In this document: positions 1-64,000 of the stretch, one piece after another
Layout of the letters: the number at the start of each line of letters is the position of its first letter
Position numbering within the stretch: the stretch's first letter is position 1
DNA from: Thermodesulfobacteriota bacterium
GTDB taxonomy: Bacteria; Desulfobacterota_D; UBA1144; Nemesobacterales; UBA2774
Assembly (NCBI GenBank): GCA_021604765.1
Contig: BQJP01000005.1
Span: 1-64,000 of the forward strand
Length of the DNA stretch: 64,000 nt
Direction: 5' to 3'
Program-made: the position numbers and the translations under genes
The notes under the pieces: generated by a model
The model's database searches: none
What the model was told of the DNA's origin: nothing
Seen by the model: only the letters and a program-made list of their open reading frames with translations

Positions 1-9
1 ACCTCAAGA

Positions 10-804
10 TTAATTCTTATTAATCTTGTCGAGCAATTCAGGTAACACTTTTTTAGCGGCCTCTCTACCAATTTCTACAATTGATTTGCCGTTATGAAAA
101 TCCATAACTTTGATGTGTGATAATGGAGGGCTGATAACTAGGTCAGGCGGATGCTCTTTAAATTTGTACTCCGTAATTATTCTCTGGGCTAAGATTGAAC
201 TTCTCTGGACAACATCTACTATTGAGGGGGGCTTGGTGTTTTTAAACGAGTCATTTCCTGATAAATCGCTTAGCAAATCTATGGCCAGAACAAAATCAGC
301 ACCAATGTCACGCACGGCCTTGTCGGGAACTGATTCAAGCACCCCGCCGTCTACAAGCAATTTATCTTCGAACATTATCGGCTTAAAAAGCCCTGGAATA
401 GAAGTGCTAGCCCTGATAGCTCTTTTTATATTCCCACTTGTGAATGTTATTGTCTCGCCTTTATTTAAATCTACGCAAACCGCTGCAAAAGGCTTTTTTA
501 AATCCTCTATGTTTTCAACCTGTATAAATTTATCTATTAACTTCTCTAGAAACTTACCGCTAAAAAGCCCTCCCTTGGGCCAGGTAGGACCAAGAAGAAA
601 AGGGAGATCGGCAATTCCGATACCTACGGCGTATTGCTTTAAATCAGATAGATTGTCTGAAATATATACAGCTCCAATAAACGCCCCAATGCTTGTGCCT
701 GCCACCACGTCAAATTCAATTCCGGCTTCTGTAAAAACCTCAAGAATCCCTAAATGGGCAAATCCCTTCGCCCCTCCACCGCCCAATGCGAGTCCTAATT
801 TCAT
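10..804 (-). CDS. Patatin-like phospholipase, RssA type
   Basis: Predicted serine lipid acyl hydrolase of the bacterial patatin family, about 264 residues and cytoplasmic by appearance. The glycine-rich oxyanion loop (GGGGAKG, residues 8-14), the nucleophile elbow GTSIG with Ser38, and the DGG motif with Asp152 of the Ser-Asp dyad are all present. An upstream TTG at 840 would add 12 residues, but the ATG at 804 puts the start directly before the conserved MKLGLALGGGG strand and is preferred; neither has a clear ribosome binding site. It is the last gene of a leftward run with metX and metY. The natural lipid substrate cannot be read from the sequence. Confidence 0.88.
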   Translation of the reverse strand: MKLGLALGGGGAKGFAHLGILEVFTEAGIEFDVVAGTSIGAFIGAVYISDNLSDLKQYAVGIGIADLPFLLGPTWPKGGLFSGKFLEKLIDKFIQVENIEDLKKPFAAVCVDLNKGETITFTSGNIKRAIRASTSIPGLFKPIMFEDKLLVDGGVLESVPDKAVRDIGADFVLAIDLLSDLSGNDSFKNTKPPSIVDVVQRSSILAQRIITEYKFKEHPPDLVISPPLSHIKVMDFHNGKSIVEIGREAAKKVLPELLDKINKN

Positions 805-845
805 AGTGTTATTGTAATTTATGTCACCATTAAAAAGCAAGGCAA

Positions 846-3322
<2,477 letters not shown>

Positions 3323-3332
3323 TTAGTAACAA

Positions 3333-3785
3333 TCATTTTTTAGACGATATAAGACGCCTATTAACACCTAGAAAATTAATCCCTCCAAAAAGCCTTCCAT
3401 GCTCTATTTTAACACATCTATCCATAACAACTTCAAGCCCTGCTTCTCTTGCCTTAGAGGCAGCTTCTTCATTTACCACTGTGAGCTGCATCCAAACAAC
3501 TTTTGCTCCAATCTTTATTGCATCTTCCACAATTGGTGGAACATCCTCTGAGCGTCTAAAAATATCTACTATATCAACCGCTTCTGGAATATCAAGGAGG
3601 CTCTTATAACACTTCTCACCAAGCACCTCTTCATAGGCTGGGTTAACAGGGATAATTTTATATCCGTGATCTTTCATATACTTTGCGGCAAAATGACTTG
3701 GACGATTCCATTTGGCTGATAAACCCACTACTGCAATGGTTTTACTCTCACTCAATATTCGTTTTATAGTCTCTATGGATTCCAT
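3333..3785 (-). CDS. CoA-binding domain protein, YccU type
   Basis: A 150-residue single-domain protein with the CoA-binding Rossmann fold also found at the N-terminus of succinyl-CoA synthetase alpha chains. The first strand and loop read AVVGLSAKWNRPSH, followed by the ...KIIPVNPAYEEVLG segment characteristic of the YccU family. The function of these stand-alone proteins is not settled. It is the first gene of the leftward operon with metY, metX and the patatin, with only 28 bp to metY, so a link to acetyl-CoA supply for MetX is possible but is inference. Confidence 0.85.
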   Translation of the reverse strand: MESIETIKRILSESKTIAVVGLSAKWNRPSHFAAKYMKDHGYKIIPVNPAYEEVLGEKCYKSLLDIPEAVDIVDIFRRSEDVPPIVEDAIKIGAKVVWMQLTVVNEEAASKAREAGLEVVMDRCVKIEHGRLFGGINFLGVNRRLISSKK

Positions 3786-3883
3786 TATATTCCCAGTTTA
3801 TTTATACAATTTACACGAGTTTACCAAGATAACACAAACTGCAGTTGACACCCAATACCCGATTCCATATTCTAAGACCTAGA

Positions 3884-5251
3884 ATGCAGATAGCCCATTC
3901 AAAAACTAGGGTGAAAGACCCATTTTTGCCTCCCGGCCCCAAAGGACTACCGTTATTGGGCTCACTAATAGATTACTTTAGCGATATGCTTGGCTTTCTA
4001 ACACGAGTTTCATCTGAATACGGAGATATAGTTTATTACAAGCTCGGCTCACGTAAGATGTATCTGCTTAATAACCCAGAGCACATTAAAGATGTGCTAG
4101 TAACCCACAACCGCAACTTTGAGAAAAGCAGGGCATTAAAACGAACAAAGATAGTTCTCGGCGAAGGGTTACTCACCAATGAAGGTGATTCTCACCTAAA
4201 ACAGAGGCGAACCATACAGCCTATATTTCATCACCAAAGAATAAGATCTTATGGTGACGTGATGGCAGATTATGCATCTAGAATTGGAGAAGACTGGAAA
4301 AATGGCTCGGTTGTTAATATTCACAAAGAAATGATGAAACTTACATTATCAATTGTGAGCAAAACAATATTTGACTCAGAGATGGAATCTGAATCTGACG
4401 AAATTGGAGAGTGTCTGACTGATCTTGTGACTTTATTCCCACAAATGATATTCCCATACTCTGAATACCTAGATGGCTTGCCTTTACCTGCTAACCAGAG
4501 ATTTCATAAAGCCAAAAGCAAACTTGACAAGATTATCTACACAATGATTGAAGAACGAAGATCCAATCCGGGAAACAGAAATGATCTACTAACAATGCTG
4601 CTTGAGGCCCAAGACGAAGAAGGTGACGGAGAAGGCATGACCGATCTGCAGGTAAGAGATGAAGCATTAACACTATTTCTTGCAGGTCAGGAAAGTACAG
4701 CTAATTCACTTGTTTGGACTTGGTATTTGATTTCCACTCATCCTCAAATTGAGAAGAAAATACATGAAGAGATTGATTCAGTTCTCAGCGGACGCCAACC
4801 AACCCTAGATGATTTGGGAAAACTTTCATACACGCAAAATGTTTTTAAAGAAGCTCTTCGCCTCTATCCTCCCGCATGGGCCGTGGCAAGACTGGTTAAG
4901 GAAGACTATGAAGTTGGAGGATACATTATACCTGCAGGCGCAGATATTTTTATGAGCCAATATGTCGTTCACCGCGATCCAAGGTTATATAAAGAAGCCG
5001 ATAGATTTATCCCCGAGAGATGGGATTTTGAAGAAGCCAAAAACCTTCCCAGGTTTGCTTACTTTCCATTTGGTGGAGGAACAAGGCGCTGTATTGGAGA
5101 GCCTTTTGCATGGATGGAAGGGGTAATTCTAATCGCAACTATTGCATCCAAATGGAAAATGAGATTGGTCCCGCATCAGAAAATAGTACCAGAAGCTCTA
5201 ATTACAATTCGCCCTAAGAATGGCATGAATATGATTCTTGAGAAACGCTAG
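3884..5251 (+). CDS. Cytochrome P450
   Basis: Heme-thiolate monooxygenase of bacterial class I/CYP102-like appearance. It has the proline-rich start (LPPGPKGLPLLG), the I-helix oxygen-activation motif AGQEST, the K-helix KEALR (ExxR), the PERW segment and the heme loop FGGGTRRCIGEP with the proximal Cys near residue 403. Full length at about 455 residues; no fused reductase and no ferredoxin or reductase gene nearby. A TTG at 3845 would add 13 residues; the ATG is preferred, though neither start has a good ribosome binding site. It converges on the cytochrome c gene, the two stop codons overlapping by four bases. Substrate unknown. Confidence 0.93.
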   Translation: MQIAHSKTRVKDPFLPPGPKGLPLLGSLIDYFSDMLGFLTRVSSEYGDIVYYKLGSRKMYLLNNPEHIKDVLVTHNRNFEKSRALKRTKIVLGEGLLTNEGDSHLKQRRTIQPIFHHQRIRSYGDVMADYASRIGEDWKNGSVVNIHKEMMKLTLSIVSKTIFDSEMESESDEIGECLTDLVTLFPQMIFPYSEYLDGLPLPANQRFHKAKSKLDKIIYTMIEERRSNPGNRNDLLTMLLEAQDEEGDGEGMTDLQVRDEALTLFLAGQESTANSLVWTWYLISTHPQIEKKIHEEIDSVLSGRQPTLDDLGKLSYTQNVFKEALRLYPPAWAVARLVKEDYEVGGYIIPAGADIFMSQYVVHRDPRLYKEADRFIPERWDFEEAKNLPRFAYFPFGGGTRRCIGEPFAWMEGVILIATIASKWKMRLVPHQKIVPEALITIRPKNGMNMILEKR

Positions 5252-6213
5252 TCTCTATTCTCATTCATATAGTTAAAATAAGAAATTAGGTTGTCCAGAT
5301 CTTGGTTAGAAAGATCAGGATGGTCCGGCATGTGAGTGTAGCGATATTTAGATGGATTTTTTATAAACTCTTTAATCATATTTTCCGAGCGATATGAAAC
5401 TATACTCTGAGGAGCATTTAGGTCAGGACCTACTGTTCCTCCCTGCTGGTTTATTGCGTGACACCTAATACACCTTCCCTCAAAAATCTCAAAACCCTTA
5501 TAGGCTGTTGAATCCTTAGCTATACCTTTAGGAACAACAGCTGGATACTGAGTATCAAACTTAATCAGATCAATTGATGCTAACTGCCAGGGCCATGGGT
5601 AGTCATTAGCCGTAGTTTGGTCTTTCCCCGTCCAGACAAGATAAAACGGACCAGGATTAACCTCCCTTATGCTGACTGGCTCCCAATTATTAAAATCAAG
5701 ATCCTTATATACGATATAGCCACCCAGTTCTTGTAATTTCAAAATTGTACTTATTGCGGTATAGCCATCTAATGCTCCAAACGCTACATCTGTGTATTCA
5801 GCACTTTTCCACTTATCACCAAAACCTAATTGAAGCACATCTTGAAGTGAAAAAGCTTCATACCTTTTTTCCTTGCCATACTGCGGGTCAACAAATTGAA
5901 TCTTATGAGTTTTGAGCGCACTCTTCAATTCTTTTAAATTGTACTCCTTAAAAAGTCCCCCTGATAATTCAAACTTTAAAATCGCTTCTTCATTTACCTC
6001 TGACTGAGTAGAAGAATTATTATTTACACTATCAGCAATTTCTTCGATTATTTTGCTTCTTAATTCTTCAGTAGAATCATCATTGTTATTGCTTATAGTA
6101 TTTATTATCAAAAAGATCGCCATAATTAAACCAGTAAAAATTAATAGTGCAGTAACAACTCTTATGGGATCCTTATTGTGCTCTTGGGAACTGTTTCTTT
6201 GATTATCAACCAT
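5248..6213 (-). CDS. Membrane-anchored c-type cytochrome with molybdopterin-oxidoreductase-like domain
   Basis: A 321-residue protein with one N-terminal membrane anchor (about residues 18-40), an Asn/Ser/Glu-rich linker, a central domain (about 80-230) and a C-terminal class I cytochrome c domain. The heme site is CIRCH near residue 251, and the distal Met is likely in HMPDHPDLS. The central part (FELSGGLFKEYNL..., GALDGYTA..., GPFYLVW) resembles the sulfite-oxidase-like molybdopterin-binding fold, but I see no cofactor cysteine, so it may be a cofactor-free relative. It is probably a periplasmic electron carrier. Its tail-to-tail position with the P450 gene does not by itself imply a redox partnership. 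Confidence 0.7.
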   Translation of the reverse strand: MVDNQRNSSQEHNKDPIRVVTALLIFTGLIMAIFLIINTISNNNDDSTEELRSKIIEEIADSVNNNSSTQSEVNEEAILKFELSGGLFKEYNLKELKSALKTHKIQFVDPQYGKEKRYEAFSLQDVLQLGFGDKWKSAEYTDVAFGALDGYTAISTILKLQELGGYIVYKDLDFNNWEPVSIREVNPGPFYLVWTGKDQTTANDYPWPWQLASIDLIKFDTQYPAVVPKGIAKDSTAYKGFEIFEGRCIRCHAINQQGGTVGPDLNAPQSIVSYRSENMIKEFIKNPSKYRYTHMPDHPDLSNQDLDNLISYFNYMNENRD

Positions 6214-6402
6214 ACAAATACCTCTTATGGATTTCTCTATTACTTATTATATCCATATTTTATTCTAAATTCTTTTAAAAAAATCTATTGTTGATTTATA
6301 TCTTCAGAATCATAGATTTAACATTATAAAAAGTGATTCATATTGATAATATTACAATCTCCATCCATAATAGTTCACTCAAATACTTAAGGAATCCATT
6401 TT

Positions 6403-7164
6403 ATGAAATTAGAAAATAAAGTCGCTTTAATCACAGGTGGTGGAACTGGGGTAGGCAAATCAACAGCTTTTCTTTTTGCTCAGGAAGGAGCAAAAGTAGT
6501 TATTACAGGGAGAAGAGAGGAGATTTTACAAGAAGCTTCGGATGAAGCGAAGACGAAGAATCTTTATATAGACTATTTAGTTAACGATGTCGCCAAAGAA
6601 GAAGACTGTAAGGCAGCTATCGATTTTACAATAAATAAGTATGGACGAATAGACATACTGTTTAATAATGCCGGAGTTCTTTACAAAGAAATAACCCACG
6701 AAACTACCACAGAGCAGTGGCTCAACACATTCAACGTGAATGTCAGAGGCATGTTTCTTATGTCTAAATTTATAATCCCCTATATGTTACAGCAAAGTTA
6801 CGGAGTCATCGTTAATAACTCCTCAATACTTGGACTTAAAGCATCTCCTGGATTTGCAGCTTACAACTCTTCAAAAGGCGCAGTAAATCAGTTGACCAGA
6901 AGCATGGCACTTGAGTATGCGGATAAAGGAATACGGGTTAACGCTCTTTGTTTGGGTACAGTCTATACTCCTTTAGTAGATGATATGTTTGAGCAGTGGG
7001 GAGATAAAAAAGAAGCAGAAGATCGTTATATATCGGTACATCCAATAGGTCGGCTTGCTCAGCCCGAAGAAGCTGCACATGCGGTTTTATTCTTATGTGA
7101 CGATAACGTGAGCTTTATGACAGGTACTATGTTATCAGTCGATGGAGGTTTAAGCGCTAAATAA
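6403..7164 (+). CDS. Short-chain dehydrogenase/reductase
   Basis: Classical SDR of 253 residues. The cofactor loop TGGGTGVG (11-18), NNAG (88-91), catalytic Ser near 140 and the YNSSK motif (Tyr154, Lys158) are intact, and the C-terminus ends in SVDGGLSAK as in FabG-like enzymes. It would oxidise or reduce an alcohol/carbonyl with NAD(P)(H); substrate unknown. It is divergently placed from the cytochrome c gene, with about 190 bp between them. A terminator for this strand is not seen until 7393-7435, after a candidate small RNA. Confidence 0.88.
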   Translation: MKLENKVALITGGGTGVGKSTAFLFAQEGAKVVITGRREEILQEASDEAKTKNLYIDYLVNDVAKEEDCKAAIDFTINKYGRIDILFNNAGVLYKEITHETTTEQWLNTFNVNVRGMFLMSKFIIPYMLQQSYGVIVNNSSILGLKASPGFAAYNSSKGAVNQLTRSMALEYADKGIRVNALCLGTVYTPLVDDMFEQWGDKKEAEDRYISVHPIGRLAQPEEAAHAVLFLCDDNVSFMTGTMLSVDGGLSAK

Positions 7165-7253
7165 TACCGTCTAACTACGAAACTACAGAAACCAATACTT
7201 TAGTATTATGATACTTGCTTGCTTAATACTTATTTGACTGCTCAAATTAAACC

Positions 7254-7283
7254 TTGCTAGAACATAACAAAATAGTCTAATAT
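7254..7283 (+). promoter_or_regulatory. Sigma-70-like promoter of the candidate small RNA
   Basis: TTGCTA (7254-7259) and TAATAT (7278-7283) are separated by 18 bp, predicting transcription from about 7289-7291. No protein gene lies on this strand until 10452, so the promoter would serve a non-coding transcript. Confidence 0.45.
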
Positions 7284-7289
7284 CTAATT

Positions 7290-7435
7290 AGAGAGATAGG
7301 GCTCAGAGCAGATTTAATTCTGCGAATCCCCTTTCTTCCGTTTAAATTTTGTTTTGGTATTTTGACTAAATCTTGCCTTTTGCTTCTCTTAAGCCCTCCT
7401 GTGTCTGATCTTCAGTATGGGAGGGCATTTTTATT
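7290..7435 (+). ncRNA. Candidate structured small RNA, about 145 nt
   Basis: A non-coding interval with a promoter-like element before it and a strong intrinsic terminator at its end. Seen by eye: AGGGCT (7298-7303) pairs with AGCCCT (7392-7397), AGAG (7305-7308) with CTCT (7386-7389), and GCA plus GATTTA (7308-7316) with TAAATC and TGC (7367-7376), giving a long closing stem around a U-rich loop. The first pairing uses the 5' arm of the terminator, so the two folds exclude one another. A local hairpin GCAGA/TCTGC (7308-7323) competes as well. The long closed shape recalls 6S RNA, but I cannot match a known family. Confidence 0.45.
7393..7435 (+). terminator. Intrinsic terminator
   Basis: GCCCTCC (7393-7399) pairs with GGAGGGC (7420-7426); an inner CTGA/TCAG hairpin stacks in the loop. 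ATTTTTATT follows on the + strand. On the - strand no T-run follows, so it terminates rightward transcription, not that of the neighbouring alkD-like gene. Confidence 0.75.
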
Positions 7436-7445
7436 CCCAAAGATT

Positions 7446-8159
7446 TTATTTTTTCATTACTACTTTCTTATATTCCGAGGGCATTTTCTCAATTGCATAC
7501 CTAAGAGCAGTTCGCGGCATCTTATCTTTATTTTTAAGAACAAACTCAAACACTTCCTCAGTAAATATCTTACTTGCCTCCTTAAGCATCCAGCCGTAGC
7601 CCTTCTGAACCAAATCGTCTTTATCTAAAAGCAGTACTGATGCTAGATCTAAAACGTCATCCAGGTGTTGACCTTTTCTAGCAGAGAAAATCAGAGTGAC
7701 TGCAGACGCCCTCTTGACCCATCTGTTATTTGAAGATGACCATTGTTTCACCTTGGGAACAAATTCGGGATGCTTAAACACCAGGTATCCGAGCGAGTGA
7801 GTACACAGATCGTCACAATCACTCCAATCATCTACGTAGGTTTTAAGCCAGCCTTCAAATATTTTAAAATGCTTGGTTCTATAATTATTCTTGCACTTAT
7901 AACTCCAATGGAATGCTATAACTTTGTGTTCATAAATTTTTGTTTCTAGAAGTGAATTACAAATCTTGAGAACATCATCAATATCGAGGTGATTAATTTC
8001 CTTGAAATGTTTATCAGCAATTTTTCTTACAAGTGGAATCTTTACTCCGAGATAATTGGCAACATCCATCTTAAAATAATCACGGACTTTTTCTCTATAT
8101 TTCTTATCTGCATTTTTATCCAGTTCTGCCTGGAGCTTGGGGAGTATCTCTTTAATCAT
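7446..8159 (-). CDS. DNA alkylation repair protein, AlkD family
   Basis: HEAT-like-repeat DNA glycosylase family protein (237 residues) that removes N3- and N7-alkylated bases. The signature patches are present: YREKVRDYFKM at the N-terminus, VDDWSDCDDLC around residue 120 (Trp/Asp of the active cleft) and QKGYGWMLKEASK near residue 195, which carries the second conserved Trp. It lies first-to-last with a GNAT gene 31 bp upstream. Alternative: one of the catalytically weak AlkD-like proteins; the conserved cleft residues argue for activity. Confidence 0.87.
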   Translation of the reverse strand: MIKEILPKLQAELDKNADKKYREKVRDYFKMDVANYLGVKIPLVRKIADKHFKEINHLDIDDVLKICNSLLETKIYEHKVIAFHWSYKCKNNYRTKHFKIFEGWLKTYVDDWSDCDDLCTHSLGYLVFKHPEFVPKVKQWSSSNNRWVKRASAVTLIFSARKGQHLDDVLDLASVLLLDKDDLVQKGYGWMLKEASKIFTEEVFEFVLKNKDKMPRTALRYAIEKMPSEYKKVVMKK

Positions 8160-8190
8160 GACTATGTTATTTTAAAGTGCATGTCTAGAG

Positions 8191-8766
8191 CTATGTGTTT
8201 ATAGCTAATCTCTCACTGTTGATCCATTCTGATTCAAGCATTCCATAAACGACATGGTCCACATAGTGATCATAGAGCCATTCTGCCTGTCGTATGAGCC
8301 CCTCTTTTTTAAACCCCAATCTCTCAGGAATAGCTTGACTCTTTAGGTTTTCTGTAGCACATCTTATTTCAATTCTGTTAAGACCCATCCTGCCAAATGA
8401 ATAATCCAGAACCCTAGCGCAAGACTTGGTAACCAGACCTTTGCCCTGATACTCCTCTCCAATCCAGTATCCAATACTTGTTGAACGATTTAACCAATCA
8501 ATCCTGTGATACCCAACAACTCCGCAGATTGCCCCCCGGTACATAAGAGCAAACTGAACAGTCTCATTACGTTGGTATTGCAGCTGACAAATTTTTATAA
8601 AGTCGATTGTGTTTTGGAGATACCTGTTGTTATCAAGCCACGGAAGCCACTCTTTTAGATACTCTCTGTTATTCTCAATTAAAGCAAAGAGTTCATCTGC
8701 ATGACTCTCATTTATTAGCTCTAGCTCGCTGCTTTCATCAATTTTAAGCCTGAAGTACTCACTCAT
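8191..8766 (-). CDS. GNAT N-acetyltransferase, RimJ/RimL type
   Basis: A 191-residue acetyl-CoA-dependent N-acetyltransferase. The family pattern is clear: the N-terminal LxxxHAxELFxLIxxNRxYLxxWLPW segment, the STSIGYWIGEEYQGKGLVT acetyl-CoA loop (Q/RxxGxG/A as QGKGL) and the ATENLKSQAIPERLGFKKEG C-terminal motif typical of ribosomal-protein serine acetyltransferases. Substrate is not determined; ribosomal protein or small-molecule amine are the usual options. Ribosome binding site AAGGA precedes the ATG. Next to the alkD-like gene and a membrane-protein gene on the same strand. Confidence 0.85.
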   Translation of the reverse strand: MSEYFRLKIDESSELELINESHADELFALIENNREYLKEWLPWLDNNRYLQNTIDFIKICQLQYQRNETVQFALMYRGAICGVVGYHRIDWLNRSTSIGYWIGEEYQGKGLVTKSCARVLDYSFGRMGLNRIEIRCATENLKSQAIPERLGFKKEGLIRQAEWLYDHYVDHVVYGMLESEWINSERLAINT

Positions 8767-8789
8767 TACTTTAGATCCTTAATAATAAA

Positions 8790-9488
8790 TCAGCTAGAAG
8801 GCGCTGGGGGCTGAAACGGATTATCACTAGATCCCTTATTAGTAACAAGAATATCAGGTTGAGCAACTGTGTTTAAAGACAACTTTTTATATACATAAGC
8901 TTGTGCAACCATAATAATAGGGATAGCTACTAATAAACCTATACCAAGAGCCATAGCCCCTAAAGCTGCTATGACTAGAAACAACAGCGCTAATAGAAAC
9001 AAATTCCATTTGTATCCATCTGTCATTTTTCCGCTTTCTTTAAATGCATCAATCACATCCATATTTTTTTCGATAATTAGATACTGAACATATTGATACT
9101 TAATAGCCAAATATATACCAGGTACTACAAGCAAAAAGAACCCTATAACAGCAAGGATTGTGTATAGAACGTAACCTAGTAAAAACTTAAAGAATAAAGC
9201 GATTGAGAATGATAGGAAATCGTATGATACTATTTTTTCGTTATCATATAGCTTCAACCCAATTTTAACCACAAAAATTGCTGAAACTATACTTACTATC
9301 CACGATCCCAGGCTGAATATTAAAGATAGAGAAGGGATTCTCTCGGCAAAGATGCTTGAGAAAAAACCCAAGAAGCCTTGAATAAAAAAAAGGACAAGAA
9401 GATAGACAATGAAGAATCCTAGATTGTCTTTCATTCTGTCCCAACCAAATTTTATAGCTTGTTCTTTTGAAAACCTTTTTTCAGACAT
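8790..9488 (-). CDS. Multi-pass membrane protein of unknown function
   Basis: A 232-residue inner-membrane protein with about five or six hydrophobic segments (near 26-48, 58-80, 98-128 and two between 163 and 205) and a Pro-rich cytoplasmic tail ending in PFQPPAPSS. The arrangement, with an amphipathic KEQAIKFGWDRMKDN start and a central VVPGIYLAIKYQYVQYLI segment, is like the DUF975/glycerophosphoryl-phosphodiesterase membrane-domain proteins. No catalytic motif is visible. Ribosome binding site AGGGAG precedes the ATG. Confidence 0.7.
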   Translation of the reverse strand: MSEKRFSKEQAIKFGWDRMKDNLGFFIVYLLVLFFIQGFLGFFSSIFAERIPSLSLIFSLGSWIVSIVSAIFVVKIGLKLYDNEKIVSYDFLSFSIALFFKFLLGYVLYTILAVIGFFLLVVPGIYLAIKYQYVQYLIIEKNMDVIDAFKESGKMTDGYKWNLFLLALLFLVIAALGAMALGIGLLVAIPIIMVAQAYVYKKLSLNTVAQPDILVTNKGSSDNPFQPPAPSS

Positions 9489-9560
9489 AGTGAAACTCCC
9501 TTTCTAAAATTAAACTCACATTTTGAATATTACTTTTTTTCGACTGATTTAACAATAGAT

Positions 9561-10322
9561 TTAATCCGGTAGTTTAGCAGAAAAGAATATACGTTGATAT
9601 GGAAAGAAGACAGGCTTCTTGGTATATAGATCCTGGAGCTTTTTCCGATAGGAATTGATAAAATCATGATGTAGATCCTCTGGCAGGCATTCAAAATAGG
9701 GTAACAGTGCAGTGCCTGAAAGCCATTCTATAATAACATTAACATCGTCCAATATATGTGGGTAAATTTTCTCAAAAACATTAATATCTTCTACTCCACT
9801 ATCATAAAGAAGCTCTGAGTACTCCAAGATTGAAAGTACCGACCATTTCCTTCGCCAATTGTTCAATGCATTTTTATAGGGATCCTCACCTGCTGTTTCG
9901 GCAATTAGTTGTTGAGTGGGATGATTGTGGTTTGCAGGAAGTTGAATTGCAATTTGCCCGCCGGGATTTAGTAAAGAAACAAGTCTTGGAATTAACTCTT
10001 CGTGGTTATCAACCCACTGAATCGCAGCATTTGAAAAAATTAAATCCCAGCTTCCAGATACTTCTTGAATTGGACACAGTTCAAAATCAAGTCCAATGTG
10101 CTTTTTTTCAACTGCTTTCTTAAGCATATTAGGCGAGCTATCAATTCCTAAAGTTTGACTCTCTGGAAGGAGTTCTGACACCATCTGAGTCAACTCACCC
10201 GTTCCACATCCCAAATCCAAAACCTTAAGCCCTCCTCTTACAACTATCAAATCCATTAAATCTTTAAATGGAGCAAACCGTTCTTTTTGAAATTTATGAT
10301 AAAGCTCAGGATTCCACGACAT
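9561..10322 (-). CDS. tam: Trans-aconitate 2-methyltransferase
   Basis: SAM-dependent class I methyltransferase, 253 residues. The N-terminal MSWNPELYHKFQKERFAPF is the Tam signature; the SAM loop reads LDLGCGTGEL, and NAAIQWVDNHEELIPRL follows as in E. coli Tam. Tam methylates trans-aconitate, which forms spontaneously from cis-aconitate and inhibits aconitase. A TTG at 10343 would add seven residues, but AAGGAG lies six to seven bases before the ATG at 10322, which decides the start. Confidence 0.87.
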   Translation of the reverse strand: MSWNPELYHKFQKERFAPFKDLMDLIVVRGGLKVLDLGCGTGELTQMVSELLPESQTLGIDSSPNMLKKAVEKKHIGLDFELCPIQEVSGSWDLIFSNAAIQWVDNHEELIPRLVSLLNPGGQIAIQLPANHNHPTQQLIAETAGEDPYKNALNNWRRKWSVLSILEYSELLYDSGVEDINVFEKIYPHILDDVNVIIEWLSGTALLPYFECLPEDLHHDFINSYRKKLQDLYTKKPVFFPYQRIFFSAKLPD

Positions 10323-10451
10323 TAATATCTCCTTTTCGCTCAAGACAGAATTAACAATACCGAATTAACATTTTGGTTTCTATAGGACATAAGAATAAAT
10401 AATATGTTATGATTTTCCCCAATCTATACTTTGGAGATATAAAACGACCTA

Positions 10452-10838
10452 ATGCCTACAATATTATATATAGCCATAGGCGGAGCGGCGGGCGCGATGC
10501 TGCGTTACTCCATATCTGCATATGCTTATAGGAATTTTCATGGTCCTCTTCCTTGGGGAACCCTTGCAGTAAATCTAATAGGTTGTTTTGCTATAGGTGT
10601 TCTATGGAATGTTTTTGAAAACTTAGCGCACTCACCGAATACAAGAGCATTAATATTCATTGGAATTTTAGGCGCCTTCACCACTTTTTCAACATTCGGG
10701 ATAGAAAGTTTTCATCTGTTCAGACAGGGAGAAATAAAGCTCGGCATTTTAAATATCTTAATAAGCAACATTGGAGGGATTGGGCTAGTAGCAGTTGGTT
10801 ATTTTGTATCAAAATATTTATTAAAGGTATTGAAATAG
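10452..10838 (+). CDS. crcB: Fluoride exporter CrcB/FluC
   Basis: Small dual-topology fluoride channel, 128 residues with four membrane helices. The Asn in GTLAVNLIGCFAIG and the GxLGAFTTFSTF phenylalanine/threonine track that lines the pore are present. It would release fluoride as a homodimer in the inner membrane. I searched the leader (10344-10451) by eye for the fluoride riboswitch and did not find it. A GGAG element lies about 15 bases before the ATG, farther than usual. Confidence 0.93.
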   Translation: MPTILYIAIGGAAGAMLRYSISAYAYRNFHGPLPWGTLAVNLIGCFAIGVLWNVFENLAHSPNTRALIFIGILGAFTTFSTFGIESFHLFRQGEIKLGILNILISNIGGIGLVAVGYFVSKYLLKVLK

Positions 10839-11027
10839 AAAAAGAAATTGAAACATCTCATGAAACAGATCGAGATTTACGCTATTCATGCAGTGACGAC
10901 AGCAAGTTAGGGTCAATAGTTAAACCACTTTCTAAGCCAAATAGCCTTTGAGATTTTTCTATATGCTTGAAGGCGCTACACAACTTATTTAAACTAGTCA
11001 TGTAAAAAAATTATTGAGGCTGTGATA

Positions 11028-11468
11028 ATGAGACTTGCAGTAGGAAGTGATGAACGTACCCATCTCACTGATTTTGTAATTGAGGAATTAAAAAATCGAG
11101 GTTTTGAGCTCGAGCTCTATGGACCTCTAAACAAAGAAGATATTCAGTGGACAGACGTGGCGCACAAAGTTGCTAAGAGAGTTATGGAAGGCTTATGTGA
11201 ACAAGGTATCCTTTTTTGCTGGACAGGCACGGGAGTAAGTATAGCGGCAAATAAGGTACCTGGAATTCGGGCTGCACTTTGCGCTGATGCACAGACTGCT
11301 GAAGGGGCTAGAAAATGGAATGACGCCAATGTGCTGGCTATGAGCCTGAGATCAACCACAGAGACCGTGGCTAAGGAAATATTAGATGCCTGGTTTAAGG
11401 CAAGTCCCGACGAAGAAGAAAAAATTAATATTGAGAAAGTAAGTAAAATTGAACAAAAATATTCTTGA
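11028..11468 (+). CDS. RpiB/LacA-LacB family sugar-phosphate isomerase-like protein with altered active site
   Basis: 146-residue protein of the ribose-5-phosphate isomerase B fold. The middle of the protein is typical: GILFCWTGTGVSIAANKVPGI (Cys64 equals the RpiB catalytic Cys) and NDANVLAM. Several canonical residues are changed: the usual Asp-His pair near residue 8-9 is Asp8-Glu9, the Gly after the Cys is Trp65, and the His of the HNDAN segment is Trp97. Phosphopentose isomerase activity is therefore doubtful and another substrate is plausible. The ATG at 11028 has GAGG eight bases upstream; a GTG at 11022 is worse placed. It lies 31 bp before asd, and may share its transcript. Confidence 0.75.
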   Translation: MRLAVGSDERTHLTDFVIEELKNRGFELELYGPLNKEDIQWTDVAHKVAKRVMEGLCEQGILFCWTGTGVSIAANKVPGIRAALCADAQTAEGARKWNDANVLAMSLRSTTETVAKEILDAWFKASPDEEEKINIEKVSKIEQKYS

Positions 11469-11499
11469 TAACATACTTATATAACATGTGGAGATTGTA

Positions 11500-12522
11500 A
11501 TGAAGAAAGAGAGTTATAATGTTGCTATTGCTGGCGCTACCGGAGCCGTAGGACAAGAAATGATAGAAATATTAGAAAATAGAAATTTTCCAGTGAACGA
11601 GCTAAGACTTCTGGCATCACAAAGATCAGTGGGTAAAGAACTTGAGTTTAAAGGTGAAAAAATTAAGATACAGAAGCTGGATGAAAATTCATTTAAGGAT
11701 ATTGATATTGCGCTTTTTTCAGCTGGAGGATCGAGGAGCAGAGAATTTGCTCCAATAGCGACAAAAGCTGGAGCCATTGTAGTGGACAATAGTTCGGCCT
11801 TCAGAATGGAGGAGGGAGTGCCTCTGGTAGTGCCCGAAATCAACCCTAAGGCTGTAGCTGGGTACAAGAATAAGGGTATAGTTGCCAATCCTAACTGCAC
11901 TACTGCTGTCACGGTAATGGCTTTAAAACCCCTTCATGATCTGGGAAATATAAAAAGAGTAATAGCATCAAGCTACCAGGCAGTATCAGGTGCAGGAGCA
12001 CAGGCTATTGAGGAACTTAAGAATCAAACAATTGCCTGGGCAAATTCAGAAGAGATTCAAACTGAAACTTTTCCTTATCAAATAGCATTTAATTTACTGC
12101 CGCAAATAGATAGCTTTACAGACAATGGATACACAAAGGAAGAAATGAAGCTTCATAATGAAACTAGGAAGATTCTTGAGAACGACGAAATAGCTCTTAC
12201 GGCAACCACAGTAAGGGTTCCTGTATTTCGCGCCCATTCGGTCTCTGTCAATATTGAGACAGAAAAGAAAATCTCAGTTGAAGAAGCCAGAGAAGCTATC
12301 AACAATTTTCCGGGTGTAAGAGTAGTTGATGAGCCTGGAGAGTTGAAATACCCCATGCCCATTGATGTTGCTGGAAGTGATGATTGTATTGTCGGAAGAA
12401 TTAGGGAAGACTATACAGTAGAAAACGGGCTTAGCTTTTGGGTTGTTGGGGACCAGTTAAGAAAAGGGGCTGCACTTAATGCAGTGCAAATTGCTGAGCT
12501 TTTAATCGGAGACTATATTTAA
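11500..12522 (+). CDS. asd: Aspartate-semialdehyde dehydrogenase
   Basis: Reduces aspartyl phosphate to aspartate semialdehyde with NADPH, feeding lysine/diaminopimelate, threonine and methionine synthesis. The N-terminal AGATGAVGQEM nucleotide loop, the active Cys in NPNCTTAV (residue 133), the SSYQAVSGAGAQA segment and the C-terminal VGDQLRKGAALNAVQIAE are intact. About 340 residues. A GTG at 11488 is in frame, but the GGAG it contains sits six bases before the ATG at 11500, which is the better start. The stop overlaps the next ATG by one base, and dapA follows one gene later. Confidence 0.95.
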   Translation: MKKESYNVAIAGATGAVGQEMIEILENRNFPVNELRLLASQRSVGKELEFKGEKIKIQKLDENSFKDIDIALFSAGGSRSREFAPIATKAGAIVVDNSSAFRMEEGVPLVVPEINPKAVAGYKNKGIVANPNCTTAVTVMALKPLHDLGNIKRVIASSYQAVSGAGAQAIEELKNQTIAWANSEEIQTETFPYQIAFNLLPQIDSFTDNGYTKEEMKLHNETRKILENDEIALTATTVRVPVFRAHSVSVNIETEKKISVEEAREAINNFPGVRVVDEPGELKYPMPIDVAGSDDCIVGRIREDYTVENGLSFWVVGDQLRKGAALNAVQIAELLIGDYI

Positions 12523-13076
12523 TGGCATTAGTAGATACGATTAAAGATTTTATGGGGGGCTTTGTAACCCGCAATTACACGGAACTCCCAGAGAGAATTC
12601 AAACGGGTGTCGATAAATACCTAAAAGATGACGAAAGAATATTACTGACTCTTTTGGATTATAGAGCTATTTACAGAGCACCTAAATTCATAGATAGCAA
12701 CACTTTTTTCAATTCTTGGTTCATACTCACAAACCATAGAATCATAATTGCTAGAAACTCTTCGAAGTTCAGAAGATTTAGAGATATACCACTTTCAGAT
12801 ATTACTCAGATTTTCTATGAACTAGACAATACGGAACCCAGAATAACGATAACTACACCTGGAAACGAGGATATTATAGAATTTATGAAAGCAGGAGCCG
12901 CACATTGCGAAGGGTTGGATAAAAAAATCGACGTTGCAATAGAAAATGCCAAAAAGCACAACACTAAAACAGGAACTGATGAATTTATTTTGTGCAGTAA
13001 ATGCGGCAGTAAGGTCCTTGGTCAAAGTAAATACTGTTCTGAATGCGGCTCAAGATTAGACGCAATTTTTAAATAA
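12522..13076 (+). CDS. PH-like domain protein with C-terminal zinc ribbon
   Basis: 184 residues in two parts. Residues about 35-130 look like a bacterial PH (YdbS/bPH-type) domain, with the typical FILTNHRIIIARNSSK strand pair and IPLSDITQIFYE. Residues about 158-178 form a four-cysteine zinc ribbon, CSKCG...YCSECG. It starts on the last base of the asd stop codon (TAATG), so it is very probably translated with asd, and dapA follows 85 bp later. It is an unusual passenger in a diaminopimelate operon; function unknown. A regulatory or membrane-recruitment role would be inference only. Confidence 0.7.
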   Translation: MALVDTIKDFMGGFVTRNYTELPERIQTGVDKYLKDDERILLTLLDYRAIYRAPKFIDSNTFFNSWFILTNHRIIIARNSSKFRRFRDIPLSDITQIFYELDNTEPRITITTPGNEDIIEFMKAGAAHCEGLDKKIDVAIENAKKHNTKTGTDEFILCSKCGSKVLGQSKYCSECGSRLDAIFK

Positions 13077-13161
13077 AAACAAAACCCATTTACATAAACA
13101 TTTGATTATTTTCTTGATTTAAACCTAAGCTTAAATATACTCAAAGCAGAGGAGAATTCTT

Positions 13162-14040
13162 ATGATTCATGGCTCAATAGTTGCTATAGTAACTCCGTTT
13201 AGAGACGGCAAAGTTGATGAGGATGCACTTAAAAATCTCATTGAATTTCAAATTGAAAATGGAACTCATGGAATCGTGCCCTGCGGCACCACAGGGGAAT
13301 CCCCTACTCTGTCTCATGAAGAACATGAATATGTAATAGAGCTTACGGTACAGACTGTAAACAAAAGAGTACCGGTAATTGCAGGCACAGGTTCTAACAG
13401 TACCAAAGAAGCGATTAGACTAACACGTTTTGCAAAAGAAATTGGTGCAGATGCAGCTCTCGTAGTTGTTCCCTATTACAATAAACCTACACAAGATGGA
13501 CTTTATCAACACTTTAAGCAGATAGCTACACAAGTAGATCTCCCAATCATACTTTACAATATCCCGGGTAGATCTGGGGTTAATATGGCCCCCGAAACTA
13601 TAGCTAGATTGGCCGGAGATTTTAAAAATATTATCGGGGTTAAGGAAGCCGCTGGATCAATACCTCAAGCAAGCAAAATTCTTCAGCTTTGCGGAATGGA
13701 TTTTCTGGTTCTCTCAGGTGAAGATGCGCTCAATTTCCCACTACTGGCAGTAGGCGCAAAGGGGTTTATAAGCGTAACAGCAAATATAGCGCCAAAGGAT
13801 GTCGCTGATCTATACAATCTTTTTAGTACCGGTGAATTTGAGAAGGCTAAAGATATGCACTATAAGTTATTACCCTTAAATGAGGCTCTATTCATCGAGA
13901 CAAACCCCATCCCTATTAAAGCTGCGCTCAGCATGATGGACAAAATTAAATATGAATACAGACTTCCTCTTTCTGAAATGACGGAAGCTCATTACCAAGA
14001 ACTTAAGAACACAATCTCGGATTATGGTTTAATAAAATAG
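13162..14040 (+). CDS. dapA: 4-hydroxy-tetrahydrodipicolinate synthase
   Basis: Condenses pyruvate with aspartate semialdehyde, the branch point to lysine and meso-diaminopimelate. Lys161 in GVKEAAG forms the Schiff base; Thr43-Thr44 in CGTTGE and Tyr132 of the proton relay are in place, and the length (292) matches E. coli DapA. A GAGGAG ribosome binding site precedes the ATG. It follows asd and the PH/zinc-ribbon gene and precedes rnhB on the same strand. Confidence 0.96.
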   Translation: MIHGSIVAIVTPFRDGKVDEDALKNLIEFQIENGTHGIVPCGTTGESPTLSHEEHEYVIELTVQTVNKRVPVIAGTGSNSTKEAIRLTRFAKEIGADAALVVVPYYNKPTQDGLYQHFKQIATQVDLPIILYNIPGRSGVNMAPETIARLAGDFKNIIGVKEAAGSIPQASKILQLCGMDFLVLSGEDALNFPLLAVGAKGFISVTANIAPKDVADLYNLFSTGEFEKAKDMHYKLLPLNEALFIETNPIPIKAALSMMDKIKYEYRLPLSEMTEAHYQELKNTISDYGLIK

Positions 14041-14062
14041 AGTATAAATTCCGGAGACCAAC

Positions 14063-14659
14063 TTGAGCCCCCCCAATCTTGACTACGAGAAAGAAATTTG
14101 GGCTAAGGGGAAAATACCTGCAGGCGTTGACGAAGCAGGGAGAGGCCCGCTTGCAGGACCTGTCGTAGCAGCAGCCGTAGTTCTTCCAGATGACTGCATA
14201 ATTGAAGGGCTTGATGATTCAAAGAAGCTTACTCACACAAAAAGAGCAAGAATATACAAAGCGATAGAATCTTTAGCCATATCTTATGCCATAGGAATAG
14301 TCGAGCCTGAGGAAATAGATCGAATAAATATACTTCAAGCAGCACTTCTGGCAATGGAAATATCCGTAAAGAAACTGACGACCAAGCCTGATTATCTGTT
14401 GATTGATGGAAACCAAAGGACTTCACTTTTGCTAATGCAGGAAACAATTGTAAAAGGTGACTCCAAATCGTGCTCAATCGCAGCCGCATCCATAATAGCC
14501 AAAGTCACAAGAGACTTGATAATGGAAGAATATCATAAACAATACCCAGAATATAACTTCAAGGGTCACAAGGGCTATCCAACGAAAGAACACTATGAGG
14601 CAATTAAGGAGCATGGCCCCTGTCCTATACACAGAAAATCTTTCAGGGGCGTTCTTTAG
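14063..14659 (+). CDS. rnhB: Ribonuclease HII
   Basis: Cleaves the RNA strand of RNA-DNA hybrids and excises single ribonucleotides from DNA. The type 2 signature GVDEAGRGPLAGPVVAAAVV, the DDSKKLT segment and the late FKGHKGYPTKEH are complete; the catalytic Asp-Glu pair is in VDEAGRG. The start is a TTG preceded by GGAG at eight bases; no ATG is available before residue 100. It is 22 bp after dapA and convergent with the cyclophilin gene. Confidence 0.94.
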   Translation: MSPPNLDYEKEIWAKGKIPAGVDEAGRGPLAGPVVAAAVVLPDDCIIEGLDDSKKLTHTKRARIYKAIESLAISYAIGIVEPEEIDRINILQAALLAMEISVKKLTTKPDYLLIDGNQRTSLLLMQETIVKGDSKSCSIAAASIIAKVTRDLIMEEYHKQYPEYNFKGHKGYPTKEHYEAIKEHGPCPIHRKSFRGVL

Positions 14660-14677
14660 CTAATATAGAGTTTTCAA

Positions 14678-15421
14678 TTATTCTACTATTGTTACAGACT
14701 CAATAACAACCTGCTCCTGAGGAACATCTCCCGGACCAGTCTGAACAGCAGCAATGGCATCAACTACATCCATTCCGTCCACAACCTTTCCGAAAACAGC
14801 ATAACCAAAATCTCTTCTGCCATTATCTAAGAATGCATTGTCAACAAGATTAATAAAGAATTGAGAAGTTGCGCTATTGATATCTTGGGTTCGGGCCATT
14901 GCTAGTGTTCCCCTTTCGTTCTTTAGCCCATTTTCCGCTTCATTCTTGATTGGAGCGTTTGTAGACTTTTGTTGCATATCTGTTGTGAACCCACCGCCCT
15001 GAACCATAAAACCGTTTATGACTCTATGAAAAATAGTCCCGTCATAGAAACCGTCTTGAACATATGCTATAAAATTATCTGTACTTATTGGCGCATTTTC
15101 CTGATCTAATTCGACTTTAATATCGCCCTTAGAAGTTTTAATTATTAACATTGGATTTCCTCCTTTATTTTCTACAGCCTTATCATCACTCATTTCATTA
15201 CTATTGGCATCGCCACTATTGTTTTCTTCCGAATTTGTTTCTGACGCGCCTTCATTTGTCTCACTGCTACTTGCTTCTTGAGTTGTTTCAGGTGTAGTTT
15301 GTGTCTCACTTACAGTGTTATTTTCTGAAGCTTCGTCCTGATTACACCCACTTAGTAAAAATGATGCTGGAAGAAGAATAAGCATCGTTATGATTGAATA
15401 TTTGATTAAACTTTTATACAT
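14678..15421 (-). CDS. Cyclophilin-type peptidyl-prolyl isomerase lipoprotein
   Basis: A 247-residue exported lipoprotein: signal peptide with lipobox LSGC (Cys26), then a long Ser/Thr/Glu/Asn-rich linker (about 27-90), then a cyclophilin domain. The domain shows [25 protein letters not shown] and the [14 protein letters not shown] ending. It would speed proline isomerisation in exported proteins from an anchored position in the envelope. The low-complexity acidic linker suggests the domain is held away from the membrane. It converges on rnhB with 18 bp between them. Confidence 0.9.
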
Positions 15422-15567
15422 GGCTATTTGCCTCCTTAATGTTTCTCTCGGGCACTAAATTTATAGTATTCCCCCTATAGTGTCAAACAAGATATATCTT
15501 ATATTTGATTCTGTACTTTAGCTCTGTTAAATTGTCTTTCTATCTACTTACAAACCAAGGTGAATAT

Positions 15568-16497
15568 ATGAGCAGAATTAAGTTCGGGGTAATGTTACGT
15601 CAGCAAAAGATAGATTTTTCTCAAATTCGAGAAACAGCTCAACTTTGTGATCTACTGGACTACCACTCAGTATGGTTCTACGATCATATATTGGGAATGG
15701 GCGCTATTGAGATGGACATTTATGAGGCATGGACCTCGATGTCTGCACTGGCAAGTGTTACAGAGAAGATAAAGATAGGAACCATGGTTCTCTGTAATTC
15801 ATTTAGACCCCCTGCGCTGCTGGCAAAGATGGCTTCAACATTGGATGTAATCAGCGATGGAAGACTGGAATTCGCAATGGGAGCAGGATGGTTTGAGCCT
15901 GAATATAAAGCCTATGGATACGATTTTCCTGACACTAAAACCAGAATTGAGCAATTAGAAGAGTCTGTGAAAATAATAAGGGCGATGTGGACCGAAGATA
16001 AGCCAAGTTTTAAAGGAACCCATTACAGTATAGATGGCGCGTATTGTAATCCGAAACCAATTCAGACCCCGCATCCACCAATAATGATTGGAGGGGCTGG
16101 AGAAAAGTACCTTCTAAGATTAGTAGCCGAGCTTGCGGATGAATGGAACTGTCCGGCTAATCACGCTACTGCTTTTGATGACAAGCTAGAAGTACTTAAG
16201 TCACACTGCAGTAACGTTGGAAGAGACGTTAATGATATAGGCATCTCTCAGCAGACTGTCTGTGTAATAGCAAAGAACGAAGCTGAGCTTGCAGAAAAAC
16301 TTGAAAAAGGCCAGAGAAGATATGGATTCTTTGGTGATATATCCAAGTTCGGTATAGTAGGTACTCCTGATCAATGTATTGAGAAGATATTAGAGAACGA
16401 AAAAAAGGGTATTACAAAATACACTGTTTTCTTCTCTGATATTATGAATCAGGACACTCTAAAATTCTTTTCTAAAGAGGTTATCTCAGCTTTATGA
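15568..16497 (+). CDS. Luciferase-like (LLM class) flavin/F420-dependent oxidoreductase
   Basis: 309-residue TIM-barrel oxidoreductase of the bacterial luciferase-like family. Typical segments are FGVMLRQQK at the start, SVWFYDHILG near residue 36, RLEFAMGAGWFEPEY near 116 and PIMIGGAGEKYLLRLVAE near 182. The sequence resembles the predicted F420-dependent subgroup, but flavin use cannot be excluded. An in-frame start at 15505 would add 21 residues; the ATG at 15568 has AAGGTG just upstream and begins at the conserved strand. No F420 synthesis genes are in the window. Confidence 0.82.
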   Translation: MSRIKFGVMLRQQKIDFSQIRETAQLCDLLDYHSVWFYDHILGMGAIEMDIYEAWTSMSALASVTEKIKIGTMVLCNSFRPPALLAKMASTLDVISDGRLEFAMGAGWFEPEYKAYGYDFPDTKTRIEQLEESVKIIRAMWTEDKPSFKGTHYSIDGAYCNPKPIQTPHPPIMIGGAGEKYLLRLVAELADEWNCPANHATAFDDKLEVLKSHCSNVGRDVNDIGISQQTVCVIAKNEAELAEKLEKGQRRYGFFGDISKFGIVGTPDQCIEKILENEKKGITKYTVFFSDIMNQDTLKFFSKEVISAL

Positions 16498-16517
16498 GTG
16501 CAATAAGTTAAAGAAAT

Positions 16518-16856
16518 CTATTTATTGGCTAACTCTTCTACTTTTTGCGCAAACTCTTTGGCAAAGGTTCTAATCATTTCAGCCAGTTCACTATTCTTAG
16601 TTGCTGTTTGATAGGTATCAGCCATTTTCATAAGAGTAAAATAATAGTGGGCACTCATCTCCCCTACTTCCAGGTCCTTGGTCCAAAGATCGATACTCAT
16701 AGTATTTTTCTCGACCTTATCCCACATAGAAATCATTAGGGATTCACATGGTTTTAGTCCTTCAAAATCAGCCTCTGAGGCTCCCCAGAGAATCTCAGCA
16801 GGTGAGTTGTCATCATCCAGCTTAACTACAAAATTAATCTCAGCTTCCTTAGGCAT
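16518..16856 (-). CDS. GldC-like protein
   Basis: 112-residue soluble protein resembling GldC, a gliding-motility accessory protein of Bacteroidota. Shared features are the start EINFVVKLDDDNSPAEILW, the MISMWDKVEKNTMSIDLWTK segment and the following M-x-x-Y-F-T-L-M-x-M-A-D-T helix. The function of GldC is poorly defined, and related proteins occur in non-gliding bacteria, so no motility role is claimed. GAGGAG ribosome binding site. It lies just after the enoyl-CoA hydratase family gene on the same strand (41 bp) and converges on the LLM gene. Confidence 0.65.
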   Translation of the reverse strand: MPKEAEINFVVKLDDDNSPAEILWGASEADFEGLKPCESLMISMWDKVEKNTMSIDLWTKDLEVGEMSAHYYFTLMKMADTYQTATKNSELAEMIRTFAKEFAQKVEELANK

Positions 16857-16897
16857 CTTTTACTCCTCTAATAGCAACATTGAATTATAATAGTTAG

Positions 16898-17746
16898 TTA
16901 TTTGACCCCCCAGAAATCAGGTCTGCGCTTCTCTAAAAATGCGTTTGCACCTTCGACCATCTCCGGGGCCTTCATGAAAAACCTTGCCAACTCAAGACCA
17001 TGGGTTATTTGCGGATGAGCCATATCGGATGCGAAATTGATCTGAAATTTTGCGATCCTTAAAGATTGCGGGCTCTTCTGAAGCAGGCTCTTACACCAGG
17101 CTGCAACCTCATCATCTAATTTATCTTTAGGCACTACTTTATTTACCCAACCCATGTCAGCCGCCTGCTCGGCAGTGTAACGATCACATAGATATACAAC
17201 TTCCCTGGCCTTTTTGTCCCCGACAGAATGCTGCAACTGCTGTAATCCGTACCAAATTGGCGCGCTACCCACAAGCGGACCAGCCTGTGCAAAAATTGAT
17301 GTGTCCGAAGCTATGGTCAAGTCACAAAGCATGTTAAGCTCGTTACCTCCACCAACACAGTAACCGTCAACCCTAGCGATTATAGGCTTACCACAACAGC
17401 GCATAGCTGTGGCCAACCTGTAATGAACAAGCATAAACTTTGCATCAACTTTCTTTTTGGGATCAACTATCCAGGAAAGATCTCCTCCTGCAGAAAACGC
17501 TTTGCCACCAGCTCCGGTAAGGACAATGACTCCGATTTTATCATCAAGCCAGGCGTCCTCAATTGCCATAGCAAGCTCTTCTCTAGTTTGTGTATTTAAT
17601 GCGTTACGGGTCTCTGGGCGATTAATTGTAACGTACGCAACCTTACTCTTTTTTAGATAAATTACATTTTTTATATCAAGTCCATGGTTCTTTTTTACAG
17701 TTCTTTTTCTAGTAGTTTTCTTTGCTGTAGATTTAGTTGTCGGCAT
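16898..17746 (-). CDS. Enoyl-CoA hydratase/isomerase family protein, MenB/BamA-like
   Basis: 282-residue crotonase-fold protein. Motifs are KAFSAGGDLSW (oxyanion-hole strand), YCVGGGNELNMLCDLTIASD, and the ending EGANAFLEKRRPDFWGVK. The last motif and KKAREVVYLCDRYTAEQAADMGWVN are closer to naphthoate synthase (MenB) and ring-opening hydrolases such as BamA than to fatty-acid hydratases. Reaction cannot be fixed from sequence. The first 20 residues are a Lys/Arg/Thr-rich extension not normal in the family. AAGGAG lies ahead of the ATG. It follows the ACIII operon on the same strand. Confidence 0.75.
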   Translation of the reverse strand: MPTTKSTAKKTTRKRTVKKNHGLDIKNVIYLKKSKVAYVTINRPETRNALNTQTREELAMAIEDAWLDDKIGVIVLTGAGGKAFSAGGDLSWIVDPKKKVDAKFMLVHYRLATAMRCCGKPIIARVDGYCVGGGNELNMLCDLTIASDTSIFAQAGPLVGSAPIWYGLQQLQHSVGDKKAREVVYLCDRYTAEQAADMGWVNKVVPKDKLDDEVAAWCKSLLQKSPQSLRIAKFQINFASDMAHPQITHGLELARFFMKAPEMVEGANAFLEKRRPDFWGVK

Positions 17747-17892
17747 AATGATCTCCTTTGCGAATATATTTAAAGTCTTAACATTTTCACACTAAACAAA
17801 GAGATTTTCAAACCATAGATATAATGACTTTCTAAGATGGTAAGTCAGGTTAGACTAATAAGAAAGGAAAGTAGTTAGAACAAGGCTATCAA

Positions 17893-18036
17893 CTACCAAG
17901 GAAGCTTGTTCATCAAAGGCGCAATCTGAGGGCCCAAGAACGCAACAGTTGCTAGCAATGCTAAAAACCCTGCAACTCCTAGACAAATACCTATCACAAC
18001 TCCCTGAGCTATCGTATCTAAATGCTTTTCGTCCAT
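17893..18036 (-). CDS. 47-residue membrane protein at the end of the ACIII operon
   Basis: A short gene: 47 codons starting MDEKHLDTIAQG, with one membrane helix (about residues 11-35) and a short tail ending NKLPW. Its ATG shares the last A of the actF stop codon (TAATG) and AGGAGGG lies directly upstream inside actF, so translation coupled to actF is very likely. Some ACIII complexes contain small one-helix subunits beyond ActA-F (ActG and others), so this may be such a subunit. That assignment is by position and topology only. Confidence 0.7.
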   Translation of the reverse strand: MDEKHLDTIAQGVVIGICLGVAGFLALLATVAFLGPQIAPLMNKLPW

Positions 18037-19277
18037 TAATGCCCTCCTTTCGCCTTACCGCCAAAAAATGGATCACCTACTGGGATTGACGGAAACGCTC
18101 TGATGAATAATAGGAACATCATAACAAAGGCTCCCAAGAAACCAAGGGTTATAAGTATTTGAGTAATCCCTATATTTATCTTATCGGATAGAGAAGGAAC
18201 TACAAGCACAAACTTATCAATCCAGAGTCCTGTTAGAGATACTCCAGCTATGAATACTACAATCGGTTTAACGATTTTATTAGTTCTTGGTATCAAAGAA
18301 AGAAACGGGAAGATAAAAACACATGTTAGAACTGCCCATGCTAAAGACTTAAACGGTTCTTCCTGTACTCTTTTAATAACAAATGCTGTTTCTTCAGGCA
18401 TGTTCGCATACCAGATTGGCAAGAGTTGGGAGAAGAACATATAGACCCAGAATAATGAGAAACCTTGAAGCAATTTACCCATATCGTGGTAATGCGTATC
18501 TACAAGATATTCTTCCAAGCCAAGTCTTCTTCTGAGCATGATTGAAAGAATTATCGTAGTGCCAAGAGCGGCTAAGAAACTGCCCATAAAATAGTACGGG
18601 CCAAACAGAGTGCTAAACCAATGAGGATCAAGTGACATAATTAGATCCCAAGCGAAAAAGCTAAATGCAATTGCGTAGAAAATAATTACCGCAGGAGCAA
18701 ACTGTCCCAATTTTTTCCATATTGCTTTTCTTTCATCCTCTCCAGACCATCCAGAAGCTATCCACCCTGCAAAACCACCCAGCTTATCACCTATACCTCC
18801 AAGATCCTGTCTTAGAGAATAGTATAGGTAAAATGAGCTAAGTATTAGTAGAATTAGAAAACTGATTACATTTCTAGAAATCACAAAAGTCATATTAAGC
18901 CAAATATCTTTTGGGTGATGATAATGCTCGGTAGCATAAGGGAGTATATAGTCTCGGCCTGCAAAAATAATTAGAAGCAAAATAAAGGATATAGGAAGAA
19001 AAGCTCCGAGACCTTCAGCAATCCTAAGAAGAGGTCTTGCCCATCTTGCATTGGTTATACGGAGTATACAGGAGAAAATTATTCCAGCCTGAGCTATTCC
19101 CGTCCAGAAAAGAAAGTTTATTAAAAAGATTTCCCATGCGTTTTCAGGATTGGACCCTGTTATCTTATAAACAAAAGTGCCGAAGCCAATAACCGCAATT
19201 ATTAAAAACAAATAGACAGACCAACTAGGGATCAGCGATCTTTTGGCTAATATATCATCTCTTATTTTATCATCCAT
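18036..19277 (-). CDS. actF: Alternative complex III subunit ActF
   Basis: Integral membrane subunit of ACIII, the NrfD/PsrC-like partner of ActC. About 413 residues with roughly ten helices; typical pieces are FLFWTGIAQAGIIFSCILR, FPISFILLLIIFAGR-like helix 3 and FSFFAWDLIMSLDPHWFSTLFGPYYF. An upstream in-frame start at 19343 would overlap actE by 65 bp; the ATG at 19277 lies one base after the actE stop (TAAGATG) and begins MDDKIRDDI, so I chose it. It probably helps form the quinol site and proton path together with ActC. Confidence 0.9.
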   Translation of the reverse strand: MDDKIRDDILAKRSLIPSWSVYLFLIIAVIGFGTFVYKITGSNPENAWEIFLINFLFWTGIAQAGIIFSCILRITNARWARPLLRIAEGLGAFLPISFILLLIIFAGRDYILPYATEHYHHPKDIWLNMTFVISRNVISFLILLILSSFYLYYSLRQDLGGIGDKLGGFAGWIASGWSGEDERKAIWKKLGQFAPAVIIFYAIAFSFFAWDLIMSLDPHWFSTLFGPYYFMGSFLAALGTTIILSIMLRRRLGLEEYLVDTHYHDMGKLLQGFSLFWVYMFFSQLLPIWYANMPEETAFVIKRVQEEPFKSLAWAVLTCVFIFPFLSLIPRTNKIVKPIVVFIAGVSLTGLWIDKFVLVVPSLSDKINIGITQILITLGFLGAFVMMFLLFIRAFPSIPVGDPFFGGKAKGGH

Positions 19278-19278
19278 C

Positions 19279-19869
19279 TTACTCAGCGCTCTCCTGTTCA
19301 GTGTCCTCAGTTGCCGGGGTTTCAGCATTTGCAGGTTCTTCATCTACTGCAGTCTCTTTTACTGGATTACCTTGCAGCTTTCTTACATAATTAACAACAT
19401 CCCAAGCACTTTCTGAAGTTATGCTTTCACGGTAGCTAGGCATCATTACCTTTCCCCCGTATCTTATATATGCATATATATATCCGTCTGTTCTGGCTAT
19501 AACGCCCGGTGTTGTAAGATTTAGTGGGTAGAAACCTCTTTTTATTACTGGCCCATCTCCCATACCCTCCATTCCGTGGCAAACATAACAGTATCTATTG
19601 TACATTTTTTCGCCATTCGCAAGTGATTCCTCAGTTGCGGGAACTGGGTTTACTGTAATGCTTTCAAAATCTTCCCTTGGAAGCGGTTTAATTCTAAGCC
19701 CCGTGGTGCTCACGGAAAGCTCTGGGTAGATTACAGGTTCTTCATATGGGAGTATAGAAGGCTGTACCCACATATCAAAAGACCATGGAAAAGAAGAAGC
19801 CTTTAAAGTACCCATCAAACTTAAAACAGGTATTAAAAGTAGATAATATTTCCTATTTTTTAAGAACAA
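19279..19869 (-). CDS. actE: Alternative complex III subunit ActE, monoheme cytochrome c
   Basis: 196-residue periplasmic cytochrome. A hydrophobic export segment covers about residues 8-25, without an obvious lipobox cysteine. The single heme site is CYVCH (near residue 93) in NRYCYVCHGMEGMGDG, and the distal Met is probably in KVMMPSYRESI. The C-terminus is a Glu/Ala/Thr-rich tail. Start codon TTG with AGGAGG ten bases upstream; no better start exists. It takes electrons from ActB/ActA in the complex, by family knowledge. Confidence 0.9.
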   Translation of the reverse strand: MFLKNRKYYLLLIPVLSLMGTLKASSFPWSFDMWVQPSILPYEEPVIYPELSVSTTGLRIKPLPREDFESITVNPVPATEESLANGEKMYNRYCYVCHGMEGMGDGPVIKRGFYPLNLTTPGVIARTDGYIYAYIRYGGKVMMPSYRESITSESAWDVVNYVRKLQGNPVKETAVDEEPANAETPATEDTEQESAE

Positions 19870-19901
19870 TCCTGTTTTACCTCCTAATAGTCATAAACCG
19901 T

Positions 19902-20414
19902 TCATACACCGTCAAATTTTATATCTTCGGCACCTTGAGAAGTTAAAATCTCTTCGGCATCTTTAACATTTTCTTTTTCGCACGTGATCATTACACCAAA
20001 CTTATCTTCAGAAAATCTGGTGTCGTACATAGTTATTGGAGCATTACGTCTTAAACGTGAATTAATAAGTAAACCAAGAAGTGTAGCCAATGCTCCCATT
20101 AAAATTGTTAACTCAAATATGATTACCATAAATGGCGGCAATGATACTATTGGCTTAGCACTTACGGAAATAGGCCAATCAGTAGACATCAGCACTGTAA
20201 AACCAACACCACATGCAGCGCCAAGCATTGCACCACCTAGTGTAAAAAAGCGCACTATGCTCTCTGGCTCGTCCATAACTTCTTCAATCTCATGGTTAGG
20301 AACAGGAGAAAAAACTCTAAGATTATTAAAACCAGCATCTTTTAGTTTTTTAACCGTCTCTATTGTTACATCTACGTATGAAAATATTCCTAGAACGCCC
20401 TGTTTATCACTCAT
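19902..20414 (-). CDS. actD: Alternative complex III subunit ActD (DUF3341)
   Basis: 170-residue membrane subunit with two helices (about 58-78 and 92-113). It opens with GIFSYVDVTIETVKKLKDAGF and closes with an acidic region, as in the DUF3341 family. The start overlaps the actC stop by one base (TAATG), with AAGGAGG inside actC. ActD has no cofactor; it packs against the ActC/ActF core. Confidence 0.9.
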   Translation of the reverse strand: MSDKQGVLGIFSYVDVTIETVKKLKDAGFNNLRVFSPVPNHEIEEVMDEPESIVRFFTLGGAMLGAACGVGFTVLMSTDWPISVSAKPIVSLPPFMVIIFELTILMGALATLLGLLINSRLRRNAPITMYDTRFSEDKFGVMITCEKENVKDAEEILTSQGAEDIKFDGV

Positions 20415-21745
20415 TATGTTTTTGCCTCCTTCTTAGGTACAGGCAAGATTTCCTTCATCTCTGCTATTGAAACAGATGGAAGTGTTTTTAAGAAAATTAA
20501 GAAGAACATAAAGAACCATGCGAAACTACCTACTGTAATACCAATCTCGACCCACGAAGGCGTATAGATACCCCAAGCCGCAGGATCAAAACCGCGAGAT
20601 AGAGAAATCACAATGATATTAAATCTTTCAAACCACATACCGATGTTAATGAAAATTGAAATGATGAATAATGCTAGAATATTCCTTCGCACTCTCTTAA
20701 ACCATAGAGGTAGTGGGATAACAACGTTACAAACAACCATTATCCAATAGAAAAGGGCATATTCACCTGTAGCTCTGTAGTAGAATTGATACCATTCAGC
20801 AGGAACACCGCTGTACCATGCCATAAAAAACTCAATTCCGTATGCGTAACCAACAATACCGGAGGTTAGCATAATGAGCTTTGCCATGCCGTCATAGTTA
20901 TCAAGAGTAATATAATCTTCTAAATGGAATATCTTTCTGATAGGTACAGTAAGAGTGATAACCATACCGAGACCTGAGAAAATAGCTCCTGCAACAAAAT
21001 ACGGGGCAAAAATTGTAGTATGCCATCCAGGAAGGTTGGACATTGCAAAGTCCCAGGATACAACACTGTGAACTGATAGGACTAGTGGAGTTGCAAAAGC
21101 GGCAAAGAAAAGATAAGCCCTTGTATAATGGAGCCACTCCCAGTTAGAACCTTTCCAGCCTAAAGAAAGAACTGAGTACATAATTTTTCTTGGAACTTCT
21201 TTTACCCTGTCTCTAACAGCCGCGATATCAGGAATAAGCCCGATAAAGAAGAAAACGGAGCTTACTGTAAGATAAGTACTTACTGCAAATACATCCCATA
21301 GCAGTGGGGATTTAAAGTTAACCCAAAGCTCTCTTTGATTCGGGTATGGGAATAACCAGTAAAAGTTCCATGGTCGACCTAAGTGAATGATTGGAAAAAG
21401 ACCCGCTGTTAAAACCGCAAAAACAGTCATACCTTCAGCTATCCTATAGATAGACATTCGGAAATTTGCGCGGAACAAGAATAAAATTGCTGAAATCAAC
21501 GTACCAGAATGAGCGATACCAACCCAGAACACAAAATCAGTAATATAAACACCCCAGAAAACTGGATGTCTGTATCCTGCAACACCTAGTCCTGTATAAA
21601 CCTGATAGATGAAACAAAAGAGACCAAATCCGACAAATAATAGAGTAGGAAGAAATAGTGCCCACCACTTAAACGTGGGCTTATCAAGCATTCTTATTAT
21701 ATCGTCATTGACTCTAGCGTAAGTTAATGTGTTTTGCTCACTCAT
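20414..21745 (-). CDS. actC: Alternative complex III subunit ActC, NrfD-like quinol-binding membrane protein
   Basis: 443-residue protein with about ten membrane helices of the NrfD/PsrC family. Recognisable parts are GYRHPVFWGVYITDFVFWVG near residue 57, RPWNFYWLFPYPNQRELW near 125, and SWDFAMSNLPGWHTTIFAPY near 228. In known ACIII structures ActC carries the menaquinol site next to the ActB iron-sulfur clusters. The TAATG overlap with actB upstream and with actD downstream shows a tightly coupled operon. Confidence 0.93.
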   Translation of the reverse strand: MSEQNTLTYARVNDDIIRMLDKPTFKWWALFLPTLLFVGFGLFCFIYQVYTGLGVAGYRHPVFWGVYITDFVFWVGIAHSGTLISAILFLFRANFRMSIYRIAEGMTVFAVLTAGLFPIIHLGRPWNFYWLFPYPNQRELWVNFKSPLLWDVFAVSTYLTVSSVFFFIGLIPDIAAVRDRVKEVPRKIMYSVLSLGWKGSNWEWLHYTRAYLFFAAFATPLVLSVHSVVSWDFAMSNLPGWHTTIFAPYFVAGAIFSGLGMVITLTVPIRKIFHLEDYITLDNYDGMAKLIMLTSGIVGYAYGIEFFMAWYSGVPAEWYQFYYRATGEYALFYWIMVVCNVVIPLPLWFKRVRRNILALFIISIFINIGMWFERFNIIVISLSRGFDPAAWGIYTPSWVEIGITVGSFAWFFMFFLIFLKTLPSVSIAEMKEILPVPKKEAKT

Positions 21746-24681
21746 TATGCCTTATCCTGTGTCACTTTTTTGAGATATGTAATCCCAGGTTGAGTATTTA
21801 TTTCTGCGAGGACGTTATAGCCTCTATCATCATGTGATTGTTTTGATACTTTACTTTCTTTATCTTCCAGATTTCCAAACACTATAGCCTCAGCAGGACA
21901 AGCCTGCTCACATGCCACTTTAAATTCTCCGTCACTTACATCACGTCCTTCATCTTTGGCAAGATCCTTTGAGTGATTAATTCTCTGAACGCAGAATGTG
22001 CATTTTTCCATAACACCCTTGCTTCTAACCGAAACATCGGGGTTTAGCTGCCAATCAAGAGGTTCAGGCCATTTATAAGTAAACCAGTTGAATTTTCTAA
22101 CTTTATAAGTGCAGTTATTAGCACAGTACCTTGTTCCCACACATCTGTTATAAACCATGCCATTTAGGCCTTCAGGGTTATGGTAAGTTGCATATACAGG
22201 GCAAACAGGTTCGCAAGGAGCGTTCCCGCACTGCTGACATAGCATAGGAAGGAATCTGGTTTGAAATCCAGCGTTATTATTGGATTCTTCGAAATACCTT
22301 TCGATCCTGATCCAAGCCATATCGCGTCTTTTAGCGACCATCTCCTTACCCACAAAAGCGATATTGTTCTCTGCATAGCATGCTGTTACACATGATCCAC
22401 AGCCCACGCATTTTTGAAGATCAATAGCCATTCCCCAGCGATATCTATCATATTCCCTAGGTGGGTAAAAATCGGCCTCATGATGCTCTTCGTGATGAAT
22501 GCCCTTTTCCAGCTCAGTCAAGCTAATAGCCTGAGCTATGTCTCTGTCATGTTGTGTTGTTGTATATTGTGTTTGAACAAATTGTTCGCTTTTATTTATT
22601 TTTGCGGCCGAGACTTTTGTTGAGAGCCATGCAAAGCCCCCAGACTTAGTATCGGTAGCCAGAGGAAGTATATCTATAGGATTCACTCCCCTGTCTTTAG
22701 CGTATCTGCCGTAGCTTGTATGCCCCTGCCCTATCATCACCGACAAGGTATCAGGCCTTATTCCCTGATAAACATATACTTGAGTTTCAATTACGCCTTG
22801 AGGTGATTCCAGAGATAGAAAATCTCCAAGCTCAACACCTAGTTTTTTAGCAGTATCTGGATGCACCTCAACCCAAGAACTCCAAACACCGGTAGTAATT
22901 GCTTCCGGCAACTCTTGAAGCCAAGGTTTGTTAGCGCCTTTTCCATCGTAATATTTATAAGAAGGATATGCTATAAAGTAAAAATCCCCTTCTCCTATAA
23001 ATTCTGCTTCAGAGAATTTCAGACTAGCAACTGCTGGGGAAACTGAGACTGTTTTGGATGGTAAATCTTTATAATATCCACCTTTTTCAAGGGATTGTTT
23101 CCAGAATGTATCGAAATCTCCAGCTCCTGAAGCTCCAGCCCATTTCTCTTTCCATGAATCCTGTAAATAATCGTAGAATGTAGTTTGTGTAAATTTGCCG
23201 TTCAACTCTTCAACTTGCCCGCTTACCGATAAAATTACATCACCTGTGCTTTTGGTATTAAAAACAGGAGACATAACAGGTTGTATTAAAGCGTGCACAC
23301 TTTCTCTTGGAGAGTAGTCTCCCCAACTCTCAATTGTTGTATTGTTTGGAAGAACAAGATTAGCAAGCTCTGTGGTTTCGTCCATAAAGCTTGAGAAGCT
23401 AACTACAAATGGAACTTTCCCGAGCGCTTCTTTAAAGTTTAATTGTTTAGGTAGTGTAAATACTGGATTTACATCATAGACAAAAAGGATGTCGATATCG
23501 CCATTCTCCATGGAACTTACAAGCGAAGTAATGTCCTGGAAAGAATCAGCAGTTGATATTGACAATGTATCGCCAAAATCGACTGTATCTCCAATGTTTC
23601 CGGCAACATAGTTTAATATGTTGATTGCCACAAGCGTTTCGGTTGCATTTGTACCTGTAACAGAAACTCCGCCACCAATCGCCAGGCTCCGCTTTCTGGA
23701 GGAGAACTCTTTAGCTATCTGAGATATCACTTCCTGAGGTACATCTGTAATTTCCGACGCTTTATCAGCGGGGTATTGTGAGAGTAAACCTCTTAATCCT
23801 CCACCACCATTGGGTGAATTGCCGCTTTTTACGATTTCATTGGCGATGCCGAGAGCGAGTATTGCTTCTGTGCCAGGTTTAACCGAAATCCATTCATCTG
23901 CATTTGAAGCGGTCAATGAAGCTCTAGGCTCTACGTGTACAAACCTTCCCACCGATTTATCTTTCACGCCATGCATCTGGCTAAACTGCTTTGTGTATTC
24001 AACAGGAGAAAGCCATGTTTCTATAAAGTCAGCTCCGAAGGAAAGGAGATAATCAGTCTTTTCTATATGATATGTTGGAATCTTTTCAATTCCGAAAGAA
24101 ATCTTGTTTGCTTCTTTTAGTGGTTCATGGGCATAGGTTTCATACTGTATATGTTTACCGCCCAAAGCTTCCATCCATTGGTCAACCAAATTGCCGAGAG
24201 ATCCAGTAATATTATTAGATAAAAATACTATATTTCCAGTTTTGCCGGTTCCTCTTAGCTCTTCTATTTTCTGAGTTAGAGCTTTTTCAGCATCGGCCCA
24301 TCCAAGTGGTCGCAATTTTTCTGCATCAATATTAGATAGTGGAGATCTCACACGGTCAGGGTTATAAAGACCCTGTAGAGCAGCTTGTCCCATTGCACAA
24401 CTAGATCCGGAATTAATAGGACTTTCAGGATTACCCTCAATCTTAATAGCCCTTCCTTCACGGTTTTTAACTATGACCCCGCAACCCGCAGGGCATTCCC
24501 TACAAGTGCTTGCATAGTAATTAGGTACCCCAGGGATAATTCCTTCAGGCGGAATTACATAAGGGATTATTTGCTCAACCGGCGGAGAACATGATGAAGC
24601 AACAGCAGCCGTACCGGTGGCTACACCAATTATTTTAAGAAAATCCCTTCTTTTCAAACCACCCTTCTTATCTTTGGACAT
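21745..24681 (-). CDS. actB: Alternative complex III subunit ActB, fused molybdopterin-like and iron-sulfur protein
   Basis: 978 residues. The N-terminus has a twin-arginine signal (KRRDFLKIIG) followed by VASSC, a possible lipid-anchor Cys. Residues about 40-740 form the molybdopterin-oxidoreductase-like part (CRECPAGCG at its start), known in ACIII to lack molybdenum. The last 240 residues are a four-cluster ferredoxin-like domain: CVGCGSCVTAC, CQQCGNAPCEPVCP, CVGTRYCANNC and CTFCVQRI...CEQACP. The ATG at 24681 has GGAGG at the right distance; the GTG at 24693 is rejected. It passes quinol electrons to the cytochrome subunits. Confidence 0.94.
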   Translation of the reverse strand: MSKDKKGGLKRRDFLKIIGVATGTAAVASSCSPPVEQIIPYVIPPEGIIPGVPNYYASTCRECPAGCGVIVKNREGRAIKIEGNPESPINSGSSCAMGQAALQGLYNPDRVRSPLSNIDAEKLRPLGWADAEKALTQKIEELRGTGKTGNIVFLSNNITGSLGNLVDQWMEALGGKHIQYETYAHEPLKEANKISFGIEKIPTYHIEKTDYLLSFGADFIETWLSPVEYTKQFSQMHGVKDKSVGRFVHVEPRASLTASNADEWISVKPGTEAILALGIANEIVKSGNSPNGGGGLRGLLSQYPADKASEITDVPQEVISQIAKEFSSRKRSLAIGGGVSVTGTNATETLVAINILNYVAGNIGDTVDFGDTLSISTADSFQDITSLVSSMENGDIDILFVYDVNPVFTLPKQLNFKEALGKVPFVVSFSSFMDETTELANLVLPNNTTIESWGDYSPRESVHALIQPVMSPVFNTKSTGDVILSVSGQVEELNGKFTQTTFYDYLQDSWKEKWAGASGAGDFDTFWKQSLEKGGYYKDLPSKTVSVSPAVASLKFSEAEFIGEGDFYFIAYPSYKYYDGKGANKPWLQELPEAITTGVWSSWVEVHPDTAKKLGVELGDFLSLESPQGVIETQVYVYQGIRPDTLSVMIGQGHTSYGRYAKDRGVNPIDILPLATDTKSGGFAWLSTKVSAAKINKSEQFVQTQYTTTQHDRDIAQAISLTELEKGIHHEEHHEADFYPPREYDRYRWGMAIDLQKCVGCGSCVTACYAENNIAFVGKEMVAKRRDMAWIRIERYFEESNNNAGFQTRFLPMLCQQCGNAPCEPVCPVYATYHNPEGLNGMVYNRCVGTRYCANNCTYKVRKFNWFTYKWPEPLDWQLNPDVSVRSKGVMEKCTFCVQRINHSKDLAKDEGRDVSDGEFKVACEQACPAEAIVFGNLEDKESKVSKQSHDDRGYNVLAEINTQPGITYLKKVTQDKA

Positions 24682-24693
24682 CTTATCCTCCAC

Positions 24694-25260
24694 TTAATAA
24701 TGACAGGTCAAACAATCCTTTAAGTGTGTAAGTTCTTCTTGATCTTTAGCGTTTTCGGTATGACAAGAAATACAGAAACCCATATTCATGTTGTATGCAG
24801 GATACACCTGGTCCATGCTAGCAACATCTCCATGACACTGTGCACACTCAAAACCTCGTTGGATATGGCGCTTATGTGTAAAATGCAGGTATCCAGGTTG
24901 TGAATTAACCTTGATCCATGGTATAGGCTCTTTATTAGCCCAATATTCTCTAACTTTAGCTATTTCATTTTTAATATTTATGGTGGTGCCGTCAAAGTCG
25001 TAATCCACATCACGACCTACTATATGCTGGTGACAGCCCATACATTTTTTTACTGAAGGTATACCTGGATTGGGTGATACATCTACAAAGCTATGACAAT
25101 ATTCGCAAGGGATCTGATCATCACCGGCATGTATTTTGTGGCTAAATGGGATTGGTTGTTTTGGGCCTTGGTCACTGCTTTCAGCATTATAGAAATAAAA
25201 ACCAAGAAGAATAAAAATAGCTAGTAGAGGTACTGAAAGTATTTTGATCCCTTTTTTCAT
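24694..25260 (-). CDS. actA: Alternative complex III subunit ActA, pentaheme cytochrome c
   Basis: 188-residue periplasmic multiheme cytochrome with an uncleaved-looking N-terminal helix (about 5-25). Five CxxCH heme sites are visible: CEYCH, CMGCH, CAQCH, CISCH and CLTCH, the last one ending the protein. This is the normal heme number for ActA. First gene of the operon, with a clear promoter about 70 bp upstream and AAGGA before the ATG. Confidence 0.94.
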   Translation of the reverse strand: MKKGIKILSVPLLAIFILLGFYFYNAESSDQGPKQPIPFSHKIHAGDDQIPCEYCHSFVDVSPNPGIPSVKKCMGCHQHIVGRDVDYDFDGTTINIKNEIAKVREYWANKEPIPWIKVNSQPGYLHFTHKRHIQRGFECAQCHGDVASMDQVYPAYNMNMGFCISCHTENAKDQEELTHLKDCLTCHY

Positions 25261-25329
25261 CCTTTTTCCTTAGCTCTGAAATGTGTTCATTTGGAAAGAT
25301 TTAATCCCAAATTCTTCAAACGCCTAGTA

Positions 25330-25357
25330 TTTATATCATGTGGTAGACATCTGTCAA
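25330..25357 (-). promoter_or_regulatory. Sigma-70-like promoter of the act operon
   Basis: On the minus strand TTGACA (25357-25352) and TATAAA (25335-25330) are spaced by 16 bp, a near-consensus promoter. Transcription would start near 25323, about 60 bases before actA. It is the best promoter match seen for a protein gene in the window. Confidence 0.7.
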
Positions 25358-25438
25358 GTTTTGAAGCATTTTTCTTTTAAATAGGATTATTTATCAACTT
25401 ATTTGACCTGAAGAACCCTTAGGAGTATCTACTGTGGC

Positions 25439-26179
25439 TTACTCCAAAGAAGATAAAAATAGTTCCAAATCGAAAGTGCCGCCCAGTTTTGGGGATAATC
25501 TAGATGAAGCTAACTCTTTTATATTGCCAATATCGCCTTTTTCTACAGATATTGAGTTATCGTGTGGTAGTATCCCCAGAATGTTTACACCAGTCATGCT
25601 TATAATTAGCTCGGGGTTAGTTTGCTCGGGTATCCCAGGATCCCAGGGATAATTACTAATTACAACGCCAGTTACATCCAAACCCTTCCTTTTAGCAGAT
25701 TCCAGTGTTAAAAAAGTATGGTTCAATGTTCCAAGATCTGGACGAGTAACAATTAGAATCGGTATATTTAAATCCAATGCGAGATCAGACATAAAATAAT
25801 CTTCCAGAATCGGAACTTGAAGCCCGCCTGCACCTTCCACAATTACAGTATCATTTTGATCAGCTAGTTTAGAGTAAGACTCCTCAATGGCTCCTATATC
25901 AATTCGCTCTCCCGAAAGCATAGAGGCAACCAAAGGAGCCACAGGATCGGGGAACATATATGGACAAGCAACATCAAGTGGGGAATCTTCACCGAACAAG
26001 CTCTGAACAAATTCGATGTCCGTAGGACCGCTTACTATTGTGCCGGTTTGCACCGGTTTTAGGACTCCAACTTTTCTTCCAGACTGAATTAAGTTCCAAG
26101 CTATGGAAGCTGTAACTATAGTCTTACCAACTCCAGTATCGGTACCGGTAACAAATATACCCTTAGGAAATTCGCTCAT
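25439..26179 (-). CDS. bioD: Dethiobiotin synthetase
   Basis: ATP-dependent carboxylase that closes the ureido ring of dethiobiotin from 7,8-diaminopelargonate and CO2. The P-loop VTGTDTGVGKT, the LKPVQTG segment, EGAGGLQVPI and NHTFLTLESAKRKGL are typical; 246 residues. It stands alone here, with no other biotin genes in the window. The 3' end lies about 80 bp from the act promoter. Confidence 0.93.
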   Translation of the reverse strand: MSEFPKGIFVTGTDTGVGKTIVTASIAWNLIQSGRKVGVLKPVQTGTIVSGPTDIEFVQSLFGEDSPLDVACPYMFPDPVAPLVASMLSGERIDIGAIEESYSKLADQNDTVIVEGAGGLQVPILEDYFMSDLALDLNIPILIVTRPDLGTLNHTFLTLESAKRKGLDVTGVVISNYPWDPGIPEQTNPELIISMTGVNILGILPHDNSISVEKGDIGNIKELASSRLSPKLGGTFDLELFLSSLE

Positions 26180-26235
26180 AGTAAAGAGCTATTATAAGTA
26201 ATCTGATCAAATCTGTAAATCCGTGATAGAAATTA

Positions 26236-26694
26236 TTATAAATTGAGTTCTTTTACCTTTTGTATCACTTCCTCAGAATGACTAGCAGTTTTGACTTTCA
26301 TCCATATGTGCTGAATCACACCTGATTTATCTATTAGGAATGTGATTCGTCTAGCAGAACCATATTCACTCTCAACTCCATAGGCACTTATGATGTCTTT
26401 GGATTTATCGCTGAGAAGCGGGAAATTTAATTCGAATTTATTCCTGAAATTCTCATGTGCTTTTACTCCGTCTGTGCTAACTCCTAATACTTGGACACCA
26501 AGTTTTTGAAGATCATCCATACCGTCTCTCAAAGAGCATGCTTCTTTTGTGCAACCCGGCGTGTTGTCTTTTGGATAGAAATAAAGTGCAACAGTGCCCT
26601 TACCCTTATAATCGCTTAGTTTAATAGTATCACCGCCATAAGTCTCCGCTTCAAAACCAGGAGCCTGTTCTCCAACTTTAGGCATCTTGCTCAT
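26236..26694 (-). CDS. bcp: Thioredoxin-dependent peroxiredoxin, BCP/PrxQ type
   Basis: 152-residue peroxiredoxin reducing hydrogen peroxide and organic hydroperoxides. The peroxidatic Cys48 lies in NTPGCTKEACSLRDG with the resolving Cys53 five residues on, the PrxQ arrangement. The active-site Thr and the later SARRITFLIDKSGV are present. It is one of two peroxiredoxins within 2 kb (see tpx), which suggests an oxidant-defence neighbourhood next to the copper exporter. Confidence 0.93.
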   Translation of the reverse strand: MSKMPKVGEQAPGFEAETYGGDTIKLSDYKGKGTVALYFYPKDNTPGCTKEACSLRDGMDDLQKLGVQVLGVSTDGVKAHENFRNKFELNFPLLSDKSKDIISAYGVESEYGSARRITFLIDKSGVIQHIWMKVKTASHSEEVIQKVKELNL

Positions 26695-26780
26695 TGCATA
26701 GCTCTCCTATAAAAAATTAGTTCATATTTAGAATAAATCTTGAGTATAAGGAAGAATTAGAAAGTGACAATATCGATTGA

Positions 26781-27266
26781 CTAAATCATACCCATGCTTT
26801 GCTGAGCTTCTTCGCTCATCTTACTCGGATCCCAAGGTGGGTCCCATACTATGTCAATATCAACAGAATCCACAGTTGGTAGTTCTTCTACCATTAGTTT
26901 AGACTCTCCAGCAATTTGGGTTGATGCAGGACACCCCGGAGCAGTCATAGTCATTGTGATTACAACATTTCTACCATCTATATCGATCCCATAAATTAAA
27001 CCTAAATTGACTATGTCTATCGGTATTTCAGGATCATAAACCTCGCTCAATACTTCAAGGACCTTTTCTTCTGTTAACTCACCACTAGCCTCAGTAGAAA
27101 CCCCCTGGGAGTCTTCTTTTGCAACTACTTCATCAACTGTTTTTTCCACTGTCCCCTGGGTAGAAACATCAACGGGTTCTTTCTCTTCTGAAATATTCAG
27201 TCTTTCATCTTTTTCTTCTTTAGACTCATTATTCAAAAGCCTGCTTATCATGTTACCAATGCCCAT
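26781..27266 (-). CDS. MIP18/PaaD-SufT family iron-sulfur assembly protein with acidic N-terminal extension
   Basis: About 161 residues. The C-terminal 100 form the DUF59/MIP18 domain: EVYDPEIPIDIVNLGLIYG, then TMTAPGCPASTQI with the conserved Cys, and DIVWDPPWDPSKMSEEA. Such proteins help mature iron-sulfur proteins. Residues about 15-60 are a Glu/Val/Ser-rich low-complexity extension. A TTG at 27302 is in frame, but GGGGG before the ATG at 27266 favours the shorter form. Possible clients include the many clusters of ActB, which is inference. Confidence 0.83.
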   Translation of the reverse strand: MGIGNMISRLLNNESKEEKDERLNISEEKEPVDVSTQGTVEKTVDEVVAKEDSQGVSTEASGELTEEKVLEVLSEVYDPEIPIDIVNLGLIYGIDIDGRNVVITMTMTAPGCPASTQIAGESKLMVEELPTVDSVDIDIVWDPPWDPSKMSEEAQQSMGMI

Positions 27267-27378
27267 TCTTGGACCCCCTGAGATATTTACTACTAACCAC
27301 AATTAAGAATACATCTATTAGGATGCATTTCAAAGATATAAAGATTGAAATCTGATGATAGGAATAAATGAATTTAGG

Positions 27379-27410
27379 AACAAGAAGCCCAAATTATAGG
27401 GCTTCTTGTT
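27379..27410 (-). terminator. Strong palindrome after tpx, probable terminator
   Basis: A perfect 12-bp inverted repeat, AACAAGAAGCCC (27379-27390) and GGGCTTCTTGTT (27399-27410), with an 8-base loop, 16 bp beyond the tpx stop. The T-run is better on the + strand (TTGTTTTTTC) than on the - strand (TTGTTCCTAAATT), although only the - strand has a gene ending here. It may stop transcription from both sides. Confidence 0.6.
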
Positions 27411-27425
27411 TTTTCAAATTTCTTA

Positions 27426-27944
27426 TTATAGTGATTCTTTAACAGCCGCAATTGCAGGATCGTAGTTAGGTTCTGTAGCTACTTCAGGAACATATTCTGC
27501 GTATCTTACAACATCGTCTTTGTCTACAACAAAAAGAGCTCTAGCCAATAGCCTGTGTTCTTTAATTAAAACTCCATATGCCTCGCCGAAAGAAGCATCT
27601 TTGTAATCTGATGCTGTCTTAACTTTATCGATACCCGCCGCTGCACAATAACGTCCAAGTGCAAAAGGAAGATCCATACTTAGTGTTAATATTTCAACGT
27701 CGTCTCCAAGGTTTGCGGCTTCTTCGTTAAATCTTTTTGTCTGAACATCGCATACCGGTGTATCAACCGAAATAATTACGTTAAAGACCTTTACCTTTCC
27801 TTCCATATCAGCAAGTGTTATAGGTGCTCCAAGACCTTTTAAAGATGAAAAATCTGGCGCTTTATCTCCAACCTTAACCTCTGGTCCAATTAATGTTAAG
27901 GGGTTCCCTTTTAATGTTACAACCCCTGTTCTTTCTTCTGCCAT
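27426..27944 (-). CDS. tpx: Thiol peroxidase
   Basis: 172-residue atypical 2-Cys peroxiredoxin. Peroxidatic Cys65 lies in SVDTPVCDVQTKRF and resolving Cys100 in GRYCAAAGIDKVKT, as in E. coli Tpx. It reduces alkyl hydroperoxides with thioredoxin. A perfect palindrome follows the gene. The upstream gap of about 130 bp to the cupredoxin gene suggests its own promoter. Confidence 0.95.
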   Translation of the reverse strand: MAEERTGVVTLKGNPLTLIGPEVKVGDKAPDFSSLKGLGAPITLADMEGKVKVFNVIISVDTPVCDVQTKRFNEEAANLGDDVEILTLSMDLPFALGRYCAAAGIDKVKTASDYKDASFGEAYGVLIKEHRLLARALFVVDKDDVVRYAEYVPEVATEPNYDPAIAAVKESL

Positions 27945-28076
27945 GATAAAAATGCCTCCTGAATTTTTAATTATTTAGCAATCCTAATCAATGCTATATA
28001 GAATACAGTTTAATGTCAATAAAAACATACATTAGCCAGATAATATTAAGAATAGATTAAAAGGCTCATATAATTC

Positions 28077-28436
28077 TTATTCCACAATCAACTTGCCGCG
28101 GTACATCGCCATCTGACATGTAAACTCAAATTCACCTTTTTCGTCGGGTGTAAAGGTCAGATTATGGGGCTTTCCAATTGGTAGATCAGCGCTAATATCA
28201 AGATCGTTAAAAAGCACTTTTTCCGAACAAGGATTGCTATCTTTGCGAATAAACCTGAGAGTAATTTCCTGCCCTTGTTTGGCATGAATAACAGAGGGTT
28301 CATAAATTCCTGAATCAACGATAATATCTATAGAGCTGCCTTGGATGGTAGCCTCTGATTGTTTCTTATATAACCAAAACCACCAGATAATAAAAACTAT
28401 AAGCAAAACTCCGATTAAGTTAACGACAATACCCAT
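28077..28436 (-). CDS. Membrane-anchored cupredoxin-domain protein
   Basis: 119 residues: an N-terminal helix (about 4-23) and an extracytoplasmic cupredoxin fold with GIYEPSVIHAKQGQEITLRF, a Cys near residue 76 (NPCSE) and the FTCQMAMYRG strand. The last motif is the copper loop of EfeO/plastocyanin-like domains, here with Cys and two Met but no following His. The ATG directly abuts the copA stop codon, so it is co-transcribed with the copper pump and probably binds copper outside the membrane. Confidence 0.8.
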   Translation of the reverse strand: MGIVVNLIGVLLIVFIIWWFWLYKKQSEATIQGSSIDIIVDSGIYEPSVIHAKQGQEITLRFIRKDSNPCSEKVLFNDLDISADLPIGKPHNLTFTPDEKGEFEFTCQMAMYRGKLIVE

Positions 28437-30665
28437 TTATGGTTTAAACCACCTTAATCTATTAGCATTTGTTACAACTGTTACGGATGATAAGGCCATC
28501 GCTGCACCTGCAATTATAGGGCTTAGCAATATCCCTGTGAAGGGATAGAGTATTCCGGCAGCTATTGGAATGGCTAAAGTATTATAGCCAAATGCTCCAA
28601 TCAGATTTTCTTTAATATTTCTTAATGTTGCTTTTGAGATAGCCACTGCGTCTGCAACCCCATTTAGTGAACCGCGCATTAGGGTAATATCAGCGCTTTC
28701 TATTGCCACATCGGTTCCTGTACCTATTGCAAAACCCACGTCGGCTCCAGCAAGTGCAGGTGCATCGTTTATCCCATCCCCTACCATCGCAACCTTCTCT
28801 CCCCTTTCCTGAAGCTTGGTGATTTCATTTGCTTTATCCTGAGGCAATACTTCCGCAATAAAGTCATCAACTCCAACCAGATTAGCAACAGTCCCAGCAG
28901 TATCCCTATTATCCCCTGTAAGCATAACGACTTTTATACCTGAATGCTGTAGTCTCTTGATAGCATCTTTTGAATCTGTTTTTATTGGATCCGATATCCC
29001 TAATAGACCTAATGGATTTCCATCTAAACTTGCAAAAATAACGGTCTGTCCCAATTTAGATAACTCTTCTGAGCGAGATTGTAATGAACCTAATTTAAGA
29101 CCTTTGTCCTCCATAAGCTTACTGTTACCCAGAAGAACTTCTTTCTGCCCATAGAGCGCCCTTACACCATGTCCAGAAATAGCCTCAAATGATTCTATTG
29201 ATGAAAGTTCTAAACCTTTTTCCTTTGAAGCCTCCACAACTGCTTCTGCAAGTGGATGTTCTGAATTTACTTCAACGCTGGCGGCAATTGTTAATAGCTC
29301 CTCTTCACTTGATCCCTCAGAAGTCTCAAGTGCAGTCACAACAGGCTTGCCTTCTGTTATCGTCCCTGTCTTATCAAGTACTACAGTTGTTAGTTGTCCA
29401 GCTTTCTGAAGAGCGTCCCCTTTTCTTATAAGCACCCCATATTCCGCTGCTTTACCGACCCCTACCATTACAGAAATCGGCGTTGCCAAACCTAACGCGC
29501 ATGGGCAAGCAATAATCAGAACCGCAACGGTCGTAACAAGTATGTAAGTCAATTTTGGATCAGGCCCAAAGTTAAACCAGGCATGCATTGTCAAGACAGC
29601 AATGATCATTACAGTCGGCACAAAGATTGAAGAGACCTTATCTGCCAAACGTCCTATCTCGGGCTTGGTATTTTGAGCCTTTCTAACCATATCTATAATG
29701 TGAGATAGTGCGGTGTCTTTGCCGATGTGTGTCGCTTTAAAAAGAAAGCTGCCTGATTTATTGACAGACCCTCCTACTACTTTGTCTCTGATTTTTTTAC
29801 TAACAGGTATGGGTTCACCAGTTAACATTGATTCATCTACATGAGACGAGCCTTCAGTCAATTCACCATCTACCGGGATCTTTTCCCCCGGCCTTACTCT
29901 AACAATATCATCCATCACTACTTGTTCTATTGGGATATCAACCTCATTCCCTTCTCTTAATACTCTTGCAGTCTTTGGCTGAAGCCCAATTAGACGCTTA
30001 ATTGCTTCTGAAGTCTTACCACGCGCCCTCATCTCAAGAGCTGAACCTAGGTTTATAAAGGCAATAATTAAAGTTGCGGTATCAAAATAAACATGTCTTG
30101 CGATTTCACTAACTGAACCAGGAAAGATAACAACAAAAGTCGAATACAGCCATGCAACTCCTGTTCCTAAAGCAACTAGAGTGTCCATATTGGCATTATG
30201 GTTTTTAAAAGATTTAAGAGCGCCTGTAAAAAATCTCCCACCCGCATATGTAAGCACAAATAGAGCAAGTAATGAAATAACTCCCCAGGAAAACTGGCCT
30301 TTAAAAGTAGTTAAATCAGGTAGTAGATCTAGCATTGTAACCGCTACAATTACCAGACTTACAACTCCCGCAACTATGGTTTTCTTAAGAAGCTCTTTAT
30401 AATGAGCCAGCTCTTGGTTTTCTTTACTGGTATCTTCTGAATTATCTTCTAGAGAGGAAGCTGTATAGCCAGACTTTGTAATGGCGTTTATTAGAACATC
30501 TTCTGCAACATCTCCTGAAACATTCACTGTACGTTCGGCAAAATTCACCTCTACATCTTCTACACCAGGGAGAGCTCTAACAGCTGTTTCAATAGTATTT
30601 ACACAACTAGCGCAGCTAATGTCAGAGACATAAAGACGTTGGTATTTATCCGTTTTGGTATTCAT
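28437..30665 (-). CDS. copA: Copper-exporting P1B-type ATPase
   Basis: 742-residue copper pump. One N-terminal heavy-metal domain (ISCASC, residues 16-21), the membrane CPC (near 388) in [10 protein letters not shown], phosphorylation site [11 protein letters not shown] (near 429), SEHPLAEAV and [10 protein letters not shown] are all present. It moves Cu(I) out of the cytoplasm. Its stop codon touches the start of a cupredoxin gene. The divergent gene across 278 bp encodes a ribbon-helix-helix protein, a possible but unproven regulator. Confidence 0.94.
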
Positions 30666-30943
30666 TTGTTCTGCCGTAGCAACAAGTTTTCAACTCATAA
30701 TCCTAAGAATTAACACCTACAAATTAATATACCGATTATTTAGTCAGAACATAGCAAGTATAGATATTATTAAAGGCAAAAAAAAATGCCTTCGTCTTAA
30801 TGGATTAATAAGTTATATTTGACACGTAACTTTTTGATGATAGTTGAGTCAAACTTATTAAGTTGAAATTAGGAAGCTAAACTTATATAAACCGACTACA
30901 AATTTATGTTGAAAATATACACAAAATAGGTAGTATATATTAT

Positions 30944-31177
30944 ATGGCAACCAAAAAAAAGAACACCACAAAGAAAGAAACTCTGGACAAAGCTATATAT
31001 GTTAAGGCATCTCAAGATTTTGTAGACATGCTAAATGAATCGCAGTGGTATCTGCGTATGAAACCCGCTCAAATAGTGAGAGAAGCTGTACTTGAATACC
31101 TAAAAAGACATCTTCCAAAAGACGCTAAAGCCAAATTACTACCAAAAGACACTAAAACCAAATTACCCCAAAGATAG
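30944..31177 (+). CDS. Ribbon-helix-helix type small protein
   Basis: 77 residues. A Lys/Thr-rich start, then KAIYVKASQDFVDMLNESQ and PAQIVREAVLEYLKRH, a strand-helix-helix pattern of the MetJ/CopG class of DNA-binding proteins. The C-terminus contains a duplicated nine-residue unit (PKDAKAKLL / PKDTKTKLP). It is divergent from copA and 136 bp before gmhB. Whether it is a repressor of either neighbour is unknown; no antitoxin partner toxin is adjacent. Confidence 0.6.
   Translation: MATKKKNTTKKETLDKAIYVKASQDFVDMLNESQWYLRMKPAQIVREAVLEYLKRHLPKDAKAKLLPKDTKTKLPQR
31115..31168 (+). repeat. 27-bp tandem duplication in the C-terminal codons of the RHH gene
   Basis: CCAAAAGACGCTAAAGCCAA at 31115 recurs at 31142 with few differences, a 27-bp period that adds one copy of a nine-residue basic unit to the protein tail. 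Confidence 0.7.
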
Positions 31178-31312
31178 ATAGTTAAAACATCTTTAAGAAG
31201 AATTATCTATACAAATAACTATTTAGTATTGGAACGCATAACTTCTCAAAGTTAGTGATGTCATTCCAATTGAGTTAGATTTTTCTATTCCAACCAGCTA
31301 TTAGAGGACGTT

Positions 31313-31867
31313 ATGGGTTTAAGAGCTGTGTTTCTTGACAGAGATAAGACCATCCTTATGCCTAAAGGCAGAGAGAAATATATTTATAGGGCAGAGGATT
31401 TCCATATTCCGGACAATTTCATTGAAGCCCTTAGGCGGTTAATCGATCAAGACTATTTATTATTTGTAATAACCAACCAGGGTAGAATCGCAAAAGGATA
31501 TCTGACAGAAAAGGATGTAGAGGAACTTCACAATTCTCTAGACTCCATACTAAAAGATAACGGCGTTTATATATCTGAATATGAATACTGTCCGCATAAT
31601 CCGAGAGGAAGCTTATACCCCTACAACATAATTTGTGAATGCAGAAAGCCTAAGACCGGTATGATTGACTCAATCCGCAACTCATATGAAATAGAAGTAT
31701 CTAATTCATGGATGATTGGAGACTCATATAAAGACATACTTGCCGGCAATAAAGCCGGTCTTCGAACTATTCAAGTTTTAACCGGAGCAGAATCATATAC
31801 GCACGACGCAGATTTTGTTGAAGCAGATTTAGTCAAAGCTGTAAACAGAATATTGACAGAAAAATAA
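31313..31867 (+). CDS. gmhB: HAD-IIIA phosphatase, heptose bisphosphate phosphatase type
   Basis: 184-residue HAD phosphatase. Motif I is FLDRDKTIL, motif II VITNQG, and the zinc-binding C-x-H ... C-x-C loop of GmhB is present (CPHNP, then CECRKPKTGM); motif IV is MIGDSYKDILAGNKAG. It probably removes the C7 phosphate of D-glycero-D-manno-heptose 1,7-bisphosphate for LPS core synthesis; histidinol phosphatase activity is the usual alternative. Other heptose genes are not in the window. Confidence 0.83.
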   Translation: MGLRAVFLDRDKTILMPKGREKYIYRAEDFHIPDNFIEALRRLIDQDYLLFVITNQGRIAKGYLTEKDVEELHNSLDSILKDNGVYISEYEYCPHNPRGSLYPYNIICECRKPKTGMIDSIRNSYEIEVSNSWMIGDSYKDILAGNKAGLRTIQVLTGAESYTHDADFVEADLVKAVNRILTEK

Positions 31868-31969
31868 TTAGTCTTTAAAACCCAAATTAAGTGATTATAT
31901 TCAAGACTGTAGAAGGTAATTACATAAATTCATGAAAAATAAAAAGTAATAGATAAAGGGAATAAAAAA

Positions 31970-32200
31970 ATGAACAGACAATCAAATGGTTTCACAGCCA
32001 CACAAACAAATCAAGGTTTTCATGTAGTAAGTCATGACAACACAAAAGAGTTTGAAATCTCATTGAATGATTTTAATGAATTCGCCAATAAGTATGCTCA
32101 AGATACTCTAGAGGGAAAGAACCCGGAACTATCAGAAAAAGAAGAAATCATCTTTTCAATATGGGAAATGGTTTTAATACCGGATACTACAATACATTAA
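31970..32200 (+). CDS. Hypothetical protein, 76 residues
   Basis: A small polar protein, not recognised. It contains aromatic and acidic residues, a predicted helix in EISLNDFNEFANKYAQDTLEG, and no membrane segment or cysteines. A purine-rich AAAGGGAA lies ahead of the ATG. Its 3' end overlaps the convergent lipoprotein gene by four bases. Codon use looks ordinary, so I treat it as real. Confidence 0.55.
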   Translation: MNRQSNGFTATQTNQGFHVVSHDNTKEFEISLNDFNEFANKYAQDTLEGKNPELSEKEEIIFSIWEMVLIPDTTIH

Positions 32201-32649
32201 TCCCTACCAGCATATCGACAAGCGGCTGAGGCCAGCTTATCTCCAATTGTGCCTTGCTTATAATCTTCTTTGAATCTTTCTTCACTTCTCCCAAGGACTT
32301 GTCCGTCCACGCCGTAGTATTCTTCTCCCAATACATAAAGTGTCCGGTCATTGCAATCTACTTCCCAAAATCCTAATTGCCTCATATACGTTTCTTTACT
32401 CTGGTCACTATCTTTTTTCGCATAGTATCTAATCCAGAATTTTCTGATATTACCCTCTATATGCATGCCTTTTAAATCTATAAATACAGATACATTCTGG
32501 CCCTGTTCATCACGGACATCGCCTACATATTTCCATTCATGATCTTTGGTCACTTCATCACTGCCGCAAGAATAAAGCCCCAGGAAAAATATTGCACATA
32601 TAACAAAAACTAACTTTGAAACAATTTTAATTTTTCTAAATTCTGTCAT
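32197..32649 (-). CDS. Putative lipoprotein, surface-adhesin-E-like
   Basis: 150 residues with a signal peptide and lipobox LYSC (near residue 28), then a small domain with HEWKYVGDV, VFIDLKGMHIEGN, KFWIRYYAKKD and FWEVDCNDRTLYVLGE. The order of conserved Trp/Val/Asp and the Cys near 115 resembles the surface-adhesin protein E-like domain found in many Gram-negative lipoproteins of unknown role. Envelope location is well supported; the family match is tentative. Confidence 0.6.
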   Translation of the reverse strand: MTEFRKIKIVSKLVFVICAIFFLGLYSCGSDEVTKDHEWKYVGDVRDEQGQNVSVFIDLKGMHIEGNIRKFWIRYYAKKDSDQSKETYMRQLGFWEVDCNDRTLYVLGEEYYGVDGQVLGRSEERFKEDYKQGTIGDKLASAACRYAGRD

Positions 32650-32750
32650 TTTGTCCCTCTCAGTATTAATCTAAAATTTTATATTATGAAATAGTATTTT
32701 CAATATAACCTATTTGGAAGAGATGTGAGTTGAAGTTATTTCAGAAGAAA

Positions 32751-34103
32751 TCACTTTCTAGACATCTCTATATGAAGATATTTTTTTGTTTCCTCTACAA
32801 CAACCTTCGATAATCCCAATACTCCTACAAGATTTGGAAAAACCATAAGACCATTCATTACATCTGCAAAAGTCCAAACCAGATCTAATTTTACAACAGC
32901 TCCCACAAATACTACCCCTGTAAACAAAACTCTGTAAGGCATAACAGCTTTTTCTTTAAAAATATATTCTATAGACTTTTCTCCATAATAGCTCCAGCCA
33001 AGCAACGTAGAATAAGCAAAGAACGCAAGACTAATAGCCACAATCTCAGCACCAAACAGAGGTACACCACTTTCAAATGCCTTTGCGGACAGACCCGCTC
33101 CTGTATCCCCGTCAGACCATATTCCGCTGGAGATAATAACAAGAGCAGTAAATGTGCAGACGACAATAGTATCAATAAAAGTTTGAGTCATTGAGACTAG
33201 ACCCTGAGCAACTGGGTTTCTGGTTTTAGCCGCCGCTGCTGCTATAGGGGAACTACCCATCCCTGATTCATTTGAGAATATACCTCGAGCAACTCCCATT
33301 CTGACTGTCTGACTAATAGTTGCTCCAAGAAATCCTCCTGCTGCAGCTGTAGGATTGAGAGCGTGATAGAAAATTAGATAAAAAGCATGTGGAATATTTT
33401 TCCAAAATACTAAAAGTGTTAGAATTGCTCCCACCATATAAAAGATTATCATTACCGGAACAATCGTACTCGTAGCTCTTGCAATACTTTTTATTCCACC
33501 TACAATCACCAAACCGGTAGCTACACATAACACAATTCCTGTAATCCAGAACGGTATTCCAAAGGCCTCGCCCAGGGCATCGGCAACCGAGTTTGACTGA
33601 ACCATATTCCCAATTCCAAAAGCTGCGAGAGCGGCAAAAATGGCAAACAACATTCCAAGCCAATGAAGTCGTAAGCCTTTTGAAAGATAGTACATAGGAC
33701 CACCACTCATTGTTCCAAACTTATCAACTTCCCTGTATTTAACAGCAAGCACGGCTTCTGAATATTTAGTAGCCATTCCTACAAGCCCTGTAACCCACAT
33801 CCAAAAAACAGCGCCCGGTCCTCCCACCGCAATAGCAGTTGCAACCCCCGCGATATTACCAACTCCAACTGTTGCAGACAGAGCTGTCATAAGAGCTTGA
33901 AATTGAGAGATATCTCCTTCAGTTTCTACATCTTCTTTTCTTTTTATGAGGGCTAAATAAAGAGCTGGCAAGAGAGCCCTGAACTGTATACCCCTTAATA
34001 GAACAGTAAGGTAAATACCTGTACCTATTAAGAGTACAATAAGTGGCAATCCCCAGACGAATCCACTTAATTTTGATAAAATTTCTAATATTTCTTGTTG
34101 CAT
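32751..34103 (-). CDS. Alanine/glycine:cation symporter (AGCS family)
   Basis: 450-residue sodium- or proton-coupled amino-acid importer with about eleven membrane helices. Family signatures are [19 protein letters not shown] near residue 73, [11 protein letters not shown] near 135 and [19 protein letters not shown] near 277. It would take up alanine, glycine or serine. It is transcribed leftwards from the 400-bp gap before the MoxR gene. Confidence 0.92.
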
Positions 34104-34503
34104 CTATTGCACCCTATTTAGTTCTGGATATTAGCCACTAAACTTATCACATTAAATTATCTAAAGTAAAGTTGCATATTCCAAAAAGTTGAAAATGAAC
34201 CTGATAATGTATCAAATGTTCTAGAGGACTCTGTAAATACTTTTTAAATCATGCCAACAGACTGCGAATCTCTTTTAGAGCAAATAGATGTTCTGCAAAA
34301 ACGCAGTTCACAAACTGCAACCAAACTGATTGACTAGCAATGACGCGGGCCATATCATATTGCAAGATACTACTAAAATTTATTAAATCACAACGATGAA
34401 AGCAAAAATAGCATGAAGATTATATTGCAAAAAAAACACCCCTTATGTACAATTACTTACTACACCTAATCTGAAACGAAATACACGGAGGCAAGACCCT
34501 ATA
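34104..34503. other. 400-bp intergenic region with a candidate rightward promoter
   Basis: Divergent gap between the symporter gene and the MoxR gene. TTGCAA (34425-34430) and TACAAT (34448-34453), 17 bp apart, form a reasonable promoter for the MoxR gene, whose GGAGG lies at about 34486. A 28-codon ORF at 34251-34337 has no ribosome binding site and is not called. I see no RNA gene, repeat array or strong hairpin in the rest. Confidence 0.5.
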
Positions 34504-35466
34504 ATGACAACTTCAAATCCATTCGTAGTTCTCAAAGAAGAAATGGATAATCTCGTAGTGGGACATGAGGAAGTAAAGTTAGCCCTACTGCTAGGCATTA
34601 TCGCTAGAGAACATATATATGTGGAGGGACCTCCCGGAACTGCAAAAACTATGTTATCCGAAATCGTGTCTGCAGCCGCCAGCCTGAGATTCTTTTTCTA
34701 CCAGCTTCATAGAGACACCAGGTTATCAGAATTGATTGGTGACCTAGTGATTTCAAAAGAGACAACAGATAGCGGAGAAATAATTAAACAAAAGGTAGTA
34801 AAAGGTGGAATATTAACTTCAGAAATTTGTCTTCTGGACGATATTTCAAGAGCCCCAGGAGAATCGCTAAACGTACTACTTAGAATACTTAACGAAAGAA
34901 AATTCTTTAATGAAGACATCCCTCTTTTAACCGCAATCGGAACAAGTAATCCGACAGCTGATGAGTATTATAATGAACCTCTTGATCCAGCCAACCTTGA
35001 TAGATTTGTTTTGCAGATTAATTCACAAGGACTGTCTTACGGCAGGAAATGGGATGAAGCAAAAGAGGTTATAAAGCTTTATAGCGAAAGACCAAACGAA
35101 TACGAAGTACCCACCAGAGTAAGCAGAGAGGTCTTTGATGAATATTACGAAAAATTAAGCACTGTTGAGATACCTTTAGCTGTTCAAGAAGCATTAGCTA
35201 AGTTTGTAGCAACTCTGATAGAAGACTTCGGATGTAATGAAACAAACTCTCTTATATCGGACAGAACGTTCTTCGTGAAATCACTTAAGATCATGAGAGC
35301 TCATGCATTATTACATGACAGAGAGCATTGCACAGTTGAAGACTTAAATGCATTAAAGTTTATGACGGCATTTAGGATTCCTGAAGAAGTATTTCAACAG
35401 CTCGATCAAATTCTTGACGACCTGACATCCAAAAAAAAAAAGACAGGGACAGACAAGATAGGCTAG
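34504..35466 (+). CDS. MoxR-type AAA+ ATPase, chelatase-I-like
   Basis: 320-residue AAA+ ATPase of the MoxR/magnesium-chelatase clade. Walker A is GPPGTAKT (42-49); Walker B is unusual, LLDDISRAP (about 110-118) where most family members have an Asp-Glu pair. The sensor segment GTSNP (about 156) and the Arg-rich lid follow. The last codons run through 11 adenines and end at a TAG. MoxR proteins work with VWA-domain partners to remodel or insert metal into target proteins, and the VWA gene lies next in the -1 frame. See the slippery-site entry. Confidence 0.87.
   Translation: MTTSNPFVVLKEEMDNLVVGHEEVKLALLLGIIAREHIYVEGPPGTAKTMLSEIVSAAASLRFFFYQLHRDTRLSELIGDLVISKETTDSGEIIKQKVVKGGILTSEICLLDDISRAPGESLNVLLRILNERKFFNEDIPLLTAIGTSNPTADEYYNEPLDPANLDRFVLQINSQGLSYGRKWDEAKEVIKLYSERPNEYEVPTRVSREVFDEYYEKLSTVEIPLAVQEALAKFVATLIEDFGCNETNSLISDRTFFVKSLKIMRAHALLHDREHCTVEDLNALKFMTAFRIPEEVFQQLDQILDDLTSKKKKTGTDKIG
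35436..35442 (+). other. Candidate -1 frameshift site A-AAA-AAG
   Basis: The MoxR frame reads TCC AAA AAA AAA AAG across an 11-A run (35431-35441), which ends in the heptamer A-AAA-AAG used by E. coli dnaX. A -1 shift here leaves the short MoxR end (stop at 35464) and enters the VWA frame, which is open from 35418 without a stop. The product would be about 711 residues: AAA+ domain, acidic Gln/Glu linker, VWA domain. Transcript slippage on the A-run could give the same fusion. No clear upstream Shine-Dalgarno or downstream stem was seen. Confidence 0.55.
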
Positions 35467-35660
35467 AGGAAGAGCAACAACAGCAACAACAAGAATCTCA
35501 ACCAGATGGTGATCAGCCGGGAGAAGATGAGGACCAGCACCAGGAAATTCCCGATGAAGATGCAACAAAAGAATCCCAGGACGATGAACTGTCCGAAGCC
35601 CGAAAGACCTTTTTCCAAGCCCTAAAAGAACTCAAAGAAAATATAGAAAAAGAAAGTAAC

Positions 35661-36638
35661 ATGATCCCTCCTGATAATCAGGATATACCATCCGATCCCG
35701 ATGGTCAGATAAGTGAAGACCTAGGAGACCGAGAAAATAGAGAACCCCCCGAATCTAACAAGGTTTTTGCAAGTAAATCCCCTGACCCGGGTGATGATGA
35801 TGACTACTGGATTGGCGGTAAGAAGAATACTGATTCAGCAGATAATGTAAGAATTATCATGAAGGTTTTGGAAGGAAACTTCCAGAGAAGCATGGCACTC
35901 AAAGCCCCGCATCCCGGGGGAATGCCCAGAACGTGGAAAAGAATGAATTATTTCGACGAGATTGAAGATATAGATCCTTTTGAGGCAACAATCTGGACTG
36001 AGAACACAACCCCGACTTTACCCCGTGTGCACAAAAGAGAAAGAGAAATGATGGGCGGTGAGATAGCAATACTTCGCGATGTAAGCACCTCGATGATGGG
36101 AGTGTATAGCGAATGGTCTTCTTCAGTAGTAAGGGGCGTAATAGAGCTTGCTAGATCAAAGAAAATGAGAGTTGGTTATGTTGAATTTAATCACCGCTCT
36201 TACAAGTATAAGAGGAACTCACAATTCTTTACGCGCGACTACAACTGGATGCTTGATCTTGCTTCAAAAACAGAGTGTTCAGGAAATACAAATTACGAGG
36301 ATGCTTTAAAAGACGCAATTTCAGAATTCAGAGGCCGCGGACTTAGAAACAAACACATACTATTTATAACCGACGGTATTCCGACCTCCGGAGATTGTGA
36401 TGTGATCGGCGAGAGGATTAGAGCTAAGAAGCTCGGGGTATGTATTCACTCTATATTTATTGGATCTAAGAACTATCCCAAGATTCTGGAAAAGATTTCA
36501 CAGGAAACAAGCGGGACTCAATTTATAGCGACTAAAAGAAAAAATGGATTAATTAGAATCGAGAGAGAAGATAAGAAAATTTTGAAACCGGCTACGGATC
36601 AAACAAGGGTAGATCCATTCGGCGAAGTGTTTGCTTAG
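35661..36638 (+). CDS. VWA-domain protein, chelatase-D-like (real coding region probably begins upstream)
   Basis: From the ATG the product is 325 residues with an acidic start and a VWA domain whose metal site reads DVSTSM (Asp140, Ser142, Ser144), followed by NYEDAL and FITDGIPTSGD. The frame is open and protein-like for another 66 codons upstream (35463-35660), rich in Gln, Glu and Asp, but has no ATG, GTG or TTG and no ribosome binding site at the ATG; a CTG at 35589 is the only near-start. This fits production as a fusion with the MoxR ATPase by -1 frameshift. The MIDAS residues are intact, so the domain should bind a partner through Mg. Confidence 0.8.
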   Translation: MIPPDNQDIPSDPDGQISEDLGDRENREPPESNKVFASKSPDPGDDDDYWIGGKKNTDSADNVRIIMKVLEGNFQRSMALKAPHPGGMPRTWKRMNYFDEIEDIDPFEATIWTENTTPTLPRVHKREREMMGGEIAILRDVSTSMMGVYSEWSSSVVRGVIELARSKKMRVGYVEFNHRSYKYKRNSQFFTRDYNWMLDLASKTECSGNTNYEDALKDAISEFRGRGLRNKHILFITDGIPTSGDCDVIGERIRAKKLGVCIHSIFIGSKNYPKILEKISQETSGTQFIATKRKNGLIRIEREDKKILKPATDQTRVDPFGEVFA

Positions 36639-36644
36639 AGCAGA

Positions 36645-37646
36645 TTATCTTTGATATTTATTCACTGCATTTTGATGTTCTCTAAAACTGTTTGAGAAAT
36701 GATGAGTGCCGTCCCCTTTAGAGACAAAGTATAGATACTTCACATCAGCAGGATCAAGCACAGCGATGATGGAATCCCTTCCAGGATTAGCAATCGGACC
36801 AGGGGGAAGACCTTTGATAACATAAGTATTGTATTTAGTATATTCTTTTAAGTCCCTTCTACGCAAGTTACCGTTATAATTCTCTCCCATTCCATATATA
36901 ACAGTTGGATCGCTATCCAGTTTCATACCGATTCTGAGTCTGTTCTGAAACACGGCTGAAATAACTGGGCGTTCAAAGACAGACCCAGTTTCTTTCTCAA
37001 TAATTGAAGCCAATGTAAGAATTTCATTATCAGTAAGATTCACTCTTTCTCTTTGATCTGAAAGTGGCTCATAGACAGCTTTAAATCTTTCAACCATTAA
37101 TACAATTAATTCTTTAGGAGTAAGAGATCTGGAGTAAGAATAGGTTTCCGGGAATAGGTATCCCTCAAAACTGTTAAGATCAGGACCAAGAAGCTGCTTA
37201 ATTAAAACCTTATTTTGAGTTTCCTTTATAAAATCGGCTTCACTTACTACACCCTTCTCATCAAGCAATCTTGCAATTTCTTTTACAGTTAATCCTTCAG
37301 GAATAGTTACTTGTTTAAGCTCAACATCTCCACGAACGATTTTATTAGTTACATCCGCCATCGTGGAGCCTTTTTCAAATTTATATTCACCGGCTTTTAA
37401 TTCATCCTGCCACCCTTCTTTCATCACATATAAAATAAAGACTTTATCGTTTGCTATTACTCCTGATTGCATAAGTTTTCTAGATATACTGCTCAGTCCT
37501 GAACCTTTAGGAATTTCAACAACAGTATCTTCCACAACACTTGGAGCGGTCTTTATATAATTCAATACAGTAAAGTAAGAAACGACAATGGTGAGTAGTA
37601 TTAGAATTAAAAAGATAAATATGTAGAGTAGATTTCTGGACTTCAT
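36645..37646 (-). CDS. mltG: Endolytic peptidoglycan transglycosylase
   Basis: 333-residue inner-membrane enzyme that cuts nascent glycan strands, setting chain length. One N-terminal helix (about 6-28), a LysM-like region, and the YceG catalytic domain with LASIIEKETG (catalytic Glu), DSDPTVIYG and the ending YNTYVIKGLPPGPIANPG. It lies 21 bp beyond proB on the same strand and converges on the VWA gene with only six bases between stops. Confidence 0.93.
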   Translation of the reverse strand: MKSRNLLYIFIFLILILLTIVVSYFTVLNYIKTAPSVVEDTVVEIPKGSGLSSISRKLMQSGVIANDKVFILYVMKEGWQDELKAGEYKFEKGSTMADVTNKIVRGDVELKQVTIPEGLTVKEIARLLDEKGVVSEADFIKETQNKVLIKQLLGPDLNSFEGYLFPETYSYSRSLTPKELIVLMVERFKAVYEPLSDQRERVNLTDNEILTLASIIEKETGSVFERPVISAVFQNRLRIGMKLDSDPTVIYGMGENYNGNLRRRDLKEYTKYNTYVIKGLPPGPIANPGRDSIIAVLDPADVKYLYFVSKGDGTHHFSNSFREHQNAVNKYQR

Positions 37647-37666
37647 AGTCAGTATTTAATAATTTA

Positions 37667-38806
37667 TTATTCAGTTATCACAGCAAGGTCGTCTCGATGT
37701 ATTACCTCATCGCTATATTTGTAGCCTAAAATGCTTTCGACATCTGAGGTTTTGGAACCCATAATTTTTTTAATGTCTTCAGAGCTATACGATGTAAGTC
37801 CCCTTGCCACATGGTTACCGTTTTCATCAACACAAGTGACCGATTCACCTATTCCGAAGCTTCCTTTAACATCTTTGATACCAGAGGGAAGCAAACTCTT
37901 ACCCGAAGAAGTTATGGCTTTCTCAGCTCCAGCATCTATTACAATCTCACCGGCTGACTTAAGGGTAAAGGCTATCCAGTGTTTTCTTCCGCTCAAACTC
38001 TGCTCTGAGGGAAGAAACAACGACCCTACTTCTTTCCCATCAAATATTTCCTGTAGAGTTGATCCGTTATTTCCATTTGCGATAATGGTAGGAACACCAT
38101 ATGCCGCAGCTTTCTTTGCAGCCTCGATCTTAGTCCTCATGCCACCTATTGTCGTTTTGCCAAAAGTATCTCCGGCAGTATTCTCGATTTCCTCTCCAAT
38201 TCGATCTATTAACGATAACAACTCTGCATCCTCATTGTTCCGAGGATCCTTATTATATAGACCATCAATATCTGTCAGCATTATTAGCAAGTCAGCTTCA
38301 ATCAAAGATGTAATCTGCGCAGAGAGGTTGTCATTATCTCCAAGCATTATTTCCTCAACTGCAACAGTATCATTTTCATTAATTATTGGAATTATTCCCA
38401 TAGAAAGAACTGTGGTAAGCGTTTTACGTGCATTTAAAAACCTTTTTCTATCCGAAAGTCCATCTAATGTAAGAAGTATTTGTGCAACATCGAGATCAAA
38501 CTCTGAGAAAGCTCTTTCGTAATACCACATAAGAGTACTCTGTCCTGCTGCCGCTATAGCCTGCTTCATTGAAATTTCAGTAGGTCTTACTTTTAGTCCT
38601 AATTTCTTCATACCTGAAGCAATAGCACCTGAAGAGACCACGATAACTTCAATATTCTTATCTTTAATTTTAGAAATTTGTTCTGCTAGTCTTTCAAAAA
38701 TTGATTCTGACAAATTTCCGTTTTTATCGGTAAGCACGCTGCTTCCAATCTTGATTATGACTCTACCGACTTTAGATATTATAGTCTTTCTTCTATCTTG
38801 GCTCAT
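37667..38806 (-). CDS. proB: Glutamate 5-kinase
   Basis: First enzyme of proline synthesis, phosphorylating the gamma-carboxylate of glutamate. 379 residues: an amino-acid-kinase domain with KIGSSVLTD at the start, SSGAIASG, and INENDTVAVEE, plus a C-terminal PUA domain (about 280-370, with CVDENGNHVARGLTSYSS). Both domains are complete. proA is not next to it. The mltG gene follows. Confidence 0.95.
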   Translation of the reverse strand: MSQDRRKTIISKVGRVIIKIGSSVLTDKNGNLSESIFERLAEQISKIKDKNIEVIVVSSGAIASGMKKLGLKVRPTEISMKQAIAAAGQSTLMWYYERAFSEFDLDVAQILLTLDGLSDRKRFLNARKTLTTVLSMGIIPIINENDTVAVEEIMLGDNDNLSAQITSLIEADLLIMLTDIDGLYNKDPRNNEDAELLSLIDRIGEEIENTAGDTFGKTTIGGMRTKIEAAKKAAAYGVPTIIANGNNGSTLQEIFDGKEVGSLFLPSEQSLSGRKHWIAFTLKSAGEIVIDAGAEKAITSSGKSLLPSGIKDVKGSFGIGESVTCVDENGNHVARGLTSYSSEDIKKIMGSKTSDVESILGYKYSDEVIHRDDLAVITE

Positions 38807-38860
38807 TTTCTTTCACTGGAGCTATATTTTACCTTAAATGTCTATAAATGTAGGTAATTC

Positions 38861-38889
38861 TTGACAACAATCTTTTGGCTTGATATCTT
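38861..38889 (+). promoter_or_regulatory. Promoter of tRNA-Gly
   Basis: TTGACA (38861-38866), 17 bp, TATCTT (38884-38889), placing the start of transcription a few bases before the tRNA. The -35 is a perfect consensus match. Confidence 0.65.
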
Positions 38890-38904
38890 TACTTGGCTTG
38901 CTAA

Positions 38905-38981
38905 GCGGGAATAGCTCAGCTGGCTAGAGCGTCTCCTTGCCAAGGAGAAGGTCGCGGGTTCGAATCCCGTTTCCCGCTCCA
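38905..38981 (+). tRNA. tRNA-Gly (GCC)
   Basis: 77 nt with encoded CCA. The acceptor stem GCGGGAA pairs with TTCCCGC, the anticodon loop is TTGCCAA (anticodon GCC), and the T-arm is GCGGG-TTCGAAT-CCCGT. D-arm GCTC/GAGC is normal. It stands alone between proB and the GST gene. Confidence 0.97.
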
Positions 38982-39002
38982 TCCTTATTTAGTCCGAGAA
39001 CA

Positions 39003-39608
39003 TTACTCATCCATTGATATATATCCGGGTTGAGATTGAATACGTTCAATCCATGACATTAAAGATGCGTAACATTCGATATCTACTTCACCCTCTGGCG
39101 CTAAATGCACGTATGGATAGCATCCTATATCAGCAATTGAGTAATCCCCTACAAGAAATTCATTATCTTTTAAATGATCATCCAAAATTTTAAGAGTCAT
39201 CATTCCGTGTGCCCTGTATTTCGCTAGTTCTTGCTCTTCCTGTGGTTCTCTGGAAACAAATCGTGTTAAGTACCTTGCCATGGCTAAATTTGGATCAATT
39301 GAGGTCTTTCCAAACAAAAGCCACTGTGCAACTAAACCGTGGGATCTAGCATCTTCGGGGTATAAATGGTTAGGAGAGTATTTTTTGCCTATATAAAAAA
39401 GTAGAGCATTTGATTCCCACATTACAAAATCTTCATCCACTAAAACTGGAATCTTTTTATTTGGGTTTAGAGCAGCAAATTTAGGATCATTCTGTTCACC
39501 CTTAAACACATCAACATTTACCCTCTCGTATTCAACACCAAGCTCATTCAAAGCTAGTCTGGACTTGTAACTGTTCCCCGAAAGTGGGTGATCATATAAT
39601 TTTAGCAT
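39003..39608 (-). CDS. Glutathione S-transferase family protein
   Basis: 201-residue GST: N-terminal thioredoxin-like domain (LYDHPLSGNSYKSRLALNELG with a Ser in the catalytic position, NPNKKIPVLVDEDFVMWESNAL) and an all-helical C-terminal domain (EFLVGDYSIADIGCYPYVH). It probably conjugates or reduces electrophiles; glutathione use by this organism is not shown. It is two bases downstream of a thioesterase gene, likely co-translated. Confidence 0.9.
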   Translation of the reverse strand: MLKLYDHPLSGNSYKSRLALNELGVEYERVNVDVFKGEQNDPKFAALNPNKKIPVLVDEDFVMWESNALLFYIGKKYSPNHLYPEDARSHGLVAQWLLFGKTSIDPNLAMARYLTRFVSREPQEEQELAKYRAHGMMTLKILDDHLKDNEFLVGDYSIADIGCYPYVHLAPEGEVDIECYASLMSWIERIQSQPGYISMDE

Positions 39609-39610
39609 TA

Positions 39611-40105
39611 TTAGTCTTCCAAGTATTTTTGAAATTTTTCAGTAAACCTTTCTTTACCTATAAGTTTATATGTCACTTCTCGTGTGGTAATTGTGTAATC
39701 CACTTTACTTCTTGTGCAAACTTTATTTTTATTATTCAAGAGACTTACTTCTACACTCACTTTTCGCCCTTCAGCTTGAGTGACCTTACCTCTTATTGTT
39801 AATTCTGACGATGCGTCTACAGGTCTTAAAAATTCCATATCAAGCTTAGACGTTAGCGCTATCTTTTTATATTTATCAAACATAGTCCAAAAAGCGACTT
39901 CATCAATTAGAGCGCACTGTATCCCGCCGTGTAAAATTCCTGGAAAACCCTCAAGATGTGTTTCGGGATGGAATGTGGTAAACACATCCTCTTTTTCATC
40001 ATCGGCAAAAAATTTAAGGCGAAGTCCTAGCTTATTTCTTGGATCACACGCAAAACAGCCGTAATCTGGAAAGTCAAGAAATATATTTTCAATTTCTCGG
40101 ATCAT
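39611..40105 (-). CDS. PaaI-type hotdog-fold thioesterase
   Basis: 164-residue hotdog protein. The family pattern is HLEGFPGILHGGIQCALIDE (active-site region HGGI..LIDE) near residue 50, then TSKLDMEFLRPVD and a strand TIRGKVTQAEGRKVSVEVSL. The substrate is likely an acyl- or aryl-CoA. The first 20 residues contain a CFACDP segment seen in related thioesterases. Directly upstream of the GST gene and downstream of gyrA. Confidence 0.87.
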   Translation of the reverse strand: MIREIENIFLDFPDYGCFACDPRNKLGLRLKFFADDEKEDVFTTFHPETHLEGFPGILHGGIQCALIDEVAFWTMFDKYKKIALTSKLDMEFLRPVDASSELTIRGKVTQAEGRKVSVEVSLLNNKNKVCTRSKVDYTITTREVTYKLIGKERFTEKFQKYLED

Positions 40106-40140
40106 TGGATGGAAGTTCTCATTATAGGAACTAAGTAGAT

Positions 40141-42588
40141 TTAATCTATGGGTCCCTGCTCTCTTTCTACCACTTTGGCAACTGCCGCAACTTTTTCATC
40201 TTCAGCAAGACCAATAAGCCTGACACCTTGTGTGCCTCTCCCAAAAATGCTTATTTCAGATGCGTTCATACGAATCACTTTACCACCTTTGGTTGTAATC
40301 ATCATTATTTGGGTATCGTTTGTAACCTGGAAGGTTCCAACAACTCTACCATTCTTACCAGTTGTCTTAATCGTAATAACACCCTTTCCGCCCCTTCCAG
40401 TAATGCGATATTCTGAAACAAGAGTTCTCTTTCCATAGCCTTTTTCTGTAACTGTAAGTATCTGAGCTTCTGAGTTTTCAATTACCTCAAGACTTACTAC
40501 CTCATCGCCCTTATCGAGTTTGATTCCTCTAACACCGGTAGCTGTCCTACCCATATCTCTCACATCTTCCTCTTTAAACCTTATTGCTTGTCCGAAGTGT
40601 GAAGAAATCAATATCTCATCATGACCACTGGTAAGCTTGGCTACAATTAGTTCGTCGTCGTCTCTTATATTAAGAGCTATAATGCCCCCAACGCGGGGTT
40701 TAGAGTAAGCGCTAAGTTTTGTCTTTTTAACCACACCATTTTTTGTAGCCATTATAAGAGATTGTTCTTCATTGAACTCTATTACGGGAAGCACTGCTGC
40801 AATGTTCTCTCCCTCAGCAAGGTTAAGCAAATTCACCAACGCCTTTCCTCTTGCGGTTGGCCCGGCTTCAGGAATTTCATGAACCTTGAGCCAGTAACAC
40901 TTACCGTGATTAGAAAAGAATAAGACATAGTTGTGCTGTGAGGCAATAAATAGGGTTTCAATAAAGTCCATATCCTTGGTAGTCATTCCAGTTCTACCCT
41001 TTCCGCCTCTTCTCTGACTGCGGTATACGCTTAAGGAAGTAGTTTTTATATATCCATCATGGCTAATGGTGACCACCATGTCTTCATCCGCAATGAGATC
41101 CTCAATTGATATTTCCTCTAAGCTGTCTAGAATCTCTGTTTTTCTAACATCACCGTAACGGTCTTTTATCTCCGCTAGCTCATCAGTGACTATTCCTAGT
41201 ATTAAAGCATCATTATCTAAAATTTCTTTCAAACGTTTCACAGTAGCAATTAATTCTTTTCTCTCATCGAGAATCTTATCGCGTTCAAGAGCTGTTAGTC
41301 TTTGAAGACGCATATCCAAGATAGCCTGAGCCTGAATCTCGCTTAGACCAAGCTTTTGCATAAGACCATCTTTTGCGACCTGAGGGCTATCTGATTTACG
41401 TATTAAAGCAATAACTTCATCAATATGATCAAGGGCAATTTTAAGCCCCTCTAATATATGAAGCCTTGCTTCAGCTTTTGCTAATTCGAATTGTGTACGT
41501 CTGGTAACTACCTCTTTTCTATGTTCTAAGAAGTGGTTTATAACCTCTTTTAAAGAAAGAACACGTGGTTGGTTTCTAACTAGCGCAAGCATTATTATGC
41601 CGAAGGAAGTATCCATCGGTGTGTGTTTGTATAGTTGGTTTAATACAACCTCTGCAATCTCGCCGCGTTTTACATCTATAACAATTCTTATACCGTCTCT
41701 GTCTGACTCATCTCTTATATCAGATATGCCCTTTATCTTGTCATCTTTTACAAGATCGGCTATTCGCTCAATTAGTCTTGACTTATTAACCTGGTAAGGG
41801 ATTTCATTTACAATAATTACTTCTCTATCACCCTTTTTCTGCTTTTCAATTTTCGCTTTAGCTCTAAGTTTGATAATCCCGCGTCCGGTTTCATAGGCTT
41901 CTCTAATCGGATTTTTGCCTGTTATAAAGCCCCCGGTGGGAAAGTCTGGTCCAGGCAGATGTTTCATCAATTCATCAACTGTAATTTGAGGGTTAGCCGC
42001 CTGAGCCACAACTGCATTTATTAATTCTGTCAGATTATGTGGGGGTATATTAGTCGACATACCCACTGCAATACCAGAAGATCCGTTTAGAAGAAGATTC
42101 GGTATTTTAGAGGGAAGAACCAAAGGCTCATGCTCGCCGCCATCATAGTTAGGGACAAAATCTACAGTTTCTTTTTCGAGATCGTCCAACATCTCAGTCG
42201 CAATTCTGTCGAGGCGAACCTCTGTGTACCTCATTGCCGCAGGTGGATCGCCGTCAATAGATCCGAAATTCCCCTGACCGTCTACAAGTGTGTAACGCAT
42301 AGAGAAATCCTGAGCCATTCTGACAAGTGTGTCGTAAATTGCGGCATCACCATGGGGATGGTATTTACCCATAACATCACCCACGATTCTAGCGGACTTT
42401 TTATAAGGCCTGTTCCACTGATTACCGACCTCGTCCATACCAAAAAGAATTCGTCTATGCACAGGCTTAAGCCCGTCTCTCACATCCGGTAGAGCACGAC
42501 CAATAATCACACTCATCGAATAAGAGAGGTAAGACTCCTTCATTTCATCTTCGATGTTAATAGGTATAATTTGAGACGGTGTTGTCAT
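40141..42588 (-). CDS. gyrA: DNA gyrase subunit A
   Basis: 815 residues. The winged-helix cleavage domain carries the active Tyr121 in AAMRYTE; the quinolone-interacting segment is [10 protein letters not shown], with Ala82 at the position of E. coli Ser83. The C-terminal pinwheel has the gyrase hallmark QRRGGKG (near residue 530), separating it from ParC. It makes negative supercoils with GyrB, which is not in the window. Ribosome binding site GGAGGG before the ATG. Confidence 0.96.
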
Positions 42589-42632
42589 CTAGGTGGAACC
42601 CTCCAAAATATCTATAAATATTGGTGGATAAG

Positions 42633-42659
42633 AGTATATGACAGGATGCCAAGAGTCAA
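42633..42659 (-). promoter_or_regulatory. Possible gyrA promoter
   Basis: On the minus strand TTGACT (42659-42654) and TATACT (42638-42633), with a short 15-bp spacer, about 45 bp ahead of gyrA. The sequence match is good and the spacing is poor, so confidence is low. Confidence 0.35.
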
Positions 42660-42767
42660 TCCTTCAAGCTGCCTAAATATATTGGAAATGTTATTAAAAG
42701 TAGATTATTTTTACTAAATCAACTTTTTAAAGTTCATATATCAATTAACCATACTGATCATAACACG

Positions 42768-43466
42768 ATGAAGAAACTATTTCGACGATTTTCTGTCTTT
42801 TTACTCAAGCTTCTACTCTTACTAATTATCATCTCCGTCGCATGGGTCACACTCTACAAATTCATCAATCCTCCTATCACACCTTTGATGTTAATTCGAT
42901 ATTTTCAAGATGACGGGGAAGAGCGAAGGATTAAATCAAATTGGAAGAGTTACGATGAAATTTCCAATAATATGAAGATGGCTGTAATTGCAGCAGAGGA
43001 CCAGACTTTCCCTTTTAATGATGGTTTTGATTTTCAAGCTATTGAAGAGGCTCTTGATGAAAAACTGGACGGCGGCCGATTAAGAGGGGCAAGCACAATT
43101 ACTCAGCAGACTGCAAAAAACGTCTTTTTATGGCCTGAACGTTCTTGGGCAAGAAAAGGGTTGGAAGCATACTTCACTCTACTCATTGATACAATATGGG
43201 GAAAGAAGAGAGTATTGGAAGTCTATTTAAATGTTATAGAGACCGGAAATGGGATATATGGAGTAGATGAGGCTGCCCAAGTTTATTATGGAAGGTCGGC
43301 TAAAAATTTAGATATTGTCGATGCCGCGCTTATAGCGGCTATACTCCCTAATCCAAGATTATGGTCAGCTGCGAAACCTACGGATTATTTGCTTAGCAGA
43401 GAAATATGGATCAGGGAACAGATAAATGGTTTGGGCGGCACAAGTTATTTAAAAAACATAAAATAA
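42768..43466 (+). CDS. mtgA: Monofunctional peptidoglycan glycosyltransferase
   Basis: 232-residue GT51 enzyme that polymerises lipid II into glycan. One N-terminal membrane helix (about 10-32), then the catalytic AAEDQTFPFNDGFD (Glu of the EDxxF motif), GGRLRGASTITQQTAKNVFLW, GKKRVLEVYLNVIETGNGIYG and AAILPNPR. No transpeptidase domain follows. It is divergent from gyrA. Confidence 0.94.
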   Translation: MKKLFRRFSVFLLKLLLLLIIISVAWVTLYKFINPPITPLMLIRYFQDDGEERRIKSNWKSYDEISNNMKMAVIAAEDQTFPFNDGFDFQAIEEALDEKLDGGRLRGASTITQQTAKNVFLWPERSWARKGLEAYFTLLIDTIWGKKRVLEVYLNVIETGNGIYGVDEAAQVYYGRSAKNLDIVDAALIAAILPNPRLWSAAKPTDYLLSREIWIREQINGLGGTSYLKNIK

Positions 43467-43546
43467 GCATCTTGCGGACATGATTGACATCATAAACGCT
43501 AAGGTGTAAAACAATTAGTAAACAATTAACAAATGGGGTTAACAAA

Positions 43547-44320
43547 ATGTCTAAAGAAACAGTATTAATCACAGGAGCATCTTCTGGTCTAGGAATGGAG
43601 CTTGCAAAGTTATTTGCTGCCGACGGGTCGGATCTGGTACTTGTAGCGCGCAGGGAGGATAGGCTAGTTGAGTTGGCAAACGAGCTCAAAGCTGAAAATG
43701 ATATAGAAGTCCACGTACTACCAAAAGACTTATCCAAAAAACCCGCTCCAAAAGAGATTTTTAGTCATCTAAAAAAAGAAAAGATCCAAATAGACGTTGT
43801 TGTTAACAATGCTGGGTTTGGAAATAAGGGTCATATCGCTGATTTAGATACTGATCTGCAATTAGACATGATACAGGTTAATTTAGTTGCACTGACTCAC
43901 CTTACAAGACTCTTCATCCCAGGAATTATAGAGAGAGGATACGGCGGAATATTAAATGTCGGTTCTCTCGCCGGATTTCAACCCGGACCCAATCTGGCAG
44001 TTTATTTTGCAACCAAAGCCTATGTATTGTCATTCACTGAAGCGCTTGCGGAAGAGATATCAAACCCAAATATTAAGATTTCATGCCTTGCCCCAGGACC
44101 AGTTAAAACTGAGTTTGGAGAGAAATCAGACCTTGAAGATTCACTGTTATTTAAAGTGAGCTTAATGGAAATGGCTCCTGTCGTTAAAGCGGGATACGAA
44201 GGGTTCAGAAGGGGTCAGACAATAGTAATCCCGGGGATAAAACAACAGATCGTTCCGTTTTTAAACCGCTTTACTCCTAGATTGTTGGTGAGGAAAATTG
44301 CTAAAAAGTTGAACTCGTAG
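43547..44320 (+). CDS. Short-chain dehydrogenase, DltE/YqjQ type
   Basis: 257-residue SDR of the long-tailed DltE-like group: GASSGLGMELAKLF cofactor loop, NNAGFGN (89-95), Ser in LNVGSLAG, and YFATKAYVLSF with the catalytic Tyr and Lys. The C-terminal helix ending TPRLLVRKIAKKL may touch the membrane. Substrate unknown. It follows mtgA by 80 bp and converges on the helicase gene with three bases between stops. Confidence 0.85.
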   Translation: MSKETVLITGASSGLGMELAKLFAADGSDLVLVARREDRLVELANELKAENDIEVHVLPKDLSKKPAPKEIFSHLKKEKIQIDVVVNNAGFGNKGHIADLDTDLQLDMIQVNLVALTHLTRLFIPGIIERGYGGILNVGSLAGFQPGPNLAVYFATKAYVLSFTEALAEEISNPNIKISCLAPGPVKTEFGEKSDLEDSLLFKVSLMEMAPVVKAGYEGFRRGQTIVIPGIKQQIVPFLNRFTPRLLVRKIAKKLNS

Positions 44321-44323
44321 AGT

Positions 44324-46834
44324 TCATCCAATGAAAAGTTTTAGGTTCTTAATAATGTTTTCGGAGTTGTCTACAAGTCTTGTACAGGCAGGTAGTGAAT
44401 TCAAAAAGAACTTACCGTAAAATTTACTTATCAATCTTCTATCCAACACCAACACAGCGCCCTTGTCGGTTTTAGTTCTAATTAGTCTTCCGAAGCCCTG
44501 TTTAAATTTTAGGACCGCAACTGGAACACTATAATCCATAAATGAGTTTAGTCCCTGATTTTCCATATACTCTACGCGGGCTTCAATAATAGGCTCTGTA
44601 GGCACTCTAAACGGCAGCCTTGTAATAATTACAAGTTTTAGAGCATCTCCGGGAACATCAACTCCCTCCCAGAAACTATCCGTTGCAAAGAGAACAGAAT
44701 TGTCTTCGATCCTGAACTTATCGAGCAGCCTTGCTCTGGGAAACGCTCCCTGTTTCAGTGTAAGAATCCCTTGATCTTCTAACTCCTCATGGATATTCCT
44801 ATAAACAGTTTCAAGAAGAGTATAAGATGTGAAGAGTATCAGAGCGTTACCATTTGAAGCCTCAACAGCGTCTTTTATTAATACTGAGATAGCCTCAGCA
44901 TAGCCAACATTGCCGGGCTCGGGAATATCATCAGGAATTGCCAATAGGAGCTGTTCTTCATAATTAAACGGTGACGGCAAAATAAGCTCATCGACTCTTT
45001 GTTCATCTTCCAGGCCTAGAGCTGACTTAAGGAATCCAAAGTTATTGTTTACAGCCATCGTAGCTGAAGTCATCATGACTGTATTGCACTTAGAATAGAG
45101 TCTTTCCTTTAGTGTCGGGGAAATATCTAGCGGCGATAAACCCAGACCTGAAAGTATCCCACCTCTGCCCATCCTTCCCTCGGCCCACCTCACAAATCCG
45201 TCATCTTCTCTACTCAGAAAAGTGCTTATAACATCTGAGTAATAATCAAGCTTATTGCTCACTCCTCTGAACTCTACGATAAGTTTAACAATATCAGTCT
45301 CCACTTCATAATCTATCAAAATATCTGTAATAGCTTTTATTTCTTCATGAAGTTCTTTTAACCTAATTCTGAGAATTGAAAACTTCTTATCAACATTCTC
45401 CCATCCTTGCATTTGAATCATTTCATCTGTTATTCGAAGGTTGATCTCTTCCTTACCATTCTCTCTTTCCTGATTTACTGAAAGGCAAAATGTATAAAGT
45501 GCATCAAATGAATCACCCACATATTGCTCTAATGTATCAACTTTGGTGGAAAGCAGGTCTTCGACCTTTCTGAGGAGATCATTTACTACTCCTTTCCGGT
45601 ACATTTTTACAAGTTTGGTAGCAAGCGACGCTGTATAGTAAATTAATCCCTTCCCCTGCCCGCCTTTACCTTTTCTTTTAAGCCTTCTAATTACCCTTAG
45701 TATTCCGAACTTTGTAGCCCTCATGCCAAAGTGTGAAGTAGCCGCGTCATTTAAATGGTGGGCTTCGTCAAAAATTACCCTCTTAAACGGTGGTAAAATT
45801 CCGGCGTCACTACTCTCTGAGGCACTTTTAATAGCAAGATCCGAAAATAGTAGATGATGGTTCACTATCAATAGTTGAGATGAAGCTATTTCTCTTCTGG
45901 ATTTGTAAAAGAAACACCTTGAATAGTAAGGACACCTTGCTCTGAGACAACTATCGCTTTCAGCAGAAACTTTTTCCCATACACTATCGGCAGGTGTAAA
46001 GCTGAGATCAGAAAGAGAGCCGTCTTCGGTAACTTTTGCCCACTCTAAGATGTCATCAATTGAACCCACTTCCTCATCGTCCGCCATCTCAAAGAGCCCT
46101 TCTTGTATCGTTTCCGTTCTTAGCAGACAGAGATAATTTCTCATCCCTTTTACCAGGGAATAATTAAAATCGTCATCAAAAGCATTATAGAGAAGCGGGA
46201 TATCTTTATCGATGAGCTGTTCCTGCAGATTGATAGTGTTAGTTGATATTACAACCCGCTCTTCATTTTTTAATGCCCAATTAATAGCAGGGACCAAATA
46301 GGAAAGGGTTTTTCCGGTCCCTGTGCCTGCCTCTACAAGAGAGATGAGATCATCGTTAAAAGAAGTTGTAACAGATTCAAGCATATGGAGCTGTTCATCA
46401 CGCAGCTCATACTTATCCCCCATTATCTCTGCCACTTTTCCCTTTGGGAGAAGCGCTGTTTTAGTCTTTTCAATATCAAGAAGTTCTATTTCCCTTTCAA
46501 AGAAGGGTTCCACAACTACGTAAACCTGAGAGGCATTATTATCAACTATTAAAAATCCAACACCTTGGTTGCCAAAAACAGAGGCTATCTGTATATCCTG
46601 ATTAGATGGAGTTAGGTTTCCCGAGGGATGATTGTGTATTACAACATCTCCCGGGCTTGCAGATTCAATAACGGCCGGAACAGAGTAATCATTCCCCCGA
46701 GCAATCACCTGCAAATCGTCAATTACTTTTTCCCGGGAAAAAGAGCCCACAAAAAAAACCTCGTTTCCAGAGGCTTCTTCTATAACATTTTTTATAGTTG
46801 ATTTAACACTTTCAGAGAAGAAATCTTTATGCAC
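44324..46834 (-). CDS. DinG/XPD-type helicase with N-terminal JAMM (RadC-like) domain
   Basis: 836 residues in two parts. Residues 1-125 look like a RadC/JAMM metalloprotein domain with all ligands: Glu25, His67-x-His69, Ser77 and Asp80 in VIHNHPSGNLTPSNQD. Residues about 140-836 are a superfamily 2 helicase: GTGTGKTLSY (Walker A), the cysteine cluster CLRARCPYYSRC for a 4Fe-4S centre, FDEAHHL (DEAH), TSATMAV, and SFWEGVDVPG with GRLIRT near the end. Start is GTG without a clear ribosome binding site. A role in DNA repair or R-loop resolution is inferred from DinG. Confidence 0.85.
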   Translation of the reverse strand: MHKDFFSESVKSTIKNVIEEASGNEVFFVGSFSREKVIDDLQVIARGNDYSVPAVIESASPGDVVIHNHPSGNLTPSNQDIQIASVFGNQGVGFLIVDNNASQVYVVVEPFFEREIELLDIEKTKTALLPKGKVAEIMGDKYELRDEQLHMLESVTTSFNDDLISLVEAGTGTGKTLSYLVPAINWALKNEERVVISTNTINLQEQLIDKDIPLLYNAFDDDFNYSLVKGMRNYLCLLRTETIQEGLFEMADDEEVGSIDDILEWAKVTEDGSLSDLSFTPADSVWEKVSAESDSCLRARCPYYSRCFFYKSRREIASSQLLIVNHHLLFSDLAIKSASESSDAGILPPFKRVIFDEAHHLNDAATSHFGMRATKFGILRVIRRLKRKGKGGQGKGLIYYTASLATKLVKMYRKGVVNDLLRKVEDLLSTKVDTLEQYVGDSFDALYTFCLSVNQERENGKEEINLRITDEMIQMQGWENVDKKFSILRIRLKELHEEIKAITDILIDYEVETDIVKLIVEFRGVSNKLDYYSDVISTFLSREDDGFVRWAEGRMGRGGILSGLGLSPLDISPTLKERLYSKCNTVMMTSATMAVNNNFGFLKSALGLEDEQRVDELILPSPFNYEEQLLLAIPDDIPEPGNVGYAEAISVLIKDAVEASNGNALILFTSYTLLETVYRNIHEELEDQGILTLKQGAFPRARLLDKFRIEDNSVLFATDSFWEGVDVPGDALKLVIITRLPFRVPTEPIIEARVEYMENQGLNSFMDYSVPVAVLKFKQGFGRLIRTKTDKGAVLVLDRRLISKFYGKFFLNSLPACTRLVDNSENIIKNLKLFIG

Positions 46835-46936
46835 GATGAGAAGTCTACATTATTTATTAAAGTTTCACAGACTGTACATGCAATGGCTTATTGCCTTAAT
46901 ATATATGGTTTGGTAGTTTATCTGAATGAAAAACCA

Positions 46937-47026
46937 GGAGGGATGGCCGAGCGGACGAAGGCGCTGGTCTCGAAAACCAGTGGGGTCGCAAGATTCTCGT
47001 GGGTTCGAATCCCACTCCCTCCGCCA
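46937..47026 (+). tRNA. tRNA-Ser (CGA)
   Basis: 90 nt with encoded CCA. Acceptor GGAGGGA pairs with TCCCTCC; the anticodon stem-loop CTGGT-CTCGAAA-ACCAG gives anticodon CGA (codon UCG); a long variable arm follows, as expected for serine; T-arm GTGGG-TTCGAAT-CCCAC. Discriminator base G. Confidence 0.97.
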
Positions 47027-47214
47027 ACTCCCCTTAACCTGCATTCAATTCTAATACTCATACATTATATTAAAGTGAATGCTTCTTAAATAAATGATGG
47101 TAGAATATTAATAAAGCAAATAAAAGTTGCCTATAGCAATTAATAGCAATTTTATATCAAGCTATTGAGATTAGTTATAGAAATAAATCATAACAACACC
47201 CACAGGAGGATTAA

Positions 47215-49161
47215 ATGAACGTATTATCAAAAAAGTTCCTTTTAATTGCTATAACTATTTTATGCATTCTTCCGTTATACAATTCTTCAGCAGAACAGAG
47301 TCTAAAATCTTATAAATCAAAAGAATTAAACGGTAGCTCAAAGTTGAATTCTAAATTAAAGGGAGTCATGAATGAGCTATCAGAAATGGCCGTAACCAGG
47401 GGTGGTGATCAGAGCTTAAAATTAAGCGAGTTATCAAACCCTATGTTAAAAATTGATGACAATGGAAATGTAGAAGTTTTTCTATATTGCAATGAAGTTA
47501 GCGATGAGAATCTTCAGCAACTTCTATCTCTTGGGCTAGTACTTGAGGATATGAACGAGGAACACAAGCTTGTTCAAGGTTGGCTTCCTTATGAACATTT
47601 AGAAAGAGCTGCCGAGATGGGATTTGTGGCAAAGGTAACTCCACCTAGTTACGCGCACATACGAGCTGGATCGGTAAATACTGAGGGACAAGGTCCAATA
47701 AATTCAGATGATGCTCGAAATCTGTTAGGAGCAGATGGAAGAGGAATAAAGATAGGTGTTATTTCAGATGGTGTAGATAGTCTAGCTGATTCGCAAGCAA
47801 GCGGGGACCTGCCTGCTTTTGTTAAAGTAGGAAGCAACGCTAATGGCGGTGACGAAGGTACTGCAATGTTAGAGATTATTCATGATATAGCCCCGGGAGC
47901 AGAACTTTTATTTCATACTGCATTTCCTTCAACCGTACAGTTTTTAAATGCTATTACCTTTTTCAGGAATAATGGCGTTGACATAATAGTGGATGATGTA
48001 GGCTTTCTTAGAGAACCTTACTTTCAAGACGGAGAATTGGCCCAAGCTGCTCAAAATGCTGTAGATGACGGAATATTATTTTTCTCCGCCGCAGGAAATG
48101 ACGCAGACAGACATTATCAAGCATTTTATTTAGATGATGGAGGGCTTGATTCTGATGACGACTTGCACAATTTTGGGGCGGCAGCAGGACTGGGCGATGA
48201 TGTAGGAATGACTTATGAAATTCCGGGCGGGGGGTTAGCTGCATTCTTTTTACAGTGGAGCGACCCGTTTGGCGCTTCGTCAAATGATTATGATCTATTT
48301 ATAGTAGACAGTATTAGTGGGGATATTTTGGATTTCAGCACTAACCCTCAAACTGGCACCCAAGATCCAATTGAATCTGCGTCTGTGGAGAATGATGGTT
48401 TCGGCTCTAAATTCGTAGACATTATAATACGGAAAGACTCAGGCACAGCGCAGACGTTAGAAATTCATTTCAATCTGGATGGAGATTTAACAGAATACAA
48501 TGTTCCACAAGATGCTATTTATGGACACCCGGCGGCATCCGGCGTAATAGCAACAGCAGCCTTTGACTGGATAACTCCAAATACAATTGAACCCTTTAGC
48601 TCACACGGGCCTGTATCAATAATCTCACCTTCTGACGCTGCTATATCAAGCAGAGCCGTTATTTCAGAGTTAAGAAACAAACCTGACATATCCGCTCCTG
48701 ATGGAGTTTCAACTACAGCTCCTGGTTTTGCTACATTTTTCGGCACCTCTGCTGCAGCTCCTCATGCAGCAGCAGTAGCAGCTCAAATACTTCAAGCTAT
48801 AGAATTTGTGGAAGGAAGCACTTCCTCAGCTAATCCTGTAATATCAACTAGAAATGTTCAGACTGTGAGAAATGCATTAACCAGCACTGCTGTAGATTTG
48901 GGCCAACCTGGTTTTGATACCATTTCTGGCTTCGGTAGAATTGATGCCTTTGCGGCAGTAAACTCTATACTTAATGGCCAAGTTATTCCTCCACCTCCAC
49001 CTGGTGGTGATAATAACGACAACGGAGGAGGCGGCGGATGTTCACTACAAGGTCCAATAGCTGACAATATGATCAACACTGCTGCATTAAACTTAATTGT
49101 ACTATTTATTCCGGCTCTAGTTTTTGGGGCAAGCATCATGATAAAAAGAAGAAATGATTAA
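47215..49161 (+). CDS. Secreted S8-like peptidase with Glu in place of catalytic His and C-terminal sorting signal
   Basis: 648 residues: signal peptide (about 1-27), a prodomain-like region, and a subtilase fold with Asp185 in GVISDGVDS and Ser512 in FFGTSAAAPHAA. The usual His motif is GGDEGTAML, so Glu214 stands where His is normal; AAGND carries the oxyanion Asn. A long insertion lies between the two halves. The end is VIPPPPPGG, a Gly-rich stretch with one Cys (GGGGGCS), a membrane helix and KRRND, the three-part shape of CTERM sorting signals. AGGAGG precedes the ATG. It heads the phosphatase-superfamily cluster, six bases before the next gene. Confidence 0.82.
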   Translation: MNVLSKKFLLIAITILCILPLYNSSAEQSLKSYKSKELNGSSKLNSKLKGVMNELSEMAVTRGGDQSLKLSELSNPMLKIDDNGNVEVFLYCNEVSDENLQQLLSLGLVLEDMNEEHKLVQGWLPYEHLERAAEMGFVAKVTPPSYAHIRAGSVNTEGQGPINSDDARNLLGADGRGIKIGVISDGVDSLADSQASGDLPAFVKVGSNANGGDEGTAMLEIIHDIAPGAELLFHTAFPSTVQFLNAITFFRNNGVDIIVDDVGFLREPYFQDGELAQAAQNAVDDGILFFSAAGNDADRHYQAFYLDDGGLDSDDDLHNFGAAAGLGDDVGMTYEIPGGGLAAFFLQWSDPFGASSNDYDLFIVDSISGDILDFSTNPQTGTQDPIESASVENDGFGSKFVDIIIRKDSGTAQTLEIHFNLDGDLTEYNVPQDAIYGHPAASGVIATAAFDWITPNTIEPFSSHGPVSIISPSDAAISSRAVISELRNKPDISAPDGVSTTAPGFATFFGTSAAAPHAAAVAAQILQAIEFVEGSTSSANPVISTRNVQTVRNALTSTAVDLGQPGFDTISGFGRIDAFAAVNSILNGQVIPPPPPGGDNNDNGGGGGCSLQGPIADNMINTAALNLIVLFIPALVFGASIMIKRRND

Positions 49162-49167
49162 GAAAAT

Positions 49168-50598
49168 ATGAAGTTATTAATTATTGGGCTTGATTGCGCG
49201 GACCCAGAACTGGTATTTGGTTGGAAAGATGAACTTCCAAACCTAAAAAAACTTATAGATAATGGAGCCTATGGAAAGCTAAGGTCTACTCATCCTCCTA
49301 TTACTGTGCCTGCGTGGGCAGTGATGATGAGCGGGAAAGACCCTGGTCAACTCGGGTACTACGGTTTTAGAAATAGAAAAGATTATTCCTATGATGCATA
49401 TGGAATTGCTAATGCCAATGCCGTAACATACGACAGAGCCTGGGACATATTATCCAAAGCCGGGAAGAAAGTAGTACTTCTTGGAGTACCACAAACTTAT
49501 CCTCCAAAGCCTGTTAACGGATGTGTAGTTAGCGGTTTCCTTACACCCTCAACCGAGAGCAATTACACCTACCCGATACCGCTAAAAGACGAAATCGAAG
49601 AAGTATCAAACGGCTATGTAGTCGATGTGGATAATTTCCGCACCAATGATAAAGAGGCCCTTTTGGGTAGGATCTACGAAAAAACAGAAAAACATTTCAC
49701 GGTTGCAAAACACTTGATCAAAAACAAGCCATGGGACTTTTTCATGCTTGTAGAGATGGGAGTTGACCGTATTCACCACGGTTTCTGGAGCTACATAGAC
49801 CCTACGCATCATAAGTACGTAGCAGGCAACCCACTTGAGAATTCTATCAAGGATTATTATAAATACTGTGACAAAGAAATAGGAGAGCTTATTGCTCTTG
49901 CTCCAGATGACACAATAGTAATGGTTGTATCCGATCATGGCGCTACAAAAATGGACGGGGGAATATGCTTTAACGAATGGCTAATTAAAGAAGGATATTT
50001 AACCCTAAAAGAATACCCCTCTGAGCCTACTCCTATAGCGGATTTGGAAATCGATTGGAGTAAGACCAAGGCATGGGGCGAAGGCGGTTACTACGGTAGA
50101 CTATTCATGAACGTGAAGGGTCGTGAACCAGAGGGTATAGTTGATCCCGAGGATTACGAGAAAACTCGTTCTGAGTTGATTGAAAAAATCTCAGCCATCG
50201 AAGACCCGGATGGTACGAACATCGGCTCTATAGCTTACAGACCTGAAGACCTTTATTTAGAAGTAAACGGTGTTGCCCCTGATTTAATAACATATTTTGG
50301 CGATCTTGGATGGCGCTCTGTAGGCACAGTGGGACTTGGAAGCATTCATACTTTTGAAAATGACACCGGTTCCGATGACGCAAATCACAATTGGGATGGC
50401 ATATATATATTAGATCAAAAAGGATGTGAATTTGGAAATGTTGAACCGGGACTGAAGGAAGGTATGGAAATATACGACATTGCTCCTACTGTGATCAACT
50501 TATTTGGAATGAAGCCCATTGATAATATCAGAGGGAAAAGCCTGACAGACCATAAAGATTCGGGAATCTTGGGAAAGTTAAAAAAGATTTGGAGTTAA
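49168..50598 (+). CDS. Alkaline-phosphatase-superfamily protein, phosphodiesterase type (cytosolic form)
   Basis: 476 residues without signal peptide or membrane segment. The type I phosphodiesterase/nucleotide pyrophosphatase pattern is complete: Asp9 in IIGLDCADP, nucleophile Thr46 in PPITVPAWAVMMSG, GVDRIHHGFW, VVSDHGATKM and a late DANHNWDG His. Two metal sites are therefore likely. It would hydrolyse or transfer a phospho-group, but the substrate is unknown. First enzyme of a five-paralogue cluster; it lacks the L-K-x-L-x-Y-I tail. Confidence 0.82.
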   Translation: MKLLIIGLDCADPELVFGWKDELPNLKKLIDNGAYGKLRSTHPPITVPAWAVMMSGKDPGQLGYYGFRNRKDYSYDAYGIANANAVTYDRAWDILSKAGKKVVLLGVPQTYPPKPVNGCVVSGFLTPSTESNYTYPIPLKDEIEEVSNGYVVDVDNFRTNDKEALLGRIYEKTEKHFTVAKHLIKNKPWDFFMLVEMGVDRIHHGFWSYIDPTHHKYVAGNPLENSIKDYYKYCDKEIGELIALAPDDTIVMVVSDHGATKMDGGICFNEWLIKEGYLTLKEYPSEPTPIADLEIDWSKTKAWGEGGYYGRLFMNVKGREPEGIVDPEDYEKTRSELIEKISAIEDPDGTNIGSIAYRPEDLYLEVNGVAPDLITYFGDLGWRSVGTVGLGSIHTFENDTGSDDANHNWDGIYILDQKGCEFGNVEPGLKEGMEIYDIAPTVINLFGMKPIDNIRGKSLTDHKDSGILGKLKKIWS

Positions 50599-50657
50599 AG
50601 AAATTAAGCTTACAGAATAAATTAAATATACTCTCTTTATTGTATTAATAAGTAAAA

Positions 50658-52715
50658 ATGAAAGATAACACCGTGTCGATCAACACCATACTAGCAATAG
50701 GCATCACAGTAAGCCTAGTTGCGGGTTTTTTGGATGTTGCCATAGGTTTATCATCTACAAATTCTGATTTTCTATCGTTTAGATCAGTTTTATTACCACT
50801 TGCTACTACAATTGGATTTTCTTTTATCTTGTTTCTTCTTGGATGGTTTCTTATAGGAAAGAATGCTTCTAATTGGCTCAAACTTAGAACAGTTCCACTG
50901 GCGGTTGCAATAGGGGTATTCATAATAACTTCAATCGTATTATTCTCCCTTAACTACTATTCGATAATTTTATCACCATTTACTCAAATAATATTAAAGT
51001 TAGGAGTAATTTTTGCGATTAGTTTTGTCACACTATTAATTTCATATTTTGCAGTTAAAAAAATACAAGAATCAAAAAAACTAAATCAGCCTGGCAACAC
51101 TATATCATTTTTACTACCGGCATTACTATTGGAGCTGTTAATTTTTATATGGTTAAGCAAGTCAGAAACATTCCCTAATCTTATAGCCTTGTTAGGATTT
51201 GTGATAATCGCACTATTTACGAGTATCTTGTACTTCAGGTTTAGCGAAAAACATACAAAAAAAATCCTTTTTCTCCTATTTTTTGTAGTTCTATTGGGCA
51301 GTCCACTCGGATTCTTTATTAGCGCGGGAAAACTTGGTAATAATCTAGAAGGATTTGAAGAATCAACCAAAAATGAGATTAAGAGTATCATTTTAATATC
51401 TATTGATACTCTAAGAACCGATGTCCTATCCAGTTACGGAAGCGATGCAGTCTCTACTCCTAATATAGACAAAGTTGCCGAAGATGGATATTTATTTTCT
51501 CAAGCCTATTCTCCGGCTCCTTGGACTTTGCCAGCATTCTCATCCATCATGACAGGAGTAAATCCCTTAGTCCATAAAACGACTGACTCAAAATCAAGAC
51601 TTCCTGAAACCTTTACAACAATTGCTGAGCATTTAGCCAGTTCAGGATATAAGACTGGAGCTGTAGGCAAAAATGTTTTCCTTCATTCCGAATACAATAT
51701 AGACCAAGGTTTTATGGAATATAACTTCTTTCCAAAAATAAATGAACTGGTTAACTCTTTCGGCGGAGCTTTTCTTAAAATTGCTTTCCCAGCTAGTTTC
51801 AGAACAGATGCCTCTACAAGCGACTTGACTGATATTTCAATCAAATGGCTTAACGAGAATCAGGACAAGGACTTTTTTCTCTGGATACATTATTTTGATC
51901 CACATATCCCCTACACACCACCGAAAGAGTACATTGTAGATAATAACAATACCGGAACCTTAGTTGGAAACGATTTCCATAACGTAGGCAGTATAAGGAG
52001 CGGTCACTACTCTCCGAATTTATCTGACAGAGAAAGGATAAGGCAGCTCTACGATGCTGAGGTTCGCTATGTCGATGATAATATAGGCAGATTGTTAGAA
52101 ACTCTTGAGGAATTAGATTTATATAAAGATTCTTTAATTATTCTAACAAGTGATCATGGGGAAGAATTTTGGGAACACGGCGGATTTGAGCATGGTCATA
52201 GTCTTTATAATGAAGTAATAAAAGTTCCTTTGATAATAAAACTCCCTGGCAATGAGCCAAACCAAACTGTAGATATTCCCGTTACGACTCAAAGCTTAAT
52301 GCCTACTATCTTGGAATTGTCCAATATACAGCATGAGAATGGGCCATATTTAGCAAGTTCACTAGTTCCAATTCTTGAAAATGACCCTGCGAACTATAGA
52401 ATAAAGCCTATAATTAGCTCAAGCCTGCTTTATTACGAAGACCGCGAATCGGCCCTATTTGATGAGAATAAATATATAAGGACAATAATCACTGACCAGG
52501 AAGAATTATATAACTTAAAAAATGACCCTGGAGAACAGTCCCCCTTATCAAGTTCCGCAGTATCGGATAAGATATTTGAGGCTCAAAATATTCTTAAACA
52601 ATATAAAGACGAGAGCCAGAGAACAGGCAAATATTATGGGGTCGATAAAAGTGAAACAGTTGAGTTAAACAAAGAAAAGAAAGAGAAATTAAAAGCCCTA
52701 GATTACATTCAGTAG
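50658..52715 (+). CDS. Sulfatase-fold membrane protein with Thr nucleophile
   Basis: 685 residues: about seven membrane helices (to residue 230), then an extracytoplasmic sulfatase-fold domain. Metal and active-site motifs are ISIDTLRTDVLSSYG, SPAPWTLPAFSSIMTG, FFLWIHYFDPHIPY and TSDHGEEFWEHGGFEHGH. The nucleophile position is Thr290 (WTLP), not the Cys or Ser that becomes formylglycine, so a phospho-transfer reaction like LtaS or EptA is more likely than sulfate cleavage. The C-terminus is KLKALDYIQ, shared with neighbours. Confidence 0.82.
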   Translation: MKDNTVSINTILAIGITVSLVAGFLDVAIGLSSTNSDFLSFRSVLLPLATTIGFSFILFLLGWFLIGKNASNWLKLRTVPLAVAIGVFIITSIVLFSLNYYSIILSPFTQIILKLGVIFAISFVTLLISYFAVKKIQESKKLNQPGNTISFLLPALLLELLIFIWLSKSETFPNLIALLGFVIIALFTSILYFRFSEKHTKKILFLLFFVVLLGSPLGFFISAGKLGNNLEGFEESTKNEIKSIILISIDTLRTDVLSSYGSDAVSTPNIDKVAEDGYLFSQAYSPAPWTLPAFSSIMTGVNPLVHKTTDSKSRLPETFTTIAEHLASSGYKTGAVGKNVFLHSEYNIDQGFMEYNFFPKINELVNSFGGAFLKIAFPASFRTDASTSDLTDISIKWLNENQDKDFFLWIHYFDPHIPYTPPKEYIVDNNNTGTLVGNDFHNVGSIRSGHYSPNLSDRERIRQLYDAEVRYVDDNIGRLLETLEELDLYKDSLIILTSDHGEEFWEHGGFEHGHSLYNEVIKVPLIIKLPGNEPNQTVDIPVTTQSLMPTILELSNIQHENGPYLASSLVPILENDPANYRIKPIISSSLLYYEDRESALFDENKYIRTIITDQEELYNLKNDPGEQSPLSSSAVSDKIFEAQNILKQYKDESQRTGKYYGVDKSETVELNKEKKEKLKALDYIQ

Positions 52716-52774
52716 AATTACTCTATAATTAGCCTGGACTCAAAAAATAATTAGATTACATGTGACTTTTTAAT

Positions 52775-54928
52775 ATGCACAAATTCGCCAGATTTATGGA
52801 ATCCAGCATTTCATTTAAAAGAATATTAATAAAAATATTTTTTTTCGGAATTGTATTTATAAACTTGCTCGATACAGCGCATGCCTATATTGGTCCCGGA
52901 GCCGGTTTTGCATTTCTATCTTCATTTTTCATACTGTTTGTAACTTTTGCACTAGCAATTTTTTATTTACTCTCATGGCCTCTTAGATATATCATCAAAG
53001 GACTGTTCCGGAAAAATAGAGCCAAGAGCGACACCAAGAAAGTCATTATTATAGGCTTGGACGGCATGGACCCTAACCTCGCTGAAGAGTTCATGAGAAA
53101 GGGAGAAATGCCTAACTTTCAAAAATTAAAAGACGAAGGAACATTTAACAAACTAGCAACTAGTTACCCGTCTATTTCTCCTGTGGCATGGTCATCCTTC
53201 ATGACTGGCGTTGACCCTTCTCATCATAATATCTTTGACTTTATTACTCGCGATCCCTGCACATATCAGCCTATGCTAACTTCCGCTGAGATTGGAAAAG
53301 CTTCTAAAGTATTACCTATTGGGAAATACATGATTCCACTTAGCAAACCCAAGATGAAGCTTCTTAGAAAAAGCCAGCCATTTTGGAAAATCCTAGGGAA
53401 ATTTGGAATCTTCAGCTCTATATTAAGAGTTCCTATTACATTTCCTCCAGAAGAGTTTAATGGAGTCTCACTTTCAGGAATGTGCGTTCCTGACCTAAAA
53501 GGCTCTCAGGGAACATTCTCTCATTATACAACAGATGCTAAGAGAATAAATGTTGAAACTGGAGGAGAAAGTAGATTAGTTGAGATTAAGGATGATGCAA
53601 TATTAACTCACCTTCATGGTCCAGATAATTCCCTCATTAAAAACGGGGAAGAGATGACCTTGCCGATTAAAATAAAAATAGATAGAGAGAACAAAAGAGC
53701 TAAGATTGAGGTATCAGGTCAGAGCTTTGAGCTTGAGCCTAGAACCTATTCTCCTTGGATAAAAGTTGCATTTAAACCTGGACTAACTATAAAAGTAAAT
53801 GGTATTTGCCGCTTTTATATTAACGAGATGGAAGATGGTTTTGATATGTATGTAACACCTATAAATATAGACCCAGAAGAACCTGCGCTTCCAATCTCAC
53901 ATCCCTTTGTGTATTCGATCTACCTTGCCAAGTTAATTGGTTCTTTCGGCACCCTCGGCCTTGCAGAGGATACTTGGGCGCTAAATGAAGGAGTGATAGA
54001 TGAAGAGAGTTTCTTAGAACAATCTTATTTACTATACGAAGAAAGAGAAAAGATGTTTTTAAGCGCCCTTGAAAAAACTCCCAAAGGACTTTGCGCATGC
54101 GTGTTTGATACAACCGACAGAGTACAGCATATGTTCTTTAGGTGCTTGGAGGAAAGCCACCCTGCAAATAGAGGCAAGGAAGTTGAAAAATATAGAAATG
54201 TAATCGAAGACATGTATATCAAGATGGATGTGTTGATTGGGAAGGTAATACAAAAGCTAGATGATAAAACAGCATTATTTGTCATATCAGATCATGGATT
54301 CACTCAATTCAAACGAGGTATCAATTTAAATACATGGTTATTCAAAGAAGGATATCTAGTTCTCAAAGAAGGAAAAACTACAAGCGGCGATTGGTTTGAG
54401 AGTGTGGATTGGAACAAGAGCAGAGCATTTTCACTAGGATTAGCGGGTATATTTATCAATAGAAAAGGAAGAGAGATAAGTGGTTTGGTTGAAGAAGGTC
54501 AGGAGCTAAAAGATCTTAAGCAGGAGTTGATATCTAAGCTCACTGGACTCATTGACGAACAAACATCTCAGGTATCAATTAACGAGGTGATTGATACCGA
54601 TGCAACTCATGGTGGGCCTTACAAATATGATGCTCCAGATCTGCTTATAGGTTATAACGCAGGTTACAGAAGTTCTTGGACATGCGCTGTTGGACAGATT
54701 ACGGAATCAGTGTTTGAAGATAACACTAAACATTGGAGCGGAGACCATTGTGTGGACCCCAAAATAGTTCCGGGAGTGCTGTTTTCAAATCTAAAAGTCA
54801 GCAAAACCGACCCTCATCTCATAGATATGGCACCTACTGTGCTTAAATTGTTTGGGATTAACATACCAACATATATGCAGGGAAGCCCTCTATTAGAAAA
54901 CACCCGCATTCAAAATAACGAAAAATGA
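52775..54928 (+). CDS. Alkaline-phosphatase-superfamily protein with two N-terminal membrane helices
   Basis: 717 residues. The N-terminus has two helices around the AYIGPGAGFAF turn (residues 37-47), then a cytoplasmic basic stretch or linker and the enzyme domain: Asp96 in IIGLDGMDP, nucleophile Ser135 in YPSISPVAWSSFMTG, TTDRVQHMFF, ISDHGF and WSGDHCVDP. A beta-rich insertion (about 245-330) interrupts the fold. It is a close paralogue of the next gene, which it overlaps by four bases (ATGA). Confidence 0.8.
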   Translation: MHKFARFMESSISFKRILIKIFFFGIVFINLLDTAHAYIGPGAGFAFLSSFFILFVTFALAIFYLLSWPLRYIIKGLFRKNRAKSDTKKVIIIGLDGMDPNLAEEFMRKGEMPNFQKLKDEGTFNKLATSYPSISPVAWSSFMTGVDPSHHNIFDFITRDPCTYQPMLTSAEIGKASKVLPIGKYMIPLSKPKMKLLRKSQPFWKILGKFGIFSSILRVPITFPPEEFNGVSLSGMCVPDLKGSQGTFSHYTTDAKRINVETGGESRLVEIKDDAILTHLHGPDNSLIKNGEEMTLPIKIKIDRENKRAKIEVSGQSFELEPRTYSPWIKVAFKPGLTIKVNGICRFYINEMEDGFDMYVTPINIDPEEPALPISHPFVYSIYLAKLIGSFGTLGLAEDTWALNEGVIDEESFLEQSYLLYEEREKMFLSALEKTPKGLCACVFDTTDRVQHMFFRCLEESHPANRGKEVEKYRNVIEDMYIKMDVLIGKVIQKLDDKTALFVISDHGFTQFKRGINLNTWLFKEGYLVLKEGKTTSGDWFESVDWNKSRAFSLGLAGIFINRKGREISGLVEEGQELKDLKQELISKLTGLIDEQTSQVSINEVIDTDATHGGPYKYDAPDLLIGYNAGYRSSWTCAVGQITESVFEDNTKHWSGDHCVDPKIVPGVLFSNLKVSKTDPHLIDMAPTVLKLFGINIPTYMQGSPLLENTRIQNNEK

Positions 54929-56931
54929 AAGAAAACTATAGAATCAATTTAGCCTTCACATTGCTATTAATAACAACCTTAAGTTTATTTGTTTCTCTTC
55001 TTAGCTGTAGCGAGAATAAAGGGATTTCTAAAAACAATAAATCACAAACCAACCAAAAACTAATAGTAATTGGATTTGACGGTATGGATTATAAATTGCT
55101 TAAGAACCTGATGTCAGAGGGAAAGCTTCCAACATTTAAGAAATTAAGCGAGGAAGGAGATTTCAAGCCTTTGGGAACAAGCATACCACCTCAAAGCCCT
55201 GTTGCCTGGTCTAACTTTATTACAGGTATGAACCCAGGTGGTCACGGAATTTTTGATTTTATTCACAGAGATCCAGAAACTATGTTCCCCTATCTTTCAA
55301 CTTCAAAAATAGAGCAGGCACAAAAGACAGTAACGATTGGGAAATGGGTTATTCCACTTTCCTCTGGAGAAGTAAAACTGCTGAGACAGGGAAAAGCGTT
55401 TTGGGAGTATTTAACTGATGACGGTATCCAAACTACCATATTTAGGGTCCCGGCCAACTTCCCAACTACTACAAATACCGAAGCTAATCAAATTTCAGGC
55501 ATGGGTACTCCGGATATACAAGGAACCTACGGAACATTTTCTTACTTTACGGATAAGCCTCCAGAGGAATATTCAGATATTTCAGGGGGAGAAATATTCC
55601 CTGTTAGAGCAAGAAATAACGTAGTCACAGCAAAATTGCCCGGCCCTCTTAATACTTTTAAAAAGAATGCGCCAGAGAGTAAGGTCAAATTTAAAGTATT
55701 CATTGATCCGGATAACCCGGTTGCCAAAATAGTAGTCCAAGACAATGAGATCATACTTCAAGAGGGGGAATGGAGCGACTGGGTGAAGATCAAGTACAGT
55801 CTTGTGCCTCTTCTCCAAAGCACTACCGGTATTGTTCGCTTCTATATTAAGGAGCTTCATCCTGATTTTAAGATGTATGTCAGCCCGGTGAATATAGATC
55901 CATCGGCTCCTGCTCTCCCGATCTCTACTCCAGATGAATATGCTGAGGAATTAGCAAATGAGATAGGACTCTTTTATACACAAGGCATACCAGAGGACAC
56001 AAAAGCCTTATCGGAAGAAGTTCTCACAGATAATGAATTCTTAGAGCAAACCAATTTGGTAATGGATGAAGAGATGAAGATGCTCGAATATGAGCTTGAG
56101 CGTTTTCAATCGGGAATGTTGTTCTTTTATATTGGTAGGGTTGACCAATTATCTCACATGTTCTGGAGAACTATGGACCCTAAACACCCAGCTTATGATT
56201 CTGCGACTGAATTAAGACAGGTTATAGAAAATGCATATATAGAAATGGATGGCATATTAGCTCAAGTTCTTGAGAAGGTAGATGACAATACAACAATCAT
56301 AGTATTATCAGATCATGGTTTTGCCCCTTTTTATAGAGCTTTTAACTTAAACACCTGGCTAAGCAAAGAGGGGTACATTACACTTACCAATGATGAAGAG
56401 GGAGAATTCTTTCAGAACGTAGATTGGAGCTCTACTCAGGCATATGGAGTAGGATTTAACGGTTTGTATATAAATCTAAAATATAGAGAAAGAGAAGGAA
56501 TAATTGATAGTTCAAACAGAGAAGAATTACTTGATGAAATATCTGAGAAACTTCTTAAAATAAGGGATCCAAAAAACGGAGAACAGGTTATAAGTAGAGT
56601 GTACCGAGCAGATGAAGTATATAGTGGACCGAATCTAAAAGATGCCCCCGATCTTATAGTAGGCTATAATGCTGGCTATAGGGCTTCTTGGGAAACGGTT
56701 CTGGGCAGCTTTCCTAAAGAAGTCCTAAGAGACAATACTGAGAAATGGAGCGGTGATCATCTAATGGAAGCTCAACTAGTTCCAGGGATCGTACTCTCGA
56801 ATAAGAAAATACCGTCAGAAAGTCCTGCACTATACGATATCGCGCCTACAATATTATCTGAATTCGGAATACCTAGACAAGAAGGAATGATCGGAAACAG
56901 CATTTTTAATAGTGATAAATTAGAAAATTAG
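54925..56931 (+). CDS. Alkaline-phosphatase-superfamily lipoprotein
   Basis: 668 residues. A signal peptide with lipobox LLSC (Cys28) anchors it outside the cytoplasm. Active-site motifs are Asp52 in VIGFDGMDY, Ser91 in PPQSPVAWSNFITG, GRVDQLSHMFW, LSDHGFAPF and WSGDHLMEA. It aligns with the preceding protein along its whole length, including the HRDP and IPLS segments and the insertion domain. One is membrane-embedded and the other lipid-anchored, so they may act on the same substrate on different surfaces. Confidence 0.82.
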   Translation: MKENYRINLAFTLLLITTLSLFVSLLSCSENKGISKNNKSQTNQKLIVIGFDGMDYKLLKNLMSEGKLPTFKKLSEEGDFKPLGTSIPPQSPVAWSNFITGMNPGGHGIFDFIHRDPETMFPYLSTSKIEQAQKTVTIGKWVIPLSSGEVKLLRQGKAFWEYLTDDGIQTTIFRVPANFPTTTNTEANQISGMGTPDIQGTYGTFSYFTDKPPEEYSDISGGEIFPVRARNNVVTAKLPGPLNTFKKNAPESKVKFKVFIDPDNPVAKIVVQDNEIILQEGEWSDWVKIKYSLVPLLQSTTGIVRFYIKELHPDFKMYVSPVNIDPSAPALPISTPDEYAEELANEIGLFYTQGIPEDTKALSEEVLTDNEFLEQTNLVMDEEMKMLEYELERFQSGMLFFYIGRVDQLSHMFWRTMDPKHPAYDSATELRQVIENAYIEMDGILAQVLEKVDDNTTIIVLSDHGFAPFYRAFNLNTWLSKEGYITLTNDEEGEFFQNVDWSSTQAYGVGFNGLYINLKYREREGIIDSSNREELLDEISEKLLKIRDPKNGEQVISRVYRADEVYSGPNLKDAPDLIVGYNAGYRASWETVLGSFPKEVLRDNTEKWSGDHLMEAQLVPGIVLSNKKIPSESPALYDIAPTILSEFGIPRQEGMIGNSIFNSDKLEN

Positions 56932-56961
56932 ACTGGCCAATGATGAAGGAGGAAAATTATC

Positions 56962-57162
56962 ATGTTTGGTGGCTCTAAGGTTAAGTTAGATAAAGATTTA
57001 CTAGAGAGATGTAAGAAATATTCTGAAGAAGCCGGCTATAGTTCAGTTGAAGAATTCATATCTCATACACTCGAAAAAGAACTTAGAAAGGTAGAGGAAG
57101 TCTCCCCTGAAGATGAAGAAAAGGTAGCAAAAAGACTAAAAGGTCTTGGATATATTGAATAA
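56962..57162 (+). CDS. 66-residue protein ending in the cluster tail motif
   Basis: A small charged protein, not a known enzyme. Residues 7-45 (VKLDKDLLERCKKYSEEAGYSSVEEFISHTLEKEL in pattern) look like a ribbon-helix-helix unit, a strand and two helices. The C-terminal KRLKGLGYIE matches the ends of the two sulfatase-fold enzymes of the cluster. AAGGAGG precedes the ATG by nine bases. The shared tail in an otherwise unrelated protein suggests a common binding partner or a docking function. Confidence 0.7.
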   Translation: MFGGSKVKLDKDLLERCKKYSEEAGYSSVEEFISHTLEKELRKVEEVSPEDEEKVAKRLKGLGYIE

Positions 57163-57284
57163 TTTTTTCTAAAATATCATACAGAACCACAGTTAATAAC
57201 GTAGAGAATACAAAGACGATTGAAGAGTTTGAATAAGCAAATTAAAGACTGTTGCTAATTGTTTACAAAGATTAGTTGGGATAA

Positions 57285-57377
57285 TCTGATATTCTATTTA
57301 AGCTAGCTGAAATTCAAGAAATTAATCTAAGAAAAGATTATACAAAAAAACTAAAAGCTCTAGGCTATATACAGTAA
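57285..57377 (+). pseudogene. Remnant of a sulfatase-fold gene, 3' end only
   Basis: An open stretch without a start codon, translating as SDILFKLAEIQ... and ending RKDYTKKLKALGYIQ then a stop. The last eight residues are identical to the end of the enzyme encoded at 57408-59303. The rest of the 245-bp gap shows stops in all forward frames. It is best read as the tail of a deleted third sulfatase-fold gene. Confidence 0.6.
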
Positions 57378-57407
57378 CTCTTTTTCTGATCTTATAATTT
57401 AGTAAGA

Positions 57408-59303
57408 GTGAACAAATTGAAGAATCCATTTAGAAACTTGCTAATTATATTTAACCTGGCAATTGTTGCGGGTTTCATATGTGGTTTTGCCAAATCAATA
57501 ATCAATATTTCTACCAATAAATATATTGATTATAAAATGTACAACCTTATTCTCTTTGATTTAGCCTCGACGATAACTAAATTTCTCATTTTCTTCCTAA
57601 TTGGTTCAATCATAATGCTTATATTAGTAAAATTATCTAAATGGATAGCTAGAATTTTGAATTTAAGCGCTTTAGGCGTTCACAGAAATCCCATAGCATT
57701 AAGCCTCGGCATTCTAATTATATTGTTTTTGATATTAGGGTCTTATGCATATTATTCGGACATAGTAATTTTTCTTAAGTCCAGTTCTTTAACAACTTGG
57801 CTTGGCAGCTTAAGCAAGTCGCCAGAAAATACTCATTACATTTTTAGCATTACAATTTTTCTCATACTATTGTTTTTTGTTTCAACTATCTCTTATTCAA
57901 TATGGCATAAGTCTATAGAGAAATTCTTTGATAGTCTTGAAAACAAGATCAATACTAAAAGCATAAAGATTCTAGGTTTAACCTTAGTCAGCATAGTAAT
58001 ATTATTTAACCTAGCAGTATTTGGCTATAAGAACTTTAACACTCCTGAAGGACCTAATGTAGTTTTAATTACAATTGATACTTTAAGGGCTGACCATCTT
58101 GGGTCTTACGGATATAAAAGAAACACATCTCCAAACATTGATAAACTGGCAAACGATGGAGTTCTCTTTGAAAATGCTGTTTCTCAAGCACCTTGGACTT
58201 TCCCTTCCATGGCATCAATGTATACATCTTTATACCCCTCAGAGGTTAGGGCAAAACATATTACCTCCAGTATCAATAACAAATTCTTAACCTTATCTGA
58301 ATACATGAAAAACAATTTTTATAATACCATCGCTGTTGTGTCGCATATTGTTGTCAGCAAGATGTATGGATTCTCGCAAGGATTTGATACTTTTAATCAA
58401 AAACACATTGCAGAAGTGGATGAAATATCATCCGAAATAATAACTCAGCAAGCAGTGGAATATATATCCAAGAATAAAGATGAGAAATTTTTTCTCTGGG
58501 TACATTATTTTGATCCACATCAAAACTATAGAAACCATACGGAATACGACTATAGCGATGGATATGACGGACCACTCCCTGCGAACTTAGAAAATGAAAA
58601 ACTAAACAAAATGAACTCTTCTCTCAAAGAGAGAGACATTGAGTATGTTAAAAGCATTTATGATGAAGAAATCGCTTATACAGATAAACATATTGGAAGA
58701 CTACTTGATTCAATAGATAAATTTGGACTAGGGAATGATACGATTATCGTATTAACATCAGATCATGGTGAAGAATTTATGGAAAGAGGCCGTATTGGTC
58801 ATGGAACTAGCTTACACAGGGAACTCACGCATGTCCCACTGATAATTTATAATCCATTGAATAATAGTATGAGTGGAAAAAGGGTAAGCAAACATGTAGA
58901 GATAAGAAATATAGCAAAAACTATCTTAGAACTCTCAAATATGAATGAGAACATATTCCAAGGAGTTAACTTGCTAGATCACGAAAAACTAAATCTGGAT
59001 CATATCGTAATTTCTGAGAATTATGGATTCCAGGAGGGGCCTCGATCAGAAGCAATAATTTATCAGAATTGGAAATTAATCAACAATACTAGAAATCAAG
59101 CAGACGAATTATATAAAATTGATAGTGACAACAATGAAATAAACAATTTATTTACAATGAAGAAAGAAGAAGTAAATATTCAAAAAGAAAAATTGCAGTC
59201 AATTATATCAATGATTAATAATAACAATGAAGAAGATTCTGAGGAATTAGAGTTATCCAAAGAGGAGATAAAGCAACTGAAAGCACTGGGTTATATTCAG
59301 TAA
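57408..59303 (+). CDS. Sulfatase-fold membrane protein with Thr nucleophile, second copy
   Basis: 631 residues: about five membrane helices (to residue 208) and an extracytoplasmic domain with LITIDTLRADHLGSYG, SQAPWTFPSMASMYTS (Thr264), FFLWVHYFDPHQNY and TSDHGEEFMERGRIGHG. The Thr nucleophile again excludes a normal sulfatase. Start is GTG with a weak ribosome binding site. The C-terminus is LKALGYIQ. It is a paralogue of the 50658-52715 protein, with one nearly identical 33-bp DNA block. Confidence 0.8.
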   Translation: MNKLKNPFRNLLIIFNLAIVAGFICGFAKSIINISTNKYIDYKMYNLILFDLASTITKFLIFFLIGSIIMLILVKLSKWIARILNLSALGVHRNPIALSLGILIILFLILGSYAYYSDIVIFLKSSSLTTWLGSLSKSPENTHYIFSITIFLILLFFVSTISYSIWHKSIEKFFDSLENKINTKSIKILGLTLVSIVILFNLAVFGYKNFNTPEGPNVVLITIDTLRADHLGSYGYKRNTSPNIDKLANDGVLFENAVSQAPWTFPSMASMYTSLYPSEVRAKHITSSINNKFLTLSEYMKNNFYNTIAVVSHIVVSKMYGFSQGFDTFNQKHIAEVDEISSEIITQQAVEYISKNKDEKFFLWVHYFDPHQNYRNHTEYDYSDGYDGPLPANLENEKLNKMNSSLKERDIEYVKSIYDEEIAYTDKHIGRLLDSIDKFGLGNDTIIVLTSDHGEEFMERGRIGHGTSLHRELTHVPLIIYNPLNNSMSGKRVSKHVEIRNIAKTILELSNMNENIFQGVNLLDHEKLNLDHIVISENYGFQEGPRSEAIIYQNWKLINNTRNQADELYKIDSDNNEINNLFTMKKEEVNIQKEKLQSIISMINNNNEEDSEELELSKEEIKQLKALGYIQ

Positions 59304-59357
59304 ACAATAGACGATGTAAAGTTTGAGGATAATATTTGTTCTAATGTATTATAAACT

Positions 59358-60182
59358 ATGACATATATAAATTTGGTCTTAAACAATATCTTTAATTTAA
59401 TTGTAAGTCCTTTCAAAAATATTAGTCCTATTTGGTCTCTGATATTCTTCTCATTATTGGTGGCTATATTAATGCTGTTGATTTTCAGATCCACCTCCAA
59501 CCAAACAAAAATCAAGGAAACTAAAAGCAAAATAAGAGCATATATATATGAACTTAGTCTCTTCAAAGACGAGCTAGGAATTGTATTGTCAGCACAAAAG
59601 AACGTATTATTTCAGAACCTAAAGTATATGAAGTACGCACTTAAACCAATGATCTTCATGATAATTCCCCTAGCTCTTATATTAATTCAACTTGATAGCT
59701 TATACGGACATAAGCCGTTAGATCCTAAAGAATCAACTATTGTATCTCTGAAATTATCTGAGGACAGCAAAATACCTGATAGAATATCAATCAAATCAGA
59801 TGGCGGGCTAAGCATAGAGACCCCACCTCTTAGAATCCCCAAGGATAATCAAGTAGATTGGAGAATAAAGGCTCAGGAACTTGGTGAACATAATTTAATC
59901 TTTAATGTTCAAGATCAAGAATATCAAAAAATGGTTATTGTTGGAGATCAAGGAATAATCCGAATAACGCCTACCGTGTCAACTCCAAACTTTTGGAATA
60001 ATTTGCTCAATCCAGGGCAAAAACCTCTGGCAAAGGGAGGTTTAGTTAAGGAGATTCATGTTGACTATAAGAGAAATTCTATTGGAGTATTTAAATGGAG
60101 ATTAGATTGGCTGGTTATTCTATTTGTGTTATCTATAGTATTTGCATTCAGCATGAAGGGACTATTTAAGGTCGAGATATAA
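59358..60182 (+). CDS. Oxa1/EMC3-like membrane protein with periplasmic beta domain
   Basis: 274 residues. Helix 1 (about 24-43) is followed by a charged helical hairpin (TSNQTKIKETKSKIRAY, then YELSLFKDELG), helix 2 (about 98-117), a 130-residue beta-rich domain and helix 3 (about 251-270). Helix-coiled-coil-helix-helix order and the TSNQ..IK..K segment resemble the DUF106/EMC3 branch of the Oxa1 membrane-insertase superfamily. That assignment is by pattern only. It is the last gene of the phosphatase-superfamily cluster, 54 bp after the last enzyme. Confidence 0.55.
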   Translation: MTYINLVLNNIFNLIVSPFKNISPIWSLIFFSLLVAILMLLIFRSTSNQTKIKETKSKIRAYIYELSLFKDELGIVLSAQKNVLFQNLKYMKYALKPMIFMIIPLALILIQLDSLYGHKPLDPKESTIVSLKLSEDSKIPDRISIKSDGGLSIETPPLRIPKDNQVDWRIKAQELGEHNLIFNVQDQEYQKMVIVGDQGIIRITPTVSTPNFWNNLLNPGQKPLAKGGLVKEIHVDYKRNSIGVFKWRLDWLVILFVLSIVFAFSMKGLFKVEI

Positions 60183-60214
60183 TTTAGTATGCGCTAGTGC
60201 AAAAAAGCCAAAAA

Positions 60215-62149
60215 TTATGAAACTAAGTTAAGTGTTATACCTCTTTTTTCTAGATTTGCAGCAACAACTTTAATCTTAAGCTTCTGTCCTATATCAAACC
60301 ATCTGTTTCTCCAGTTTGGAATACTGTCTTTAGGGATGAGCCCTTCAACAAACATCTCTTTAATTTCAACAAACATACCAAAAGGCATTACGCTTATTAC
60401 TATCCCATCAAATTCTTCCCCGATATAAGGCTTCATTAACTCTGTTCTTTCAATACTCATAGCCTCTCTTTCTACTACATTAGCTAGCCTTTCTCTTTTT
60501 GAAGAATGCTCTGCAATCCACTCCACGGTTTTTTCATCATATGGAGGAGATTTTTTCAAGAACAAAGAGTTTAGAATTCTGTGTACTATCAAATCAGGGT
60601 AACGCCTTATAGGAGAGGTGAAATGAGTATAATGAATAAGGGCAAGACCAAAATGCTCTTCATCCAGGGCTGAATAATAAGCTCTATTTAGAGACCGAAG
60701 TATCAACATATTAACAGGTACTTCATCATTTTTTCCTTTTGATTGGTCAATAATCCTCTGAAGATCAAACGTATCAATATCTTCACTTGCTGATAGCATG
60801 TAACCCAATTTTTTAAGCCCTTCTTTAAGTTTTACTAATGAGTCAGCATCAGGTGTTTCATGAATTCGATATAAGGTAGGTACTTTAGATTCACATAAAT
60901 GTGATGCTACGGCTACATTCGCCGCAATCATGAATTCCTCAATCATCTCATGAGCGAAGTTTCGCTTTGATTTAATAACATCCACTACTCTTCCTAGCTC
61001 ATCTCTTACGAGATTTGGCTCAGGTATGTCAAAATCTAATTTTCCACTTTTTATTCTAAGCTTTCTAATTTTTTCATAGAGCTCTTTCATATTTTTCAGT
61101 ACTGGAATAATATCTTTTAGCTCTTTAGCAATGCGTCCTTTTTTAGAAAGATCCTCAACTACTTGAGTATAAGTGAGACGGGCAGAACTATTAATCACAC
61201 TATTGTATATCTTAACTCCCACCATCTCTCCTTTAGAGTTAAAATCCATTTCAGCGGTTTTAGTAAGGCGGTCTTGATTAGGGACAAGACTGCATAGATT
61301 GTTTGATAACTTCTCAGGCAGCATTGGAATAACTCTATCAGGGAGATAAACACTTGTCCCTCGACTTAACGCTTCATTATCAATCGCGCTACCCATTGTT
61401 ACATAATATGAGACATCTGCAATACAAACCCAGAGTTTATAACCGCTTTTGTTTTTTTGTATACCAACAGCATCATCAAAATCTTTCGCATCTTCGCCGT
61501 CTATCGTAAAAATTGTCCTACTTCGCAAATCTACTCTTCTTTTAATTTCTGAGCTAGGAATAGTCTCATTAACTTTATCTAATTCTAAGTTAATGTTGCT
61601 CGAGAACTCCTCTGTTAGATCGTATTCAACCAAGAGGCCTTTTTTCTCTGTATCAAGATCACCAGCTTTACCTAGAACATCAATTACTCGTCCTCTCAAT
61701 CGTCCGGTTCTAGAAATTTTGTTTTGCAGTTCTGCAACTACTAGAGAGTTATTTCTAAGTTTCTTAATATCAGATGGTTGTAGAAGTATGTGAGGAATTA
61801 ATCCATCTCGAGGTATGACCTTCCCAGTTTTCCCGGTTCTAACGAACTGCCCAATTACGCGGCCGTCTTTTACAACACCTTTGAGCTTAGGACTCGAAGT
61901 CGCTGTTTCAGGTCTCATTTTATCCTTAGATGTTGTTGGTTTAGAATCTTTATATCCTGCAACTTCATATTTTCCACCCTCAACTCTGGATAGTTTGCCA
62001 TGAGAGATCATCTTTCTGAGGATTTTTTTTAATATGGGTCGTTCTTCTTTTGTCATACCGAGTCGCCTTGAAATCTCTTTAGATCTCATAGGACGACCTT
62101 TCGAACTCTTTAATAATTTTATAATTTCTTTAGGTTTGGGGATGCTCAT
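60215..62149 (-). CDS. rnr: Ribonuclease R
   Basis: 644-residue 3'-5' exoribonuclease. An N-terminal winged-helix (ISRRLGMTKEERPILKKILR), cold-shock domains, the RNB catalytic domain with TIDGEDAKDFDDAVGI (metal-binding Asp cluster) and HYTHFTSPIRRYPDLIVHRI, and a C-terminal S1 domain ending in GITLNLVS. It degrades structured RNA. The length is somewhat short because the Lys-rich C-terminal tail of E. coli RNase R is missing. Confidence 0.94.
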   Translation of the reverse strand: MSIPKPKEIIKLLKSSKGRPMRSKEISRRLGMTKEERPILKKILRKMISHGKLSRVEGGKYEVAGYKDSKPTTSKDKMRPETATSSPKLKGVVKDGRVIGQFVRTGKTGKVIPRDGLIPHILLQPSDIKKLRNNSLVVAELQNKISRTGRLRGRVIDVLGKAGDLDTEKKGLLVEYDLTEEFSSNINLELDKVNETIPSSEIKRRVDLRSRTIFTIDGEDAKDFDDAVGIQKNKSGYKLWVCIADVSYYVTMGSAIDNEALSRGTSVYLPDRVIPMLPEKLSNNLCSLVPNQDRLTKTAEMDFNSKGEMVGVKIYNSVINSSARLTYTQVVEDLSKKGRIAKELKDIIPVLKNMKELYEKIRKLRIKSGKLDFDIPEPNLVRDELGRVVDVIKSKRNFAHEMIEEFMIAANVAVASHLCESKVPTLYRIHETPDADSLVKLKEGLKKLGYMLSASEDIDTFDLQRIIDQSKGKNDEVPVNMLILRSLNRAYYSALDEEHFGLALIHYTHFTSPIRRYPDLIVHRILNSLFLKKSPPYDEKTVEWIAEHSSKRERLANVVEREAMSIERTELMKPYIGEEFDGIVISVMPFGMFVEIKEMFVEGLIPKDSIPNWRNRWFDIGQKLKIKVVAANLEKRGITLNLVS

Positions 62150-62388
62150 TAATTATCACAGAAGAAAAAACCGCCATAAGGGATAAGTTGCAAAAATAGG
62201 CAATGCAAACAAAAATTATGAATTATGAAGTTTACATTGATTAGACCTGAAGTTCAATCGACTGAGATATTAAGAAAATTCCCTGCCAATGGGTATTTTG
62301 ATTACAAAATTTGAATCTTGACTGTAATTCAGATAGAATTCCTTTGCCTAACGAACAGTAGGTTTAACTACCAGGAGGAAAGATCTAA

Positions 62389-62580
62389 GTGTTAAAGAAA
62401 AACATACCGGGCGCTATATTTATTTGCCTCATACTTTTTACTTTTGTGGGTATTGGTTTTTATCTGGGTATTTCATTAGACTGGGCTCAGTATTTTAAAT
62501 ACCTTGCAGTAGTTGCTATAATTGCTGTAATAATTTCAGCTATTATCAACACAGTGCCTTCAGGTAGCTCTAAAAAGTAA
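62389..62580 (+). CDS. Small two-helix membrane protein
   Basis: 63 residues with two hydrophobic helices (about 7-28 and 35-55) and a positively charged start and end (LKKN, SSKK). Start is GTG with AGGAGG about ten bases upstream, a strong ribosome binding site for so small a gene. No family is recognised. It is divergent from rnr and convergent with the Cys-rich protein gene. Confidence 0.65.
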   Translation: MLKKNIPGAIFICLILFTFVGIGFYLGISLDWAQYFKYLAVVAIIAVIISAIINTVPSGSSKK

Positions 62581-62600
62581 AAGTGTCCTCCGCGGATATC

Positions 62601-63239
62601 TTAAGGCATTATGATTAACTTACTTTCAGCTTGAGCCGGGGCTTCCTCTTCAGGATGATACCTCATTAGATGAACTAGATAGCTCTTAGGATTTACATCA
62701 TTTTCCATATAAAAAGTAGCTTCATCTAAAAATTCTTTTACTACTTTAATACCGAAATCGAGACTAATTCTATTGGCTCCCAGTTCCGCATTGTCTTTAT
62801 ACTCATTTACTATGTTCAGAGTATGATTTGAAATTTCATCGGCATAGTTGTTACCGCTTTGATGCTGATACAACAGACCTTTTTTCTCTGTCTCTAGAGT
62901 TTTCATAGCTAAATCTAATCCTGTAACCAGATCTTTGTTTGTTAAATTTTTATCAGCTCTGAATATAGATACAAAACCTTTCTCCAGGTGTGCAAAGAGC
63001 TCAGGATTATGTTTATATAACTCTGTCTTCCTCACATAGCTTCCAGCCCCTTTTTTCTTGATCCTCTGTTGCATCATCTTTTGCTGATGCTGCTTTAAAC
63101 CTTCTACGTAATACTGACAATCAAGTGGGCAGTTAATCTCAACCCCCCTCTTCTCTCCACAGCATACTGGGCAGATCGAGGTTCTCTTAGCCGGACAATA
63201 TCTCTTAGGTTTCCTTTTATCACAGAGAACACACTTCAT
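62601..63239 (-). CDS. Cys-rich N-terminal zinc-binding hypothetical protein
   Basis: 212 residues. The first 45 hold many cysteines (CVLCDKRKPKRYC, CPVCCGEKRGVEINC, CPLDCQYY), suggesting one or two zinc sites; the rest is mainly helical and charged, with a Lys/Gln-rich turn (QHQQKMMQQRIKKKG). I do not recognise a named family or catalytic site. Binding of nucleic acid or protein is possible but not shown. Confidence 0.7.
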   Translation of the reverse strand: MKCVLCDKRKPKRYCPAKRTSICPVCCGEKRGVEINCPLDCQYYVEGLKQHQQKMMQQRIKKKGAGSYVRKTELYKHNPELFAHLEKGFVSIFRADKNLTNKDLVTGLDLAMKTLETEKKGLLYQHQSGNNYADEISNHTLNIVNEYKDNAELGANRISLDFGIKVVKEFLDEATFYMENDVNPKSYLVHLMRYHPEEEAPAQAESKLIIMP

Positions 63240-63390
63240 AATTACAAACCTACTCCTAATTTAGTATATTTGATCAATTTTAATTCAAAGAACTTAGGAT
63301 ATCATTCTCTAAATTTTCATCAAGGCCCGCTTCTTATAAATAGAAGTAAAGATTTAGAAATTAACTCGAATAAAGCAAGTAAGGTGAAAA

Positions 63391-64000
63391 TTAAGGCTTT
63401 CTCAAAGCAAGCCCAGTTGCCACAAGCATTTTTGGAGATATATCTTCTATATATTCAGGGTCAAAGACTTCTTCACTGTATTTGATATTTCTAAAAGGAT
63501 TTAGAATACCAACGTATGATTTAGTAATTTCCGAGATAGTATCTTTTAATCCCGGCATACTTGCTGTCCCCCCTCCAATCATTATTCTCTTTATATTCTC
63601 ACCGTGATAGACGTTTGAAAAGTAATCAAGGGTTTGTTTTATCTCATTTGATATAGAATTCATAAAATTATCCGCAATTAGTGTAATCCCGGGATCAGTC
63701 AGCCCTACTCTTTGATTATGCTTAACTTCTTCTGCTTCTTCGTAGGTCAGATTCAGCTCCTGCATAATCAAATCGGTATAGCGACTTCCACCTATTTGTA
63801 AATCCCTGGCAAATACAGATTCCCCGCCATCAACTATCAGTATATTAGTAACAGATGCGCCTATATTAACCAAAGCTAAAAGTCCGTCTGATTCGGGATA
63901 ATTTACCTCATATATACTTTCTAAAGAAAACACATCAAGATCAATAACCACAGGATTTAATCCCACATTTGTAATTATTGACAGATACTCCTTAGTCACA
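63391..64000 (-). CDS. pilM: Type IV pilus assembly protein PilM, C-terminal part
   Basis: Truncated by the window edge; about 203 residues of the C-terminal half are present and the GTG at 63999 is an internal Val codon, not a start. The actin-like fold is recognisable: VVIDLDVFSLESIYE, LALVNIGASVTNILIVDGGE, FARDLQIGG and IMIGGGTASMPGLKDTI. PilM binds the PilN tail in the inner-membrane platform of type IV pili. No other pil gene is in the window. Confidence 0.9.
   Translation of the reverse strand, partial: VTKEYLSIITNVGLNPVVIDLDVFSLESIYEVNYPESDGLLALVNIGASVTNILIVDGGESVFARDLQIGGSRYTDLIMQELNLTYEEAEEVKHNQRVGLTDPGITLIADNFMNSISNEIKQTLDYFSNVYHGENIKRIMIGGGTASMPGLKDTISEITKSYVGILNPFRNIKYSEEVFDPEYIEDISPKMLVATGLALRKP

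Follow-up and report, generated by a model that had tools for sequence, protein, structure and literature searches.

The MoxR-VWA locus

The window, that is, the whole 64,000-nucleotide stretch of DNA analysed here, comes from a Candidatus Dadabacteria genome, and the locus described in this section, in which all the features are on the forward (+) strand, belongs to family f1. A MoxR-type AAA+ ATPase is encoded by an open reading frame that runs from ATG 34504 to the TAG at 35464–35466 (34504–35466; 320 residues, ending in KKKKTGTDKIG) and that matches bpMoxR (2.8e-21), AAA_5 and AAA_lid_8. Its start is preceded by a good Shine-Dalgarno sequence (GGAGG; 34485–34503 including the spacer; predicted duplex of −9.5 kcal/mol). 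Further upstream lies a promoter-like element, TTGCAA-17-TACAAT (TTGCAAAAGAAA...CTTATGTAAAAT; 34425–34453), and since a similar element precedes the gene in most of the Dadabacteria upstream regions displayed, the MoxR-VWA gene probably has its own promoter, a function inferred from the consensus match and this recurrence. The gene is monocistronic and, in most of the Dadabacteria examined, converges on mltG-proB, with GST and gyrA further out; the shared neighbourhood supports orthology and gives no indication of function.

Near its end the MoxR frame crosses a run of eleven A (35431–35441), flanked by C35430 and G35442 and read as TCC AAA AAA AAA AAG ACA, and the stop codon follows eight codons past the third AAA codon. 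This run, the putative slippage site, includes the heptamer A_AAA_AAG (35436–35442). The open stretch of the −1 frame spans 35418–36638, and beyond the run it encodes an extension of 398 residues (35442–36638), formed by an acidic linker rich in Gln, Glu and Asp (35442–35660) and a VWA domain (8.4e-09) with the MIDAS-type motif DVSTS; a product shifted at the run would therefore have 313 + 398 = 711 residues. The linker includes the peptide stretch DELSEARKTFFQALK and the conserved block LSEARKTFFQALKELKENI, which is located directly 5' of the first possible start. From 35418 on, the −1 frame has no ATG, GTG or TTG before 35661, and the ATG at 35661, in contrast to the MoxR start, has no Shine-Dalgarno-like motif on its 5' side (20 nucleotides upstream: ATATAGAAAAAGAAAGTAAC). 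The first-pass annotation of this DNA had already placed the heptamer in the MoxR frame and described a −1 frame that is open from 35418 to the VWA domain and devoid of a start or ribosome binding site before or at 35661, and both readings hold. Its arithmetic on run length has to be corrected: it had named 10 or 12 A as the alternatives that would give a simple fused or broken gene, whereas 12 A (or 9) fuse the two frames and 10 A place the VWA domain in the third frame.

The run is the longest homopolymer anywhere in the window, and only seven distinct runs of at least 10 A occur on either strand of the 3.42-Mb assembly, two of which reach 11. Another coding A10 of the same genome (L101, G000:C31:22529-22538) lies in frame inside a 753-codon open frame and is a possible second slippage site; the genome's own dnaX has no long A-run.

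Conservation of the run

The comparison set consisted of 59 homologous loci: 52 from Dadabacteria and seven orthologues from three other small groups (G081/G228/G366, G151/G289/G388 and G089), which were identified by a profile search with the fused protein. A run of 9 to 11 A occupies the identical position in 59 of 59. In the Dadabacteria loci this position corresponds to the end of the AAA+ lid and the run is A9 in 6, A10 in 30 and A11 in 16, while the next-longest A-run in the same genes has 5–8 A, and at other conserved Lys positions of the MoxR part AAA is the codon in only 31–82% of the loci. Run length is nearly fixed within families, with A11 in 13/13 genomes of f1 that contain the region (the window genome counted), A10 in 12/13 of f8 and A10 in all of f6 save an indel-rich assembly. 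The f1 genomes were separately assembled and have the same frame offset, so that a sequencing error in the A11 of the window is not credible. The nucleotide run stays constant while the residues that it encodes vary (QKKN, RKKK, SKKK, DKKK).

When the amino acids were kept fixed and synonymous codons were redrawn from family usage, the probability of a run of at least 9 was 0.02–0.65 per locus. The product across 11 families, with one value each, is about 2e-9, and it should be taken as a guide and not as a p-value because the families share ancestry. In the AT-rich f8 (32% GC), an A10 by itself is not very improbable (P about 0.64), and in several families the KKK motif and the heptamer account for much of the run length. 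A search of 43 high-quality Dadabacteria genomes found the gene in every one, including those of about 1 Mb. The viral contigs searched contain no relatives, and the plasmids searched contain distant MoxR proteins only.

The seven orthologues outside Dadabacteria lie in loci of 53–61% GC, and all of them have the two halves in frame, with an A10 or A11 run in the corresponding position. Here too the run is kept while the residues it encodes differ (QKKN, QKKK, RKKK, DKKK), and in the f102 group a CGA codon lengthens it, a codon used elsewhere for only 5 of 146 Arg residues in that group. Their −1 and +1 frames reach a stop 0–12 codons past the run. In G151 a second copy (L114, G151:C1:1543227-1545125), a fused MoxR-VWA paralogue without the A-run, exists beside the slippage version; the AAA+ motif of this paralogue is diverged (QGPPGCAKT).

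Evidence that the linker is translated

Between the run and the block LSEARKTFFQALKELKENI, the linker read in the VWA frame has a pN/pS of 0.27 in f1, 0.14 in f6 and 0.24 in f8, and of 0.34 in the in-frame family f4; the whole range (0.14–0.34) compares with 0.08–0.15 for the MoxR and VWA parts. The first possible start in the window comes only after the conserved block, and across loci the first start in the VWA frame is scattered from 12 to 131 codons past the run; in L018 it is 131 codons in, within conserved sequence. Given this constraint and the position of the starts, the simplest reading is that ribosomes enter the linker from the MoxR open reading frame through the run. In annotation pipelines the VWA half would probably appear as a gene truncated at 35661 or as a pseudogene.

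The frame relation between the two halves

The VWA half is in the −1 frame at 41 loci, all from Dadabacteria, in frame at 15 (eight Dadabacteria loci of families f4 and f2 and the seven from other groups) and in the +1 frame at two Dadabacteria loci (L038 of G047 and L044 of G019). The in-frame genes of f4 and f2 are single open reading frames of about 700–709 residues. Both +1 loci have A9, one base short of their family relatives, and since each has a same-family relative with A10 in the −1 state, they may be one-base assembly errors. No frame state was given to the G042 locus (L048/L093, G042:C6), which belongs to an indel-rich assembly; its gene has several in-frame stops and a run of 9 A versus 10 in sister genomes, and looks like the result of indel errors. 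The frame state is mostly family-wide, with at least four changes on the tree, and whether the in-frame state of f4 and f2 was gained once or twice is not resolved (AU p = 0.20).

The first-pass annotation had proposed that homologues be compared for conservation of the run, the offset and the linker, and it had considered that a different frame relation in relatives would refute the proposal. Conservation is indeed seen for the run (59/59) and for the linker (pN/pS 0.14–0.27) but not for the offset, and the refuting condition is thus met by the 15 in-frame and two +1 loci. Every one of these loci still keeps the run, however, and its retention despite a changed frame relation supports slippage instead of refuting it. 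The set of −1, in-frame and +1 orthologues also constitutes a natural experiment on transcriptional versus ribosomal slippage.

At the loci with a readable gene, the non-product frames reach a stop 0–16 codons past the run. In the in-frame members of f4 and f2, the TAG that closes the short product in f1 persists in hidden form in the alternative frame: it spans an ATA or TTA codon, through an Ile/Leu change, and the G that begins the next codon. Only f2, f40 and f102 have both alternative stops nearer than expected from codon choice (P about 0.05 or less), and their proximity was not unexpected in f4 or f32 in the codon-usage test. The hidden and near stops lend modest support to the idea that selection for the short product would act in the in-frame members too.

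The AAA+ and VWA domains

The MoxR part fulfils the Pfam criteria for a MoxR-type AAA+ domain with its lid (bpMoxR 76 bits, cutoff 27; AAA_5; AAA_lid_8). The nearest solved sequences are 2r44 and RavA, and the RavA equivalog of NCBIfam is not met (61.3 bits against a cutoff of 681). The criterion for a VWA domain with a MIDAS is also met (36 bits, cutoff 23.8; DVSTS, GNTNY and ITDG conserved), and to judge from these motifs the MIDAS is apparently intact. The AlphaFold model of a fused relative (L072) has a mean pLDDT of 60, good for domain assignment only.

Identity with a chelatase I subunit (ChlD/ChlI) was rejected, as the family models are not met: the Mg_chelatase model gives 18.6 bits in the window, below its cutoff of 20.3, and 21.0 bits in one distant relative, in both cases over the P-loop only, and in three fused relatives TIGR02442 gives at most 32.5 bits, against 779. 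MoxR proteins usually carry Asp-Glu at Walker B. In the window the motif reads LLDDIS, with an Asp-Asp pair (34837–34842, residues 112–113) that is fully conserved in the alignments, and the catalytic residue would then be Asp in the short and the long products.

One gene, very probably two products

Because the run is conserved, the linker is constrained upstream of any start and fused relatives exist, one gene very probably yields both an ATPase of about 320 residues and an AAA+-linker-VWA protein of about 711 residues, and the inference of the first-pass annotation that both are made is strongly supported by this comparative evidence. That this monocistronic gene gives rise to its two proteins through programmed slippage on the poly-A run is considered highly likely, even though there are no transcript, ribosome-profiling or peptide data. 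In the proposed mechanism, RNA polymerase would slip on the run and generate mRNAs of mixed run length, of which those in one frame would encode the MoxR ATPase and those in another the MoxR-linker-VWA protein, while unshifted or mis-shifted frames would run into a nearby stop; ribosomal −1 slippage at A_AAA_AAG may contribute too.

Bacterial RNA polymerase slips efficiently from a run length of 9 (PMC5009743), and the two criteria for transcriptional slippage that can be read from sequence, a conserved A-run of about 9 or more and nearby stops in the non-product frames, are fulfilled. Slippage of the polymerase is probably the main route, with a possible ribosomal contribution, given that the run is never shorter than 9, the default frame flips, there is no conserved Shine-Dalgarno sequence or near hairpin and both other frames have stops; sequence alone cannot settle the matter. 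Baranov et al. warn that slippage on A9 may be suppressed in some AT-rich bacteria. A purely translational origin, namely programmed −1 ribosomal frameshifting at A_AAA_AAG or A_AAA_AAA on the model of E. coli dnaX and fs-chlD, is a rather unlikely reading that still has points in its favour. All the runs contain one of these heptamers, which is in phase in every −1 member (A_AAA_AAG in f1, the family of the window, and in f8), so that for genes in the −1 or the in-frame state the same products could also come from a ribosomal −1 shift, and magnesium-chelatase cassettes shift up to 63% in E. coli (PMC3711429). The dnaX-like shift invoked by the first-pass annotation consequently remains a candidate, now one of two, with RNA polymerase slippage as the better fit: the runs have 9–11 A whereas 6–7 suffice for the ribosome, in several groups both alternative frames soon reach a stop, and the two A9/+1 loci, if real, are beyond the reach of a −1 shift. 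Stimulators of the E. coli dnaX type were looked for and the criterion was not met, with no conserved Shine-Dalgarno sequence upstream of the run and no hairpin at the usual spacing. The fold z-score of the downstream 50–80 nucleotides is near 0 in f1 and f4, the hairpin of the f6 genus g10 begins about 20 nucleotides downstream and does not occur in the f6 outgroup, no hairpin is common to the members of the other families examined, and the Rfam search gave no match.

A homopolymer within a coding gene, in a phylum that exhibits several frame states, is also what a phase-variable (contingency) locus would present, in which changes in run length at the DNA level toggle the VWA half; the nearly fixed run length of each family, the largely family-wide frame state and the presence of the gene in every high-quality genome searched, even the smallest, make this very improbable. 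The existence of two separate proteins, the 320-residue MoxR ATPase and a VWA protein translated from the internal codon at 35661, would be consistent with a compact gene pair that has an ATG at that position, and in other systems the MoxR and VWA proteins usually come from two adjacent genes (RavA-ViaA, NorQ-NorD). It is very hard to accept, as 35661 lacks a Shine-Dalgarno sequence and is preceded in the window by a conserved coding block, the position of the first start is inconsistent among loci, and the genes are fused at eight Dadabacteria and seven other loci. As regards the possibility of an ordinary gene fusion with a sequencing or assembly indel, or of a pseudogene in decay, these are metagenome-assembled data, homopolymers are error-prone and G042 contains clear indel errors; the identical A11 and offset of the 13 f1 genomes and a pN/pS of about 0.1 in both domains nevertheless leave practically no room for it.

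With regard to what programmed slippage could achieve, NorQ and NorD have a stoichiometry of NorQ6:NorD1, with about one VWA protein per NorQ hexamer, and the MIDAS of the NorD VWA domain has been proposed as the contact with the target (PMC9976466). By analogy with NorQ/NorD and with the chelatase I and D subunits, it is inferred that the short and long forms would co-assemble in one AAA+ hexamer, and the slippage rate would fix the proportion between plain ATPase subunits and subunits with the target-binding VWA domain and its MIDAS. The most novel form of the hypothesis is put forward with moderate confidence: an unreported, ancient MoxR-VWA family that spans phyla and in which the ratio of plain to VWA-bearing subunits in each ring would be set by slippage of RNA polymerase on a conserved A10–11, and not by ribosomal frameshifting, while the DNA frame would be free to drift between short-default and long-default states.

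Comparison with known systems

The domain layout of the fs-chlD products, AAA+ and AAA+-linker-VWA, is partly general knowledge. The likeness of this Mg/Co chelatase gene to the MoxR-VWA gene resides in the production of both subunits from one gene and in an A_AAA_AAR slip site (PMC9227772, PMC3711429, PMC5009743). The fs-chlD gene differs in that it has a ChlI-type AAA+ domain of the chelatase family and relies on ribosomal frameshifting, usually with a downstream RNA structure, whereas the window gene has a MoxR-type ATPase, a longer run and no conserved structure. The MoxR family appears to reach the fs-chlD outcome by a probably different mechanism, and the existence of two slippage solutions for the same subunit pair suggests that it is important to keep plain and VWA-bearing AAA+ subunits at a fixed ratio. 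The RavA-ViaA and NorQ-NorD systems likewise pair a MoxR ATPase with a VWA/MIDAS protein, but they do so with separate genes and chains.

The dnaX gene of Thermus thermophilus, which undergoes transcriptional slippage at A9, has a stop not far away in each of the other two frames (PMC5009743, PMC1088944). It resembles the MoxR-VWA gene in its coding A-run of at least 9, in these stops and in its two AAA+ products that differ by the C-terminal part, and mechanistically it is closest to the in-frame relatives of the window gene (PMC1088944, PMC5009743). It belongs to an unrelated family. Most MoxR-VWA members also differ from it, and resemble mxiE, in that their unshifted DNA frame specifies the short product, and this state has changed from one lineage to another. 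In Shigella mxiE and spa13, which are unrelated genes, slippage is likewise needed to join two overlapping frames into the longer product.

No earlier report of slippage was found for a MoxR-VWA gene or for Dadabacteria in the literature searched, which left out most subscription papers, and the matches for frameshifting together with MoxR and VWA, as far as the available portions of those sources go, treat other subjects. Programmed slippage that gives AAA+ and AAA+-VWA products (fs-chlD) and transcriptional slippage at A9 (Thermus dnaX) were already known; the MoxR-VWA gene of Dadabacteria appears to be a new case, and its family would join the few cellular genes whose programmed slippage has been conserved in evolution.
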